DNA of 64,000 nt from an uncultured Verrucomicrobiota bacterium (GCA_903838675.1 CAILZI010000178.1:21296-85295); one strand, 5' to 3'; positions 1-64,000 are shown, numbered from the stretch's first letter. The notes: generated by a model from the sequence alone, not told the origin. Made by a program: numbers and translations.

Positions 1-2
1 TG

Positions 3-275
3 CACGAACCGCCGACGGGCACGCGGCTCTCTGCTGCAGGCTCTCCAGTTGAAGGCAATTCGTGGTGGCGGGATGCCATCGAGGAGCATCAGCCTGAACT
101 CGTGGTCTGCGGTCATGATCACACCACGCCGATGGATCGCGGTGTGTGGCTGGATCAGATCGGTACGACGAACGTCATCAACGTCGGTCAGAACATGGAT
201 GGTCCACTGCATGTAACGCTGGTCGAGAGCTCTGGATCAGGGCGGCTGAAGTTTGAAAAACTCGTGATGGCTTGA
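3..275 (+). CDS. Metallophosphoesterase-like protein, C-terminal fragment (5' end outside window)
   Basis: Open frame 3 from window edge reads ...ELVVCGHDHTTPMDRGVWLDQIGTTNVINVGQ...; GHDH motif typical of calcineurin-like phosphoesterases. Confidence 0.6.
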   Translation, partial: HEPPTGTRLSAAGSPVEGNSWWRDAIEEHQPELVVCGHDHTTPMDRGVWLDQIGTTNVINVGQNMDGPLHVTLVESSGSGRLKFEKLVMA

Positions 276-283
276 TCCGCCAT

Positions 284-1390
284 TCACCCAAACCGCACGC
301 AGTACACCGGTGGCAGATCCGCGCTGAGTCGTTCCCATGAGTCTCCGCCGTTTTCGCTGATCCAGACGGAGCCGGTGGTGCTGCCGAAGGCGAGGGTGTT
401 GCCATCTCTGGTGACGTCGAGGCAGTGGCGATAGACCAGATGGTAGGCGTGCTCCTGTGGCAGGCCGTCGCGCAGCGGCTCAAAGGTCTGGCCGACGTTG
501 CGCGTGCGCATCACGCAGAGGGCACCGTCGCAGGCCACGCGGAATTCGTCCTTGATGCCCGGCACAAACCACGCGGTCTGCGGATCGTGCGGATGCATGG
601 CCACGGCAAAGCCGAAGTTGGAAGGGTTGGCGTTCAAGATCTCGCGCCAGTTCCTGCCGCCATCGGTGGAGTGAAAGATGCCGTTGTGGTGCTGCATCCA
701 GATCGTGTCCGGGTCCACTGCGCTCCAGGCGATGCGATGCGCATCCTGAATGCCGGGATCATAGACCTGCTCCGGCGGCACGTATTCCGCACGAATGCCC
801 GCGCCGATGTTGGTCCAGCTGGCGCCATTGTCGGTGGATTCCCACATGCCGCCGCAGGAGACGGCGATGAGCAGGCGGTGGCGGTTGCGTGGATCGACGA
901 GGATGGTGTGAATGCCCGGCCACTCCGCGCCGCCGCCCATCCATTTGGCACGTCCGGGATCATTCCACAGGCTTTCAACGAGATGCCATGAGGTTCCGCC
1001 ATCGAGTGAGTGAAATAAACCGCCCGGCAGCGTGCCGCACCAAAGTTCTCCTGCGGCTCCGCCAGCCTCCAGCGCCCAGACTTTTTTAACATCCCATGGG
1101 ATGGGCTGCTGGTTCACGAAATTGATCACCTCAGGTACATCCTCCGGCTTCGGCGGAAAAGCCGGGCAGGCGAGTTCTTTCCAGCTCGCGCCGGAATCCT
1201 TCGAAGCGTGAAACTTGGTGCCGAAATGTCCGTGCTCCACAGCGGCATAGAGCATTCCATCGCGCGCATCCGGCAGCAGCATGGGCACCTGCACGCCAAG
1301 AAAGGAATTGCGGGTGACGCGCCATCCAGCAGCGCTGCGTTCTGCTTCGATGAGCCCTTTGCGGGTGCCGAGGTAGAGTTTCGTGTTCAT
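284..1390 (-). CDS. BNR/WD40-like beta-propeller (sialidase/VPS10-like glycosyl hydrolase fold) protein
   Basis: Repeated S(T/L)DGGxxW motifs (SLDGGTSW, STDNGASW, STDGGRNW, SENGGDSW); start trimmed to MNTKLYLGTRKG. Confidence 0.75.
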   Translation of the reverse strand: MNTKLYLGTRKGLIEAERSAAGWRVTRNSFLGVQVPMLLPDARDGMLYAAVEHGHFGTKFHASKDSGASWKELACPAFPPKPEDVPEVINFVNQQPIPWDVKKVWALEAGGAAGELWCGTLPGGLFHSLDGGTSWHLVESLWNDPGRAKWMGGGAEWPGIHTILVDPRNRHRLLIAVSCGGMWESTDNGASWTNIGAGIRAEYVPPEQVYDPGIQDAHRIAWSAVDPDTIWMQHHNGIFHSTDGGRNWREILNANPSNFGFAVAMHPHDPQTAWFVPGIKDEFRVACDGALCVMRTRNVGQTFEPLRDGLPQEHAYHLVYRHCLDVTRDGNTLAFGSTTGSVWISENGGDSWERLSADLPPVYCVRFG

Positions 1391-1394
1391 GATT

Positions 1395-1664
1395 TCATCC
1401 TCCCGAGAGTGCCTGCATGACAAAGATTTCTGAGTCTGTGCGCACGGCATCTGCCAGCCGCCGCCGGTCGGTGATGGCGGTGCCATCCACAAACACGACG
1501 ACATGCTGCCGCACAGCGCCCTGATCATCCAGCACATAGCTGCGCAGAACCGGATGCTGCGTGAACACGGCGTGCAAAGCTTCGTGCACCGTGGCTCCAT
1601 CCACCTGGCAGATGGGTGCTGCCGTCTGGCTTGCGAGATTGGCGGTAAAGTGAACCGTGGGCAT
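1395..1664 (-). CDS. MoaD/ThiS family ubiquitin-like protein
   Basis: 89-aa product MPTVHFTANLASQ...VFVDGTAITDRRRLADAVRTDSEIFVMQALSGG; small beta-grasp protein ending in GG. Confidence 0.7.
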   Translation of the reverse strand: MPTVHFTANLASQTAAPICQVDGATVHEALHAVFTQHPVLRSYVLDDQGAVRQHVVVFVDGTAITDRRRLADAVRTDSEIFVMQALSGG

Positions 1665-1675
1665 GGGCGCGTTTT

Positions 1676-2950
1676 TTATTCGGGCAAATCTTCTCCTTGC
1701 GTCTCCGGCAGACAAGTGAGGAAAATCAGGCCGAGCAGGAAAAATCCGCCAAGGCAGGTGATCGCCGTACGAAGGTCCAGGGTCGATTTCATCCAGGCGC
1801 TGAGCCAGATGAGCACGGGCGCAGCGAGCATGCGGCCCGTGTTGAAACAAAAGCCGGAACCCGTGGCGCGAAGGTGTGTGGGAAACAGCGCCGGGAAAAA
1901 CGCCGCGTAGCCCGCATGGATGCCCTGGGCAAAGAAGCCGAACACCGGCAGCAGCACGAGCAGGAGGGTGTAGCTGCCGACATAGGACGGGAGCCAGCAG
2001 ACGATGGGAGTCATTGCCAGTGCGGCGAGGTGCATGATGACAAAGGTCTTCTTGCAGCCCCAGCGGGAACTCAGCGGCCCAAACGCCAGCATGCCTGCAC
2101 CAGCGCCTGCCGTTTGAATGAAACCAAAAGCGATCTTCGATTTGCTGGCCCAGTCTGGATCGCCTGCTCGCTTGAGGAAATCAGCGGCGATGTCCTGACC
2201 TGCGACCACCACGCCCCAGAATGTGGCGAGTCCTACCATAGCCAGCAGCGCACCGAAGATGGCCCGTGTGCGCCAGCGTGGTGTGCCGAGAAGCTCGCCA
2301 AAACTCCCCATGCGTTTGGCTTTGGACTCACGCGCCTCCTTCCAAGTCTCGGGCTCCTTGATGCTGAGCCGCACCCAAAGAACGAGCAACGCCGGAACGA
2401 CTCCGAGCATGTAGGCCGTGCGCCATTGACTGCCGACCCACAAACCGGAGGCGGCGGCGAGCCAGAGGCCTGCGACACTGGTGGCGTGGAAGATGCCACC
2501 AGCGCGCTCGCGTGCTTCTTTTGGGAAGACTTCTGCCACGAGTGCCGCGCCAACGGCCCACTCACCTCCTACGCCCATGGCCACGAGGAAGCGTAGGGTG
2601 CCGACCTCCCAGATCTCACCGGCAAAGGCGGTGATGCCAGAGAATACGGAGTAAAACAAAATCGTCAGTGCCATCACTGGATTGCGCCCCCACTTGTCCG
2701 CCAGTGAGCTGAACAGCAGGCCGCCAAAAGTGCCGCCGAGCAGGAAGATGCCGAGGAAACGCTCGCCCCATATCTTCACCAGCGGATCGTCAGCCTTCAC
2801 ATGCAGCAAGTCTGGCAGCATGTCTGCACGAGTCAGATTGTAGATCTGTCCTTCAAACGCATCAAAAACCCAGCCAAGGGATGCGACGAGAAGCACCAGC
2901 CATTGGTAGCGGGTAACGTTGGTGTACCATTTGGGAGAAGCAGAAGACAT
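1676..2950 (-). CDS. MFS transporter (sugar/acid symporter type)
   Basis: Hydrophobic 12-TM-like protein with GGTFGGLLFSSLADKWGRNPVM motif. Confidence 0.85.
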   Translation of the reverse strand: MSSASPKWYTNVTRYQWLVLLVASLGWVFDAFEGQIYNLTRADMLPDLLHVKADDPLVKIWGERFLGIFLLGGTFGGLLFSSLADKWGRNPVMALTILFYSVFSGITAFAGEIWEVGTLRFLVAMGVGGEWAVGAALVAEVFPKEARERAGGIFHATSVAGLWLAAASGLWVGSQWRTAYMLGVVPALLVLWVRLSIKEPETWKEARESKAKRMGSFGELLGTPRWRTRAIFGALLAMVGLATFWGVVVAGQDIAADFLKRAGDPDWASKSKIAFGFIQTAGAGAGMLAFGPLSSRWGCKKTFVIMHLAALAMTPIVCWLPSYVGSYTLLLVLLPVFGFFAQGIHAGYAAFFPALFPTHLRATGSGFCFNTGRMLAAPVLIWLSAWMKSTLDLRTAITCLGGFFLLGLIFLTCLPETQGEDLPE

Positions 2951-3012
2951 GGTTGGGAATGAGTAAATCGGAATGCTGAAGAAATGTAGAAACAGGAATC
3001 AGGAAAAGCGTT

Positions 3013-3342
3013 ATGGGAACGTACCCGGCCATGAATATTGAACCCTCAACCTGCCAGAGCTGTGGAGCGTGCTGTGCGCAGTACCGCGTCTCCTTTTACT
3101 GGCAGGAGGCGGTGCAGCGTGGTCTGGATGAAAGCATGCTGGTGCAGGTGAGTCCGTGGCAGGTTTGTTTTCGTGGCACGGAGCAGCAGCCGGTGCGCTG
3201 CGCGAATCTCGTGGGTGAGGTGGGATCGTGTGTTTCATGTCGCATCTACGAGCAACGTACGACGCCGTGCCGGAGTGTTGAGATTGGCGATGACAAGTGC
3301 CTGCAAGCCCGGGCTGCGAGTGGATTGGGTGCATTGGCATGA
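3013..3342 (+). CDS. YkgJ family cysteine cluster protein
   Basis: CQSCGACC...C...C..C..Y..RTTPCR cysteine pattern. Confidence 0.75.
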   Translation: MGTYPAMNIEPSTCQSCGACCAQYRVSFYWQEAVQRGLDESMLVQVSPWQVCFRGTEQQPVRCANLVGEVGSCVSCRIYEQRTTPCRSVEIGDDKCLQARAASGLGALA

Positions 3343-3351
3343 GAGACGATC

Positions 3352-4623
3352 TCACACGGGCATCGTCGTCCCGGGAATGGCCACAGGATACCAGCCATCT
3401 GCATCGGGCTTCACCGGCGGCTCCGTCGCCCAGGTGATGTTGTCGGGGACGAGGGCTTCCTGCGAATTCATCGCCTGCTCCCAGGTGATGACCTGGCCGG
3501 TGTAGCTGGCCATGCGGCCCATGACGCCCATCATGGTGCTGTGCGCGGCATAGTCGGCATCGTTGCGGACTTTGCAGGTGCGGATGTTTTCGAACAGACC
3601 ATCGTGTTCGAGCTGGTAGGGATCTTCTTTGTTGCGCAAACGTTTGCCGCCTGGCGGCTGGCCGTTGATGAGGAACTTGCCGCCATTGGCCAGATCCGCC
3701 GCGCCCTTGGTGCCGTGGAAGTGTTCGCTCACGTCCCGTGCGCACTTGCCGCCGATCTGGCAGCACTGGCTGAGGATGCGCATGCCACTGGCGTATTCAA
3801 ACTCCACGGTGTGGTGGTCAAAGATGGTGCCGTTCTCTTTTCCGCGGCGTACTTGCCTGCCGCCCTGGCCCACGGCTTTGATGGGCATGACGCCTTTCAT
3901 CACCCAATTTGCCACGTCGAGATTGTGGCAGTGCTGCTCCAGAATGTGGTCCCCGCTCATCCAGGTGAAGAAGTACCAGTTGCGGATCTGGTAGTGCATT
4001 TCGCTTTCATCCGGCTGGCGTGGAAATCCGGGGCGCGAGGTGCCGTTCCAATAGACGCGGCCAAAGACAAGATCGCCAATCTCGCTGGCATGGATGCGGT
4101 CGATCATGTCGATGTAGCTCGGCTGGTAGCGGCGCTGAAAACCGACGCAAACATTGAGATTTTTCTTTTTCGCCTCCTCGGACGCGGTCAGCACGCGGCG
4201 CACACCGGCTGCATCCACTGCCACCGGTTTTTCCATGAACACATGTTTTCCGGCCTTGATCGCCTGCTCAAAGAGAAAGGGACGTGGGCCTGGGGGCGTG
4301 GTGATGAGGACCACATCCGCCAGTGCAAAGGCCTTCGTATAATCTTCAAAATTCGTGAATACCTGATCTGGCGGCACCTCCACCTGGCCCTCGTGCTTCG
4401 CCTTGAGTATGTCCAAGGCAGCCTGCGCCTTGCCCTCCAGGGGATCGACCACGGCGACGAGCTTGATGGTGGAGCCCGCGGAGAGCGCCTGATTGCAGGC
4501 CCCTGTGCCGCGTCCTCCGCAGCCGATCAGGGCGATCTTGATGTCGTTGTCTTTTGGTGCCGCAAACGCATGCGTGGCGGCAGTCATGGCAGTGGTGGCG
4601 AGGAAGGTGCGGCGGGAGGTCAT
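3352..4623 (-). CDS. Gfo/Idh/MocA family oxidoreductase with Tat-like leader
   Basis: SRRTFLATTAM leader, GCGGRGTG nucleotide-binding motif, EKPVAVD motif. Confidence 0.85.
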   Translation of the reverse strand: MTSRRTFLATTAMTAATHAFAAPKDNDIKIALIGCGGRGTGACNQALSAGSTIKLVAVVDPLEGKAQAALDILKAKHEGQVEVPPDQVFTNFEDYTKAFALADVVLITTPPGPRPFLFEQAIKAGKHVFMEKPVAVDAAGVRRVLTASEEAKKKNLNVCVGFQRRYQPSYIDMIDRIHASEIGDLVFGRVYWNGTSRPGFPRQPDESEMHYQIRNWYFFTWMSGDHILEQHCHNLDVANWVMKGVMPIKAVGQGGRQVRRGKENGTIFDHHTVEFEYASGMRILSQCCQIGGKCARDVSEHFHGTKGAADLANGGKFLINGQPPGGKRLRNKEDPYQLEHDGLFENIRTCKVRNDADYAAHSTMMGVMGRMASYTGQVITWEQAMNSQEALVPDNITWATEPPVKPDADGWYPVAIPGTTMPV

Positions 4624-4723
4624 GGTGGTTGGTTGGACGCACTTGAGAACCGCGCAGGAGCAGGCGACCTTTCATTGGTTCGCAGCTCCTGCCCGCATCA
4701 CTTTGGGAAGCCTGCGGCACTGC

Positions 4724-5104
4724 TTAGCGCAGCAGCCCGGCCCAGGCCTTGCGCTCCGACCAGAGCAGGAACAGCGATAGCACCGAGATGCCGATGAGCA
4801 TGGGCTGGAAGATGCCATCACCTGCCACGAAGTGATGAAAGGCGAGAATGTTCACGATGATGGGACCTAGACAGAGCAGGCCGAGATTCCGCGTCTTGGG
4901 GACCAGGAGGAAGAGGCCGCCGAGAAGCTCGACCACTTTCACAAACTTCATGTAACCCGTGGGGCCGAAAGCTGTCATAAAGTGGGATATGGGTGTGTCC
5001 TTGGGAAGCTCTGGCATGGGCGCGAGGTTGAACAGGACGGTGATGGCGGACATCACAAACAGAAGACCGAGCAGGATAGAGGCGAGGAGTGGGGCATATT
5101 TCAT
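4724..5104 (-). CDS. DoxX-like membrane protein
   Basis: 4-TM small protein, GPTGYMKFVKVVELLGGLFLLVP motif. Confidence 0.7.
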   Translation of the reverse strand: MKYAPLLASILLGLLFVMSAITVLFNLAPMPELPKDTPISHFMTAFGPTGYMKFVKVVELLGGLFLLVPKTRNLGLLCLGPIIVNILAFHHFVAGDGIFQPMLIGISVLSLFLLWSERKAWAGLLR

Positions 5105-5152
5105 ATGAGCGGTACGGGAAGAATGAGGACTGACAATAAAATTGAGGCGGGC

Positions 5153-5569
5153 TTAGCCAAGGAAGGTGGCGAGGCGGTCGAAGTTCTCTTCGTTGGCCGG
5201 GATGCAGATGGATTTGAATCGTTCGCAGATTTCGGCGCTGGGAAACCCCATGCACCACGTCATGCGCGTGCCGACTTCAGCGTCGGCCAGCGTGATGGTC
5301 ATGCGAAAGCTGGGCGCGGTGTGATCATAGACGATGAGCTCGTTCTTCACGATCTCTGCAAAGACGCTTTGATTCGCGTAATCCTTCCCATCTGGGCCGT
5401 GCATGGTGAATTTCCAGTCGCCGCCGGGGCGGAAGTGGAACTCTTCAAATGTGTTCGTGAATCCCTTCGGTCCCCACCACAGCTCGAGCTGGCGGGGATC
5501 ACTGAAAGCAGTGAACAACCGCTCCCGGGTAACCGGGAAAACGCGGGTGCTGATGATTTCCGAGTTCAT
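5153..5569 (-). CDS. SRPBCC (AHSA1-like) domain protein
   Basis: TRVFPVTRERLFTAFSDPRQLELWWGPKGF...RPGGDW typical of the family. Confidence 0.85.
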   Translation of the reverse strand: MNSEIISTRVFPVTRERLFTAFSDPRQLELWWGPKGFTNTFEEFHFRPGGDWKFTMHGPDGKDYANQSVFAEIVKNELIVYDHTAPSFRMTITLADAEVGTRMTWCMGFPSAEICERFKSICIPANEENFDRLATFLG

Positions 5570-5997
5570 GCCTGTGGCCCTACGGTGATCATCCAGCCCA
5601 TGCCAAACTTGTCCTGCAACATGCCGAAGCGCGGGGACCAGAAGGTTTTGGCCAGTGGCATGGTGACTTCTCCTCCAACAGCGAGGGCGTTGAAGGCAAG
5701 ATCAGTTTCAGCTTCCGTCGCCAAAGCGAGGGACAATGAGAAGCCGCGGAAGCCCTTGCTCTCTTCTCCGCCGCAGCCATCGGAGGCCATGAGGACGGTG
5801 CTGCCGATCTTGAAACTGGCATGCATGACTTTGCTTTCATAGCCTGCGGGCAGCATGCTTGGAGGCATGGGATCCGGGCTGTCGCTGTAGCGCATGAGCA
5901 TCTGCACCTCGGCACCGATGGCGCTTTTGTAAAAGTCGAGGGCTTCTTCACAGTGGCCGCCGAAGAAGAGGTAAGGTTGGATGTAGGATTGGGACAT
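5566..5997 (-). CDS. VOC family (PhnB/glyoxalase-like) protein
   Basis: PYLFFGGHCEEALDFYKSAIGAEVQMLMRYSD...; overlaps the next gene by 4 nt. Confidence 0.85.
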   Translation of the reverse strand: MSQSYIQPYLFFGGHCEEALDFYKSAIGAEVQMLMRYSDSPDPMPPSMLPAGYESKVMHASFKIGSTVLMASDGCGGEESKGFRGFSLSLALATEAETDLAFNALAVGGEVTMPLAKTFWSPRFGMLQDKFGMGWMITVGPQA

Positions 5998-6082
5998 GGG
6001 GTGTTGTGAGTTGAGGTTTGCGGGTGTTGCGGATTGATATAATGTCGAACAATAAGCTGTATAATTCTGTGAATAGTGCGAG

Positions 6083-6571
6083 CTACTTGTCGCCCATCAA
6101 TTCCACGAGTTGATCGAAAGCCTTTCCCCAGCCTGCGATAAAGCCCATGGCGGCGTGTTTTTCGCAGGCTTCTTTGGTCCAGTGGCGAGCGCGGGCGGTG
6201 TAGCGGGTTTTGCCAGTGGGCAGGGTTTCCCACGTGAGTTCGGCGGTGAAGAAGTGATTCGGATTGGGCTCCCAGTTCGGGAGGTAGGCGTCGGTGAAGA
6301 CGAGCTTTTCATTTGGCACGATTTCAAGGTAGACGCCCACATTGGGAAACTCCTGGCCTTCGGGGCTGCGCATGGTGGTTTTGCAGGTGCCGCCGGGGCG
6401 TAGGTCGATCTCGCAAGTCGTGGTGGCCCAGGGCTTGGGTGTAAACCATTGGACGACGAGATCGGGCTGCGTACAGCCAGCGTAGAGTTTGGCAGCGGGG
6501 ACGTCAGTTTCACGCACGAGAACGAGTTCGCGTTCGGAAAGCGGGGATTCGATGGGGACGGGCAGGGGCAT
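6083..6571 (-). CDS. SRPBCC (AHSA1-like) domain protein
   Basis: RETDVPAAKLYAGCTQPDLVVQWFTPKPW...DLRPGG. Confidence 0.8.
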   Translation of the reverse strand: MPLPVPIESPLSERELVLVRETDVPAAKLYAGCTQPDLVVQWFTPKPWATTTCEIDLRPGGTCKTTMRSPEGQEFPNVGVYLEIVPNEKLVFTDAYLPNWEPNPNHFFTAELTWETLPTGKTRYTARARHWTKEACEKHAAMGFIAGWGKAFDQLVELMGDK

Positions 6572-6583
6572 GTTGAAGATGAA

Positions 6584-7045
6584 TTAAAGGATGGGATGAT
6601 TCAGTTCAGTTTGGTAATCGTTGGGATTAGGCGTCGTGGATGGATCTGTCAGATAGCGTTCCCAGAGATTGGGAGCACGGGTGAGGCCCTGCGCTTCGAT
6701 TACGTCGATGAAGTCGCCCCAGGAATCACCAAGGCCTTCATAGGGACCGGTGTAAACGGTGCGTGCGACCTTGGCGGCGGGCAGTTCGCTCTGCTTCACA
6801 CGATCTGTGGGAGTCACGGTGCCAGAGACCGGCACTCCGACTTCGAAATTGAAGATGCCAGGTGTCATGCCAAAGTGATGAGCAAACACCGGCCCGATGG
6901 GGCCGATGCCCTGCTCTGAGGCGGCGGATATCGTCTCCATGATGGCAGGACCCATCACTTCCTGAATTTTGTCACGTACCACGGTGATGTGAATCACTGC
7001 AGCAGGCTGGGCCTCGGTTTGAACAACGGTGAGTGGAGCGAGCAT
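6584..7045 (-). CDS. GyrI-like/AraC effector-binding domain protein
   Basis: GPVFAHHFGMTPGIFNFEVGVPV...GPYEGLGDSWGDF pattern. Confidence 0.7.
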   Translation of the reverse strand: MLAPLTVVQTEAQPAAVIHITVVRDKIQEVMGPAIMETISAASEQGIGPIGPVFAHHFGMTPGIFNFEVGVPVSGTVTPTDRVKQSELPAAKVARTVYTGPYEGLGDSWGDFIDVIEAQGLTRAPNLWERYLTDPSTTPNPNDYQTELNHPIL

Positions 7046-7066
7046 GGAGTGCGCTGGGATGAAAGT

Positions 7067-7633
7067 TCAGGCCTTCGGCTCGGCTTCGGCGATCTTTTTC
7101 AAATTAGCCAACCCTTCGAGGAACTGGTCGCCGCACATCTTTTCGCAGTCCATGAACAGGCCCATGATCTTGCCGATGAATGGCTTCTTGCTCTGCATGG
7201 CCCAGGTGATCTTGGTGCCGGTGCCTTCCGGAGTGAAGGTGAACTGAACATCGCTCGTGCCGGCAAACGGACGCACAAACTCCAGCTTCATGCCGACCTT
7301 CTCATTGGGCTTGCTCTCGATGAGCTTGGTGCTGCCTTCACCTACTTCATTGTTCCCGTTCCAGCGATACAGGGCACCCACGCCTTCGGGAGGGCCTTCG
7401 AGTGTCTTCTTCATTTTGGGATCCAGCTTGGACCACGGCGACCATGCGTCCCATTGGCGGAAGTCGTTCACGATTTTGAAGACAGTCGCGGGCGGAGCCG
7501 TGGTGGTGGCGGACCGTGTGATTTTCATGTCGTCAGACTGGAACGAAGCGATGACGAGGATGATGACGATGACGGCGAGGAGGCCGAGGAGGCCGAGGAG
7601 GCCGAGGAGGCCGAGGAGCAGTTTCTTGATCAT
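7067..7633 (-). CDS. SRPBCC family protein with N-terminal transmembrane helix
   Basis: MIKKLLLGLLGLLGLLGLLAVIVIIL helix then polyketide-cyclase-like domain; start trimmed from ORF start 7699. Confidence 0.75.
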   Translation of the reverse strand: MIKKLLLGLLGLLGLLGLLAVIVIILVIASFQSDDMKITRSATTTAPPATVFKIVNDFRQWDAWSPWSKLDPKMKKTLEGPPEGVGALYRWNGNNEVGEGSTKLIESKPNEKVGMKLEFVRPFAGTSDVQFTFTPEGTGTKITWAMQSKKPFIGKIMGLFMDCEKMCGDQFLEGLANLKKIAEAEPKA

Positions 7634-7664
7634 AGGTGCGCGTTGTGTGTTTGGGTTGAGAAAA

Positions 7665-8294
7665 TCAGGTGGTGGAAAAGAGCCCGTCCACATAGTCACG
7701 GGCCAGTTTGAGATTGTGACGAATCAGTTCCTGCGAGCGGCAGGTTTTAGCGACAAGCATGGAGCCCTGCCACAGGCTGTTGAGGAACCAGGCCACGCTT
7801 ACCGGATCAAACTTCGTTTTTGGTTTGTGCAGCTTTTTTGCGGCGGTGAGCATCTTGGCAACGTTTTCAGTCCAGAGGTTCAGCTCCCTCTCACATGCGG
7901 CCTGGAACGCTGGATTCGTAGCGGACATCTCCTGTGACATCATGCCGACCATGCAGACGACGGGATCATCGCTGCGCCGGGTGAAGCCGACCATGATGTC
8001 AAACATGCGGTGCAGATGCTCCAGTGGATCGAGAGTCGTATCCTTCCAGGCATCGGCATAGAGGGCGGTGCCCATCCGGCCCCACCATTCGACGGCGGCG
8101 GTGCCGAGGGCTTCCTTGTTTTCGAAGTGATGGAAGAAGCTCCCTTTCGTCATGCCAGCTTCTTTGCAGATCTGATCCACTGAAGTCCCGGAAAAACCCT
8201 GCTGAAGCATCAGGCGCACGGTGGCGTCGATCAACCGCTGCCGGGTGGCGGCAGGATCGCGCTCACGTTTGATGCTGGTGGCTTTCTTGTACAT
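7665..8294 (-). CDS. TetR/AcrR family transcriptional regulator
   Basis: TRQRLIDATVRLMLQQGFSGTSVDQICKEAGMTKGSFFHHFENKEAL HTH. Confidence 0.9.
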   Translation of the reverse strand: MYKKATSIKRERDPAATRQRLIDATVRLMLQQGFSGTSVDQICKEAGMTKGSFFHHFENKEALGTAAVEWWGRMGTALYADAWKDTTLDPLEHLHRMFDIMVGFTRRSDDPVVCMVGMMSQEMSATNPAFQAACERELNLWTENVAKMLTAAKKLHKPKTKFDPVSVAWFLNSLWQGSMLVAKTCRSQELIRHNLKLARDYVDGLFSTT

Positions 8295-8379
8295 ACAAAC
8301 CGGTCGGTATGTATCAAAATGAGGACGGATGGCAAACGTTTTTTGCTGTCCTCAAAAAGGTGCAGCGCCGTTCAGGTGA

Positions 8380-9612
8380 TCACTTTCCTGACTCGCCGAC
8401 GCACCACAGGTACTCCTGGCGGGTGGGGCTGGTCTTGGCGGAGCGGAGGTAGATGCGGTTGTCGCAGATGGCGGGAGTGCTGAAAGACTCGTCTCCAAGT
8501 TGGTTTTGCGAGAGCAGGGTGAACTTTTCCGGCGTGGCCTCGAAGATGGAGGTGACGCCACCTTTGCTCGTGACATAAATGCGGGAATCCGCCATGACGG
8601 GAGAGCCGTAAAATTCGCGGTCCACTTTCTCCGACCACAGCTCTTCACCGGTGGCGGATTTCCAGCAGGCGGCGCGTCCTCCATCTCCCACAGCGAAAAC
8701 ATGGCCGTTCTTCACGATCATGGATGGCACGTAGGTGCGTGTGACGTTCTCCCAGGCGATCTTGCCGGAGCCGTCGGCCTCAACAGCCATCGTATGATTC
8801 TTCGGATAACCACCGCCGAGGAAGATGCGGCTGCCATCGGTCACAGCCGTGACCACGGTTTCCTCCGTGCTGCCATCGATGCTCCAGAGTTTTTTACCCG
8901 TGAGAGGATCAAAGCTTTCCACCTTGTTGCAGCCTGCCAATACGGCCTGCGTTTTGCCCGCAGCCTGGATAACAGCCGGGGAGGCGTAATTGGCCACTGG
9001 CGGGCGGTCCTGCTGCCAGACGATCTCACCGGTAAGTTTATTGAGGCCGGACATCTTGCCGCCGCCGCGGTGATCTGCCGACACAAGTACGACTGACTGG
9101 TAAACAACCGGCGATGAGCCAAAACCCTGATGCACTTGGAAGTCGCACACGCGGCGTTGCCAGAGCTGCTTGCCGGAGAAATCGAGCGCGGTGGTGTAGA
9201 TGGCGCCGTTGTTGAGGAAATTGACGAACAAGCGCTCTCCATCGCTCACGACATCCGAAGAGGCCTGCGAGGAAATTTTATGGCCTTTGGTGTTGAGGTT
9301 GCCATGATGCACGACGGCTTCCCATTTCTTCTTTCCTGTCGCCCGGTCATAGCAGAGCACGAGTTGCTCTTCGGTCTCCATGTCAGCCGTCGCTAGATAG
9401 ACCTGGTCTGCCACGAGGGTTGGAGAGCCATGGCCACGACCACGCACCTCGGACTTCCACAGGACATTTTCACCTTCGTTCCACTTCAAAGGGAGCTTTT
9501 GTCCTGGTGCTGCATGGCCATCCATCGTGGGGCCACGCCAGGCTGGCCAGTCAGCGGCGATGAGGGGAGTGGCGAGAAGCGCGGAAGTGAGCAGGAGGGC
9601 GTGGATTTTCAT
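8380..9612 (-). CDS. PQQ-binding-like beta-propeller repeat protein, secreted
   Basis: Signal peptide, DWPAWRGPTMDG and repeated TGKKLWS/ATGEELWS motifs. Confidence 0.85.
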   Translation of the reverse strand: MKIHALLLTSALLATPLIAADWPAWRGPTMDGHAAPGQKLPLKWNEGENVLWKSEVRGRGHGSPTLVADQVYLATADMETEEQLVLCYDRATGKKKWEAVVHHGNLNTKGHKISSQASSDVVSDGERLFVNFLNNGAIYTTALDFSGKQLWQRRVCDFQVHQGFGSSPVVYQSVVLVSADHRGGGKMSGLNKLTGEIVWQQDRPPVANYASPAVIQAAGKTQAVLAGCNKVESFDPLTGKKLWSIDGSTEETVVTAVTDGSRIFLGGGYPKNHTMAVEADGSGKIAWENVTRTYVPSMIVKNGHVFAVGDGGRAACWKSATGEELWSEKVDREFYGSPVMADSRIYVTSKGGVTSIFEATPEKFTLLSQNQLGDESFSTPAICDNRIYLRSAKTSPTRQEYLWCVGESGK

Positions 9613-9670
9613 GCGGGCGTTGCATTACGCTGTGAAAGTCGGAGTGCTGTCAAAAGCTCCGTGAGTTGAA

Positions 9671-10555
9671 CTATTTGGCAGCGACGGGTTTCATCATGCC
9701 GGTAAGGGAATGGTGAGTGACGGTGTCCCAGGCAATCTCCTGCAGCAGCTTGTTGAGCTTCGCCTTGTCGTCATCGCTCATGTCTTTAAGTGCTTTGAAG
9801 GCGTTTGGCACCGGCAAGCCCACGGGACTGTGGCGATAGATGACGGCGAAGTGGCAGTAGCTGGAGAGGATCTGCAGCGGTGGCAGGGCGTGGCCCCAAT
9901 TGTCGCGAAAGAGCTCGGCCTGGGTTTTTAATCCGGGTGCTTCGCCTTTCACGATCTTCTCGCGCAGTGTCACGGCGGCCATGCCGACGGGCACGATGAA
10001 AACGGACTGCTTGCCCAGCCGCTGGTTGATGCCCTGGACATAGTCTTCGATGTCCTTCGCATAGCGCATCGTCGCATCGCGGAGCTTACCGATGTCGGTG
10101 GCGTTATGATCAACCTTTTTGCGGGTGTCGAGCGGATACACCGGGTTGTATTCGTCATTTGGCATCCAGTACTCCTGCACGGTGATGCGCAGTGCGGGGT
10201 TGTGCTCGATGCCCAGCTTCACGAACTGCTCGATGGCATCATCGGGCAGCCAGATGGGGGAGAGGGTGAGGACGTCCACCTTGCCGGTTTTCAGCACCTG
10301 CTTCACCGCGCTTTTTTCCTCCGGCACGTCCCAGTGCTTCTGCACCGTGGAGCCGCCAATGGTGGAGAGTCCGACCAGTTGATGCTCCAGCCCGGCAGAC
10401 TTCGCGATTTCATCGACCTGTTTGTAGGTGAATACGTGGAAGCTGTGCCCGCAGGTGGCGACACGCTGTCCCTGGGTGATTGGCGGCAGCAGATCGTCCG
10501 CATAAACGATGGGCGCAGTGAGGCAAAAGGCGGCGAGAAGGAGAGTGGGTTTCAT
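9671..10555 (-). CDS. Secreted SGNH-hydrolase-like/hypothetical protein
   Basis: Signal peptide MKPTLLLAAFCLTAPIVYA; start trimmed from 10888; family assignment tentative. Confidence 0.5.
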   Translation of the reverse strand: MKPTLLLAAFCLTAPIVYADDLLPPITQGQRVATCGHSFHVFTYKQVDEIAKSAGLEHQLVGLSTIGGSTVQKHWDVPEEKSAVKQVLKTGKVDVLTLSPIWLPDDAIEQFVKLGIEHNPALRITVQEYWMPNDEYNPVYPLDTRKKVDHNATDIGKLRDATMRYAKDIEDYVQGINQRLGKQSVFIVPVGMAAVTLREKIVKGEAPGLKTQAELFRDNWGHALPPLQILSSYCHFAVIYRHSPVGLPVPNAFKALKDMSDDDKAKLNKLLQEIAWDTVTHHSLTGMMKPVAAK

Positions 10556-10614
10556 ATGTGGCAGTGGCTGGGGGGAAACGACCGTGAGTGAATAATCTAC
10601 CCTCAATCGGCTCT

Positions 10615-11661
10615 CTAAAACTTCAGCATCTCCCCCACTGGCAGTGGCTTGCCCTGGCAGATGGATTCTTCGGCGACGAGGCACAGTCCGGCAGACCAGA
10701 GGCCGTCGAGGCCGGTGGCGATGGGCGGTTTGCCGGTGCGGACCATGTCGATGCACTGGGTGATTTCTTCGCGGAGTTCGAAGACTTCGCCGCTGTGCTT
10801 TTTGAGCTTCACGGTTTCGAGGTTTTCGCCATCGAAGACTTTGAGGAAGTATTCGGGTTCGAGGGTGCGATCGAGCGCCCCGCTCCACGCGGCCCAGAGT
10901 GCCCCCTTGGTGCCGCTGACTTTGACGGTTTGATGGTGCTCGAAAGCGGCGAGCGTTTGCGACACCACGGCATAGCTGCCGTTGGCGTATTTGAACATGG
11001 CGCTGAAGTTGTCGAACAGGGTCGGGCGCTGTGGATCTCGAGAGTTGGCGTAGGCGTGGAGTTCGACGGGATCTCCGCTGCTTTCGAGATACCAGCGGGC
11101 GAGGTCGAAGAAGTGGATGGGTTCTTCGAGAACCCAGCTTCCCACGCGGCTCTGATCATAGCGCCAGCCGCTGGCACCCTGGCGGTAAGGTTTGCGCGAG
11201 AGTTCGACGAGAACGTACTGCGGATCACCGATGGTGCCGCGTGCGATGATGTTCTTGATTTCTCCCCACTGACTGGAAAGACGCAGTTCATGCCCGACGG
11301 CGAGATGCACACCGAATTGTTGTGCCCCGGCGACGATGGCCTTGCAGTCGTCAAGAGTGATGGCCATGGGCTTTTCCAGCAGGACATGCTTGCCTTTCGC
11401 CATGGCAGCGAGAGCGATCTCGCGATGCGTGTGACTGGGAGTGACGATGTCGATGAGGTCAAACTCGGCCTGGGCTATCATCTCCAGACTGTCTGCAAAG
11501 ATGTGGACATCTGGGTAGAGTTTAAGGGCTTCTTCACGCGAGGACTCCGAGGGTGCGGAGATGGCGACGAGACGCGCGTCTGAATTTCCTGCGATGGACT
11601 GGGCATGAAATTTACCCCAGGCACCGAAACCGGCGAGAGCAAAACGAACGGGCGAAGACAT
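10615..11661 (-). CDS. Gfo/Idh/MocA family oxidoreductase
   Basis: FALAGFGAWGKFHAQSI, DIVTPSHTHREIALAAMAKGKHVLLEKPMAI. Confidence 0.9.
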   Translation of the reverse strand: MSSPVRFALAGFGAWGKFHAQSIAGNSDARLVAISAPSESSREEALKLYPDVHIFADSLEMIAQAEFDLIDIVTPSHTHREIALAAMAKGKHVLLEKPMAITLDDCKAIVAGAQQFGVHLAVGHELRLSSQWGEIKNIIARGTIGDPQYVLVELSRKPYRQGASGWRYDQSRVGSWVLEEPIHFFDLARWYLESSGDPVELHAYANSRDPQRPTLFDNFSAMFKYANGSYAVVSQTLAAFEHHQTVKVSGTKGALWAAWSGALDRTLEPEYFLKVFDGENLETVKLKKHSGEVFELREEITQCIDMVRTGKPPIATGLDGLWSAGLCLVAEESICQGKPLPVGEMLKF

Positions 11662-11662
11662 A

Positions 11663-12814
11663 TCAGTGACGTGGTGCAGTAGTAAGCGGAGTGACGGGAT
11701 CAGGAACGCGCCTGCCCTGCACTTCATTCAGGCGGCATGCCGGGAGATGAGGCAAAACATGTTTGGCAAAAAGGTTGCATTCTTGGAGATGCGGGTAGCC
11801 GCTGAGAATGAAGGCACGCATGCCAAGGTCCATGTAGCGATTGAGCTTGGCGAGCACCTGATCGGGATCGCCGACGATGGCACTGGCGCAGCCGCTGCGT
11901 GCTAGGCCGATGCCGCTCCAGAGATGCGGTTCGAGATAGAGGTCGGAGCTCTGTGCACGGAGTTCGTCCTGGCGCTTGACCCCGGCGCTTTGGCTGTCCT
12001 GTGAGCGGGCTTTGATCTCGGCACCTTTTTCGGCGGTGAGTTTGGAAATGAGACGGTCTGCAGCGGCTCGTGCTTCAGACTCGGTTTCGCGCACGATGAC
12101 ATGCGCACGGAATCCGAAATCGATCTTGCGTCCGTAGCTGGCGGCCTTTTCGGACATGATGCGCATGGTTTCGGCGATGCGTTCCTCCGTCTCGGGCCAC
12201 ATGAGGAAGACGTCGCAGTGTTTGGCGCACAAATCCTGCGCAGCAGGCGAGATGCCGCCGAAGTAGAGCAGGGGACCGCCGTTTTGTTGGTATGGTTTAG
12301 CGGGTTCGGTGGTGGGCAGGCTGATGTTGTAGAAGTCACCCTTCCATTCAAACGGGCCGTCGGTGCGCCATAGACCCTTCAGGATCTGGATGATCTCACT
12401 GGCACGGGCGTAGCGGACTTCGTTGCTCTCCTTCATGCCGGGCAGGTCGGAGGAAATAATGTTGATGCAAAGGCGTCCTTTAGCGATGTGATCGACGGTG
12501 GCGAGTGCCCTTGCGAGCATAGGGGGCCAGACTTCCCCCATGCGCAGGGCGACGAGCTGATTGATCTGCGTCGTCAGCGGTGCCATGGCAGCAGCAAATG
12601 CCAGCGCGTCCTGCCCGGCGATCCAACCGGAGGGCAGCAAAATATTTTGGTAACCGAGGGCGTCGGCCATTTTCACAATATCGCCGCAGTGTTGGAAATT
12701 TGAGCGGATGGAGCCATCCGGAATGCCGAGGAATTTGTAGTCGTCAGAGCAAAGAGCAGAAAACCAGGCTACTTCACACTTGCGGTCAGGGGTGCGGATG
12801 GGTATTTCACTCAT
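11663..12814 (-). CDS. LLM-class flavin-dependent (alkanesulfonate monooxygenase-like) oxidoreductase
   Basis: SsuD-like architecture: [15 protein letters not shown]..., [32 protein letters not shown]. Confidence 0.8.
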
Positions 12815-12882
12815 GAGAAGAATTTTGAAGGGAGTGCATTGATCCTGCTGGACAGAGCGAGATCAACAGTCTTTTTATTCGA

Positions 12883-14016
12883 ATGCGAAAAAACCCAATA
12901 GTCCAACGTGAAACCCTCGGGGCCGCCGTTCTGCAGGTGCGCAGCGGGCGTGCGACCTCGCGCACGACTCTGGCCAAGGCATTAGGAATTTCCCCTTCCA
13001 CGACCGGGTTGTATGTGGATCACTTGATCGCTGAAAATTATCTGAGTGAATCGGGCTTGAATCAAGGGCCGATGGGGCGGCCCCGGCGCATTTTGAGCAC
13101 TCAAGCGGAGGCGGGCTGGTTTGCCGGCGTAGAATTCAATGCGCAGCGAGTTCAGGCCGTAGGAGTGGACTTCTCCGGTAGCCTGAGGGCGACTGTGGAA
13201 TTGCTCCTGCCCGCTGATGTGGTCACAGAGCAGGTGATCAAATCGATTCTCACCTGTGTGGCCAAGCTGGCCACGACGATGCAAGGTCCTTTGCTCTCGG
13301 TTGGTCTGGGAGTCGCAGGGCTGGTGGATGCGCAGGCAGGGGTGGGATTGTACTATGCATTCATCCCAGATTGGAATCAGGTGCCGGTGGCTGAAAAAAT
13401 TGGTTCCAAACTGAATGTCCCAGTCATTTTGCAGAACAATCTGAGGGCGATTGCACTGGCTGAGCGCTGGTTTGGTATTGGACATGGTTTGAACGATTAT
13501 GTGATCCTCGGACCGCGTAGTGGTTTTGGCGTTGCCATGGTCCAGGACGGCAGAGTGGTCGAAGGTGCGCATCATGCCGCAGGGGAGGTGGGGCGCTGGC
13601 CCTGGCCGTTGATGGGTGGGGCAATTGACGGCCAGGAACTGCACCACGCGTTGAGTGCTCCCGCGACATGGCGGCGGCTGGCAGGAGTGGATGGGCGGGC
13701 AAAACTGCCCGAGGATCTGCGCGCAGGTCTTGCGGCTGTGTCTGATTCGGCAGGGCCGGAATGGGACGCCGTCTGTGGAGATTACGCACGTGTGATCGGC
13801 TTGCTGCATATGATCGTCGACACCGGAGTTTTCATCCTGCACGGACCGCTGACGATGCTGGGGGAGCGCTTCTGCCATTCGATTACCGATGCCGCGTGTG
13901 CTCTGATGCCCGCGTTGCGTAATGGCGGATTGAAAGTGGTCCCTTCAACTCTGGGTGATAATGCCGGAGCGCTGGGTGCGGCGAGTCTGGCCATGGAAGC
14001 GTGGGCACCGGCTTGA
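12883..14016 (+). CDS. ROK family transcriptional regulator/kinase-like
   Basis: N-terminal HTH then ROK core with GVGVAGLVD-like and GAHHAAGEVG motifs; divergent from the LLM gene. Confidence 0.8.
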   Translation: MRKNPIVQRETLGAAVLQVRSGRATSRTTLAKALGISPSTTGLYVDHLIAENYLSESGLNQGPMGRPRRILSTQAEAGWFAGVEFNAQRVQAVGVDFSGSLRATVELLLPADVVTEQVIKSILTCVAKLATTMQGPLLSVGLGVAGLVDAQAGVGLYYAFIPDWNQVPVAEKIGSKLNVPVILQNNLRAIALAERWFGIGHGLNDYVILGPRSGFGVAMVQDGRVVEGAHHAAGEVGRWPWPLMGGAIDGQELHHALSAPATWRRLAGVDGRAKLPEDLRAGLAAVSDSAGPEWDAVCGDYARVIGLLHMIVDTGVFILHGPLTMLGERFCHSITDAACALMPALRNGGLKVVPSTLGDNAGALGAASLAMEAWAPA

Positions 14017-14040
14017 TCTGTCAAGATTTGGGCACAAAAA

Positions 14041-14074
14041 ACCGGGTGGCAGGAATGGCTCCCGCACACCCGGT
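14041..14074. terminator. Hairpin ACCGGGTG...CACCCGGT between convergent genes
   Basis: Inverted repeat visible 14041-14048/14067-14074, between genes ending 14016 (+) and 14095 (-). Confidence 0.6.
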
Positions 14075-14094
14075 GAGTGGTGACTCTTGAAGAA

Positions 14095-14472
14095 TTACTT
14101 CTCAAGAGTTTCGTTGGCGGCTTTCCAGCCCGAAATGCCAGCCGAGAGATGCTTCACATTGGTATAGCCGAGCTGGCTGGCGGCATTGGCTGCGGCCTTG
14201 TAAGCACTGCAGGCAGGGCCACCGCAATAAGCAACGACGAGAGCGCCTTTGTCAGCAGGCAGGGCGCTGGCGAGGCTGGAGCCCTGGGTTGCGAAGTCGA
14301 TGGCGGTTGGCACATGGCCAGCCTTGTAGGAGGCGGCACCGTTGACGTCGATGACGGTGACCTTCTTATCAGCGATGGCCTGCTTGAGATCGGCAATGCT
14401 GATGTCCGGGAATTCTGCGGCGAAACCGGCGGTGGCGACGAGAGCGAAGACGAGTGCGATGAGTTTCTTCAT
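14095..14472 (-). CDS. Rhodanese-like domain protein, secreted
   Basis: Signal peptide, GHVPTAIDFATQ..., VVAYCGGPACSAYKAA active-site loop. Confidence 0.85.
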   Translation of the reverse strand: MKKLIALVFALVATAGFAAEFPDISIADLKQAIADKKVTVIDVNGAASYKAGHVPTAIDFATQGSSLASALPADKGALVVAYCGGPACSAYKAAANAASQLGYTNVKHLSAGISGWKAANETLEK

Positions 14473-14755
14473 GATTGGATTTGGATGGTTTGAGTTAAGT
14501 GGTGCGCGTTGGACTGTGCGCGGCAGCGGCCCCGTCTGCCGGGGCAAAGGGATCAAAGGCTGGAGCTTGATGGCATCATGCGTCCAGGTGAGATGTTGCA
14601 TTCTGTGGGTTTATTCCCGAGAAAAACGACCACAGCCCTGCCACGGCAAAGGCCGGAGCATGGATGGAATGGCAGTAACCCGTGAGGCTTCATAGCAGGC
14701 TTGAGCTTACAACGTTGCTAGATACGACTAGTTTTGCCAAAAGATGCAAAAGTTC

Positions 14756-16222
14756 TTACAGCGCCGGGATGAACAGTCGTGCAAAGCCGTTGCGCAGGCG
14801 CTGAAAGGCTGGCGCTGACTCCAGCATTTCTTGGGTGATTTCACGGCTATGGATCATCTTGGAGTCCATTTCCGCAGCAAGACGCTGGCAGAGTTCCGGG
14901 TCATGGCAGGCGAGGTTGAATTCAAAATTTAGGCGCAGGCTGCGCGGGTCCCAGTTCGTGGAACCGAGGAAAGACCATACGCCATCAATAAGAAAAATTT
15001 TGGAGTGATCAAATGGCGGAGCGGATTCAAAGATGCGGCAACCCACCGACAGCAGTTCTGGATACAAGGTCCGTGCGGCCCATCCTACAAAGGGGATGTT
15101 GTTCTCCGCCGGGGTGAGGATGGTTACTTTCACACCGCGCACGGCGCACAGCCGCAGTGCCGCAATGAGCACGGCATTGGGCAGAAAATAGGGGGTGATG
15201 ATCTTCACCTCCTCGCGGGCAGCATTGAGTGCGGCAAAAAACGCGGCGGGCATTACTTCCATATCCTCGTCGGGACCATCGACGATGCCTATAGCGCTCG
15301 TACTACCCGTGGCGGCCAGTTCGGGGAACCACAGCGGACCTTCCAGATTCTCGCTGGTGCAAAAGGCCCAGTCTTCGGCAAACACCCGCTGGATTTGCGC
15401 CACACACGGACCGGTGACTGCAAAGTGCAGATCATGCACTGGGTGCTTTGGTTTGCGGGCGACCATGTTCCCCTCGCGGATATTCATTCCACCGGTGAAT
15501 GCTGTGTGACCGTCCACCACGAGGATTTTGCGGTGATTGCGCAGATTCATTGTGATCAGGCGCAGGACCATCCGGCTGGGCATGAAGCGGCGTGCTGTCA
15601 CTCCGGCCTTCGTCAGGGCCTCCACAACCGGTGGCCAGGAGTAGCGTGTGCCTGCGTCATCCACCATTACACGCACCTGCACGCCGCGCTTCACTGCATC
15701 GGAGAGTTCGGTCACGAACTCCGCGCCAATTCCGGTGGCCTCAAAGATGTAGCTGGCAAGCGAGATGCTTTGCCGCGCACTCCGAATCGCCTCCAGCATG
15801 CGCGGCATCGCCTCGTCACCGTTATGCAGAATGTCGAGGCGATTGCCTAGCGTGAGGCTGAAGCGAGAGATGCGGTCCAGTGTGCGTGCCAGTTGCTGGT
15901 GCTCTTGGGTGGAACAACTGCCGGAGGCAGTGACAGGCAGCGGCTGCTCTGGCACCGGATCTCGCCAGGGTTCATGAATTCCGCTGCGGTAGCGCCGACC
16001 GCTGCGGCGCAGAATATTGATGCCCAGCAAAAGGTATAGTAGCGGGCTGAAGAGCGGCTCGACAACGATCATCGCCGTCCAAAATGCCGCCGAGCGGTAG
16101 TCACGGTGTCGCAGCAGCAGATGAATCAGCGCAATAATTGAGCCCACGATGGAAACGAGTGCCAGGGTGTCGGTCCAGAAAGTGTGTAAAAACCAGCTCA
16201 TGTCACAGCATGCGCACATCAA
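14756..16222 (-). CDS. Cardiolipin synthase-like phospholipase D family protein
   Basis: Two HxK(x)4D motifs: HRKILVVDG and HSKIFLIDG; N-terminal TM helices. Confidence 0.9.
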   Translation of the reverse strand: MMCACCDMSWFLHTFWTDTLALVSIVGSIIALIHLLLRHRDYRSAAFWTAMIVVEPLFSPLLYLLLGINILRRSGRRYRSGIHEPWRDPVPEQPLPVTASGSCSTQEHQQLARTLDRISRFSLTLGNRLDILHNGDEAMPRMLEAIRSARQSISLASYIFEATGIGAEFVTELSDAVKRGVQVRVMVDDAGTRYSWPPVVEALTKAGVTARRFMPSRMVLRLITMNLRNHRKILVVDGHTAFTGGMNIREGNMVARKPKHPVHDLHFAVTGPCVAQIQRVFAEDWAFCTSENLEGPLWFPELAATGSTSAIGIVDGPDEDMEVMPAAFFAALNAAREEVKIITPYFLPNAVLIAALRLCAVRGVKVTILTPAENNIPFVGWAARTLYPELLSVGCRIFESAPPFDHSKIFLIDGVWSFLGSTNWDPRSLRLNFEFNLACHDPELCQRLAAEMDSKMIHSREITQEMLESAPAFQRLRNGFARLFIPAL

Positions 16223-16258
16223 GGCGGAGTGCCAGACACAAGTCAGCGAGATGCCGTG

Positions 16259-17689
16259 TCAGGCATTTTCAAACTTTCGCCAATACAGCAGTGCGATGGG
16301 GACCATGCTGAGGCATTCCTGGCCTGCCTTGGCGACACCCGCCATGGTGTGTGTGCTCCAGGCTCCAAGGACGAAGGAGATAGCGATCAAAATGGCGGAG
16401 CCAAAAGTGAAAACTGCCCGTGGTGAGATGGTGAGGTGAACGGGACGGGTTTCTTCACCGAGCAGATCAATGAACCGTGCAGCGCAGAGTATGAGAACAA
16501 TGACAGAGAGCCAGCCGTTGTCATCGAGCCTGCCGGGGGTTAGGTAATCATAGGCGCCGTGTGCAGTGACGACCAGCATGAAAGTGACGATGAATTCATC
16601 TGCACGCGCGAAGCGAGTGAGCAGCATGCGGTAGAGGCTGTGTGCGCAGATGCCGGTCAGGGAGATATGGAGGAAATTGGCGGAGAGGAAGCGTGTCCAA
16701 GCGACGCTTCCGCCGAAATTCTGATAGTAGCCGATGTTTTCCTCCAGCGAAAACCCAAGCCCGACAAAAGCACCCGTAAGAAGTGCAAGTCCCGGAGTAC
16801 GACGCCACATCAACCATGGCAGAAAAAGAGAAAAGAGCAGGAGCTTGCAGCCCTCCTCACGCAGTCCTACTCCCAGGATGAAGTAGATCAGGTCGTGCGG
16901 AAAGGGGGCCGCAGAAGTCATGCCCTGAAAGAACTCCTGATAGGCGAGTATGCTGAGTGTGGGCCATACGCTGGCCACCCCGGCAATGATGGCTGCGATT
17001 GGACGCGCCCAGCGCCAGCGCTCGTGGTCGCTATGCTGCACCAAAATGAAATACCATAGAGCGGCAACAAAGAATGCGAGACCAAGCATGCCATATGGAA
17101 TTGCATTGAGGCGGTGAAGGATGAGCCCATGCCACTGCATCCAGACATCGCCCAGCAGTGAGCCTGCATGGTGTTGGAGCAGGGGCGGGCATTGCTCGAT
17201 CCAGCCGGGCTGTGCGGCAATGGCGCGGAGCAGTTTAAGGTCGCGCAGTGTCACGGCCAGATGCAATGCATCCTCACGAGAGGTTTTGGCATCTGCGAAG
17301 TGCAGGCCCTCGGTGTAAAACGCCTCCATGGCAGCCGGGATATTGTTGCGGCGCTTTTGCACACTCCCGAGAAGCTCTGCGGCGAGCATTTCTGCAGGCA
17401 ATGCCCGGGCATTATGCTCCAGCTGCTGCAGCGCAGCGGGATCTGCGGCGAGTGTCGCAGCAAGAAAACTTTGGAACAAACCGGCGGGTGCATCCGTGGT
17501 GGCATGCTGCTGAATGAGTTCTGCCACTTCATAGCCGCCAATTTTTCCCGCCTGAGTAAAATTTTGAAACACACCCGCATCGTTTTCTTCTGTCAATTCA
17601 GGCAGCTGGGCCAGGGAGCATGCGCAGCCAGATGGCGAGCTGGCGCGGCTGTGGGGTGGGTTCATGCTGCAGGCGGTTAAATTCCTCAT
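16259..17689 (-). CDS. PrsW-like glutamic intramembrane protease with N-terminal extension
   Basis: GLREEGCKLL, GFSLEENIGY and HGAYDY motifs in a multi-TM region. Confidence 0.75.
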   Translation of the reverse strand: MRNLTACSMNPPHSRASSPSGCACSLAQLPELTEENDAGVFQNFTQAGKIGGYEVAELIQQHATTDAPAGLFQSFLAATLAADPAALQQLEHNARALPAEMLAAELLGSVQKRRNNIPAAMEAFYTEGLHFADAKTSREDALHLAVTLRDLKLLRAIAAQPGWIEQCPPLLQHHAGSLLGDVWMQWHGLILHRLNAIPYGMLGLAFFVAALWYFILVQHSDHERWRWARPIAAIIAGVASVWPTLSILAYQEFFQGMTSAAPFPHDLIYFILGVGLREEGCKLLLFSLFLPWLMWRRTPGLALLTGAFVGLGFSLEENIGYYQNFGGSVAWTRFLSANFLHISLTGICAHSLYRMLLTRFARADEFIVTFMLVVTAHGAYDYLTPGRLDDNGWLSVIVLILCAARFIDLLGEETRPVHLTISPRAVFTFGSAILIAISFVLGAWSTHTMAGVAKAGQECLSMVPIALLYWRKFENA

Positions 17690-17888
17690 GCAACCGGCTC
17701 AATTCGAGGGAGACGCCAGGACTTTGTTTTGGTTCCCCATGACTGACAGCGCCAATCACGATCACACTGGCAATGATCATGCCTGAGGCGATGATGCTGG
17801 CGGCTGTGCGCAGCAGGAAAAGACGATTGCGTGTGAGGTAGTGCGTTCGAGCACGCCAGCCGTGAAAAAGAGAACGCTCCTTGCTCAT
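17598..17888 (-). CDS. Small membrane protein
   Basis: Single TM segment; sits just upstream of and overlaps the PrsW ORF start. Confidence 0.45.
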   Translation of the reverse strand: MSKERSLFHGWRARTHYLTRNRLFLLRTAASIIASGMIIASVIVIGAVSHGEPKQSPGVSLELSRLHEEFNRLQHEPTPQPRQLAIWLRMLPGPAA

Positions 17889-17895
17889 GCTGAAT

Positions 17896-18207
17896 TCAAG
17901 GGTCCACTTTTTTCCACCAGTCGGGAGCTTGCTCCCAAGGAGCCCGCGATCCAGGCTCCTCTTCTGGATTGGTTGTGCGGGCTTCTGTTGCGGACTCTTC
18001 CTCCAATTCCATCAGCAGTTTGACATGCGGCTCCGGCTTTGTGGTGCGCCGCCAGATCAGCCAGGCCCACATGGCAAATGCGCCCAGGAGAAAAAACAGC
18101 GTGCCGAGTGTGAAAAGCACAAACCAGTCAGAGGCCTCAACCCATTCACGCGGCACCTTGGTTGTACCACCTTCGGGCCGAGGGAGGAAGGCGAGGAGCG
18201 CGTGCAT
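17896..18207 (-). CDS. Small membrane protein of unknown function
   Basis: TM segment WFVLFTLGTLFFLLGAFAMWAWLIW; colinear with neighbours. Confidence 0.5.
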   Translation of the reverse strand: MHALLAFLPRPEGGTTKVPREWVEASDWFVLFTLGTLFFLLGAFAMWAWLIWRRTTKPEPHVKLLMELEEESATEARTTNPEEEPGSRAPWEQAPDWWKKVDP

Positions 18208-18221
18208 GATGGCTGACTGCT

Positions 18222-18695
18222 TTAGATGTCGTTAAAGACGAGGCGCATAGGGATCATCTTGGAAAACTGGAAGCCGTGTTGTTGAAAGAAGGACTGCGAG
18301 TCGGCGCTGATGCGGTCAGTCAGAAGAGTGATGCGGCGGAAGCGTTTTTCACGCGCGAATTCGATGGCGTGATTGAGCAGACGTCCGCCATACCCCTGCC
18401 GACGGTGCTGAGGATGCACGATGACGTCCTCCATGATCAGGACCAGACCACCTTCCGCAGTGCTGATGGTGAAGAGCAGGTTGATCATGCCGATGACCTT
18501 GTGTTCCGTGCGCAGCACAAAGATTCGGCCGCGATTAGGCTGTTCCAAAATGAGACGCAGGCCGTGTTCCTGCTTGGAGCGGTCCGGCTTGAAATCCTCT
18601 TCTTCACTGAACAAGGCAAGAAGCAGTTCCACCAGCTGTGGCAGGTCTTCGATTGTTGCCGGTTCGATATGGGGCTCAATGTCGGTGGCGGGCAT
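18222..18695 (-). CDS. GNAT family N-acetyltransferase
   Basis: LVLIMEDVIVHPQHRRQGYGGRLLNHAIEFAREK acetyl-CoA binding motif. Confidence 0.9.
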   Translation of the reverse strand: MPATDIEPHIEPATIEDLPQLVELLLALFSEEEDFKPDRSKQEHGLRLILEQPNRGRIFVLRTEHKVIGMINLLFTISTAEGGLVLIMEDVIVHPQHRRQGYGGRLLNHAIEFAREKRFRRITLLTDRISADSQSFFQQHGFQFSKMIPMRLVFNDI

Positions 18696-18816
18696 GGCTT
18701 ACAGAATAACGGGCTCGTGAACAAAGGCAATGCGTTCAATGCATCGACTTCGGCAGGCAGCGTATTTCGCCCCAGAATGACGTTTATTTAATCCGCCACC
18801 TCAAGTCTGCCGTTTC

Positions 18817-21348
18817 CTAGCGCTTTTGCATTGCCTCCCGCAGGTTCTCCCAGGCTCGGCGATAGTCCTGCTTCAACGTGTATAATGTGGCGATTTCTTG
18901 GCGGACGTACACAGGGGCATTGGGGAACGCGGCTACTTTTTCCAGTGTGCGCAGCGCTCCGTCGAGGTCTCCCTGGGCCTTCTGTGCCTGGAATAAATCA
19001 ATGCCGCGTCTTGTATCGGTCGGATTGTAAAGCAAGGCACGCTCCAAGGCGGGGATGTCGGTGCTGGTGCCAGGTGAAGTTCGAATGACCGATGGGAGGT
19101 AGGGGATGGCTGTTTGACACGCACGCTGGAAATCGGAATTGCGAGCATAGTGTTCCGCAAGAATGCGCCAGCCGTCGTCCCGCCACTTGCGGTTGGTTTC
19201 CAGAGCAGTGATAAGAGCCTCTTGGTTGCCAAATTGATGCCAGATGCTGAAGAGATTTTCCCGATGCGAAGGATCCAAACCTCGGAGATCGGGTTGTTGG
19301 GCCAGAAGACTTTTCAAACAAAGGTCAAATTCATCCCTGGTCTGAACACTCCTAAGAAACTCGAATTTTAATTCCGAAGTTGTGGCCAGCGTCCAAAGCG
19401 GTTCACGCAGTTCGGGGTGCTGGTAGGAATAGCCAAGCATTGCACGATAATAACCAAAGTCTCCGGGGGCTGCCTCTGGATAGCGGCGAAGGAATTCGCG
19501 CCAACTCACGAATGCATACTGAGGGTCGAAATCGAGCCAATACAGCCCTTCAGTGAAGCAGGTCAAAGCGTAAGTGGGATCAAGCGCGCGGGAACGAGAA
19601 AAATCCAACAAAGCCTTCTCCTTTGGCTGGCCGAGACGGAGACGCAGACACGCTCTTTCGTAGTAGTAACGAAAATCCATCGGCACCATTTCAATGGCCT
19701 GATCCATAAGCGGCAGCGCGCCCGCAGGAGAGCCGGAATCAGCCAGTTTGCCTGCCCGGTTACGTAATGCTTCCGCCGCGCTTGTGCCGGGTAAAACCGG
19801 ATGCCCTAGCGCTATGGCCGTCCAGGCCGAGCCAAGTGCCAGCAGCATGACTCCACACAGACGGAAGGTCATTCGTAGTGGCATGCTGGCTGCGTTTGGA
19901 AGCCTGCGTGGCCGAATCGCAATTCCTGCCAGCAGGGCCATTAGGAGCGCATAACCGAGACCATGATTGGGCACATCACCCAGGCCGTGAATGACTCCAA
20001 TACTAAAAACGATGGCTGAGGCGTTGCGCAGACGACGATCCTGCATGCCTGATTTGCGTTTCTTTTTCTTGCCATACCAGGGGCCGGTAGACATGAAAAT
20101 CCAAATGAGCAACAAAATGGCTGGTAGAACTGTCAGCAACCCGCCTTCTGCCAGAAGCCAGAGCAAATCACTTTCAGGATGGAGGTAGCGTCGGATGTGC
20201 TCGGACATGCCGGACACTTGAGGAAAAACGGCATCGAAATTTCCCAGTCCGATGCCAATCCAAGGGTGATCAAGGGGCATCTTGAGGCTTTCCAAAAACA
20301 GGGAGCCACGACCGTTGTCTGAAGCAAATTGTGCAAGGCCACCTTCTGACAACCGCTTGGAAACGTTCCCACCGGACATGATAAGCAAAGTCGAGATGAT
20401 GAAAACCAATGCTGTTGAGACCGCCAGTTTTTGAAGGAAACCACGCCGCATGGCAATGGTGCCAAACCAGGCGGTCATGCCAAAAAACAGCAGGAGCAGG
20501 CCTGCACGAGAACTGTTCATGAATATGCAGATGACAGGCGGTATAAACCCCAGCAAACAAGGGATCCATATACGCGATTTGCGTCGATGCGCATCAAAGC
20601 CGGTCGCAGCACAGAGTACGCAAGTCATAGCAGCGATGCTGCTGATATGATTGCGATTGGCAAAGGGGCCGAATGCATTGCCCCATTCCTTGGGGTTGCG
20701 CGGCCACCAAGGGATGGTGATTGACTTGGTTCCCTCAAAGATTGACAGCACGCAAATCAGGATTCCGCCAAAGGTGACGATGTGGATCATCGCCCGACGT
20801 TGGTGGTCTGAAAATCCCCGGGTAAGACACCATCCGAGCCAGGCACAGCAGGCGGCAAAAAATAACCATGCCTCCATTGTTACGGATGATTGGGGGGTCA
20901 GGCTTTTGGACAGGTGGATGTCCCAGTCTTGGACCAAGGCTGTTTGCCAGGCTGGAGGATGAAACAACCAACTGGATGGCAGAAACGAGAGCAGCGGAGC
21001 CAGTATGGCACCCAGCAGACCCAGCAAAGCTACTGGCGGGAGTTTGCGCTTGGGCGCAAAGAAGATCAGCAGGAGGGCCAGCAAGATGGTGATCAGCCCT
21101 TTAGACCATGTTTCGCGGCCAGCACCGAAAATGCAGGCAACTATGGGCAGTGCTGCAAAGACATATCCCTGCCATGCAGGCCCTGGGACATCATAGCTGC
21201 CCGCCTGAGCCTTGGTGCCGTCGTCTTCAAAGTCGTCTTCCTGTGCGTCATCCGTCCGAAGAGGCGATTCCGTCTCATCAGCTTCATCCTCAGCAAGGAG
21301 TGGAAGCTTTTTCACGGCCTCTTCAAACTGGTCTGACTTGTTTTTCAT
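18817..21348 (-). CDS. O-antigen ligase family protein with C-terminal TPR-like region
   Basis: Multi-TM Wzy_C-like region (NRNHISSIAAM, HNSRAG-like NSSRAGLLL, HPESDLLWLLAEGG) plus tetratricopeptide-like C-terminus. Confidence 0.8.
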   Translation of the reverse strand: MKNKSDQFEEAVKKLPLLAEDEADETESPLRTDDAQEDDFEDDGTKAQAGSYDVPGPAWQGYVFAALPIVACIFGAGRETWSKGLITILLALLLIFFAPKRKLPPVALLGLLGAILAPLLSFLPSSWLFHPPAWQTALVQDWDIHLSKSLTPQSSVTMEAWLFFAACCAWLGWCLTRGFSDHQRRAMIHIVTFGGILICVLSIFEGTKSITIPWWPRNPKEWGNAFGPFANRNHISSIAAMTCVLCAATGFDAHRRKSRIWIPCLLGFIPPVICIFMNSSRAGLLLLFFGMTAWFGTIAMRRGFLQKLAVSTALVFIISTLLIMSGGNVSKRLSEGGLAQFASDNGRGSLFLESLKMPLDHPWIGIGLGNFDAVFPQVSGMSEHIRRYLHPESDLLWLLAEGGLLTVLPAILLLIWIFMSTGPWYGKKKKRKSGMQDRRLRNASAIVFSIGVIHGLGDVPNHGLGYALLMALLAGIAIRPRRLPNAASMPLRMTFRLCGVMLLALGSAWTAIALGHPVLPGTSAAEALRNRAGKLADSGSPAGALPLMDQAIEMVPMDFRYYYERACLRLRLGQPKEKALLDFSRSRALDPTYALTCFTEGLYWLDFDPQYAFVSWREFLRRYPEAAPGDFGYYRAMLGYSYQHPELREPLWTLATTSELKFEFLRSVQTRDEFDLCLKSLLAQQPDLRGLDPSHRENLFSIWHQFGNQEALITALETNRKWRDDGWRILAEHYARNSDFQRACQTAIPYLPSVIRTSPGTSTDIPALERALLYNPTDTRRGIDLFQAQKAQGDLDGALRTLEKVAAFPNAPVYVRQEIATLYTLKQDYRRAWENLREAMQKR

Positions 21349-22820
21349 GCCGTGGTTGGGAGCGGAATATGGGGAGGAGTTGCTGCAGATTCGATTTCAG
21401 GGCTGGACGGCAGAGCCTTCCATTTTTCCAGACAGCGTTCGAGCGCAGGAACCAGCACATCAAGTCGGAGATGCCATTCACTGAGCTCAGTGTCATCTTT
21501 TGGGCGGTGTATTGTGAAATTTCTGCCGCCCCCCAAGACTAATACTTCTGGCTGGCTGCCGTTCTGGGCGTTCATGCTCAACCCCATGCGTTCCAGGCCA
21601 TGCTGAAACATGGAGGCAAAGCTTTGCAGATCCGCGCAGCGCTCCACCTCAAAATCCAATACTCGACCATAGGCCCGAAAAAATTCCCGCTGTCTGCGGC
21701 GCTCCATCGTGTCGCTGATTTGGGTGCGGAAATTGGACCAGCTTCGGATATATCCAAGATAGCGGGCTGTGCCCAATGCCAGCAAAAATAACAATGCTCC
21801 AATCATTGGCAGAGCAATTCCTTTGGTCATCAGGATGCTCACCCCCACCAAGCTCAGGGCCAGACAGACGGCATACATTGCTGCAAGTGCCCCCCCCTTG
21901 CTGTAACCAAGCAGAATCAACCGATGATGGATGTGTTCAGCATCCGCGTTGAAGATGGAAACTCCCCGGATGGCTCTGCGGATGATGGCAAACAGGGTGT
22001 CCAAAATTGGCACGCCCAAGGCTATGATGACAACCAGCAATGCGCCAATGATTGAACCTTTGTTCGATGTGAACAGTGACACGGAAGCGATGAAAAAACC
22101 GATCAAATAAGCTCCTCCATCACCTAGAAAAATCCTGGCTGGTGGGAGATTAAAGATCAGGAAACCCGCAAGTGCGCCCGCCATTGCCAGTGAGACCACC
22201 AGCACGTCGGGCTGGCGGCTGTAATAGCCGAGGAACGCAAGGGTAAGGCTCAGGAACAGACCGAAACCGCCAGCCAGCCCATCCATGCCATCAATCAGGT
22301 TGACGATGTTGGGAATGCTCACCAGCCAGATCAAGGTCAGCGGCAGACTCCACCAACCCAATGACACAGAGCCCTCCCCGAAAGGGTTGCTGAGAATGTC
22401 AATCGACACCCCCAGAGAATACAATATTAAAGCCGTGCCAATTTGGCCCACCAACTTCACCCTGGCACCCAAGGGTTTAAGATCATCCACGAAGCCCACG
22501 CTGAATATCAGCGCATTGCAGACCGCTATAGGCAGCCAGCGCGTCCAGCCTAGTCCGCCAATGTAACCTGCAACCAGCGAGGCCAGACCTACGGCCAGGA
22601 AAATAGGGGCACCACCAAGTCTTGAAATCGCTTTTTCATGCAGTTTTCGCCGCGTATCCGGTTCATCCAGGCCGATTCGCCCACCGCGCTGCAGTATCCA
22701 CCAAGTCCCAATCGCGGCCACCAGCAGGGCACCGCCAAAATAACAAGCCATTTCCAACCAGGTGACGTGCCTCGGAGCCCACGGGCCCATGGAGGTGTCT
22801 TGGATGGCTGGATCAAACAT
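21345..22820 (-). CDS. MraY/WecA-like undecaprenyl-phosphate glycosylphosphotransferase
   Basis: GFVDDLK, NLIDGMDGLAGG, FLGDGGAYLIGF, HIHHRLILLGYS motifs; 4-nt overlap with next gene. Confidence 0.9.
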   Translation of the reverse strand: MFDPAIQDTSMGPWAPRHVTWLEMACYFGGALLVAAIGTWWILQRGGRIGLDEPDTRRKLHEKAISRLGGAPIFLAVGLASLVAGYIGGLGWTRWLPIAVCNALIFSVGFVDDLKPLGARVKLVGQIGTALILYSLGVSIDILSNPFGEGSVSLGWWSLPLTLIWLVSIPNIVNLIDGMDGLAGGFGLFLSLTLAFLGYYSRQPDVLVVSLAMAGALAGFLIFNLPPARIFLGDGGAYLIGFFIASVSLFTSNKGSIIGALLVVIIALGVPILDTLFAIIRRAIRGVSIFNADAEHIHHRLILLGYSKGGALAAMYAVCLALSLVGVSILMTKGIALPMIGALLFLLALGTARYLGYIRSWSNFRTQISDTMERRRQREFFRAYGRVLDFEVERCADLQSFASMFQHGLERMGLSMNAQNGSQPEVLVLGGGRNFTIHRPKDDTELSEWHLRLDVLVPALERCLEKWKALPSSPEIESAATPPHIPLPTTA

Positions 22821-22964
22821 GTTTAACTAGGGAAATTTGGTTGGTAAGTGGACAAGCATAAGCGTTGCATATTGAAGGATCAAGACTTCAGCGTTGAAGA
22901 AGTCTTTTGTTGCAACTTCCCGGAACGCTTCTTGAACTTTTGCAGCGCCCCCCCACCATCGCCA

Positions 22965-24311
22965 ATGCTCAACGACACCATCGCCGCCATTTCTACCGCC
23001 TTGGGAGAGGCTGCGATCAGTGTTGTGCGCGTTTCCGGCCCGCGGGCGCTGCAAATCGCCTCACGGGTCGCCAGGTTGCCGTTGAATGTTACACCACGAA
23101 GGGCGCAACTTGTTACCATGGTCGATGCGGACGGAGCCGCACTCGATCAGGGTCTGCTGCTTTATTTCAATAGCCCGGCGAGCTATACCGGTGAGGATGT
23201 CATCGAATTCCACGGTCACGGCGGCGTTCTCGTCACTCAGCGTGTTCTGGATCGTTGGCTTGCCTGTGGGGCGCGTGCCGCTGAACCGGGTGAATTCACC
23301 CAGCGTGCCTTTTTGAATGGCAAAATGGACCTCACGCAGGCTGAGGCCGTGATGGATTTGATTCATGCCCAAAGCACGCTAGCCCTTCGTGCCGCCAATG
23401 AGCAACTCGGCGGTGCCATCGGTCGCGAAGCTGCTGCTATGCAGCAGGAGATCATCCCTGTGCTCGCCCATATAGAGGCTTATATCGATTTTCCCGAAGA
23501 AGACATATCGCCGGAAACTGGGGCTGATCTCCTTCGCCGCATCGACGTCGTGCTCGGGCGTGCGCAAAAACTCATAGCGACCTCCGAACAGGGCCGCATC
23601 CTGCGTCATGGTGCCCGGACGGTCATCTCGGGCGCTCCTAACGTTGGTAAAAGCAGCCTTCTCAATGTCCTGCTGGGATTCGAGCGTGCCATTGTTAGTC
23701 CCACCGCTGGCACCACCCGCGACACCATTGAAGAAATCATTCAAGTCCATGGAATCCCTCTGCGTCTCATCGATACCGCTGGTTTGCGTGAACCGGGCGA
23801 CGACATCGAACGCGTTGGCATTCAGCGTACTGAGCGCGAACTGGATCGCGCAGATCTCGTTATCGAAGTCGTCGATGCCAGCCAACCGCAATGCCCAAGT
23901 CAACGGCTTCAACTTCCGGCCGAACTTGCCCGCCGCAGGATCCTTATTCTCAACAAAAGCGATCTTGGAATGCATGCTGATTGGAGCGGCGTTCAAGGTG
24001 CAATCCCGCTTTCCTGCCTTAATGGTGAAGGCATCGAACCGCTAAGCGATGCCATTCGCGATGTCATTGCCACCGCTGGACCGCTCGCTGCGGATCATCC
24101 CATTGCCATCAATGCACGGCACAAGGCCGCTTTCGAACGCTGTGCCGAGCGTCTCCGGGCCGCCAGAGCGGCCTTGGATCATAATGAGGCTCCTGAATTC
24201 ATCGCGCTTGAAATTCGAGACGCTCTCCTGGCTCTTGGCGACGTCATCGGCCAGGTCGATGTCGAGCGCATCCTTGATGTCATCTTCTCCACCTTCTGCA
24301 TAGGAAAGTGA
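22965..24311 (+). CDS. mnmE: tRNA uridine-5-carboxymethylaminomethyl modification GTPase MnmE
   Basis: GAPNVGKSSLLN, TPTAGTTRDTIEE, DTAG, NKSD and C-terminal FCIGK; start trimmed. Confidence 0.95.
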   Translation: MLNDTIAAISTALGEAAISVVRVSGPRALQIASRVARLPLNVTPRRAQLVTMVDADGAALDQGLLLYFNSPASYTGEDVIEFHGHGGVLVTQRVLDRWLACGARAAEPGEFTQRAFLNGKMDLTQAEAVMDLIHAQSTLALRAANEQLGGAIGREAAAMQQEIIPVLAHIEAYIDFPEEDISPETGADLLRRIDVVLGRAQKLIATSEQGRILRHGARTVISGAPNVGKSSLLNVLLGFERAIVSPTAGTTRDTIEEIIQVHGIPLRLIDTAGLREPGDDIERVGIQRTERELDRADLVIEVVDASQPQCPSQRLQLPAELARRRILILNKSDLGMHADWSGVQGAIPLSCLNGEGIEPLSDAIRDVIATAGPLAADHPIAINARHKAAFERCAERLRAARAALDHNEAPEFIALEIRDALLALGDVIGQVDVERILDVIFSTFCIGK

Positions 24312-24338
24312 TTCTGGCACCGTTTGACTCCACCTACC

Positions 24339-25223
24339 ATGAACCGCCGCCATTTCTTCACCACCGCGCTCGCTGCTACCGCTGCTACGCGTCTCAGCGC
24401 TCAGTCCATCGACAAAGCCGCCGCTGATCCGGCCTACATCATCAAAAACCATGGAATCAAGCACTCAGTCATGGGCTGGTGCTTCAACCCCATGGACACG
24501 ATGGTTCTGGCCAAGCACGCCAAAGACATCGGCCTCGTCGGCATGGAAGGCATTGATCGTAAATACTACACCGATGTTAAGGCTCTTGGCCTGGACATCT
24601 CCCTTGCTGCGGGCCACGGTTTCACCAACGGGCCATGCAATCCCAAGTTCCGCGATGAAGTCATCTCCAAGCTCAATGATGCCATCGACGTGGCCGCCGC
24701 TGTCGGCTGCAAAAAGGTTATCACCTTTACCGGTATGAAATTTGAGGGCATGGACCGTGAGCAGGCCATCAAAGACTGTCTCGACACCTGGAAAGTCGTC
24801 CTTCCGCATGCCGAAAAGAAGGGCATCACCCTCGTGCTTGAGCACCTGAATTCACGCGACAACACCCACCCGATGAAAGGCCATCCCGGCTACTTTGGTG
24901 ATGATGTGGATTTTTGCGTAGATCTCGTCAAACAGATCGGCAGCCCCAACTTCAAGCTGCTCTTTGATATCTACCACGTCAGCATCATGAACGGCGACAT
25001 CATCCGCCGCATGCGCATTCACAAAGATTACATCGGCCACATCCATACCGCTGGCAATCCTGGTCGCTGCGAGCTCGACGAGCATCAAGAGATCAATTAT
25101 CCCGCTGTCATGCAGGCGCTGCTCGAAATCGGGTACCACGACTTCGTCGCGCACGAATTCATCCCGACTTGGGACGATCCGATTCTCGCGCTGCGGCATG
25201 CCGCGATGGTGTGTGATGTTTAA
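24339..25223 (+). CDS. Sugar phosphate isomerase/epimerase (hydroxypyruvate isomerase-like TIM barrel) with Tat-like leader
   Basis: MNRRHFFTTALAATAA leader; LVLEHLNSR, LFDIYHVSIMNGD, GHIHTAGNPGRCELD. Confidence 0.85.
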   Translation: MNRRHFFTTALAATAATRLSAQSIDKAAADPAYIIKNHGIKHSVMGWCFNPMDTMVLAKHAKDIGLVGMEGIDRKYYTDVKALGLDISLAAGHGFTNGPCNPKFRDEVISKLNDAIDVAAAVGCKKVITFTGMKFEGMDREQAIKDCLDTWKVVLPHAEKKGITLVLEHLNSRDNTHPMKGHPGYFGDDVDFCVDLVKQIGSPNFKLLFDIYHVSIMNGDIIRRMRIHKDYIGHIHTAGNPGRCELDEHQEINYPAVMQALLEIGYHDFVAHEFIPTWDDPILALRHAAMVCDV

Positions 25224-25269
25224 GCACTCTACAGCCTGGCTGAAAACTGCCAGATGAGAACAAACGAAA

Positions 25270-25299
25270 AACCCCGCCGAGGTGAGACCCGGCGGGGTT
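25270..25299. terminator. Bidirectional hairpin terminator
   Basis: AACCCCGCCG/CGGCGGGGTT stem between convergent genes, A- and T-rich flanks. Confidence 0.8.
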
Positions 25300-25321
25300 A
25301 AAATTATTCAAAGAGAGGGGA

Positions 25322-25510
25322 TCAGGCTTCGCCAGCGACCTTGCTGATCACCTGACGACCGCGGTAGTAACCGCAGGAAGGGCAGGCGACATGGCCGGGG
25401 ACGGAGGTGCCACATTCTGGGCAGCTCTTGAGGGTGGGCGCCTTCCAGCGGTTTGCGCCTTGACGCATGCGTTGGCGGCTCTTTGATTGTCTGCGCTTCG
25501 GATTGGCCAT
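25322..25510 (-). CDS. rpmF: 50S ribosomal protein L32
   Basis: MANPKRRQSKSRQRMRQGANRWK...CPECG...CPSCGYYRGR. Confidence 0.95.
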   Translation of the reverse strand: MANPKRRQSKSRQRMRQGANRWKAPTLKSCPECGTSVPGHVACPSCGYYRGRQVISKVAGEA

Positions 25511-25534
25511 GAGAGTATCGAGGTGGGGTCTGTT

Positions 25535-26014
25535 CTAGTTTAACTTGTTTAAAGCCTCCCATACACCCGGACCCGCACTTTGAGGCTCGTCGGGTGCTGT
25601 CTCCAGCACCGGTTCAAACCTGCCTTCGGCGGGACACTGACGAGGCTGGACATTGCCAGCTTCACAGCGTGGGTAGCTCGGAAGGGCGAGCAGAGTATCT
25701 TCCCGGATGGTATCCGTCAAGTTGATCGTGTCATCCTTTGCAATCTCGATTTCGGAAGTGTAGTCGGCAAGTTCGACGCGGTAGTCGAATCGTTCCATGC
25801 ATGCGCCGCATTCCAGGCTGAAAGTGGCATCCAGACTGCCGCTGATGAGCAGGTCCTTGCCGTCTCGCTCGACGTGCAGGTCGTATTTCAGAGGGGAAAC
25901 GGGCTGGATGGAGTCTTTGGCGTCGAGGGCAAAAAAAGCCGGGATTTCCTGCCCGATGATGTCCTTACCGCCTTCCGGCAGGGAGCGTAAATCAATAAAA
26001 AAGGGGCGATGCAT
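25535..26014 (-). CDS. DUF177 (YceD-like) protein
   Basis: CGACMERFDYRVE core and position directly upstream of rpmF. Confidence 0.8.
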   Translation of the reverse strand: MHRPFFIDLRSLPEGGKDIIGQEIPAFFALDAKDSIQPVSPLKYDLHVERDGKDLLISGSLDATFSLECGACMERFDYRVELADYTSEIEIAKDDTINLTDTIREDTLLALPSYPRCEAGNVQPRQCPAEGRFEPVLETAPDEPQSAGPGVWEALNKLN

Positions 26015-26033
26015 GTGGGGAATTGGTTAACAA

Positions 26034-26516
26034 TCAGGGAAGCTGAAGCTTGTTGCGGAGCGCATCCACGACATTGGGCGGGACGAATTGATCAATATGA
26101 CCGCCAAGGCGGCATATTTCCTTGACCAACCGGCTGCTGATGTAGGTGTATTCTTCGCGGGGCATGAGAAAGAGTGTTTCGAGATTAGGCTCTAATTTAC
26201 GATTCATGAGAGCAAGCTGGAACTCGAATTCAAAATCTGATACCGCCCGCAGGCCGCGGACGAGGGCACAGGCCTGATGTTTTCGGGCGAAATTCACCAG
26301 CAGGCCGTCAAATGGCATGACCTCGATACCGGGAATTTCGGCAGCTGCGTTGCGGATCAGTTCGACGCGCTCTTCGACGGTGAAAAGGCTCTGTTTGGCG
26401 TTGTCGCGGGCGACGGCAATGATGAGATTGTCAAAAATGCCCGCTGCACGCTGCAAGACGTCGAGATGGCCGTTGGTAATGGGGTCGAAGCTGCCCGGAT
26501 AGATCGCACGTCGCAT
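26034..26516 (-). CDS. coaD: Pantetheine-phosphate adenylyltransferase
   Basis: AIYPGSFDPITNGHLDVLQRA, ALVRGLRAVSDFEFE, YTYISSRLVKEI; start trimmed. Confidence 0.95.
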   Translation of the reverse strand: MRRAIYPGSFDPITNGHLDVLQRAAGIFDNLIIAVARDNAKQSLFTVEERVELIRNAAAEIPGIEVMPFDGLLVNFARKHQACALVRGLRAVSDFEFEFQLALMNRKLEPNLETLFLMPREEYTYISSRLVKEICRLGGHIDQFVPPNVVDALRNKLQLP

Positions 26517-26568
26517 GAGGGTATGGGCCTGAGTGTAGCGGCTTGGGGGGCGCGTGAAAAGAAAAAGC

Positions 26569-26940
26569 TCACGCGAGCAGCACCTGTGCCATGGCCAGGT
26601 CACGTGTGTGCGTGAGGCTGACGAGGCAAGTGGCGTCACCGGCGTGCTGTCTTGCAGCGCCGTGCAGGAGTATGGAAGGTTTGCCGTTGGCAGCACGAAC
26701 GACTTCGATGTCGGTCCAATTCACGCCTTCCGCCCAGATGCCGGTGCCAAGTGCTTTGGCCACAGCTTCTTTGGCGGCAAAACGTGCGGCATAGTTCATC
26801 GCGGGTTCGGCGCAGGCATCGCAGTAGGCGATTTCGCCAGCCGTGAAGGTTCGTTCTTTGAAGCGCTGGCCGTGCCTCTCCAGCATCTCGCGGATGCGCG
26901 AAACTTCCACGAGATCTAGGCCGATGCCGGTGGCTTTCAT
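26569..26940 (-). CDS. acpS: Holo-ACP synthase
   Basis: GIGLDLVEVSRI, RFAAKEAVAKALGTGI. Confidence 0.95.
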   Translation of the reverse strand: MKATGIGLDLVEVSRIREMLERHGQRFKERTFTAGEIAYCDACAEPAMNYAARFAAKEAVAKALGTGIWAEGVNWTDIEVVRAANGKPSILLHGAARQHAGDATCLVSLTHTRDLAMAQVLLA

Positions 26941-26946
26941 TGGGGA

Positions 26947-27702
26947 TCAATTGCGATAGCTCGCCATGACGGCGAGCATCTCACGCACCGCGCCATGAAG
27001 GCCGATGAAGACGGCGCGTGAAATAAGGTGATGGCCGATGTTCAGTTCCGCCAAGTGTGGCACGGGCCAAAGGGAGGGGAGATTTTTTGTTGTGAGTCCG
27101 TGACCGGCATTGATCTGCAGGCCGAGGGCATGGCCCAGTTCTGCCGCGGCGCAGAGGCGCTCGACTTCGGCTGCTCGTTCTGCTCCGGTGCTATTTGCAA
27201 AGGTGCCTGTGTGAAGTTCGATCATGGCCGCACCAATCTCGGCACTTGCGCGCACCTGTTCGAGATCGGGATCAATAAACATGCTGACGCGGGTGCCGTT
27301 ATCGCTAAGTGCCTTCACTGTTAGGCGCAGCGCATCAAGCTGTCCGGTCACATCTAGGCCTCCCTCCGTCGTGACCTCCTCGCGGTTTTCCGGCACCATG
27401 CAGACGAAGTCGGGGCGCACTTTGAGTGCAATGTCCAAAATTTCCCGGGTGTTGCCCATTTCCAGATTCAGCTTTGTGCCGATGTTTTTGCGGAGCAAAT
27501 ACACGTCCGCGTCCTGAATGTGGCGGCGGTCAGCCCGCAAATGCACGGTAATTGAATCAGCACCTGCCCCCTCCGCCGCCAAGGCGGCTGCAAGTGCTGA
27601 AGGCTCCGCATGAGGGGATTCTGGCATGCTTCGGTAGCGTGCCTGACGCAGGGTCACGACATGGTCGATGTTAACTCCAAGGAGCAGGTTGGTTTGGGGC
27701 AT
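26947..27702 (-). CDS. pdxJ: Pyridoxine 5'-phosphate synthase
   Basis: LLGVNIDHVVTLRQARY, HLRADRRHIQDADV, NAGHGL, NIGHHLISRAVFIGL. Confidence 0.95.
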   Translation of the reverse strand: MPQTNLLLGVNIDHVVTLRQARYRSMPESPHAEPSALAAALAAEGAGADSITVHLRADRRHIQDADVYLLRKNIGTKLNLEMGNTREILDIALKVRPDFVCMVPENREEVTTEGGLDVTGQLDALRLTVKALSDNGTRVSMFIDPDLEQVRASAEIGAAMIELHTGTFANSTGAERAAEVERLCAAAELGHALGLQINAGHGLTTKNLPSLWPVPHLAELNIGHHLISRAVFIGLHGAVREMLAVMASYRN

Positions 27703-27861
27703 GAGCGCTATGTAGCGCATGCCCTTCCAGCCGCAAGTTTCCGGTCCATGAGTCTTTTGACGCAAAGTTGACAGGAAAATGTAACTGCAGTCCCAAGAAA
27801 ATGAAGTACTCAATCGCTGTATCATGCGATGGCGCGTGAGCATTTACCTATCAATACTCCC

Positions 27862-28782
27862 ATGAAATCTTTATTTTATACAATCCTCATCATTGGCGGC
27901 GCATTTCTTGCATATGACTACTTTGGGGCTCCTCCCGGCAAGAAATTGGTCTTCAAAAGTCTCAACCTGCCAGTGAAGCCCAAGGTTTTGACGGTGAAAG
28001 CTGCTGAAGAGGAAAAACCTGTTGTAATGGAATCGCCCGCCGCGCCTGTGAAACCTGTTGCGGTCGAAAAGCCGGTGGAGAAGCCAGTAGAAAAGGCTCC
28101 TGTGCCAACGACTGCACCGGCCTCATCAGGACCAAAGTTTGAACCCATTGAAGCGTTGACCGGCAACTGGTTGAAGATTCCGGCGTCCGCCTTTCCACGT
28201 GAAGTTAAATTGCTGCAGGACGCCATGTTCAAGATGAGTGTGGGCTCGAGCAAGATTGCCGCCGGCAGCAATGCCTATGCCCTAGCTGCAGCTAACGGGG
28301 TGCTCACCTTGGCGCCCAGCGCCTCCTCACCAGCGCGTGCGCAGCTTCCAATTGACGGCACAGACTTGAAGGCTCAGCTCAACGTATCCTACGAAAAGTG
28401 GAAGATCACACGTGCGGAAGAGCTCAAGGCCATTGCTGCGAAAAAGCAACTGACTCAGCCTGCTGCATCGGCGGCTGAAGCCGCACCTTCTAGCAGCGAG
28501 GTGGATTCGGATGGCAAGCCCGTGCGAGATTCCACCAACGGCTACCCACTGCTGATTGCCAGCATGAAACGCGGCCAAATCACCGAGATCAAGCCCGAAA
28601 ACATCACCAACTGGCAGGATCCTCAGTCAACTGTGATTCAAGGGAAGCCAGGCTGGGCAGTCAAAGTGGGCTGCAATGTGAAGACCGTCTTTGGAATGCA
28701 ACCAACCGAAGCCCAGGCATTGGTGCTCAATGGCAGGGTCGTAGGCTGGTATTACACCGGCTCTGGCGAAGAAGTGCCGTGA
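27862..28782 (+). CDS. Hypothetical protein, N-terminal TM and Pro/Lys/Val-rich linker
   Basis: Long ORF with coding-like composition; KPVEKPVEKAPVPTTAP linker; no family recognised. Confidence 0.55.
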   Translation: MKSLFYTILIIGGAFLAYDYFGAPPGKKLVFKSLNLPVKPKVLTVKAAEEEKPVVMESPAAPVKPVAVEKPVEKPVEKAPVPTTAPASSGPKFEPIEALTGNWLKIPASAFPREVKLLQDAMFKMSVGSSKIAAGSNAYALAAANGVLTLAPSASSPARAQLPIDGTDLKAQLNVSYEKWKITRAEELKAIAAKKQLTQPAASAAEAAPSSSEVDSDGKPVRDSTNGYPLLIASMKRGQITEIKPENITNWQDPQSTVIQGKPGWAVKVGCNVKTVFGMQPTEAQALVLNGRVVGWYYTGSGEEVP

Positions 28783-28858
28783 TGATTTTTTTCATGCATG
28801 CAAGTTTCCGTTTGCCAGCACGAAGGGAGCGTTTACTATCGCGACCCCAAACGGCAAA

Positions 28859-28935
28859 GGAGCGGTAGTTCAGTTGGTTAGAACGCCAGCCTGTCACGTT
28901 GGAGGTCGCGGGTTCGAGCCCCGTCCGCTCCGCCA
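28859..28935 (+). tRNA. tRNA-Asp (GTC)
   Basis: GGAGCGG...CCGCTCC acceptor stem, anticodon loop CCTGTCACG, T-loop GGTTCGAGCC, encoded CCA. Confidence 0.95.
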
Positions 28936-28948
28936 GTTGGGTTATTCA

Positions 28949-28974
28949 GGCCGCCTTGCATATAGCAGGCGGCC
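28949..28974 (+). terminator. Hairpin terminator after tRNA-Asp
   Basis: GGCCGCC/GGCGGCC stem followed by TTCTTC. Confidence 0.65.
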
Positions 28975-29115
28975 TTCTTCCTGCCGTCAGGTCAATATTA
29001 TTGAGAGCGTGAGAAGAGGGCGGTGGAACTCAGCACCGCCGCCGCAGGTAAGGCGGACGTAATTGATGTTTGCAAGCCTCTGGTGACTTGCTGCAGGTTC
29101 CAGAGTGAAGGGGAT

Positions 29116-30960
29116 CTATTTCTTTGCTAAAACACTCTCAAAACAGCGCTGCTCCTCTGGCAGCATGCTGGCCTTGGGATTGATGGCTTTGATCACGCCA
29201 AGCGCCTCGTTATGAAATCCTCCACTGTTGGCGATGGCCGCAAAAACGGCACGTTGTCCCTCGGTGAGTGGATTGAGATCAATGTACTGAAGATTTTGTA
29301 GCGCCTGTTGATTATCACGCAGCCGCCAGCGTGCCAATGCAACAGTGAGTTTGCGTTGATTGTCTGCCGGCTGACTTTTTAGCAAATTGATGGCGTTGCG
29401 CAGGGCAAGCTCGATGTTTTTGCCGGCCAGCAAGCTGACATAGAGATATGTCTCAATGAAATTCGTGTCGTCCGGCCAGCGTGTCACCGCCTCCTGAGAA
29501 GCCTGAATCAGAGCTTCAGTGTTGCGGTTGGCCAAACACGCTTTGATCAGACCGGTGAAGGCATCGCGCTCGATGCGGGGGGAAGCTGAAGCGCGCTGAG
29601 CGGCCTTGATGGCAAGTCGGTAGGCATCTTCGGCGATGTCAAAGTGACCACGGTCCTCACCATACCTGGCAATTTGAAGAAGGGCAGGATAACGTCCGTT
29701 GAATTGAGCCGCGTCTTTGGCGGCGATCAGTTTTGAGCGCAGTTCTTCGGAAGGCTTGTTCAGAATGTAGGCCAGATGCGCACGGAACATCGCCACAGTC
29801 GTTGGATCCAGCACTTCTCCGACCTTTGGATCGTTGACAAGGCGTTCAAGATCATCAAAACGCTGGAGCATGGTGAGGGCGTTAAGGTAGTTTTCCAGCA
29901 GGCCCTGATGGGCTTTGGCTTCATCTTCAGAAAGGACGGACAGCACCTGGCGAAATTCCCCCTCCTCAACCAGCCAGCGTATGAATGGCAGCAGTTGATC
30001 ACGTTTTTTATTCTGGTATTTCGCCGTGGCTGCCATGACAATTTCCTTTTTGCGTCCTGGCGATTGCTGAACTTCACGCTTCAGCGCCATGACGTAATGT
30101 CTGTCATCTGCTTTGGGATGGTTTTTGAGGCGCTCGATCAACCGGGTGGTGTCCGCGGGCGTCAAAGATGGCAGGCTGCTGATGTACTCAAGAGTTTGCA
30201 GGCCGATCACATCATCTCCTGAAGCCAGCTTCCAAAGTGATTCCATGCCCAGCCCAACTTCAGTCGGATTACCGGAGGCCAGCTGTATTTTGGCGAACCG
30301 CAGAGCTCCTTCCTTGTCATCTGGATGTGTCAGCATGTAGTTGCGCAACACATTTAGGAGCGGTTTGTTGTGTTCACGCTGTCCCCAGACCTCCTCGGCC
30401 AGTTGCATCAGCGCCTCACTGGGTTGCTCCACCCGCATCAGTAGTTCCAGCGACGCAGAGGCTTCCTTGGGTTTCCCCAGGTTGATGAGGCAGCGTACAT
30501 GGAGCTGTTCGTCGGCGGGCGTGAGGGCGCCAAGCACCTTCAGCTTGTCATAGAAATACAGCGCCGTGTCACGTTTCATCAGTGTGAAATACTCAAACAT
30601 CAGCCGGATGGCATCTTCGCTCTCCGGGGCTTTCGAATAAGCCTCCTGAGCTTTCATCACCGCATTCACGCCCTGGCCGTTTTCCATCATTTGCCGGGCT
30701 TCTTTTACCATGCTCTCCGCTCGCATGTTTTTGTATGAGTTTTTCAACGGCCGTGCATACACAATGCCGAGAATGAGCAGGGAAGTGCAGATGCTCACGA
30801 TAACAAAGGCGGCCACCCAGCGCGCCAGCGGCGACTGCCGGTCCCGATGCGCCACTGTCGGCGGCACCAGCCATTCCCAGACGGCGATGAACGGACGCCA
30901 CAAAACGAAGTGTTTTTGCGTGAGATCTTTGGTGGGGTCAATGTTTTGGTTCCAAAGCAT
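29116..30960 (-). CDS. TPR-repeat-like protein with one N-terminal TM
   Basis: TM segment WVAAFVIVSICTSLLILGIVYA and alpha-helical repeat composition. Confidence 0.6.
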   Translation of the reverse strand: MLWNQNIDPTKDLTQKHFVLWRPFIAVWEWLVPPTVAHRDRQSPLARWVAAFVIVSICTSLLILGIVYARPLKNSYKNMRAESMVKEARQMMENGQGVNAVMKAQEAYSKAPESEDAIRLMFEYFTLMKRDTALYFYDKLKVLGALTPADEQLHVRCLINLGKPKEASASLELLMRVEQPSEALMQLAEEVWGQREHNKPLLNVLRNYMLTHPDDKEGALRFAKIQLASGNPTEVGLGMESLWKLASGDDVIGLQTLEYISSLPSLTPADTTRLIERLKNHPKADDRHYVMALKREVQQSPGRKKEIVMAATAKYQNKKRDQLLPFIRWLVEEGEFRQVLSVLSEDEAKAHQGLLENYLNALTMLQRFDDLERLVNDPKVGEVLDPTTVAMFRAHLAYILNKPSEELRSKLIAAKDAAQFNGRYPALLQIARYGEDRGHFDIAEDAYRLAIKAAQRASASPRIERDAFTGLIKACLANRNTEALIQASQEAVTRWPDDTNFIETYLYVSLLAGKNIELALRNAINLLKSQPADNQRKLTVALARWRLRDNQQALQNLQYIDLNPLTEGQRAVFAAIANSGGFHNEALGVIKAINPKASMLPEEQRCFESVLAKK

Positions 30961-31204
30961 GAAAAATCGTGACTGGGGCGCTCAATGTAGGTGTGCAGAA
31001 TGCGCAGTCACGTTGAAATTTATTATGTAACCTGATTGTCAAATTTGGCGTTGGAGGCATCCCGAAACCTCAAGAAAATTTAGTTGAAAAGCCCTGCATA
31101 CCTCCTAAAGCAGCACTCCGCGATTGAACGTCCGGAGGGGGCGAACAACCAGAACCGCCTCCCCGTGGCGTTCCGTTTCCCCAACCAACTGATCCAACGA
31201 CGTT

Positions 31205-31945
31205 ATGATCCAAGTTAAGAACCTCATCAAGGTGTTCGGCACCAAAGTGGCTGTCGATGATGTCTCCTTCTCCGTGGAAAAAGGAGAAGTGCTGGGCTTT
31301 CTCGGGCCGAATGGTGCTGGCAAATCCACCACCATGCGCATGGTCACCGGCTATTTTCGTCCCACCAGTGGCAGCGTGAACATTTGTGGCATCGACATGC
31401 TGGAAGAGGCTGAGCAGGCGAAACAGCACCTCGGTTATCTCCCTGAGAACGCGCCGCTTTACTCTGACATGACTGTGGCCAGCTTCCTCGGCTTCTGCGC
31501 CGAACTGCGCGGCCTGCATGGCGCGGAGCGCACCCGGGCCATCGACCGAGTGCTGGACCTGTGCTTCCTCGACAGCGTGCGAAATCAGAGCGTGGACACC
31601 TTGTCCAAAGGTTACCGTCATCGTACCTGCTTTGCGCAAAGCATCATTCATGACCCGGATGTGCTTATTCTCGACGAGCCCACCGACGGTCTTGATCCGA
31701 ATCAGAAGCACGAGGTGCGAAGCATGATCAAGCGAATGGGCAAAGACAAGGCAATCATCTTTTCCACGCACATTCTGGAAGAAGTCGAAGCAGCCTGCTC
31801 CCGCGCCATCATCATTGATCGTGGCAAGGTGGTGGCCGACGGAACGCCTGAAAGCCTCAAGAAGCTCGTTCCAGGCGCAAACTCGCTCGACGAAGTGTTC
31901 CGCAGCATCACAAAATCAGACACAGCTGTCAAAAAGGCAGCTTGA
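31205..31945 (+). CDS. ABC transporter ATP-binding protein (GldA-like)
   Basis: GPNGAGKSTTMRM Walker A, LSKGYRHR signature, VLILDEPTDGLDPNQ Walker B. Confidence 0.95.
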   Translation: MIQVKNLIKVFGTKVAVDDVSFSVEKGEVLGFLGPNGAGKSTTMRMVTGYFRPTSGSVNICGIDMLEEAEQAKQHLGYLPENAPLYSDMTVASFLGFCAELRGLHGAERTRAIDRVLDLCFLDSVRNQSVDTLSKGYRHRTCFAQSIIHDPDVLILDEPTDGLDPNQKHEVRSMIKRMGKDKAIIFSTHILEEVEAACSRAIIIDRGKVVADGTPESLKKLVPGANSLDEVFRSITKSDTAVKKAA

Positions 31946-31981
31946 GATTCTTTATTTTTCCACCCTCAATTCAACCAACGC

Positions 31982-32740
31982 ATGAGCAATCGAGCACTCC
32001 AAAACACTCTGGCCGTCTTTAAGCGGGAGTTTATGGCCTACTTCAACTCTCCCGTGTTTTACGTCATCGTCGTCATCTTCCTGCTGGCGACAAATGGCTT
32101 CACGTTCTTTTTCTCCCGCCTGCTGGACAGTGACGACGTTTCACTGGCCACCCGTTTCTTTGTCTGGCATCCTTGGATTTACACGGTTCTGGCTCCTGCC
32201 GTAGGCATGCGCCTGTGGTCGGAGGAGCACCGCCTGGGCACTATTGAACTGCTCATGACCATGCCCGTCTCACCTTGGCAGGCCATTTTGGGCAAGTTTC
32301 TGGCTGCAGCCGTGATCTGGCTCATTGGTCTGGCTCTGACATTTTTAATCGTTGGGACCGTGTCCTATTTGGGAGATCCTGACAGCGGGCCTATCATCAG
32401 CGGCTATGTGGCCAGCTACCTTTATGCCATGGCATGTCTAGCGGTGACTTCTGCCATCAGTGCCTTTACGCGCAGTCAGGTCGTATGCTTTATCATCAGC
32501 GTCGCATTTTGTCTGGTCATTGCTCTCATTGGCGATCCAGGTCTGACGCAGACGGTTGTCAACGCTGTCCCGAATGGGATGGAGGGAATTGTACGATTCA
32601 TCAGCTACTTTAGCTTCATGGATCACTTTTTTGAAATGACCAAGGGCATCTTCGTCCTGCGTGACGTGCTCTACTTCGTTTCGGTCATCGTTGTGGCGCT
32701 TCTGGTGACCGACCTGGGTCTCCGTTCCAAGCGCGCCTGA
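31982..32740 (+). CDS. ABC-2 type transporter permease (GldF-like)
   Basis: 6-TM protein, WSEEHRLGTIELLMTMPVSPWQ motif. Confidence 0.9.
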   Translation: MSNRALQNTLAVFKREFMAYFNSPVFYVIVVIFLLATNGFTFFFSRLLDSDDVSLATRFFVWHPWIYTVLAPAVGMRLWSEEHRLGTIELLMTMPVSPWQAILGKFLAAAVIWLIGLALTFLIVGTVSYLGDPDSGPIISGYVASYLYAMACLAVTSAISAFTRSQVVCFIISVAFCLVIALIGDPGLTQTVVNAVPNGMEGIVRFISYFSFMDHFFEMTKGIFVLRDVLYFVSVIVVALLVTDLGLRSKRA

Positions 32741-32780
32741 TCGCCCCATTGAGCTTCCCTCTAACCAATTTTTTCACATC

Positions 32781-34742
32781 ATGAGTGCTTCCAACAAGAA
32801 CGCCGCAGCTGGCGTCACCACACTGTTGATCATTGCCGTCATTTTTGCCCTCAACTTCCTTGTCGGCGGGGTGGGTTTTGGCAACCTCCGCCTCGACCTC
32901 ACCGAGGATGGTTTGTTCACCCTCTCCCAGGGTACGAAAAACATTCTCAGCCGGATCAATTCCGACGAGCCAGTGACCATCAAATTCTATGCTACGAACG
33001 ATGATCGGGTCATGCCGAACATTCTCAAGCCGCACGCCCGCTCAATCGAAGATCTGCTGCTGGAGTATGAAAAGCAGAGCAACGGTGGCGTTTCCCTTGA
33101 GGTTATTCATCCAAATCCAGACACGGATGATGAGGACAAGGCAAAGGACGATGAAATCCGCGGCATGCAGGTCAGCCAGGACGGCGACCAGATTTATCTG
33201 GGGCTCACGGTCCAGTGTCTTGACCGCAAGGAGGTTCTGCCGTTCCTCAATCCTGAAGATGCCACGGCTTTCGAATACGATGTGTCCCGTGCCATCGCCA
33301 AGGTCATCAAGCCCACCAAGACTGTCATTGGTCTCATGAGCGCGATGCCCATCGGTGGGGTGCCCTCCATGCCCTTCCAGCAGCAGCGCGGCCCGGAAGC
33401 CTGGGCGATCATTCAGCAACTTCGGGCTGACTACGAGGTGCGTGAGTTGACGATGACCGTCGATAAAATTGACAGCGACATCACCGTCCTTCTATTGGTG
33501 CATCCGGCAGACATCACCAAGACAGCTGAGTTTGCAATCGACCAATACCTCCTCGGAGGTGGCAATGTCATCGCCTTTGTGGATCCTCAGAGCCTGCTCG
33601 CCCAGGCCATGAGCAGCCAGCCCAACCCGATGACCGGACAGCAGGGAAATGTGATCAACACTTCCTCCGACCTGCCTAATTTGTTTAAGGCCTGGGGAAT
33701 CAGCTATCAAAAAGACATGGTGCTGGCGGACATGAACTACAAAGGCAACCTCCAAGGACGTCTCATGCCGACGGCTCTGCAACTTCCCGGCAAAGCCATC
33801 AATCAGGATGACCGCGTGACTTCCGGCCTGCAGGCGTTCACTCTAATCAATGCCGGTGTCTTGGGCGTCGAACGCAAGCAAGGGCTCGATGTGATAACGC
33901 TTGCGACCAGTTCGGAGGCTTCGGAGCTGATTGACACTGCTACGGCTGAAAAACTGCGCAGGGACCCCACCTTGGTTAACTTCACTCCCAGTGGCAAAAA
34001 GCTGGTGCTCGGTGTTCGCATCGCCGGCAAATTTAAGACCGCCTTCCCAGATGGCAAACCTGCGGCTCCAGCTGCATCCAAAGAAACTGGGGGACCTCAG
34101 CAGGATGCCACCGCGCCAGCCGCGAACGCGCCGGCGGTTGCAAAGACACCGGAGAAGAAAAAGGACGACTCACTCAAAGAGTCGAAGGACAGCGAACGCA
34201 ATGTCATCCTCTTCTCAGATGCGGACATGCTCTATGACGCCTTCTGCCTGCGCCAGGGTGATCTTGGAGTCGGCCTCATCACCAATGGTGGCAATCTGCC
34301 CATGCTGCTCAATGCCGTGGAGGTTCTCGTCGGCGGTGGCGACCTCATTCAAGTTCGCAACCGCAAGTCTCCGATCCGTCCTTTCACCAAGCTGAAGGAG
34401 ATGCGTGAGAAGGTTGAGGAAAAATATCGTCCACAGTTGGTTAAGCTGGACAAGGAACGTCAGGAGCTGGCGGATAAGCTCAGCAAAGCGCGTCCTCAGC
34501 TCGATTTGAAGAAGGGCGCTTTGATCGTGGATCAGGCCACCATGAACAACATTAAAGAGATGGAGAAAAATTCGAAGACCATCGACAAGGAGGTGCGCAG
34601 CATCCGAAAAGAGGTCAACAAGGAGGTGGAGTTCCGCAAGACTCTGATCAAGACCCTCAATGTCCTTGCCGTTCCTCTTCTAGTTGGAATGGCAGGTCTC
34701 GTGTTTGCCATGCAACGTCGCACCCGTACAGCGGCAGCCTGA
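32781..34742 (+). CDS. GldG-like ABC-associated protein
   Basis: N-terminal TM, RLDLTEDGLFTLSQGTKNIL, large exported domain, C-terminal TM; colinear with permease. Confidence 0.85.
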   Translation: MSASNKNAAAGVTTLLIIAVIFALNFLVGGVGFGNLRLDLTEDGLFTLSQGTKNILSRINSDEPVTIKFYATNDDRVMPNILKPHARSIEDLLLEYEKQSNGGVSLEVIHPNPDTDDEDKAKDDEIRGMQVSQDGDQIYLGLTVQCLDRKEVLPFLNPEDATAFEYDVSRAIAKVIKPTKTVIGLMSAMPIGGVPSMPFQQQRGPEAWAIIQQLRADYEVRELTMTVDKIDSDITVLLLVHPADITKTAEFAIDQYLLGGGNVIAFVDPQSLLAQAMSSQPNPMTGQQGNVINTSSDLPNLFKAWGISYQKDMVLADMNYKGNLQGRLMPTALQLPGKAINQDDRVTSGLQAFTLINAGVLGVERKQGLDVITLATSSEASELIDTATAEKLRRDPTLVNFTPSGKKLVLGVRIAGKFKTAFPDGKPAAPAASKETGGPQQDATAPAANAPAVAKTPEKKKDDSLKESKDSERNVILFSDADMLYDAFCLRQGDLGVGLITNGGNLPMLLNAVEVLVGGGDLIQVRNRKSPIRPFTKLKEMREKVEEKYRPQLVKLDKERQELADKLSKARPQLDLKKGALIVDQATMNNIKEMEKNSKTIDKEVRSIRKEVNKEVEFRKTLIKTLNVLAVPLLVGMAGLVFAMQRRTRTAAA

Positions 34743-34787
34743 TTTCATTAAAGTTCATTTCAAGCACCCTGTTTTTTCCTCAACACC

Positions 34788-36275
34788 ATGAAGAAGATCA
34801 TCATCCTTTTGGTTGTACTCGTTGCCATCGCCGGCACCGCTTATTTGCAGTCCAACAAGCGCAACTCCCGACTGAATCGTTCCATCCTGAACGTTAAATC
34901 CCGGGAACTTTTGTTTCCTGAATTTGACATCAACGGCATCAAAAAAATCAGGATCAAGGAGGACAAGGCTGAGACTACCCTCGCCGTTCAGAATGACACC
35001 TGGGTTGTCCTTGAGCGTGGGGCATACCCCGTAGAGAAAGAGAAGCTCCAGACAGCGCTGCTGAGCCTCAAGTATGAAAAGATCAAAGCTGGCCGGCACA
35101 TCGGTAAGGATTCCTGGGGCAAGGTTGGAGTGAATTCTCCCGGCAATGCCTCAGCCTATGGCGTGGGAACGCTCGTCGAATTGTACGACGAAAAAGACAC
35201 GCTGAAATACTCTTTTGTGCTGGGCGGGAAGGTGAGCACTTCAGGTGGCTCCAACAATGAGCAGATGAAAATGTTTGGGGGGCCAGCAGGCAACCGCTTT
35301 GTTCGAATTCAGGGAGAGGACACTATCTGGGAGATCAACGATCAGCTGCCGGATCTGGTGACCAAGCCGGACGCGTGGCTGGCGAAAGGCTTCTTTGATG
35401 TACAGAAGCTGAAGTCTGTGGAAATCACGGCCGCGAAACCGGAAGATTCATGGAAAGCAGCCCGTGCAGACGAAACTGCAGATTTCATCCTCGATGGTGC
35501 CGGCCCCGGTGAAAAAATCGACGCTGGCAAAGTCTCACTCGGTACGCTGCTCTCAAGCCCGACCTTCAACGACGTGGTCAGCAAAGACAAGGCCGCCGCC
35601 ACCATGAAAGGCGGGGTCAAGGCATTGCTCACTACTTTCGATGGCTTCACCTACAACGTCCAAGCCGTAAAACTGGCCGGGCAGGGGGATGGAGACAAAT
35701 ATTACCTCACTGTCGGTGTCGGTGCCAACATCCTCAAAGAGCGCCCCGTTATGAAGGACGAGAAACCAGAGGACAAAAAGAAAAACGACAAAGCTTTCGC
35801 CGAAGAAAAGAAAAAGCTTGAGGAGAAACTGGCCAACGAGACGAAGTTCGTAGGCTGGGTCTTTGAGGTCACTGAATACACCGTCAGCAGTCTTTTGAAA
35901 AAGCGCTCAGAAATCATTGCCGCACCTACACCGGCGAATCAGCAGGTCCCTGCTGCAGGTGGCAATACGGGTCCTTCTGGGCTGCCCGACATCAAAAAGA
36001 TGATTCCCGGGCTGAACATGACTCCGTCTTCTGCCATTCCAAGCAGCTCTGCGGCTCCCGCCGTTCCGCCATCGAATCCCTCCCCTCCCATTAGCGTGAC
36101 TACGCCGGCTGTGCCATTGCCGACAGCCCCCAAGCCCGAGCTCAAGCCCACCCCGGCTCCTGATGCCAATCCCATCACCGGTGAGAAACCTGCAGTGCCT
36201 GCGGCGGCTCAGGAACCTGGTAAACCGGCCGCTCCTGCCCCTGCTGCTGAGCCTAGCAAACCGGTGAAGCCTTAA
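34788..36275 (+). CDS. DUF4340-like protein with Pro/Ala-rich C-terminus
   Basis: N-terminal TM and DTWVVLERGAYPVEKEKLQTALLSLKYEK core; last gene of ABC operon. Confidence 0.75.
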   Translation: MKKIIILLVVLVAIAGTAYLQSNKRNSRLNRSILNVKSRELLFPEFDINGIKKIRIKEDKAETTLAVQNDTWVVLERGAYPVEKEKLQTALLSLKYEKIKAGRHIGKDSWGKVGVNSPGNASAYGVGTLVELYDEKDTLKYSFVLGGKVSTSGGSNNEQMKMFGGPAGNRFVRIQGEDTIWEINDQLPDLVTKPDAWLAKGFFDVQKLKSVEITAAKPEDSWKAARADETADFILDGAGPGEKIDAGKVSLGTLLSSPTFNDVVSKDKAAATMKGGVKALLTTFDGFTYNVQAVKLAGQGDGDKYYLTVGVGANILKERPVMKDEKPEDKKKNDKAFAEEKKKLEEKLANETKFVGWVFEVTEYTVSSLLKKRSEIIAAPTPANQQVPAAGGNTGPSGLPDIKKMIPGLNMTPSSAIPSSSAAPAVPPSNPSPPISVTTPAVPLPTAPKPELKPTPAPDANPITGEKPAVPAAAQEPGKPAAPAPAAEPSKPVKP

Positions 36276-36305
36276 AGCTCTCGATCTGCAGATTGTTTAC
36301 CCCAG

Positions 36306-36334
36306 AACGGAGTGATGAGTGGCATCACTCCGTT
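36306..36334 (+). terminator. Hairpin terminator after ABC operon
   Basis: AACGGAGTGATG/CATCACTCCGTT stem followed by TTGCTTTT. Confidence 0.8.
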
Positions 36335-36556
36335 TTGCTTTTGTGAACAAGGATGTTGAGGCGACTGCTATTGCTTTGGTGCCCATTTATTGAGGTCATC
36401 AGCAGAGCGGGTATTGATTTGAAAAAGGTGCAACGATCCTTTCATTTCAAGTGGAGCTGAATGGATGTGGCTTGTGTCGAGGAGCAAATGGGGACCCTTG
36501 TTCTAAAGCTTGTTGGTCATGCGGTTTGAAACGGCATTGTCGTTACATCTTTGTGG

Positions 36557-37108
36557 TTACGACTGATCTGCACTTTGCTCTTCCCATCGTGCAAGAAGCC
36601 AGAGGACATCTGACAGGCGGTTGAGGAATCGGATGAGTTCTTCATTGGGAACTTCATCGACTGTGCCTTGCAGGTCGATGACGTTGCGCTCGGCACGGCG
36701 GCAGGCGACGCGGGCGAGATCGGCATAGGCACCGCTCATGACTCCGGCTTCGCCGGGTAGCGCCCAGCCTTTGAACTTTAATGCACCGCCAGCCTCCAAT
36801 TTTGCCAGCCACTCATCTAGCCAGACGACATTGGGGGGGGAAATGCGCTCAGGGTGGGTGGCTGCATAGCGCGCTTCATCTCCGGGCGGAGTGGCGAGCT
36901 CTCCCATGAGCTCGATGAGCCAGCGCTGGACCTGGGGGACGATTTGCTGTGTCTCCTCGCGGGCAGCGGCGATACGCAAGGGGCCGAGGGCGGCGTTCAA
37001 TTCATCCACAGCACCAAGAGCATGGATACGAGGATGGGATTTGGCGAGACGACAGCCAAAAAGCAGGTCGGTCTGACCTTGGTCTCCTTTGCGAGTGGCG
37101 ATGGACAT
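36557..37108 (-). CDS. PduO-type cob(I)yrinic acid a,c-diamide adenosyltransferase
   Basis: ATRKGDQGQTDLLFG, VDELNAALG, CRRAERNVI motifs. Confidence 0.85.
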   Translation of the reverse strand: MSIATRKGDQGQTDLLFGCRLAKSHPRIHALGAVDELNAALGPLRIAAAREETQQIVPQVQRWLIELMGELATPPGDEARYAATHPERISPPNVVWLDEWLAKLEAGGALKFKGWALPGEAGVMSGAYADLARVACRRAERNVIDLQGTVDEVPNEELIRFLNRLSDVLWLLARWEEQSADQS

Positions 37109-37155
37109 AGGAAGAGAATGACGAAATCAGAAGGAGGATTGATTGAAAAAGAAGG

Positions 37156-37326
37156 TCACTCGTCAGGGAAAGTGTTTGGAGGTGTTTCGAGTGGTGGGGT
37201 CAATATTGCGGGAGCTGGGGGCTTGAGGAGGGCTGCTTCTCCTTTGCGATAGGCGCGAACGGTCCAGCCGAACAGCAGGGTCAGCAGGAGCAGGGCTGCC
37301 AGGCGTGCGGAACGTGTGGAAAGCAT
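37156..37326 (-). CDS. Small single-TM protein (56 aa), not in supplied ORF track
   Basis: MLSTRSARLAALLLLTLLFGWTVRAYRKGEAALLKPPAPAILTPPLETPPNTFPDE read from reverse complement. Confidence 0.4.
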   Translation of the reverse strand: MLSTRSARLAALLLLTLLFGWTVRAYRKGEAALLKPPAPAILTPPLETPPNTFPDE

Positions 37327-37342
37327 TTGAATCTAAGCTGCT

Positions 37343-38332
37343 TCAGCCACGTTTGGACTGCTGATGGCGTTCCACTTCGCGGCTGGCACGTTCCAAAGTG
37401 AGAAGCTCATCTGCCGTGAGGCTGTCTTTGCCGTGCATGTTCATTTTATCCAGCAGAGGGTTCACTACCTCCTCCATCCAGGCTTCCACCGAGTCCAACG
37501 GACGCTGAGATGCCAAGGGGACGGTATCAATTTCAAGATCGCTCGCAGGCCGCGTGCGTGTGCGTGCCATGGCTGGTTTGCGCCGCTGCTGGTACTGTGC
37601 GGGCTGCCACTGGCTGGCGTAGGTGAGAGGTCTGCCGCCATAGCCGAGGCTGCGCGCGTAAAACCAGCCCATTGCGGCACCACCGAGATGGGCAAAGTAG
37701 GCGATCTTGAGCCCCTCGGGTAGGATATGAAAAAGAACACCGGCCAGGCCGAAGACCAGCTGGATGATGAAGAGCCCCTTGGCCAGGGTCCAAAGGCGCA
37801 GCTGCACTGGAATGATGAAGTAGATGAACGCCGTGATTTTTTCATCCGGCAGCACCACGGCGAGAGCCATGAGCAAACCAAAAACCGAAGCCGAGGCACC
37901 TACGAGCGGTGTGGTCATGTCGCCTGTGACAAAACCATTCACCGCCATCTCCGTAGCCGCTCCCACGATGCCGGAGAAAAGGTAGATCAGAGTGAAATGG
38001 CGGCTGCCGAACAGGTGCTGCACGCCGCGCCCGGCAAACCAAAGCAGCATCATGTTCAGAAGAAAGTGCACCACACTGCCATGCACAAACATGTAGGTGA
38101 ACAGTGTCCAGACATTGCCACGAGTCAGTTCATGTACGCTCACGCCTCCAAGAGGCATGTACATTTCCCCCGTCAACGGGTGCCGGACCCAGCCGGTCTC
38201 AAACACGAACTGCATGATAAATACAGCGACATTGATCCCGAGGATCACATGGAATGCTGTGAGCTCCCGCATCATTCCGGTCATGGAACGTGGCGGTCCT
38301 TCACGCATATAATCGCGGTCATACAGGGCCAT
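37343..38332 (-). CDS. Rhomboid family intramembrane serine protease
   Basis: HGSVVHFLLNMMLLWFAG, GASASVFGLL, AHLGGAAMGW; start trimmed to MALYDRDYM. Confidence 0.9.
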   Translation of the reverse strand: MALYDRDYMREGPPRSMTGMMRELTAFHVILGINVAVFIMQFVFETGWVRHPLTGEMYMPLGGVSVHELTRGNVWTLFTYMFVHGSVVHFLLNMMLLWFAGRGVQHLFGSRHFTLIYLFSGIVGAATEMAVNGFVTGDMTTPLVGASASVFGLLMALAVVLPDEKITAFIYFIIPVQLRLWTLAKGLFIIQLVFGLAGVLFHILPEGLKIAYFAHLGGAAMGWFYARSLGYGGRPLTYASQWQPAQYQQRRKPAMARTRTRPASDLEIDTVPLASQRPLDSVEAWMEEVVNPLLDKMNMHGKDSLTADELLTLERASREVERHQQSKRG

Positions 38333-38426
38333 GGGGCTGAATGTGCCCGTCTGCGCGTCGTGTGCGAGGTTTTTTTCGCGTTGGCGATGACAAGCGCCGC
38401 CGACGCTGTTACGATTTCCTTGCAGT

Positions 38427-39629
38427 ATGAAATCTTCCTCTGAATCCCTGCTCGATGCCGTATCCCAAAGCGGGGCGCATGATGCTGCCGACCTGCTGGA
38501 ACGCGCTTCGGGAGAGGATGCTGCCAAGGTGCTGCAGCAGTTGAATCCCATGGTGGCCCAGCATGTGCTGGAGGAAATGCAGGATGAACCGCGGACTGCC
38601 GCCCTGACGTTTGTCCCGCAGCAAAAGGCCAGACAATGGGCCAGCAACCGTGAACACCCTGAAGACAGTGTCGGCTGGCTTATGGAGGCACCGGTCGCAG
38701 TGTTCAGCCCTGAGGCGACCGCACGCGATACCATTGAAGAAGTCCGCAAACTCGCGAAGAAGGCCTTCATCACCTACGGTTACATCACGGACGAACAGGG
38801 CCGCTTGCTCGGCCTGTTGGTGATGCGCGATCTGATGCTCGCCGAGCCGGAGACCAAGCTCGCAGAGGTGATGGTGCGGGATCCTTTCAAGCTCGATCCT
38901 GAAATGGAGCTTACCGAGGCCATGAAAATGGTCGTGAACAAGCACTATCCCGTTTATCCAGTGTGCAGCAAAGACGGTATCCTCCTGGGGTTGGTACGCG
39001 GGCAGACATTGTTTGAGGCGCGTGCCATCGAAATCAGTGCCCAGGTTGGGTCGATGGTGGGGGTGGAAAAGGAAGAGCGACTGTCCACTCCTTTGCTGCG
39101 AAGCTTGCGCTATCGACATCCATGGCTGCAGATCAATCTCCTCACTTGTTTCATTGCGGCGGCAGTTGTGGGCTTTTTCGAGGGGACGCTTGACCGACTG
39201 GTGCTGCTGGCGGTCTTCCTGCCTGTGCTCGCTGGCCAGTCCGGCAACACCGGCTGCCAGGCACTTGCTGTGGCCCTTCGCGGGATGACCCTGGGAGATT
39301 TAAAGGCGGGTGAGGAGCGCAAGCTCGTCATCAAAGAAGGCCTGCTCGGCTTGTTCAATGGCATGTTGGTCGGCATTTCCGCAGGGGCCGGCATGTGGGT
39401 GTATGCACGCATGAACCATCATCCCAATGCTCTAATGCTGGCATTCGTGGTATGGGTCGCGATGACATTCAGCTGTGTCGTCAGTGGATTGAGCGGGGCT
39501 TTGATCCCGCTGCTGCTGAGAAAATTCGGCGCCGATCCTGCCACCGCATCGAGCATCTTTCTCACCACTGCCACGGATGTGATCAGCATGGGGACTTTCC
39601 TCGGACTCGCGACTTTGCTGGTGCCATGA
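38427..39629 (+). CDS. mgtE: Magnesium transporter MgtE
   Basis: N-domain, CBS pair, LPVLAGQSGNTGCQALAVALRGM membrane motif. Confidence 0.95.
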   Translation: MKSSSESLLDAVSQSGAHDAADLLERASGEDAAKVLQQLNPMVAQHVLEEMQDEPRTAALTFVPQQKARQWASNREHPEDSVGWLMEAPVAVFSPEATARDTIEEVRKLAKKAFITYGYITDEQGRLLGLLVMRDLMLAEPETKLAEVMVRDPFKLDPEMELTEAMKMVVNKHYPVYPVCSKDGILLGLVRGQTLFEARAIEISAQVGSMVGVEKEERLSTPLLRSLRYRHPWLQINLLTCFIAAAVVGFFEGTLDRLVLLAVFLPVLAGQSGNTGCQALAVALRGMTLGDLKAGEERKLVIKEGLLGLFNGMLVGISAGAGMWVYARMNHHPNALMLAFVVWVAMTFSCVVSGLSGALIPLLLRKFGADPATASSIFLTTATDVISMGTFLGLATLLVP

Positions 39630-40561
39630 TCGTTTGGGGCAGGGAAGAGTGGCAGAGGCGCATGCATGAGCATGCAGCACGTGTCGCTGCGCACGCGGAT
39701 GCTTTTGTGGACCGCCGCAGTCGTGAAGTGAAACATCCGGTGCATGACTTTCTATTCACCTACTACAGCTTTGCGCCGGCTAAGCTCAAGCAATGGGTGC
39801 CGCCCTGCGGTGTTGGATTGGAAATCACCAATGCTGATCTTGCAGCCTGCCCATGGTTGCAAAGTGAACGGTTCATACATGAAAACGGTCTGCTGCATCT
39901 CGACACGCGGCGCTTAAGGCGGCGTGAGCATGAATTTGCCTCCTGGGTGGCCATGCTTTGCACTCGCATCCTTGGCAAGGCAGGGCGGTTCACCTGCTAT
40001 GGGCTGCATGAGTGGGCCATGGTGTATCACCAGTCGGCACAGCAGGTGAGGCATCAGGGCTATGAACTGCGACTGCCTCCCCATGAACTTGCCGCCTTTG
40101 TCGAATCGCTTCCTGTGTGCTGCTCGCACTACGACGCCTTCCGCTTTTTTACGCCGGATGCGCGGCCATTGAATGTGCTTCAACCCACGCTCGATTCGCG
40201 TCCGGATCTCGAGCAGTCCGCATGTCTGCATGCCAAAATGGATTTATACAAGTGGTCATCCAAGCTCTGGCCCTGGACGGGTTCGGATCTGATAGGCACG
40301 TGTTTTGAGCTGGCGTTCATGGGCCGTGACCTCGACATGCGTGCGAGTCCGTATGACCTGAGTGCTCTAGGCTACGAGCCAGTGAAAATCGAAACGGTGG
40401 AAGGGCGAGCCCGGTATGAAAGTGAGCAGCGAGGGCTGGCAGCACGCGCTCAAGAGCTCAGGGAACGGTTGCGCATCTGCTGCGAATCGCTTTCTCTTAT
40501 GGAGCGTGCACCAGTCCACCTCCTCGCAGAGCTTGATGAACGTGAGCTCGGGCAGATTTAA
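39626..40561 (+). CDS. Conserved protein of uncertain function (homologues sometimes annotated 3-methyladenine DNA glycosylase)
   Basis: EVKHPVHDFLFTYYSFAPAKLKQWVPPCG; ATGA overlap with mgtE; assignment from memory. Confidence 0.6.
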   Translation: MIVWGREEWQRRMHEHAARVAAHADAFVDRRSREVKHPVHDFLFTYYSFAPAKLKQWVPPCGVGLEITNADLAACPWLQSERFIHENGLLHLDTRRLRRREHEFASWVAMLCTRILGKAGRFTCYGLHEWAMVYHQSAQQVRHQGYELRLPPHELAAFVESLPVCCSHYDAFRFFTPDARPLNVLQPTLDSRPDLEQSACLHAKMDLYKWSSKLWPWTGSDLIGTCFELAFMGRDLDMRASPYDLSALGYEPVKIETVEGRARYESEQRGLAARAQELRERLRICCESLSLMERAPVHLLAELDERELGQI

Positions 40562-40572
40562 CAGCCGACGCA

Positions 40573-43128
40573 CTACTCAATTCTTCGCACGGACAGCAGA
40601 GTCAGCGCCGGTTTGCCGTCCTCACGGGCCTGCGCCAGATTCACAATGAACTCGGCCTGCCAGTCGTTTAGTTCTTCAGGGTCAATCAGCACCTGGCAGA
40701 TGCGCCATGAAGTGTTGTCCGTGCTGGGTTCCACATAGGTGTGGCGGCCGTTTCTGGCTTCGTTGTCCAGTCTGATGCGCTCATGTTCGCTATAATACGG
40801 CTCAAGGAGAGTGCTCAATGATTCGGCTGTCCATGGGCCGCTGACGGTGCTGACTGCGGCGGCGTAGTTTTCCACTGACAGCGGAAGCAGGAAGCGGAAG
40901 ATCTCGGTGCGGATGAGGGCGGTGAATTCACGTTTGTTCCGTGTGATGTCCGGCGCATCCGCTGGCTTGTCCTCCAGTTCGTCTGGCTTGAAGTTGGGAT
41001 CACGCATGCGTTCCCATTCATCCAGCAAGCTGGAGTCCGTGCCGCGCAGCACCCCGGCGATCCATGCCTCCATTTCCTGCACAGGCTCGGTCTTGAAGTT
41101 TTCCGGCACAGTCTGCGCCAGAACCTTGTGCACGCCGGAAAGATGCCGCAGCAGCACGCCTTCGGCGCGGTGTAGTTCATAGTCGTTGATGTAGTCGCTG
41201 AAGGTGCGGAAGTTCTCGAACATTTCGCGGGCGATGCTCTTGGGTCGGATATTCTCCTGGCCGATCCACGGATGCGCTTCGCTGAAGGCATTGAAGGTGC
41301 TGTAGATGAAGTCGCGGCAGGGTTTTGGGTATTCCAGTTCCTCCAGCTTGGCGATGCGTTCTTCAAACGGAACGCCTTCGTTCTTCATCGCCAACATGGC
41401 CTCATCCTTCACCTGATCAAGCTGACGGCGCAGGATGATGTCCGGGTTTTCGAGGATGGATTCGCACAGGGTCATCACATCCGCCGCATAGGTTGGGGAA
41501 GCGGGATCAATGAGAGCAAGCGTGTCGATCAGATAGAGGGAGAGAGTGTAGTTAAGGGAGAAATCCTCCTGCAATTCCACGTTGAGCCGCAGCTTGGTGC
41601 CGTCGGCGGCACGCTGTGCGGTGGGGATGATCTCAACAATCTTGCGCTGCACCAGCGCGCGGAACAACTGCCACGCGCGTTTTTCGTGCTGCAGCTTGGC
41701 ATTGGTGGTCTCATGCGAGTCAGTGATTAGCTGTCGCATCGCTGCACAAGCATCTCCTTTTCGACTGAGTACCTGCAGCAGCATGCCATGGGAGACTTGA
41801 AAGCGTGAAGTTAGAGGCTCGGGGGTGGCGGTTTGAAGTTTCCTGAAGGTGTCTTCATTCCAGCCTACGAAACCCTCCGGTGGCTTCTTCTTCACCATCT
41901 TGCGCATCTTCTTCACATCTCCGGCGGCCTTCGCTTCCATCTTCGCATTCTCCACGACGTGCTCTGGTGCCTGGCAGACGACATAGCCCACATCGTCATA
42001 GCCACGCCGTCCGGCACGCCCGGTGATCTGATGGAAATCACGTGCGCTCAGTGTCGCCACCTTCTCTCCGCCATACTTGCTCAGACGCGTGAGCAGTACC
42101 GTGCGGATTGGAACATTGACGCCGACACCAAGTGTGTCGGTGCCACAGATGACCTTCAGCAGGCCGCGCTGCGCGAGTTTTTCCACCAGCACGCGATACT
42201 TGGGCAGCAGCCCTGCGTGATGGATGCCGACGCCATGGCTGAGATACTTCTTCACCTCCTTGCCGTAGGGACTGGTGAACTTAGCGCCCACCAGCGCTTC
42301 TTTGATGGAGGCCTTTTCCGCCGCCGAGCAAAAGTTCAAGCTCATCAAATCCTGAGCCGCCTGAGCGGCTTCGTTTTGTGTGAAGTGTACGAGATAGACC
42401 GGCGCTTTGTTTGCCGTCACGAGCTCCTGCAGTGTCACATCCACTGAAGTCTGCGCATAGCTGAACTCCAGCGGCACTGGCCTCTCGTAAGCGGCCACCA
42501 CCGTTGTCTCTGCTTTTGTCAGCCGGGTGAGCCCTTCTTTGAAAAACTCCGTGCCGCCCATGGTGGCGGACATCAGCAGAAATCGCGAATCACTCATGGT
42601 CAGCAGTGGCACCTGCCAGGCCACGCCGCGCTCCCGGTCCGAGTAGTAGTGGAACTCGTCCATGATCACCTCACGAAAGGGGGCCTGGGCACCATCACGC
42701 AGCGCGTAGTTGGCGAGAATTTCCGCCGTGCAGCAGAGAATTGGAGCAGAGCGATTTACCGTCGCATCACCCGTCGCCATGCCGACGTTGTCGGGGCCAA
42801 AGTCGCGGCATAGCGAAAGAAACTTTTCATTCACCAGCGCCTTGATCGGGCACGTGTACACGGAGCGCCGCCCCTTTGCCAGTGAACGGAAGTGCATGGC
42901 CAGTGCGACCAGCGATTTGCCGGAGCCTGTGGGGGTGTTGAGGATCACGTTGCGATCATCGAACAACTCCAGAATCGCCTCCTCCTGCGCCGGGTAGAGC
43001 TCCAGGTTTTTCTCCGCCACATAGTCAAGAAACGCCGCCAGCAGCTCATCATTGGAGCAGTCGGTCGATTTCGGCAGTCGGCGCAGCAGGGGATGGTCGG
43101 TCATGTCCCTGCACATCGCCTGCGGCAA
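40573..43128 (-). CDS. Ski2-like DEAD/DEAH-box RNA helicase
   Basis: [36 protein letters not shown] motifs. Confidence 0.9.
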
Positions 43129-43153
43129 TCACGCATGCAACAGCCTGACGAGA

Positions 43154-44131
43154 TCAAAACGGGGGCGGTCCGAAACCGGGTGGGGGGCGCATGCCTGGGC
43201 CGCCGGGGGGACCTCCTGGGCCACCACGCCTGCCGCGACCGGGCGGACCGAAGCCTCCGCCGGGTGGTCCGCGACGTGCAAAGCTGGCATCCGGCGTTCC
43301 GGCGAATTGACGTGGAATATAGGGATACTCGTCAGTAAGTACGTAATAATAAGTGCCCTGTGGAAATTCGGGTGTCACGCCAAAGCGTCCGTTGCTGGCA
43401 TCGAGATCACCTGTGCCCTCGATGTACTCGTAGTCCTGCACAAAGGCACCATTATAATTGCCACCGGGAGATCCAGCGGGGCGGGTGCCTTGTTTGATGG
43501 CGTAGCTCGTGCTGAGTTTTTTCAAGGAACTGCCAGCATTTTTGGCCTCGCTGTATCCCCAGGGGCCATAAATGGGGAAACCATCCGCCGCCCAGCCAAC
43601 GAGCACCATTTGAGGTTTATTACCGCTGATCTTTTCGATCATTCCATGGGGAATGCCATGGTAGTGATAGGCCCCGTTGGGCTGCACATGCGCGTTGCTC
43701 TCATCAAGTCCGAGATCAATGGCTCCTCCATGAGGTTCATACTGCCAGCCGCTCGCTGGATTGCCCAGGAACCACTCGGCGGCAAATGGATCGAACACGA
43801 CGCCGTTCACAGCAATGCCGAAAGGCTGCATATGAAACGGCACCGGCTTTTCAGCGACCTTGGGGTGCAGCGGTACCTTGTAGTCATAGCTCTGCGGCGC
43901 GATTACGTTCGGGTTGTGCCGGTTTGGAAACTGGCCGGGCGCGTGATCTGGAATGCCGTTGGCCTGGATGTGGCGGTAATTGTCATCCGTGGTGATTTTC
44001 ACCACGCTAGGCGGCAGTTGCGACGAGGCTGCCAGGCAGGCGGACACAAGAATGAGGCTGCTTATTTTGAGCAGCATGGATGGAGTGGCAGAGAGGCGGG
44101 AAAATCTCATGTCGTGTGATGTTAACCCCAT
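43154..44131 (-). CDS. YHYH domain protein, secreted, with Gly/Pro/Arg-rich tail
   Basis: GAYHYHGIPHGM motif; tail RRGPPGGGFGPPGRGRRGGPGGPPGG. Confidence 0.8.
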   Translation of the reverse strand: MGLTSHDMRFSRLSATPSMLLKISSLILVSACLAASSQLPPSVVKITTDDNYRHIQANGIPDHAPGQFPNRHNPNVIAPQSYDYKVPLHPKVAEKPVPFHMQPFGIAVNGVVFDPFAAEWFLGNPASGWQYEPHGGAIDLGLDESNAHVQPNGAYHYHGIPHGMIEKISGNKPQMVLVGWAADGFPIYGPWGYSEAKNAGSSLKKLSTSYAIKQGTRPAGSPGGNYNGAFVQDYEYIEGTGDLDASNGRFGVTPEFPQGTYYYVLTDEYPYIPRQFAGTPDASFARRGPPGGGFGPPGRGRRGGPGGPPGGPGMRPPPGFGPPPF

Positions 44132-44183
44132 GGAGGAGAATTCGTTTCAAAAATAATCCATCACTGAGCCTCTCAATTCCTGC

Positions 44184-45407
44184 TTGCTTCCGGGCGAGGA
44201 ATCCGGTTTGCATCCCTTAATGCCGAAGGCTTCATGTTCCAAACCCGCAAGCATACCGCAGGTCGCTGTTCTCGTTGATACTTCGCGGTCATACGGCCGT
44301 GACATCGTGCGCGGCATTCGGCGGTATGTGGCGGAGCACGGTCCATGGTCGCTATACCTGGAGCCACGTGATCTGCACAGCCGTTTCCCAGACTGGCTCA
44401 AAGACTGGCCAGGAGATGGCATTCTCTCACGCACGGTCGATGACGCACTGCTGCGCCAGCTCAAGGCGACGAAGCTGCCAGTGATCGAACTGCGAACCAC
44501 CGTGCTGCCGCATTCATTTCCCTTTGTCGGCATGGACAACAGCATCGTCGGCACACGGGTGGCGGAGCATTTGCGAAATCGCGGTTTCCAGCGATTCGCA
44601 TGTTATCTCGACACTTCCGAGGCTTTTTTCGTGGAACGCAGTGAGTGCTTTGCGCAAACTCTGCGTGCGCATGGATTCGAGTGTTCAGTGTTCAAGTCGG
44701 GCAGGGCAGGGAGGCAGCGATTGCGTTGGGACGAGCATCAGCGGGCGCTGTCTGAATGGCTGGTATCCCTTGAGAAGCCCGTGGGAGTTTTTGCCGTGAA
44801 TGACCAGCTCGGCTTCTGGCTGCTTGATGCTGCCCGTCGTGCGGGAATTGCCGTGCCGGAAGAGGTGGCAGTGGTCGGGGCGGAGAATGACAACATGCTC
44901 TGTGACACCGCATCACCACCGCTTTCGAGCGTGCGTCTGCGCGGGCAGGCCGTGGGTTACGAAGCTGCGCGCATTCTTGATGAATGGATGGCGAAACGGC
45001 GGGTCCCCAAGCCCGGTGAAAAACATCTTCTTGCCCCAGGTGACATTGTCGTTCGTCAGTCCAGCGACATCGTTGCGGTGGAAGATCCCCGCATCGCTGC
45101 CGCTCTGCGCTTCATCCGCCAGCATGCCACAGAGCAGATTGACGTTACCCGTGTTGCCCGGGAGACGGCACTTTCACGCAGTGTGCTGGAGCGTCGTATG
45201 AAGGCGCTTATTGGCCGCAGTCCCGGGGAGGAGATCAACCGCATTCGCTTTGCTGCGGTGGAAAAGCTGCTCACCCAGACAAACCTCACTCTTGATGCCA
45301 TTGCCGCCCGCTGCGGCTTCACGCATCCGCAATACATGGCCGAGGCCTTTCGGAAGCGTGCCGGCATGACGCCGGGGGAGTTTCGCCGGCAGAGGGCGGT
45401 GGTTTAA
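44184..45407 (+). CDS. XylR-like AraC family regulator with LacI-type sensor domain
   Basis: Periplasmic-binding-like domain followed by AraC HTH (ARETALSRSVLERRMKALIGRSPGEEINRIR...CGFTHPQYMAEAFRKRAGMTPGEFR). Confidence 0.9.
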   Translation: MLPGEESGLHPLMPKASCSKPASIPQVAVLVDTSRSYGRDIVRGIRRYVAEHGPWSLYLEPRDLHSRFPDWLKDWPGDGILSRTVDDALLRQLKATKLPVIELRTTVLPHSFPFVGMDNSIVGTRVAEHLRNRGFQRFACYLDTSEAFFVERSECFAQTLRAHGFECSVFKSGRAGRQRLRWDEHQRALSEWLVSLEKPVGVFAVNDQLGFWLLDAARRAGIAVPEEVAVVGAENDNMLCDTASPPLSSVRLRGQAVGYEAARILDEWMAKRRVPKPGEKHLLAPGDIVVRQSSDIVAVEDPRIAAALRFIRQHATEQIDVTRVARETALSRSVLERRMKALIGRSPGEEINRIRFAAVEKLLTQTNLTLDAIAARCGFTHPQYMAEAFRKRAGMTPGEFRRQRAVV

Positions 45408-45916
45408 GACGCCGCAGAGGCCGGAGACTGCCGCTTGGATTGAAACAGCTTCACCGCCTTGAAAATCATCGAGGCACGGGCTCCGATGACGAATTGATCG
45501 AAATCAGGACGCAGTTCCATGATGTGCAGACACATGGACTGCAGAATCATCAAATCCGCTCCCATGAAGGAGATGGGCTTTTGGCTGGCAAAATAAAACT
45601 TCGCACCGCTGCCAATGGCGACTTCCACTTTCGTCAAATCCTCTACACGCCCTTCACCGAGCTTCCAGCGTCGGCAGAGCCAGTGCGAGATCATTCCCTC
45701 TTCGATGCGTATGGACACCAGAAGGGTGGGCAGGACGAACACCGGGATCAAACAACCCATGCCAAGGCAAATCCCCAGCAGAAGCTTCAGCTCCATCGGG
45801 CGTCCTTGATGATGGTTCATGGCTCCAATCGCCACGGCTGCCACCGCGCCAATCACCAGACCCGCGAAAAAGGTGGATCGAATCTGTTTCCAAGTGTTGC
45901 CGAATTCGGTGCGCAT
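45404..45916 (-). CDS. Membrane protein with PH-like domain
   Basis: Two TM segments followed by a beta-rich segment; tentative. Confidence 0.5.
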   Translation of the reverse strand: MRTEFGNTWKQIRSTFFAGLVIGAVAAVAIGAMNHHQGRPMELKLLLGICLGMGCLIPVFVLPTLLVSIRIEEGMISHWLCRRWKLGEGRVEDLTKVEVAIGSGAKFYFASQKPISFMGADLMILQSMCLHIMELRPDFDQFVIGARASMIFKAVKLFQSKRQSPASAAS

Positions 45917-45962
45917 GAGACAGACGCTTTAGCTGAAACCGACCTGCGAAGGCAATAAAAAA

Positions 45963-45989
45963 GGCGTGCCCGACGGAATCGGGCACGCC
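45963..45989. terminator. Strong hairpin terminator
   Basis: GGCGTGCCCGA/TCGGGCACGCC perfect 11-bp stem with A/T flanks. Confidence 0.8.
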
Positions 45990-46005
45990 TTGATCGATTG
46001 TCAGA

Positions 46006-46509
46006 TCAAGGAACGGACTTCACGCTGGAGAAGATCTTGCCCAGAGTTTCCAGGTTCTTCTCGCTGTCCTTCTTCGAAATCCAATACGTGATGGTCAGCA
46101 CTTTGCCGTCTCCCACTTCGGTGAAAAGGAATCCGATCACCGCCGGGCCCCATTCCTTGCTGTCGCCATCCCAGGAAATACGGCTCCATTTGCGGCCGCC
46201 TTCTTCAAAATCTTTGGTTGCCTTGGTGGCGGCGTTAACCTTCACGGAGTGTTCTTCTGTCAGCCATTTGAGGCTCTCTTCGATGACGCCATCCATTTCC
46301 TTTTCATTGGAGACCACTTCGAGGTAGATCGTGGCCACATTGTCCGGGGATTCGGCAAGGATGCCGTCATCGGATTTTTCCGGCTCCCAGTCATCCGGGA
46401 TGTTGGCGTTCATCGCCGGTTTGTCTTCCGGAAGTTTGATCGTACCAGCGGGAGCCAGTGCAGGGAACAGGGTTAAAACAAGGGTGGCAGCGATAAGAGA
46501 GTGTTTCAT
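46006..46509 (-). CDS. Secreted hypothetical protein
   Basis: Signal peptide MKHSLIAATLVLTLFPALAPAG; start trimmed. Confidence 0.65.
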   Translation of the reverse strand: MKHSLIAATLVLTLFPALAPAGTIKLPEDKPAMNANIPDDWEPEKSDDGILAESPDNVATIYLEVVSNEKEMDGVIEESLKWLTEEHSVKVNAATKATKDFEEGGRKWSRISWDGDSKEWGPAVIGFLFTEVGDGKVLTITYWISKKDSEKNLETLGKIFSSVKSVP

Positions 46510-46611
46510 GGTGGTATTGGATGACTTCGGCCATACCAATACGCTTCAATGCTGGTTGCGGATTGATGAGTAAAAAAATGATCGAATATTTCAGGTGATC
46601 ACCAAAAAAAC

Positions 46612-46635
46612 GGGGTGGATCACCCGATCCACCCC
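46612..46635. terminator. Hairpin terminator
   Basis: GGGGTGGATC/GATCCACCCC stem followed by CGGCTTTTT. Confidence 0.75.
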
Positions 46636-46819
46636 GGCTTTTTGAAGTGCGAACCAACAGCCATGCAGGAACCACTGTCTGAAAATTGCGACCAGCAGCC
46701 TTGCGCCGCCCTTGTTGTCTGTTGGGAGATTCGCACAACTTCGGAACGATGTGTCAGAACGGTGTAAAACCTTCGCAAGAAAGTGGAAAAATCCTGGCAG
46801 GTGCGGGTGCCTGCGCGGG

Positions 46820-47293
46820 CTATTTAGGCAGCCCGTTTTTCTGCTTTTGCAAAAGCACTCGTGTCATCAGGAGCACGATAAGGAGATTGAATACCAGCGC
46901 CGACACACGCACCCAGGTGACTTTGGCGTAGATCTCATAGACCTCGATAGGCAGGTAGATGCAGCCGCCCGCCAGGGCCAGCCACTCCGCCCAGGTTTTT
47001 TGTTTCCAAAGCCCGTAGGCCTCCACGAGACGGATGGTGGAATACAGCAGCGCCATGCCTGCCAGTGACCACAGCCGGGTGTCATTGAGCGATGACATGA
47101 GGTCGGTGAAAATGCGCGGGTATTTTCTGGCCGGATTCAAATGCAGCTGCGCCACCAGCTCCTCGCCCAGGGCGTGGAGGTCACGATGAAGAAGTCCTAG
47201 CAGCCCGAAACCCGCCAATAGCACAATCACTCCTTTGGCCGCTTCAATGGCAGCCACAATATCAAGACTTTTACGCAAGCCGGAAGATGTCAT
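46820..47293 (-). CDS. DUF2127-like membrane protein
   Basis: AAKGVIVLLAGFGLLGLLHRDLHALGEEL...EAYGLWKQKTWAEWLALAGGCIYLPIEVYEI. Confidence 0.75.
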   Translation of the reverse strand: MTSSGLRKSLDIVAAIEAAKGVIVLLAGFGLLGLLHRDLHALGEELVAQLHLNPARKYPRIFTDLMSSLNDTRLWSLAGMALLYSTIRLVEAYGLWKQKTWAEWLALAGGCIYLPIEVYEIYAKVTWVRVSALVFNLLIVLLMTRVLLQKQKNGLPK

Positions 47294-47370
47294 TCGGCAG
47301 AATGCGCGGCATGCTGGCAGCATCAATGAAAAAGCAGACACATTGCCGCCTCAGCACATTTTATGAGCGG

Positions 47371-48336
47371 CTACTTTTCGACTTTCGCCTGCTTCACAAA
47401 CTTCACTATCACGCCTTTCACCGTCGCAGCCATTTTTAGTCCGCGTTCCTTTCCCATGACGCAAATCGCCGTGTCCAGAGCATCGCTGGTGGTGCAGTCG
47501 GGGGCGATCACCGAGCAAGCGATCCTATCCGTCAGCCCCAGTCCGGTCTGGGGAGAGACGATGTGCGAGTATCGCGTTCCTTCAATTTCGGTGAACTGGT
47601 AGAGATCCCCCGATGTGGATACGCCGCAGTTGTGCAGCCGCACGGTTGTCAAGTCTTCCTCGGGCGCCGCACCAGCAAACTGCCGCAGCTTAATCTCCCA
47701 CGCATCCTCCCCGGGCGGAGGATCGCCGATGGCAATGTCGCCACCCGCCATCATCAGGGCACGGGTGAGGCCGTGTTCCTGTAAAACTTTCAGGCCGGCA
47801 TCGGCAGCGTAACCTTTGGCAATGCCGCCGAGATCGAGCAGCATGCCGGGCTTTAGAAGCGTGATGGTTTGCGCTTTGTCATCCAGCCGAACAGCTCTCC
47901 AGTCGGTGGCAGCGAGCGCCTGCTGCAACCTGTCGGCAGGTGGCAGTTTGTGGGTGCGCTTGGTGCGCCGCCACAGGTGCGTGAGATTGCCGCACGTGAT
48001 GTCGAGCGCTCCTTCAGTAAGGCGTGCGAATTCGAGAGCGCGAGACACGAGCGTGAAGAGATCGTCGCTGGCTTTGAAGGGTTTGTCCGGGCCGGAATTG
48101 CAGAGCTGCATGAGCTCGCTGTTGGGCTCGTAATCGGAGAAAACGGCGTTGAGAGCGGCGATGCGTTTGAAGGCGGCGGCGGCTGCTGCTTCGGCTTGTG
48201 CTTGGGTTTCCGCATGCAGAGATATGCGGAATGTGGTGGCCATCAGCGGCGCGGAAAAATCAAAACGCTCAAGAGCCTGCGCGGGGAGGGCGCAAAGGAG
48301 CAGGCATAGGGAGAAAATGAAAGACACGGAACACAC
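47371..48336 (-). CDS. FAD:protein FMN transferase (ApbE family)
   Basis: MATTFRISLHAET, DLGGIAKGYAAD, GGDIAIGDPPPG; start uncertain (possible GTG at 48336). Confidence 0.85.
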   Translation of the reverse strand: MCSVSFIFSLCLLLCALPAQALERFDFSAPLMATTFRISLHAETQAQAEAAAAAAFKRIAALNAVFSDYEPNSELMQLCNSGPDKPFKASDDLFTLVSRALEFARLTEGALDITCGNLTHLWRRTKRTHKLPPADRLQQALAATDWRAVRLDDKAQTITLLKPGMLLDLGGIAKGYAADAGLKVLQEHGLTRALMMAGGDIAIGDPPPGEDAWEIKLRQFAGAAPEEDLTTVRLHNCGVSTSGDLYQFTEIEGTRYSHIVSPQTGLGLTDRIACSVIAPDCTTSDALDTAICVMGKERGLKMAATVKGVIVKFVKQAKVEK

Positions 48337-48361
48337 GGCAGGAGAGTTATATCGACGAAAA

Positions 48362-48408
48362 ACCCGGCCTTGGAAAGGCCTGGGTATGCAGGGGGGGCGA
48401 GAGCCCCC
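48362..48408 (-). terminator. Hairpin-rich region between roadblock gene and apbE
   Basis: Near-palindrome acccggccttggaaaggcctgggt and GGGGGC-GAGA-GCCCCC. Confidence 0.45.
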
Positions 48409-48416
48409 TTTCCTAG

Positions 48417-48821
48417 TTACCAAGCCGGTTCTGCGTGCAGCGCGTCGGAGAGGTTGAGTGCGGGCAGAGAAACGGGGCGGATCCGGGTCGTGATGGGTTT
48501 GGCCAGCGTCTGACATGCAGTGCGGATGGCGGGGATGGCGTCAGTGCTTTGGCAGCGCACGAGCAGTACCCGGCGCTGCGGCAGGCCGTGAAGATAAATG
48601 ACACCCCCATCATGCTGCTGGACGATTTCCAAACAATCGCCGCTGCCAGAGCGACGGCCAAGCTCAGAGGCGGCAGAGAGCGTGGCATGCGCCAGCACCA
48701 GGATGGCGGCAGTGGGTGGCTCAGCATCGCCAGCGCAGTCGAGCAAACGGCCTGCGTCATCGGCGATGGCTATCTGAATGACATCAGGAATGGAGGCGAG
48801 GACGGTGAGTTCCATGGTCAA
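48417..48821 (-). CDS. Roadblock/LC7-like (MglB-like) protein
   Basis: TVLASIPDVIQIAIADDAGRLLDCAGDAEP...; small alpha/beta protein next to an MglA GTPase. Confidence 0.65.
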   Translation of the reverse strand: MTMELTVLASIPDVIQIAIADDAGRLLDCAGDAEPPTAAILVLAHATLSAASELGRRSGSGDCLEIVQQHDGGVIYLHGLPQRRVLLVRCQSTDAIPAIRTACQTLAKPITTRIRPVSLPALNLSDALHAEPAW

Positions 48822-48835
48822 AGCACAAAACAGGG

Positions 48836-49489
48836 TTACGCTGCGAGAGCGTGGGTAGGAAGCTCGTGAGGTGTGGCTGAGGTGCTGTCAGACGGCGCGG
48901 TACGGAGGCGGAACTGATGCAGCACGGCCTGGGAGATGGCATTGAGCGTGGCCAGCACGTTGCGACCGCTGCGTGCGTCGGATTCAAAACTGAGAAAGGG
49001 TGTCGGACGGTTGTTGAACAGGTATTCGAGGTATTCGACCGGCGCAGCATTGGGCAGGTCGCGCTTGTTGTATTGAATGACGACGGGCAGGCGGTCGAGC
49101 GAGCTGTCATTCATGCGCAGGTTGGCATCGAGGCTTTGCAAGGACTGCAGGTTGTCGCGCTGGCGGTCCATTTGTGAATCAGCCACAAAGACAACACCGT
49201 CAGCCTGCTTCAGCACGAGCTGCAGTGTGGCATTGTAGGTGATCTGTCCAGGGACAGTGTAGAGATGAAAGGTTGTCTTGTAACCTGGAAGCGCATCAGC
49301 CTCGACGGCGAGGAAATCGAAGAACAGAGTGCGATCTTGAGCGGTCGAGAGTGATACGAGGTCGCTGCAGCCGTTGGGATCGAGCTTGGCGTGAATCTGC
49401 TGGAGATTCGACGTTTTCCCGCAGAGCGGGGTGCCGCAATAGACGATTTTGAAGCTGACGGTGTGGTCGTCGTGATTGATGCTGGGCAT
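48836..49489 (-). CDS. MglA-type small Ras-like GTPase
   Basis: KIVYCGTPLCGKTSNLQQIHA P-loop, FHLYTVPGQITYNATLQLVLKQADGVVFVADSQ, QYNKRDLP. Confidence 0.9.
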   Translation of the reverse strand: MPSINHDDHTVSFKIVYCGTPLCGKTSNLQQIHAKLDPNGCSDLVSLSTAQDRTLFFDFLAVEADALPGYKTTFHLYTVPGQITYNATLQLVLKQADGVVFVADSQMDRQRDNLQSLQSLDANLRMNDSSLDRLPVVIQYNKRDLPNAAPVEYLEYLFNNRPTPFLSFESDARSGRNVLATLNAISQAVLHQFRLRTAPSDSTSATPHELPTHALAA

Positions 49490-49552
49490 GGCAGAGAAAA
49501 ATGACGAATAAAAGAGAATGAATGCCGCAGCCTGTCGCAGAATGCCGGGCTT

Positions 49553-52500
49553 TTAGCCCAGCATGCGGGCAAGTTCGCGGGCGATGAGAGTGATCTTGTC
49601 GCGCATGCCGGTGGAGGGTTCGTCATCGTGCAACACGCCGATGATGGAGTCTCCTGGAAAGCAAAACGTCAGCAAACGACCGCCAGCATTGAGTGTGAAA
49701 GTTTCCGCGCCTTCAATGCCAATGAGCGGAGCCAGACCGCGCAACTGACGGGCGATGTCTGGTGCCTGGCGCTGGAATTCCACAGCATCCGTCTTGGAAG
49801 AATCCGCATGGCTGAGCACGTGTGAGCCATGCAGGCAGACGCATGCGCTGAGACCCTGCTGCAGGGCCAGAAGTTCGACGACTCGTGGCGCTGAGAGCTT
49901 CTCCTCGGTGCCCAGCAGGGCGCGCAGCAGGAGCTGATCTGTCTGAGTGTCGAGCGGGGAAAGGCCGAGAAAGGAATGTTTCACAGCCGCCATTTTGGCT
50001 GGAGCCGCTGAAGGCGTTGCCTGAAGTGCGGGCGCAGCCGGAACGGGCTTGGGTTCTGGCCTGGCCTGGGGAGTCACTGGCTCAGAAAACAGCGGCACGG
50101 TCGCAGCCTGCGTGCTGAACAATCCACGAGAGGCAGGCTGCGGAGCGGGGGGCGCTGGTGTGGAGAAGGACGGAATTTCTTCCAAGGCTGGAGCAAACGA
50201 AGGGGTGGGCTGAAACGGGGAAAGAGCTGGTGTCGGAGTGGCAAACAAGCTGGTAGCTGGTTTGGTTTCAGGCGCTGGCGTGAAAGCGGAGACAGGTTGC
50301 TGGGGTGTGGTGGGAACTTGCCCGAGCAATTGGGCACTGTTAAAACCTGATTCCGCAGATGCTTTGGCTGCCAGTGGTCCTGTGGAAGAGGAGGCAAAAG
50401 GATCGAATGGCTTGGCGGTTCCTGGGTGTGTTGAATTTGGAGGGGGTGCCGTTTGGGCCAGAGAGGCTGCCTGCGAGGCACCGAACGACTGAAATGCTCC
50501 GATGAGAGGTTGCAGAGGTTTAGAGGGAGACGCAGTCGTAGGCTGAGCGGCGGGGAAGAGTGCCGGTGAAACTGGAGGAGGTGCAGTTTCCGCCGGAGGA
50601 GAGGGAGGGGAAAACGCAAATTGAGCGGGACCGCTGGCAGCCTGAGCGGAACCAAAGGCCGAGACAGGTGCAGAGGCCGGAGATGGCTGGCTTTGCGTAA
50701 ATGGAGCCAAAGCCGCTCCGAACATCGGCGGTGATTCTGCAGGGGCTGGAGCAAAAGAAGCAGCGAACATGGGCTGCGAATTCTGTGTTGGCTGCTGCGG
50801 AGGATTGGGTTGAACTGCCAGGCGAGCGGGTAGCGTAGTGGGGCTGGGACTGCCAAAGGATGCCGGAGTCGCGGGAACTGCCGACGTGTTGGTGAGAGAA
50901 TGAAACACTTCGTTCTGCGGCAGCTTGATCTTGAAATCACGCTTGGCGTTGGTGAGTGTGTTGCGGAAGCCGAGATCGGAAATGCCATCGATAAGCATTC
51001 CGAGTTCGAGTACGATGTTGCCGGAGGAAATCTGCTCGTTCAAAGCGCTGGCCTGAACGCTGGTTGTGATCCATGCCGGCAGGGTGGTCGGATTGAAACC
51101 AAGTTCTTCGACACTGTAACCGCCTAACACCGCAGCGAATCCTAACTTGGCCATGCCGCCCGATGTAGAAGAAGCATTGCCTGGTGCCGCTGATTGTGGT
51201 TGTGAAGCAAAAGCATTCGGAGCTGGCGATTCTACCAGTGGTGCAGCATCTTTCATTGCTGCGACGAAGGGAGAACCGAAGGGCATTGCAGGTGCAGCTG
51301 CCATGTCCGAAGGCGTGGATGCTCTTTGCAGCGCTGGCGGAGTGAATAAAGTGGAAATAGATGCCTGAGGCTGGCTTGCAGCTGGAGCGGATGAAGCCCA
51401 ATTTTCCGGCGGTGCAGGGGAGAAGGGAGATCCGGGTGATGTGGCCGGCGGAGCTGCTACGGGCTGTTGTGACATGCCGAAAGGTGAGCCACCTTGGCCT
51501 GATCCAAATGAGAAAGGCGAACCAGGTATTGGTGGGGGCTCAACCGCTGCAGGCTGTTGTGCCATGCCGAAGGGGGAGCCACTTGAGCCTGCTCCCAATG
51601 AAAAAGGCGATTCAGATAATGTGCTGGGCGCAGCGGCTGCAGGCTGTTGAGACATGCCGAAAGGCGAGGCTCCTGGACTAGCACCTAATGAGAAGGGCGA
51701 TCCGGGCGAAGGTGCTAGCGAAGTGGCTTCGGGCTGTTGAGACATGCCGAAGGGGGAGCCACTTGGAGTAGCACCAAATGAAAAGGGAGATCCTGGCGAA
51801 GGTGCTGGAGCAGCCGCTTCGGGCTGTTGAGACATGCCGAAGGGGGAGCCACTTGGAGTAGCACCAAATGAAAAGGGAGATCCTGGCGAAGGTGCTGGAG
51901 CAGCCGCAGCAGGTTGTTGTGACATGCCGAAAGGCGAGGCGCCTGGACTAGCACCTAACGAGAAGGGAGATCCTGGTGCAGGAGCAACTGCAGCAGGCTG
52001 TTGAGACATGCCGAAGGGCGAACCACTTGGACTTACTCCCAATGAGAAAGGCGACGGGGGAGGCTGCTGCACCGCAGGATTGGAGGCCAGCGGAGCCATT
52101 TGGAACGGTGAGCCGACAGGGGCGGGCGTGGGCGTTGCGGGCTGAGCGAACGAAAATGGGGATGGCGAAGCCGCAGAGGCAGGTGCAGGCAGAGCACCAT
52201 TCCCTTCACGGGCCTGAGCAATCAAACCCGGAAGCTTCGCCGCCGGTAGTGCCACAAGACGAGGATCCTGGGGGGAAATAGGCACTTGGAAAAGCGCTGG
52301 GCAGACACGGTACAGTTCAAAAACTGGCAAGGCCGCCTGACCGCTGCGCAGTGCGTTTTCCAGCAGGGCGGGCGGCAAGGAAAGAGGCTGTTCCGCAGGC
52401 AGTGCGCCCATGCGCACAACCTCAGCAGGCAGTTGGTTGATTACATCGCCTACAGTAAGAGGCGAATTTGTGGGAGTTGCTCCAATGATGCTGAACGGCG

Positions 52501-52762
52501 ACATTCCTGAGGCTGAATTGATCGGCGGTGCCGCAATTGGCTCATTGCCAGCCGTTTTGAAAAGTGGATTGCCCCCGATTTGAAAGGGGGAAGCACCAGC
52601 TGGAAACTGTAGAGGAGGAGACGCTTGCATGGAAGAGAGGCTATTTATGCCTGGGCCAACCATTCTCTGAGGATGTGCTCCCGCGAAGTTTTGCTGAGCA
52701 TCTAGCCCCGGTTCGTTAGAACCGGCTCCACGCTGGAACAAACTTCGGAACGAAAAACTCAT
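49553..52762 (-). CDS. 1069-aa low-complexity Pro/Ala/Ser/Phe/Gln-rich protein with C-terminal roadblock-like domain
   Basis: Single long ORF; seven SPFGM(S/A)QQP units; C-terminus LQQGLSACVCLHGSHVLSHADSSKTDAVEFQRQAPDIARQLRGL...GRLLTFCFPGDSIIGVLHDD. Confidence 0.8.
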   Translation of the reverse strand: MSFSFRSLFQRGAGSNEPGLDAQQNFAGAHPQRMVGPGINSLSSMQASPPLQFPAGASPFQIGGNPLFKTAGNEPIAAPPINSASGMSPFSIIGATPTNSPLTVGDVINQLPAEVVRMGALPAEQPLSLPPALLENALRSGQAALPVFELYRVCPALFQVPISPQDPRLVALPAAKLPGLIAQAREGNGALPAPASAASPSPFSFAQPATPTPAPVGSPFQMAPLASNPAVQQPPPSPFSLGVSPSGSPFGMSQQPAAVAPAPGSPFSLGASPGASPFGMSQQPAAAAPAPSPGSPFSFGATPSGSPFGMSQQPEAAAPAPSPGSPFSFGATPSGSPFGMSQQPEATSLAPSPGSPFSLGASPGASPFGMSQQPAAAAPSTLSESPFSLGAGSSGSPFGMAQQPAAVEPPPIPGSPFSFGSGQGGSPFGMSQQPVAAPPATSPGSPFSPAPPENWASSAPAASQPQASISTLFTPPALQRASTPSDMAAAPAMPFGSPFVAAMKDAAPLVESPAPNAFASQPQSAAPGNASSTSGGMAKLGFAAVLGGYSVEELGFNPTTLPAWITTSVQASALNEQISSGNIVLELGMLIDGISDLGFRNTLTNAKRDFKIKLPQNEVFHSLTNTSAVPATPASFGSPSPTTLPARLAVQPNPPQQPTQNSQPMFAASFAPAPAESPPMFGAALAPFTQSQPSPASAPVSAFGSAQAASGPAQFAFSPPSPPAETAPPPVSPALFPAAQPTTASPSKPLQPLIGAFQSFGASQAASLAQTAPPPNSTHPGTAKPFDPFASSSTGPLAAKASAESGFNSAQLLGQVPTTPQQPVSAFTPAPETKPATSLFATPTPALSPFQPTPSFAPALEEIPSFSTPAPPAPQPASRGLFSTQAATVPLFSEPVTPQARPEPKPVPAAPALQATPSAAPAKMAAVKHSFLGLSPLDTQTDQLLLRALLGTEEKLSAPRVVELLALQQGLSACVCLHGSHVLSHADSSKTDAVEFQRQAPDIARQLRGLAPLIGIEGAETFTLNAGGRLLTFCFPGDSIIGVLHDDEPSTGMRDKITLIARELARMLG
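51420..52055 (-). repeat. In-gene tandem repeat, ~84-90 bp units, about 7 copies
   Basis: Repeated ...gacatgccgaa(g/a)gg(g/c)gag... blocks; 51726-51817 and 51816-51907 identical with 90-bp offset. Confidence 0.9.
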
Positions 52763-53105
52763 CGGCGGATAAAGCGGCCCGACTCACCAAAATAGCAAGC
52801 CTGTGTGAAAAATCTAGTAATTATAAACAAATACCTCAGCATTTGAGTTATTTAACTGAGGTTAAGTATTATTGCCACACACTTCAAGCATTTTTCATCA
52901 GTTTTGACGCATCTGAATGATTGTTCAGCAACCGCGAGGTCTTGCTTGCCAGCTCGCCATGACCAGGACCTCAACATTGAATGTCTGCGGAGTCTTTGAA
53001 AATTGGATCCAGCTTGTCAGAAAAAGAATTTCAAACTCCATCAATTTTCCCTTGCGCAATCTTTCTTTGAAAGCACTATCCCCGCCCGCTCAACCCGAGC
53101 AAAAC

Positions 53106-53180
53106 GACCCCTTCGTCTAGCGGTTAGGACACATCCCTTTCACGGATGCGACACGAGTTCGATTCTCGTAGGGGTCGCCA
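53106..53180 (+). tRNA. tRNA-Glu (TTC)
   Basis: GACCCCT/AGGGGTC acceptor stem, CTTTCAC anticodon loop, GTTCGATTC T-loop, encoded CCA. Confidence 0.95.
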
Positions 53181-53359
53181 CTCTCATCAAGAGAGTGGCG
53201 GCCAAAATGGTTCAACAAAACTTGGACAACGTCTTCAACGCCGCTCCTTGCTTCGGGGATTAATTCTGATGTGAATTGCAGTGGTATTATGTCATGTGAT
53301 TGTCGCTGGAAAATGAAGCTGTGCTGGACACCGCATCTGCATCCGCTAGGCATGCTTGT

Positions 53360-54304
53360 ATGTCTTCTTCAGGCGGCAAGCTTTTCATCACCGGTCACCA
53401 GGGTCTTGTTGGACGCGCATTGATGCGTCACTACGCCGACAAGCCTGAATGGCAGATCATCACCCGCACTCGTGCCGAGCTCGATTTGCGTGATCAGCAT
53501 GCCACGGATGCATTCTTTGCAGCGGAGAAACCAGATCAGGTCATTCTCGCTGCGGCAACTGTCGGCGGCATCAAGGCCAGCTACACCCAGCCGGTCGATT
53601 TCCTGCTCAATAATCTGCAGATTCAAAACAGCGTGCTGTCAGCGGCGCATCGCTTCGACACGAAGAAGCTGCTCTTTCTTGGCAGCACCTGCATCTATCC
53701 CAAGGTGGTGGAAATGCCCATTCGCGAAGACAGCCTCATGACCGGGCCAATGGAGGAGACCAATGCGCCGTACGGAGTCGCCAAGATCGCGGGGATCAAA
53801 CTCTGCCAGGGCTACCGCCATCAGCATGGCCGTGATTTCATCTGCGGCATGCCTGCGAATTTGTACGGCCCCTTTGACAATTTCGATCCCGAACATTCGC
53901 ACGTCCTGCCCTCGCTGATCCGCCGTTTTCACGAAGCCAAGCTTCACAGCAAGCCTTCCGTCACTCTCTGGGGGAGTGGCAAGCCAACGCGTGAGTTCCT
54001 TTTCGTGGATGATCTTGCCTCCGCCTGCGCCTTCCTGCTCGAAAACTACAGCAGCCCTGAAATCATCAACATCGGCACCGGTGCGGAGATCAGCATCCGC
54101 GATGCGGCAGAGGCCATCAAGACGATCATCGGCTACACCGGTGAGATCCTTTGGGACACCACGCAGCCTGACGGCAATCCGCGCCGCTTGCTGGACGTAA
54201 GTCGCATGTCAAAGCTGGGCTGGAAGGCCAGTACCGACTTTCGTGAGGGCGTGGCACGAACCTACCAGTGGTTCCTTGACAACCGGGCCACCGCCCGGGT
54301 GTGA
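53360..54304 (+). CDS. GDP-L-fucose synthase-like SDR
   Basis: ITGHQGLVGRAL, LGSTCIYPK, YGVAK, NLYGPFDNFDPEHSHVLPSLIRRFHEAK. Confidence 0.9.
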   Translation: MSSSGGKLFITGHQGLVGRALMRHYADKPEWQIITRTRAELDLRDQHATDAFFAAEKPDQVILAAATVGGIKASYTQPVDFLLNNLQIQNSVLSAAHRFDTKKLLFLGSTCIYPKVVEMPIREDSLMTGPMEETNAPYGVAKIAGIKLCQGYRHQHGRDFICGMPANLYGPFDNFDPEHSHVLPSLIRRFHEAKLHSKPSVTLWGSGKPTREFLFVDDLASACAFLLENYSSPEIINIGTGAEISIRDAAEAIKTIIGYTGEILWDTTQPDGNPRRLLDVSRMSKLGWKASTDFREGVARTYQWFLDNRATARV

Positions 54305-54343
54305 TCTTGCCTCAGAAGTCTAGCTGGACACGCCAGCACAACA

Positions 54344-55642
54344 ATGCCAATTGAGCCAATGGCCATCCAAGCTTTCCGACCCGTCCTCATCACCCGCAAC
54401 ACTTGTCGTATTTGCGGCTCACGCAGCCTCACCCCTGTTGTCAGTCTTGGGGATCAATTCATTGGCGGTGTTCTCGCGAGCGCGGATGGCAGTGCGCTGA
54501 TTAAACGTAAAGTCCCCCTCGATCTCGTACGCTGCGACCCCTCACAGGATGAAAACGCCTGTGGCCTGGTCCAGATGCGTCACTCCGTGCCGCCGAAGGT
54601 GCTTTATCATCGCTATTACTATGAGTCTGGCATCAACCAGTCCATGATCGACAACCTCACGGGCATCACCCAGCTCGTCGAGCAGACCGTCAGCCTTCGC
54701 GCCAAGGACATCGTTCTCGACATCGGCTGCAATGACGGCACACTGCTCTCCAGCTACAAGACTCAGGGTTTGCGCCACATTGGTATTGATCCTTCGGACG
54801 TCGCCCTGAAAGCCCGCGCCAAAGGCTTTGAAGTCGTGAACGACTTCTTCTCCGCCCGCGCCTTCAAGAGCGTGCACGCCACGGAGAAAGCCCGCGTCGT
54901 CACCAGCATCTCCATGTTCTATGACCTGGAAAACCCGCATGCCTTCGTGCAGGACATCGCCGATGTTCTTGCCAGCGACGGCATCTGGATTCTGGAGCAG
55001 AGCTACCTGCCTGCGATGCTCGACATCAACAGCTTCGACACCATCTGCCACGAGCACTTGGAATATTACTCTCTCGCAGTGCTGGAGCGTCTCTTCGGTG
55101 ATCACGGCCTTGAGGTTATCGATGTTCATCTCAATGATGTGAACGGCGGCAGCTTCCGCCTCGTGGTGGCCAATGCCGGGCAGGTCAAACCTTCCGCAGC
55201 CGCAGCTGCCCGCGTGCAGGATCTCCGCATCCGCGAGTTTGAAATGGCGATCGACTCCGATGCTCCTTACGCCGTCTTCCGCGAAAACATTGAGCGGATC
55301 CGCACCGATCTCACCGCCTTCCTCCAGAAGGCCAAGGCCGAAGGAAAAGTCGTCCATGGCTACGGTGCCTCCACCAAGGGCAGCACCACGCTGCAGTTCT
55401 GCAACGTCACGCCCGACCTCGTTTCTGCCATCGCTGACCGCAATCCGGTCAAATGGGGCAGCTACACCATCGGCACGCACATCAAGATCATTTCCGAAGA
55501 GGAATCCCGCGCCGCCAAGCCCGACTACTACCTCGTGCTGCCCTGGCACTTCATGCCTGAGTTCCTCAAGCGTGAGACCGAATTCCTCGCCCGTGGCGGA
55601 AAATTCGTCGTGCCAATGCCGCAGGTGCATCTGGTTGGTTGA
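54344..55642 (+). CDS. Sugar C-methyltransferase-like class I SAM methyltransferase
   Basis: N-terminal CRICG zinc-binding segment, DIGCNDGTLLSSYK, C-terminal GYGASTKGSTTLQFC domain. Confidence 0.9.
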   Translation: MPIEPMAIQAFRPVLITRNTCRICGSRSLTPVVSLGDQFIGGVLASADGSALIKRKVPLDLVRCDPSQDENACGLVQMRHSVPPKVLYHRYYYESGINQSMIDNLTGITQLVEQTVSLRAKDIVLDIGCNDGTLLSSYKTQGLRHIGIDPSDVALKARAKGFEVVNDFFSARAFKSVHATEKARVVTSISMFYDLENPHAFVQDIADVLASDGIWILEQSYLPAMLDINSFDTICHEHLEYYSLAVLERLFGDHGLEVIDVHLNDVNGGSFRLVVANAGQVKPSAAAAARVQDLRIREFEMAIDSDAPYAVFRENIERIRTDLTAFLQKAKAEGKVVHGYGASTKGSTTLQFCNVTPDLVSAIADRNPVKWGSYTIGTHIKIISEEESRAAKPDYYLVLPWHFMPEFLKRETEFLARGGKFVVPMPQVHLVG

Positions 55643-55677
55643 ATCAATCTGCCATTGGGCTCGTCTAGTGCACACCC

Positions 55678-57435
55678 ATGGACGACAAGCCCGAGCCAAT
55701 GACCAATCGCAAAGCGCTGGGCCGTCTGCTCACGTTCGCACGGGGGCACTGGCGCATTGCGGCGTGGCAGTTCGCGCTGGCCGTGGCAGGCACCTCGCTC
55801 ATCTTCGTCTTTCCGGGCGTGGTGCGATGGTTCATGGATGAGATCATTCCGCAGAAGCGAAGTGATCTGATCTGGCGTGCCGGCGGACTGGCGCTGCTGG
55901 CCTTCACTCTCCGCGAGGGGCTGTTTTACTGCCGCACCCGGGTGAACTGCACCTTTGAGCAGCGCATGATCACCGATCTGCGCAGCCAGCTGCACCGGAA
56001 GATTGAACTGCTGCCGATGCGCTGGTTTGACCATCAAAGCACCGGCGACATCCTCACCAAACTGGCCGACGACGTGCCGGCGACGCAGCGGGTGATCCTC
56101 GAAGGGATCGAGCAGGGCAGCACTGCCGTGCTGCAAATCGTCATCACCGCCATCGTCATGCTGGTGGCAGACACCCGCCTGGCGCTGCTCGTGCTGGCAC
56201 CCACGCCGTTCATTGCCGCCGGTGGCTGGATCTACTCTCGCTGGGTATCTCCGCGCGCCACCGCCGCCCGCGAAGCCACCAGCAGGCTCAATGCCACGCT
56301 GCACGACACGATCACCGGCATCCGCCAGATCAAGAGCTTTACCGCCGAGGATATGCGGCAGTGGAAATTTCTCGCAGCCAGCCATTCGCTCCAGGAAAAG
56401 CAGACGCGCCTCATGGCCGCGTGGGCCTTCTACGCGCCGTCCATGACGCTGCTTGGGAATGCAGGCCTTGTGCTGCTGCTCTCAGCGGGTTCGTGGTGGT
56501 GTGTGCATGGCAGCATGACACCCGGCCAGTTGATGGAGTTCCTGCTCCTCGTCGGCTTCCTCTACGAGCCCATTGCGCGTCTTCACGGCGTCAATCAAAC
56601 GCTGCTCAACGGCCTCTCCGCCGCCAAGCGCGTCTTCGCCATCCTGGATCGCGAAACCGAGGAGGACCTCGATGCAGGGCAAGCCTTCGGCACCATCCGC
56701 GGCGAGATCGCATTCAACGCCGTCTCCTTCAGCTACCGTGCCGACAAGCCGGTGCTGCAGGAAATCACCCTGCGTGCCGCCCGGCATCAGACCATAGCCA
56801 TCGTTGGGGCCACCGGTTCGGGCAAGAGCACGCTCTTTCAACTGCTGACCCGATTCTACGATCCTCAAAGCGGCACGATCACCCTCGACGGCGTGCCCAT
56901 TCAAAACCTCAGCAAGCGCACCCTTCGCGAGTCCCTCGCCTATGTCACGCAGGAGGCATTTCTCTTCGCGGGCACTGTGCGGGACAATCTCCTCATAGGC
57001 AGATCCAGCGCGACCGATGCAGAGCTCTGGACAGCGCTGCGTGAAGCCTGTGCGGAAGACTTCGTGCAGCGCATCCCTGAAGGCCTCGACGCCGAAGTGG
57101 GGGAGCGCGGAGTGCTGCTCAGCGGCGGCGAGCGCCAGCGCCTCGCCCTGGCGCGCGCCTTCCTCAAAGACGCCCCGATCCTTCTGCTGGATGAAGCCAC
57201 CTCCGCCGTCGATGTGAAGTCCGAGCATCTCATTCAGACCGCACTTGCCAAACTCCGCGCCAACCGCACAAGCCTTGTCATTGCCCACCGTCTGAGCACC
57301 ATCGTCGAGGCGGATGTCATCTATGTGCTGCATCAGGGGCGAATGCTCGCCAGCGGGACGCATGAGGAACTGCTGCAAACCTCCGCTTATTATCGGGAGA
57401 TGGCGGCGCTTGCATTTGACCAAGGCGAGGGCTGA
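55678..57435 (+). CDS. ABC transporter, fused permease/ATPase (MsbA-like)
   Basis: GATGSGKSTLFQLL, LSGGERQRLALARAFLKDAPILLLDEATSAVD. Confidence 0.95.
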   Translation: MDDKPEPMTNRKALGRLLTFARGHWRIAAWQFALAVAGTSLIFVFPGVVRWFMDEIIPQKRSDLIWRAGGLALLAFTLREGLFYCRTRVNCTFEQRMITDLRSQLHRKIELLPMRWFDHQSTGDILTKLADDVPATQRVILEGIEQGSTAVLQIVITAIVMLVADTRLALLVLAPTPFIAAGGWIYSRWVSPRATAAREATSRLNATLHDTITGIRQIKSFTAEDMRQWKFLAASHSLQEKQTRLMAAWAFYAPSMTLLGNAGLVLLLSAGSWWCVHGSMTPGQLMEFLLLVGFLYEPIARLHGVNQTLLNGLSAAKRVFAILDRETEEDLDAGQAFGTIRGEIAFNAVSFSYRADKPVLQEITLRAARHQTIAIVGATGSGKSTLFQLLTRFYDPQSGTITLDGVPIQNLSKRTLRESLAYVTQEAFLFAGTVRDNLLIGRSSATDAELWTALREACAEDFVQRIPEGLDAEVGERGVLLSGGERQRLALARAFLKDAPILLLDEATSAVDVKSEHLIQTALAKLRANRTSLVIAHRLSTIVEADVIYVLHQGRMLASGTHEELLQTSAYYREMAALAFDQGEG

Positions 57436-57523
57436 AATCAGGATGCCAAAAAAAGTGGGCGTCGCGGTTCGACGCTTTCCACGCAATGCAGCATCGCGCA
57501 GTTCACCGGCCGCAAAAACAAAA

Positions 57524-57551
57524 ACGCCTGAGCGGTTCCACACTCAGGCGT
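57524..57551. terminator. Hairpin terminator between convergent genes
   Basis: ACGCCTGAG/CTCAGGCGT stem. Confidence 0.7.
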
Positions 57552-57577
57552 CGGTTGGTTGGATCGGGTCAGCTCAA

Positions 57578-58147
57578 TCAGTTCGAGCGGCCGAGATAGG
57601 TGCCGTCTTCTGTCTTGACGCTGATCTTGTCGCCAGGTCCGATGAAGAGGGGGACCTGCACGCGCATGCCAGACTCCGTGGTGGCTTCCTTGTAAACGTT
57701 GTTGGCGGAGTCGCCCTTCACACCGGCAGGGCTGTCGGTGATGGTCATGATGATGTTTGCAGGCAGTTCGATGCCGGCGACGACGTCATCCGCAAAGACG
57801 ACGAGGTACTTCTGGCCTTCGATCAGGTAGCCGCGGGTCTTGGCGTCGAGCTTGTCTTCACCGATGAGCACGTCTTCAAATGTCTCGGGATGGATGAAGT
57901 GGTAGCCGTCGCCGTCCTTGTAGCTGAACTCGTGGTTGTCTTTGACAAGATTCACGGATTCGAGCGACTCATTCGAAGTCATGCGCAGGTTGTACATCTT
58001 GCCGATGGTGATGCTGCGGACGGACATCTGCACGAACGAGGCCATGCGCGGAGGCGTCTTGAGTTCAGTGTCGGTGACGACGCAAACGTCGTTGTTGTAA
58101 CGGACGGCGTGTCCTTTGCGGAGATTGATAACTGGGGTGGCTGGCAT
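57578..58147 (-). CDS. efp: Elongation factor P
   Basis: NLRKGHAVRYNNDVCVV..., SPAGVKGDSANNVYKEATTESGMRVQVPLFIGPGDKISVKTEDGTYLGR. Confidence 0.9.
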   Translation of the reverse strand: MPATPVINLRKGHAVRYNNDVCVVTDTELKTPPRMASFVQMSVRSITIGKMYNLRMTSNESLESVNLVKDNHEFSYKDGDGYHFIHPETFEDVLIGEDKLDAKTRGYLIEGQKYLVVFADDVVAGIELPANIIMTITDSPAGVKGDSANNVYKEATTESGMRVQVPLFIGPGDKISVKTEDGTYLGRSN

Positions 58148-58268
58148 AAGAGCGTGCTTTCATGGCGAGTTTGGCGTGCTTTGCAAGCGCCGGTTCTCGC
58201 CCCCCGGCGCGGCAACGGGGGCAAAGGAGGATTGATTTCGAGGTCTTTTGGGGCATTTTTTCAACGCC

Positions 58269-58658
58269 ATGAAAGCAAATACATCCTACCTCTCCGGCAA
58301 AGCCGGATTTTGTCTGCTCTGTGTCACCGCAATCCTGAGTTTCACCAGCTGTGATCCCGCCTTTTTTGGTCCGGGCTACGGCGGTGGTTATGGAGCCTAC
58401 GCCCCCGCATACGGTCGCAGCAACTACACCTACTTCCCGCGCTACCAGACGTACTTCCACCCACAGACAAACATGTACCATTACCGCAATGGTAACAATT
58501 GGATGTCAGGCCCGCGTCCATTCGGCGTGAGCCACAACGTGTTTCACAACTCTCCCTCGGTGCCGTTGTTCCTGAACAGCCATCCGCAGTATCATCACAA
58601 CAACGTGATGAATTTGTATCCGCATAATTGGAATGGCAACGGCCGCTGGCACCGCTAG
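58269..58658 (+). CDS. Tyr/His/Asn-rich putative lipoprotein
   Basis: Lipobox-like LSFTSC, then YGGGYGAYAPAYG... low-complexity; start trimmed. Confidence 0.6.
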   Translation: MKANTSYLSGKAGFCLLCVTAILSFTSCDPAFFGPGYGGGYGAYAPAYGRSNYTYFPRYQTYFHPQTNMYHYRNGNNWMSGPRPFGVSHNVFHNSPSVPLFLNSHPQYHHNNVMNLYPHNWNGNGRWHR

Positions 58659-58723
58659 CCGCATGGGCCAAGGTCGCCCGCTGCTGCTGAGAACGCAGCT
58701 GTGGGAGGAATATGATTCAAAAA

Positions 58724-58749
58724 GGCGCAGGACAGCAAAGTCCTGCGCC
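58724..58749. terminator. Strong hairpin terminator between convergent genes
   Basis: GGCGCAGGAC/GTCCTGCGCC stem with A-rich 5' and T-rich 3' flanks. Confidence 0.85.
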
Positions 58750-58770
58750 TTCTTTTTGTGACGTTCTCGA

Positions 58771-60087
58771 TTAAGCCAGGTTCAGCGCCCCGCCTGTGCA
58801 AAGCTCCTTCTTGCCGAAGGTCTGCAGGTCGTGGCCCATCGCCTGCGCGACGGACATCCAGAGACGATTGTGCGCGGCTTTCTCAAATTTCAGGCTGCGG
58901 CCCATTTTGAAACCGCATCCGCCACCGATCATGATGTAGGGGATGTTGTCCAGCGTGTGGCTGTTGCCCTTGCCGAGTTCATTGGTCCAGACGAGGAGGG
59001 TGTTGTCCAGCATGCTGCCGCCACCGGTGGCTTCGGGGGTTTCGCTCAGGCGCTTCGCCAGGTAGGCAAACTCACCGGCAAACCATGTGTTGATCTTCAT
59101 CAGCTTTTCATAGCTGTCCTTCTTGTCATCCGGATCGTGCGAGAGGGAGTGGTGGCCTTCCTGGATCCCGAGCCAGCGCATCTGCGCCATGCCCACGGAA
59201 CGCATGTACTGCAGCGTGCCGATACGAGCCATGTCGTTGGCCAGAGAGTTTACCAGCAGGTCGATCTGGATGCGGCTGATTTGCGGCGTGTTGTCGTTCA
59301 CCAGTTCGATGCTCGGGTCCACCTGCGGCACGGGGTGTGCCAGCTTGCCCTGCTTGTCGGCATCGGCCAGGTCCTGCTCCATGCTGCGCACCAGGGTCAT
59401 GTGCTGGTCCAGCAGCGCCTTGTCACGTGCGCTGAGCTTGGACGACACCTTTTTCAAATCTTCGCGCACATCATCCAGGATGCTGACGAGGCTGTCCTTG
59501 TCCTTCATACGGCCATAGACCTTCTTGAGAATCTGGTGCGGATCATCGATCGGCGCCACGGGCTGGTTGCCACCAGCATAACTCATGCGCGTCCACGGGT
59601 CGGCGCGCTCCGGCACCGCCACGCCAAACTCCAGCGAGCCAAAGCGCGTCTTCGTCTCCGCGCGGCTTTGCAGGAAGTTCTTCAGCTCCTGATCGATCGA
59701 GATGTTGCTGGCCCAGCCAGCGGGATTGCCGCCGCCGCCCATGATGTTGCCCTTGAGCAGTTCATCGCAGGTCAGCAGGCAGCTCATGCCGCGCATGTGG
59801 CTGTCGCCATCGCCTCCCACCTTGTTGGCGATGCCATGCAGCACGAGCATCTGTTTCTTGAACGGCTCCAGCGGTTTGAGGATCGATTTGAAGCTGAAAT
59901 CCGCGCCTTCCTGATCCGGCCAAAACTCGTTCGGCAAGGTGCCATTTGGCGAGAACATGATGATCAGCCGCTGCTTCCGCTGCGGGGCAGGGGCACCGGT
60001 GATGCTCGGCAGTCCCGCAAGGAAGGGCAGGGCACCTGCGGAGATGCCGAGATCACGCAGGAATTGGCGGCGGTGAAAGAGTTTCAT
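58771..60087 (-). CDS. DUF1552 domain protein with Tat-like leader
   Basis: HRRQFLRDLGISAGALPFLAGLP leader; MFSPNGTLPNEFWP, GIANKVGGDGDSHMRG, LDNTLLVWTNELGKGNSHTL. Confidence 0.85.
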   Translation of the reverse strand: MKLFHRRQFLRDLGISAGALPFLAGLPSITGAPAPQRKQRLIIMFSPNGTLPNEFWPDQEGADFSFKSILKPLEPFKKQMLVLHGIANKVGGDGDSHMRGMSCLLTCDELLKGNIMGGGGNPAGWASNISIDQELKNFLQSRAETKTRFGSLEFGVAVPERADPWTRMSYAGGNQPVAPIDDPHQILKKVYGRMKDKDSLVSILDDVREDLKKVSSKLSARDKALLDQHMTLVRSMEQDLADADKQGKLAHPVPQVDPSIELVNDNTPQISRIQIDLLVNSLANDMARIGTLQYMRSVGMAQMRWLGIQEGHHSLSHDPDDKKDSYEKLMKINTWFAGEFAYLAKRLSETPEATGGGSMLDNTLLVWTNELGKGNSHTLDNIPYIMIGGGCGFKMGRSLKFEKAAHNRLWMSVAQAMGHDLQTFGKKELCTGGALNLA

Positions 60088-60160
60088 GGGGGGCAAGCTG
60101 TCTGAGTGGCTCAATAATAATACCACCGCAGAGGAGCCTATCTAGCACGGAGGCACGGGC

Positions 60161-60238
60161 ATTTATGATTTATGATTTACGATTTTTGATTTCAGAGGCG
60201 GAGTGCATGAGGGTTCTGCCATATCATAAATCATAAAT
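60161..60238. repeat. AT-rich 16-bp inverted repeat
   Basis: ATTTATGATTTATGAT (60161-60176) and ATCATAAATCATAAAT (60223-60238). Confidence 0.85.
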
Positions 60239-60272
60239 TCCCCCTCCCTTAGTCCCATCATTCTTCCTCAGA

Positions 60273-60875
60273 TCAAGGCACTTCCTTGATCTGAATATGC
60301 CGGTACTCCATCACACCGCGGTCGCCTTCAAGGCCGATGGGGCCGGTGGGAGGCAGTGGGATCGCGAGTTCGAGGTCTTCGCCGTTGCAGGTGGCGTGGG
60401 CTAAGCCGTTCTTTACCTCGACGATGATTTCGTTCCACTCCTGCGGCTTGTACTTCTTCAGTGCCTTGTAGGGGCCTGCGACCAGGTAGTCACGGCACTG
60501 CAGCTGAGGCTTGCGGATGAAGACGCCGCTGTCGGCGTTCACGCTGGCGCGGAACTCCAGCTTCAGGATGAAGTCCTTCGGGAACTCGGCCTGGGTGTAG
60601 ATCTGCCCGGTGAGCTTGTCCATCTCCGTGGGGAAGGTCACGGCGATCACGCCATCCTTCACGATGTAGCGCCCCGCGTCCGCAGCCTCGGTCTTGCCAT
60701 CATGCTTTTCGGTGATGTCGCCCGCATTCGGGTCTTTCTTGTCCGTCTTGGCGCGGAAGCACCAGCCCGTGAGATCCTTGCCGTTGAACAACGAGGTGAA
60801 TCCCGCCTCCGGCTTCCAATCTTCGGCATGCAGGGAGGAAATGGCGAGCGCGAAGAGCAGGGCGATGTGTTTCAT
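60273..60875 (-). CDS. DUF1080 (3-keto-disaccharide hydrolase-like) secreted protein
   Basis: FTSLFNGKDLTGWCF, DSGVFIRKP, PTGPIGLEGDRGVMEYRHIQIKEVP. Confidence 0.9.
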   Translation of the reverse strand: MKHIALLFALAISSLHAEDWKPEAGFTSLFNGKDLTGWCFRAKTDKKDPNAGDITEKHDGKTEAADAGRYIVKDGVIAVTFPTEMDKLTGQIYTQAEFPKDFILKLEFRASVNADSGVFIRKPQLQCRDYLVAGPYKALKKYKPQEWNEIIVEVKNGLAHATCNGEDLELAIPLPPTGPIGLEGDRGVMEYRHIQIKEVP

Positions 60876-60887
60876 GGTTGTTGAGAA

Positions 60888-61001
60888 TCAGTTCACTAGG
60901 GTTTTCTTCTGCCAGACGGAAAAAAGCAAAACAAAAATCAGCACGAGACCCAGAGATGAAAACTCTGGAATAGGCACATTGCTTATCTGGACAACGGCAG
61001 G
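60888..61001 (-). pseudogene. PEP-CTERM-like C-terminal tail remnant, in frame with cysS after its TAG stop
   Basis: Reads PAVVQISNVPIPEFSSLGLVLIFVLLFSVWQKKTLVN*. Confidence 0.45.
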
Positions 61002-62402
61002 CTATTTGGGAATGACCGTGAATCCCTCTTTGCTGTCTTTGATGAGCCAGCCGGCGGCTTCGAGCTGCTTTCTCAAGGTGTCGGCGGCGGCCCAGTCTTT
61101 GGCCTGTTTCGCATCCCAGCGCTGCTGGGCCAGAGACTGGATGTCGGCCGGGACATCCACGGCGGCGTCATCGGCGACGGCGGGCAGCGTGAGGCCGAGG
61201 GCCTGGAGCATGAAGTGCAGGCCGTTGCGCGCGGCGGTCGCTTCCTCGGCGGAGAGGGCTGTGGGCTTGAGCTTGTTAAGCACGCCGAAAATGGAGCCGA
61301 TGGCACCAGGGACGTTGAGGTCATTGAGCAGCGTTTCCCAGGCTTCGGCAAACGGACCGGGAGCGGAGGGCAGGGGAGCCGTGCCGCGATCCAGCGCCTT
61401 GTCGGCTTTGGCGAGCTTTTGCAGCGCCTGCCGTGCGGAGTCCAGGCTGTGCATGGTGAAGTTCAGCGGCGCGCGGTAGTGGCCGGAGATCAGGACGTAG
61501 CGCACCTCCACGGCGCTGTAGCCGCGCTTGGCCAGGTCTTCCAGGGTGTAGAGATTGCCGATGCTCTTGCTCATCTTGCCGCCGTCCACCATGAGGTGGG
61601 CCACGTGCATCCAGTGGTGGGCAAAGTGCCCGTGCGTGCTGCAGCAGCTCTGGGCGATCTCGTTTTCATGATGCGGGAAGATCAGATCCACGCCGCCGCT
61701 GTGCAGATCAAAATCCTCGCCGAGGTACTCCAGAATCATCGCGCTGCATTCCAGGTGCCAGCCGGGCCGCCCTTCGCCCCAGGGGCTGGGCCAGAAGTTC
61801 TCGCCGTCTTCCGGCTTGCGCGCCTTCCACAGGGCGAAGTCAGTGAGGGAGTCCTTGGTGTATTCATCGCTGTCCGTCGCGCTGGCGGCTTCGCTGGCAC
61901 CCAGGCGCAGCTCGCGGTCTTCCAGGTGGCTGAGCCTGCCGTAGTCTTTAAAGGAAGAGACGCGGAAATACACGCTGCCGTCTGCAGCCGCGTAGGCATG
62001 CCCGCCTGTGATGAGTTTTTCGATCATGGCCACCTGCTGCGTGATATGCGCCACCGCCGACGGCTCGATGTGCGGCGGCAGGAGGTTCAGCGCGGCGCAG
62101 TCGGTGTGAAATTTCTGCGTCCAGCCCTGGGTGAAATCGAGCAACGTCTGCCCCGCCTTCTGGGAGTCGCGGATCGTTTTGTCATCTACGTCCGTGATGT
62201 TGCGCACGTGCAGCGTGGGCGTGCCGGAGGCCTCGACCACACGGCGCATCACATCCTGCGCCACGAAGGTGCGGAAGTTGCCGATGTGCGCCGGGCCATA
62301 GACCGTGGGGCCGCAGCAGTAGAAACGCAGTATCTTGCCGTCCAGCGGCGTGGTTTCGCGGTCAGTGCGGGTCAGAGTGTCGTGGAGCTTCAGGGCAGGC
62401 AT
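61002..62402 (-). CDS. cysS: Cysteinyl-tRNA synthetase
   Basis: [39 protein letters not shown]-like, [10 protein letters not shown]; start trimmed. Confidence 0.95.
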
Positions 62403-62503
62403 GGGGGCGGGGAAAGTGAATGTCGAATGACGAATGTCGAGCACGGAATGAAGCATGGCTTGCACCCTGGCGGGGATGGGTTACACTGAGTCCTCTCCAA
62501 AAC

Positions 62504-62855
62504 GGGGGCGTACTGGTTTCGACGGGTAGCCTTAGTTCGGAGCTGCATGCCGAGGATGATTCGTTGGCCTCGTTAAACACCGGATCAAAAACACAAATGC
62601 AAACTCTAACGAGCTAGCACTCGCAGCTTAAGCCCTGCGACATCCTTCAGGCAATGTCTGGTAGCCTGAACGATGCCACTACCAGGCTGGTTTGTTGGCC
62701 GGGCGACCGGGTCACAAACGAGATCAAACAGGACGCTGGGTGAAGAGTAGGCTGTCTCAAGCCGCCTCCCACCGAGACCAAAGATGAGACTGAGCATGGA
62801 GACGCTACGGGCAACGGTTATTCGGACAGGGGTTCAACTCCCCTCGCCTCCACCA
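62504..62855 (+). ncRNA. ssrA: tmRNA
   Basis: GGGGGCG...CGCCTCCACCA tRNA-like acceptor pairing, TACTGGTTTCGACGGG 5' motif, GGGGTTCAACTCCCC T arm, tag ORF ANSNELALAA*. Confidence 0.95.
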
Positions 62856-62880
62856 TATTCATTGTTAATGAATATGGTGG
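62850..62880 (+). terminator. Perfect 14-bp palindrome overlapping the tmRNA 3' end
   Basis: CCACCATATTCATT-GTT-AATGAATATGGTGG. Confidence 0.6.
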
Positions 62881-62968
62881 TGATCTATCTTGGGTTGCAA
62901 TATGGCTGTTCTTGCCAAAAAAAGCATTCCTACTTGCCCAGTGGGCGTAGTCATTTCATTATATCCTT

Positions 62969-63511
62969 ATGCGACTGACCAAACGTGGAGAATATGCATT
63001 GCGCACCCTGATACGGCTGGGCATTGCCGAGCGTCAGAAAGAAGGTGTGATTTCTGTCTCTTCTTTGGCAGAGCAGGAGCATCTGCCCTTCAAGTTTCTT
63101 GAAGCCATCCTCTTCGAATTGCGCACGGCAGGTTATGTGGAAAGCATGCGCGGCAAGTATGGCGGCACGCGTCTGGCCAAACCGATGAAATCGATTAAAA
63201 TGGGCGAGATTGTCCGCCTGATTGATGGCAAGCTGGCCCCCATCGGTTGTGCCAGCGAGACGGAGTACGAGAAGTGCACCTGTCCAGATGAGACCCACTG
63301 CGGATTGCGCATGCTCATGATCGATGTCCGCAACGCCATCGCAAACATCCTGGATCGTTACACATTGGAGAATGTGGTGGAGGTTACGCTCCGCAAGCAG
63401 GAGCAGTGTGCAGCCACGAGCAAAAAGACCACCAAGAAAAAAGCCAGCCAGACTCGCCATGCCGATCCGTCGGATGGATTCCTGGCCGTCCTGTTGGACT
63501 CAGTGGCGTAA
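62969..63511 (+). CDS. Rrf2 family transcriptional regulator
   Basis: MRLTKRGEYALRTLIRLG HTH, MRGKYGGTRLAKP, CASETEYEKCTCPDETHCGLR cysteine region. Confidence 0.9.
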   Translation: MRLTKRGEYALRTLIRLGIAERQKEGVISVSSLAEQEHLPFKFLEAILFELRTAGYVESMRGKYGGTRLAKPMKSIKMGEIVRLIDGKLAPIGCASETEYEKCTCPDETHCGLRMLMIDVRNAIANILDRYTLENVVEVTLRKQEQCAATSKKTTKKKASQTRHADPSDGFLAVLLDSVA

Positions 63512-63807
63512 CGCCGCATCCGGTCATTCGCGGTTCGATTCTCCAGTCATCTCCATTTTAAGGAGCGAATGAACTGCGTCCCTCCGGCGTGTGATGGGCG
63601 GACTCACATTCTCGCAGACTTTATTCCCGCTGCCCAGGGCCAAGGTCGACTGCCATCATTGAAGAAAAGCGCGAAAATGGATGCCTGGAAAAATTCTTTA
63701 TTCATACTTGCGTGGTGTATATTTATACATAATACATTGCAAGCAATCTCATCAGGACCCGTTCCTCACACAGGCTATTCTCAACACGAACCTCCCTTCC
63801 TCACACC

Positions 63808-63888
63808 ATGTCTCAGCAAACCGCAGAAATTGAAGTCGAGTCCTGGGTCGAAATCGTCAAGCAGAAGGTCTCCGCGCTGAGATTATAA
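63808..63888 (+). pseudogene. Truncated DUF2292/YezD-like gene
   Basis: MSQQTAEIEVESWVEIVKQKVSALRL*; resembles the N-terminal half of the family and stops where repeat-containing sequence begins. Confidence 0.5.
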
Positions 63889-64000
63889 AACGCGGATCAA
63901 AAGTGCAGCGGATCGCGGATCAAAAGTGAGTCACCTCTGAGCGATTGAACAGGTGCTGGGCGTGTTCGTCAAGGCTGTGATGAGCTTCGTGCCTGCCTCG
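63889..64000. mobile_element. Probable end of an IS21-like insertion sequence (continues past window)
   Basis: Two CGCGGATCAAAAGTG copies (63891-63905, 63914-63928) and a minus-strand open frame to the window edge ending ...HLFNRSEVTHF*. Confidence 0.5.

Follow-up and report, generated by a model that had tools for sequence, protein, structure and literature searches.

A 1069-aa scaffold protein, encoded directly upstream of an MglA-type GTPase and an MglB-type roadblock protein, appears to be a dedicated and nearly obligate partner of these two proteins in the Verrucomicrobiota phylum and to couple the MglA/MglB switch to an envelope machine; this is the explanation that, on balance and with modest confidence, we favour. 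The genes lie in the window, i.e. the whole stretch of 64,000 nucleotides that was analysed, which comes from a Verrucomicrobiota bacterium, in all likelihood a member of the Verrucomicrobiaceae. Three consecutive minus-strand ORFs at 52762-48417, located where the earlier note had placed them, form a compact operon in the order scaffold (49553-52762), mglA (48836-49489) and mglB (48417-48815), with gaps of 63 bp between scaffold and mglA and 20 bp between mglA and mglB. The small gene, which encodes 132 aa when counted from ATG, probably starts at this ATG (48815) rather than at a TTG (48821). A terminator-like hairpin (48380-48366, minus strand, a consensus match only) closes the operon 3' of the last gene, and such hairpins are no commoner in this region than in shuffled sequences. 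Around the operon, a tRNA-Glu gene lies upstream on the opposite strand, the next gene after the operon encodes ApbE (FAD:protein FMN transferase; 47371-48516) at a position where some relatives have exbB, and a tmRNA gene is found at 62504-62855. The start predicted for the ApbE gene falls within the mglB-type gene and has probably been placed too far upstream.

The scaffold consists of an N-terminal motif, a first folded domain (D1), an F-rich linker, a second folded domain (D2), another F-rich linker and a C-terminal roadblock domain. D1 (aa 100-180; 52223-52465, minus strand) and D2 (aa 537-621; 50900-51154, minus strand) align as homologues (hhalign E 4e-6), and an AF2 model of D1 built from the merged D1 and D2 alignment has a pLDDT of 91.7 and a pTM of 0.80. 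Foldseek found no fold match for this model in the PDB (best E 6.6), D2 has no Pfam relative and yielded only chance matches in a PDB profile search, and the whole scaffold protein has no Pfam or NCBIfam match. D1 and D2 are thus two copies of a new domain type of ∼82 aa with no Pfam or PDB relative, hereafter the D domain. The last 139 aa of the scaffold (aa 931-1069; 49556-49972, minus strand) are modelled with the alpha-beta-beta-alpha-beta-beta-beta-alpha order of the roadblock fold (AF2 pLDDT 89.4, pTM 0.83). The best Foldseek matches of this model are MglB structures (6izw/6hjm; E 3e-5, probability 1.00, ∼15% identity in the structural match), and the MglC structure 7ct3 ranks behind them (E 2.1e-3). 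The Pfam Robl_LC7 gathering score is not reached by this region (0 families for the window domain), and only 4 of 39 members match the model at E values up to 1; its assignment to the Roadblock/LC7 superfamily therefore rests on the predicted fold and not on a sequence model. The protein begins with a conserved hydrophobic/basic stretch, MSFSFRSLFQ (52733-52762, minus strand), and M(S/A)FSFR(N/S)LF-type starts are shared by most of the order, while other orders have different short hydrophobic/basic starts. An N-terminal membrane anchor is only suggested, because the hydrophobic moment expected of an amphipathic helix is mostly not above that of shuffled sequences.

The two smaller proteins are of known kinds. 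By sequence, the 217-aa Ras-like GTPase is firmly placed in the MglA family: it matches Myxococcus xanthus MglA (5ymx) with an E value of 6.4e-52 over residues 2-194 (phmmer), it contains the motifs by which the earlier note had recognized it (CGTPLCGKTSN, TVPGQ and NKRD), and the P-loop, R53, Q82 and the NKRD motif are kept in a 35-member MglA alignment, being degenerate only in L099. The small protein, which the same note had called roadblock-like, can be classed as an MglB-type roadblock protein with a predicted GAP role because (i) its family profile matches the MglB structures of M. xanthus and Thermus thermophilus (E about 3e-24), (ii) Robl_LC7 is matched by all 28 aligned family members and (iii) in the Myxococcus locus L173, the family HMM picks up the roadblock gene that neighbours MglA (E 2e-27). 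Taken singly, the small protein gives a sub-threshold match to Robl_LC7 (E 0.0016) and only a chance match in the PDB (phmmer), and a Robl_LC7 search of its own genome found nothing. Single-sequence models thus miss the roadblocks of both the small protein and the scaffold C-terminus, and profiles or folds are needed to find the roadblock domains that had been expected in both partners of the GTPase. Within the genus, the MglB-type C-terminus carries a conserved motif like LNLSDALHA. In one genus (L093, L095-L097), the MglB-type proteins have long C-terminal extensions and reach about 400-570 aa overall.

We then compared the content and order of the module among relatives. The co-occurrence sample comprises 142 genomes of the order drawn from a larger group; many are MAGs and relatives are not independent, so that the counts are descriptive. 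Of these genomes, 84 have a strong MglA match, 90 have the scaffold C-terminus and 76 have MglB; all three are found together in 72. The scaffold accompanies MglA in 83 of the 84 genomes, the exception being G075, whose mglA is located at the end of a contig; it is present in all 76 genomes with MglB, and none of the 142 contains MglB without it. The remaining combinations are scaffold and MglA with MglB undetected (11 genomes, including the single-contig G049 and G056), scaffold and MglB without intact MglA (four genomes) and scaffold alone (three genomes). For example, mglA is missing from L201 (2969-3100) and L202 (3011-3177), where no more than 131 and 166 bp, respectively, separate scaffold and MglB, and it is broken in L206 and degenerate in L099, both of which keep scaffold and MglB. 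The scaffold is therefore the most constant part of the module. Its gene lies directly upstream of mglA in 40 of 40 loci of the order (picked from genomes with MglA hits) and upstream of mglA in 19 of 20 loci sampled class-wide, the remaining one being near a contig end; at least two of these 20 contigs apparently repeat named loci (L258 = L117 and L259 = L111). Scaffolds also occur in further orders and classes of the Verrucomicrobiota, those of the other classes being divergently transcribed beside mglA-mglB (L211-L213). The large ORF is thus conserved next to MglA in relatives, as the reading in the earlier note demanded. The proposal in that note that it encodes a disordered scaffold for the GTPase holds in part: the protein is mostly disordered, but it also contains the roadblock, two D domains and a conserved N-terminus.

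Several variants point to D domain plus roadblock as the core of the protein, with adjustable linkers: (i) L273 (3488-4150) encodes a minimal 221-aa D-plus-roadblock protein with almost no linker; (ii) in L271 (1990-4056), the D part and the roadblock are separate neighbouring genes; and (iii) in Candidatus Hebobacteria (L142, 5006-5968), the gene directly upstream of mglA encodes a protein that is hydrophobic in its N-terminal half and carries a C-terminal D domain. A different arrangement is seen in L140 (BRC1) and L175 (Zixibacteria), where a small roadblock gene is followed by an mglA with a long C-terminal extension and then by mglB; the scaffold roadblock gave no significant match to the standalone upstream roadblock of L140.

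In the scaffold encoded in the window, F makes up 6.8% of the linkers and is almost their sole aromatic residue (Y 0, W 0.1), there is little charge, and SPF and FG occur far above the expectation from composition-preserving shuffles (21 vs 1.7 and 15 vs 3.8, respectively). Most of this excess comes from one 90-bp (30-aa) tandem array of ∼7 copies (51447-52054, minus strand; TRF score 517) with units like SPFSFGASPSGSPFGMSQQPAAAAPAPSPG. The same array has 2.8 copies in the near relative L061, whose MglA is 99% identical, and in other relatives there are either no repeats or unrelated ones that contain F, the latter having expanded in L062 and L099. The dense SPFSFG/SPFGM motifs described in the earlier note are therefore real and strongly enriched, but they belong to a lineage-specific minisatellite, and most members lack an FG array. 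F-richness extends further: the mean F content is 4.6% across 54 scaffolds (a few of which are duplicate contigs), 29 of the 54, all of them from the order or from its labelled relatives, show PF enrichment (z>2), and low-complexity windows contain 5.5-7.8% F in scaffolds of the same family vs 2.5% in controls from the same-genus genome G106, whose ORFs were called mechanically and are in some cases spurious. Linkers of the Limisphaerales and Chthoniobacterales show neither an SPF array nor PF enrichment. A minor linker motif, GFNSAQLLG (50321-50347, minus strand), is found in the window protein, in several members of the genus and in L081. Since PF and F enrichment recur in many scaffolds and the array varies in copy number, the F-richness of the linkers is a widespread trait and the FG array a local one.

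A possible explanation, to which we give somewhat less than even credence, is that the repeats arise by neutral slippage of a minisatellite within a flexible spacer and that the folded parts alone matter. The wide variation in linker length and motif content between members, the differences in copy number between close relatives and the near-absence of a linker in L273 all fit such drift, which is less easily reconciled with F and PF enrichment that recurs across many genera despite sequence turnover.

Alternatively, the modelled scaffold roadblock could itself be the regulator of MglA (a GAP, co-GAP or exchange factor) that replaces or assists MglB, the rest of the protein serving as a tether. 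MglB structures are the nearest folds to this domain, and the 11 genomes with scaffold and MglA in which MglB is undetected would be explained; against this, its sequence is far from MglB and MglB co-occurs with scaffold and MglA in 72 genomes, and we regard such a role as rather unlikely.

Gene neighbourhoods suggest a possible output of the module. Many members of the order have further genes in the operon after this point: one of the MotA/TolQ/ExbB type (PF01618, E about 1e-26), one for ExbD (PF02472) and one for a protein with a single TM. In PDB profile searches, the best matches of the last protein are weak ones to TonB C-terminal domains (E 0.2-0.8, the lowest being 0.23). The exbB gene directly follows mglB (or mglA), mostly together with exbD and the TonB-like gene, in L064, L070, L071, L076, L081, L082, L085, L087-L090, L092, L093, L098, L099 and others. 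In the genome of the window, this trio is unlinked to the operon (G000:C220:5602-7573; L254 5602-7573) and orthologous, its ExbB sharing 79% identity with the copy in the operon of G072. Among other orders, exbB-exbD was found adjacent in few loci.

MglA polarises type IV pili in Thermus and Myxococcus, and the module could do the same here instead of acting on an Exb/Tol-type machine. PilT is indeed present in all genomes with the module, but every genome sampled from the order that lacks the module has it as well; PilT was therefore rejected as a functional discriminator because it is universal in the order. The gene linkage that is observed is to exbB-exbD, and we consider a pilus function doubtful.

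The weakest alternative is the earlier reading of the FG/SPF-rich protein as an FG-nucleoporin-like condensate at the cell pole, which the F-dominated, low-charge linkers, their SPF, FG and PF enrichment, their F content above that of controls and the unrelated F-containing repeats of L062 and L099 would favour, but which we judge improbable because the dense array arose by recent tandem expansion and is not conserved. The scaffolds do not contain a conserved FG-repeat domain as FG nucleoporins do, the array being lineage-specific and many members being without FG enrichment, and FG-nucleoporin-like condensation, should it occur, would not be a family trait.

From the computed folds, homology, gene linkage and co-occurrence we infer how a scaffold that couples the MglA/MglB switch to an envelope machine might work. 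In this favoured explanation, (i) the C-terminal roadblock would dock on MglB in the manner of Myxococcus MglC, on MglA-GTP, or on both; (ii) the two D domains and the short N-terminus would bind other partners, probably at the inner membrane; (iii) the long F-rich linkers would supply reach and multivalent weak contacts; and (iv) the nucleotide state of MglA would decide where or whether the scaffold assembly forms. The output in many relatives would probably be the ExbB-ExbD-TonB-like proton-driven envelope machine of the same operon, with a logic like that of MglA-AglRQS in Myxococcus. On the basis of gene content, the persistence of scaffold and MglB after loss of MglA would fit a direct scaffold-MglB contact, and docking on MglB cannot be the only role of the scaffold because 11 genomes keep scaffold and MglA with MglB undetected. 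Several observations count against the favoured explanation: adjacency indicates partnership and not mechanism, the scaffold stands alone in three genomes, exbB-exbD is not adjacent in the species of the window and the TonB-like call is weak. More tentatively, and as a rather unlikely extension, the module may constitute a distinct Verrucomicrobiota polarity system, in which MglA/MglB controls the assembly of an F-sticker scaffold with two D domains and a built-in roadblock, and this scaffold positions the ExbBD-TonB-like proton-driven envelope machine.

The nearest known counterpart is the MglA/MglB-MglC-RomR system of M. xanthus (PMC10329633, PMC7949163, PMC12719032), which likewise comprises MglA, MglB, a second very divergent roadblock protein and a partner with a disordered region. 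There, RomR, which has the disordered region, binds the roadblock protein MglC; MglC in turn contacts MglB, and this second contact is broken by MglA-GTP (PMC10329633, PMC7949163). By contrast, the second roadblock described here is fused with the disordered part and two new domains in one chain, no receiver domain was found in the scaffold system, and the gene order is scaffold-mglA-mglB. Homologues of the Thermus thermophilus MglA/MglB pair are also present here. The TolQR-like AglRQS motor of M. xanthus is part of the gliding machinery linked to MglA (PMC3169522) and resembles the present neighbourhoods in that TolQ/ExbB- and TolR/ExbD-type stator genes are linked to MglA; it has two TolR-type genes, whereas one exbD and a TonB-like gene are found here, and the link in our data is a genetic one.

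More distant likenesses concern single features. Ragulator/LAMTOR-Rag complexes are also roadblock platforms that carry a small GTPase, and they are among the structural matches to the scaffold roadblock, but they are eukaryotic, consist of several small subunits and have no D domains. FG nucleoporins resemble the linkers in their low charge, in relying chiefly on F as sticker residue and in having motifs of the FG and SPFG-like kind; the repeats here are lineage-specific, and the likeness is one of motifs and composition rather than of demonstrated homology. The CvnB/CvnD proteins of Streptomyces conservons (PMC4316618) likewise bring a roadblock protein and a small GTPase together in one cluster, but conservons include a histidine kinase and no D-domain scaffold. 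Verrucomicrobia are listed among the MglA-bearing lineages by Wuichet and Sogaard-Andersen (PMC4316618), in whose text term searches revealed no such scaffold. A description of the scaffold was likewise not found in searches of open-access papers on MglA and Verrucomicrobia. In brief, the GTPase and MglB are of known kinds, and neither the D domain nor the D-D-roadblock scaffold was found in Pfam, NCBIfam, the PDB or the open-access papers searched.

If the favoured explanation is true, it would define a missing constant partner of MglA for a whole phylum, and it would describe a roadblock-GTPase platform in which a second roadblock is built into a disordered scaffold. Genomes that have lost MglA or lack a detectable MglB but retain the scaffold would serve as natural tests of which contacts matter. 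The explanation would also tie the switch genetically to a stator-type motor, so that polarity and envelope energisation in the Verrucomicrobiota would become testable.
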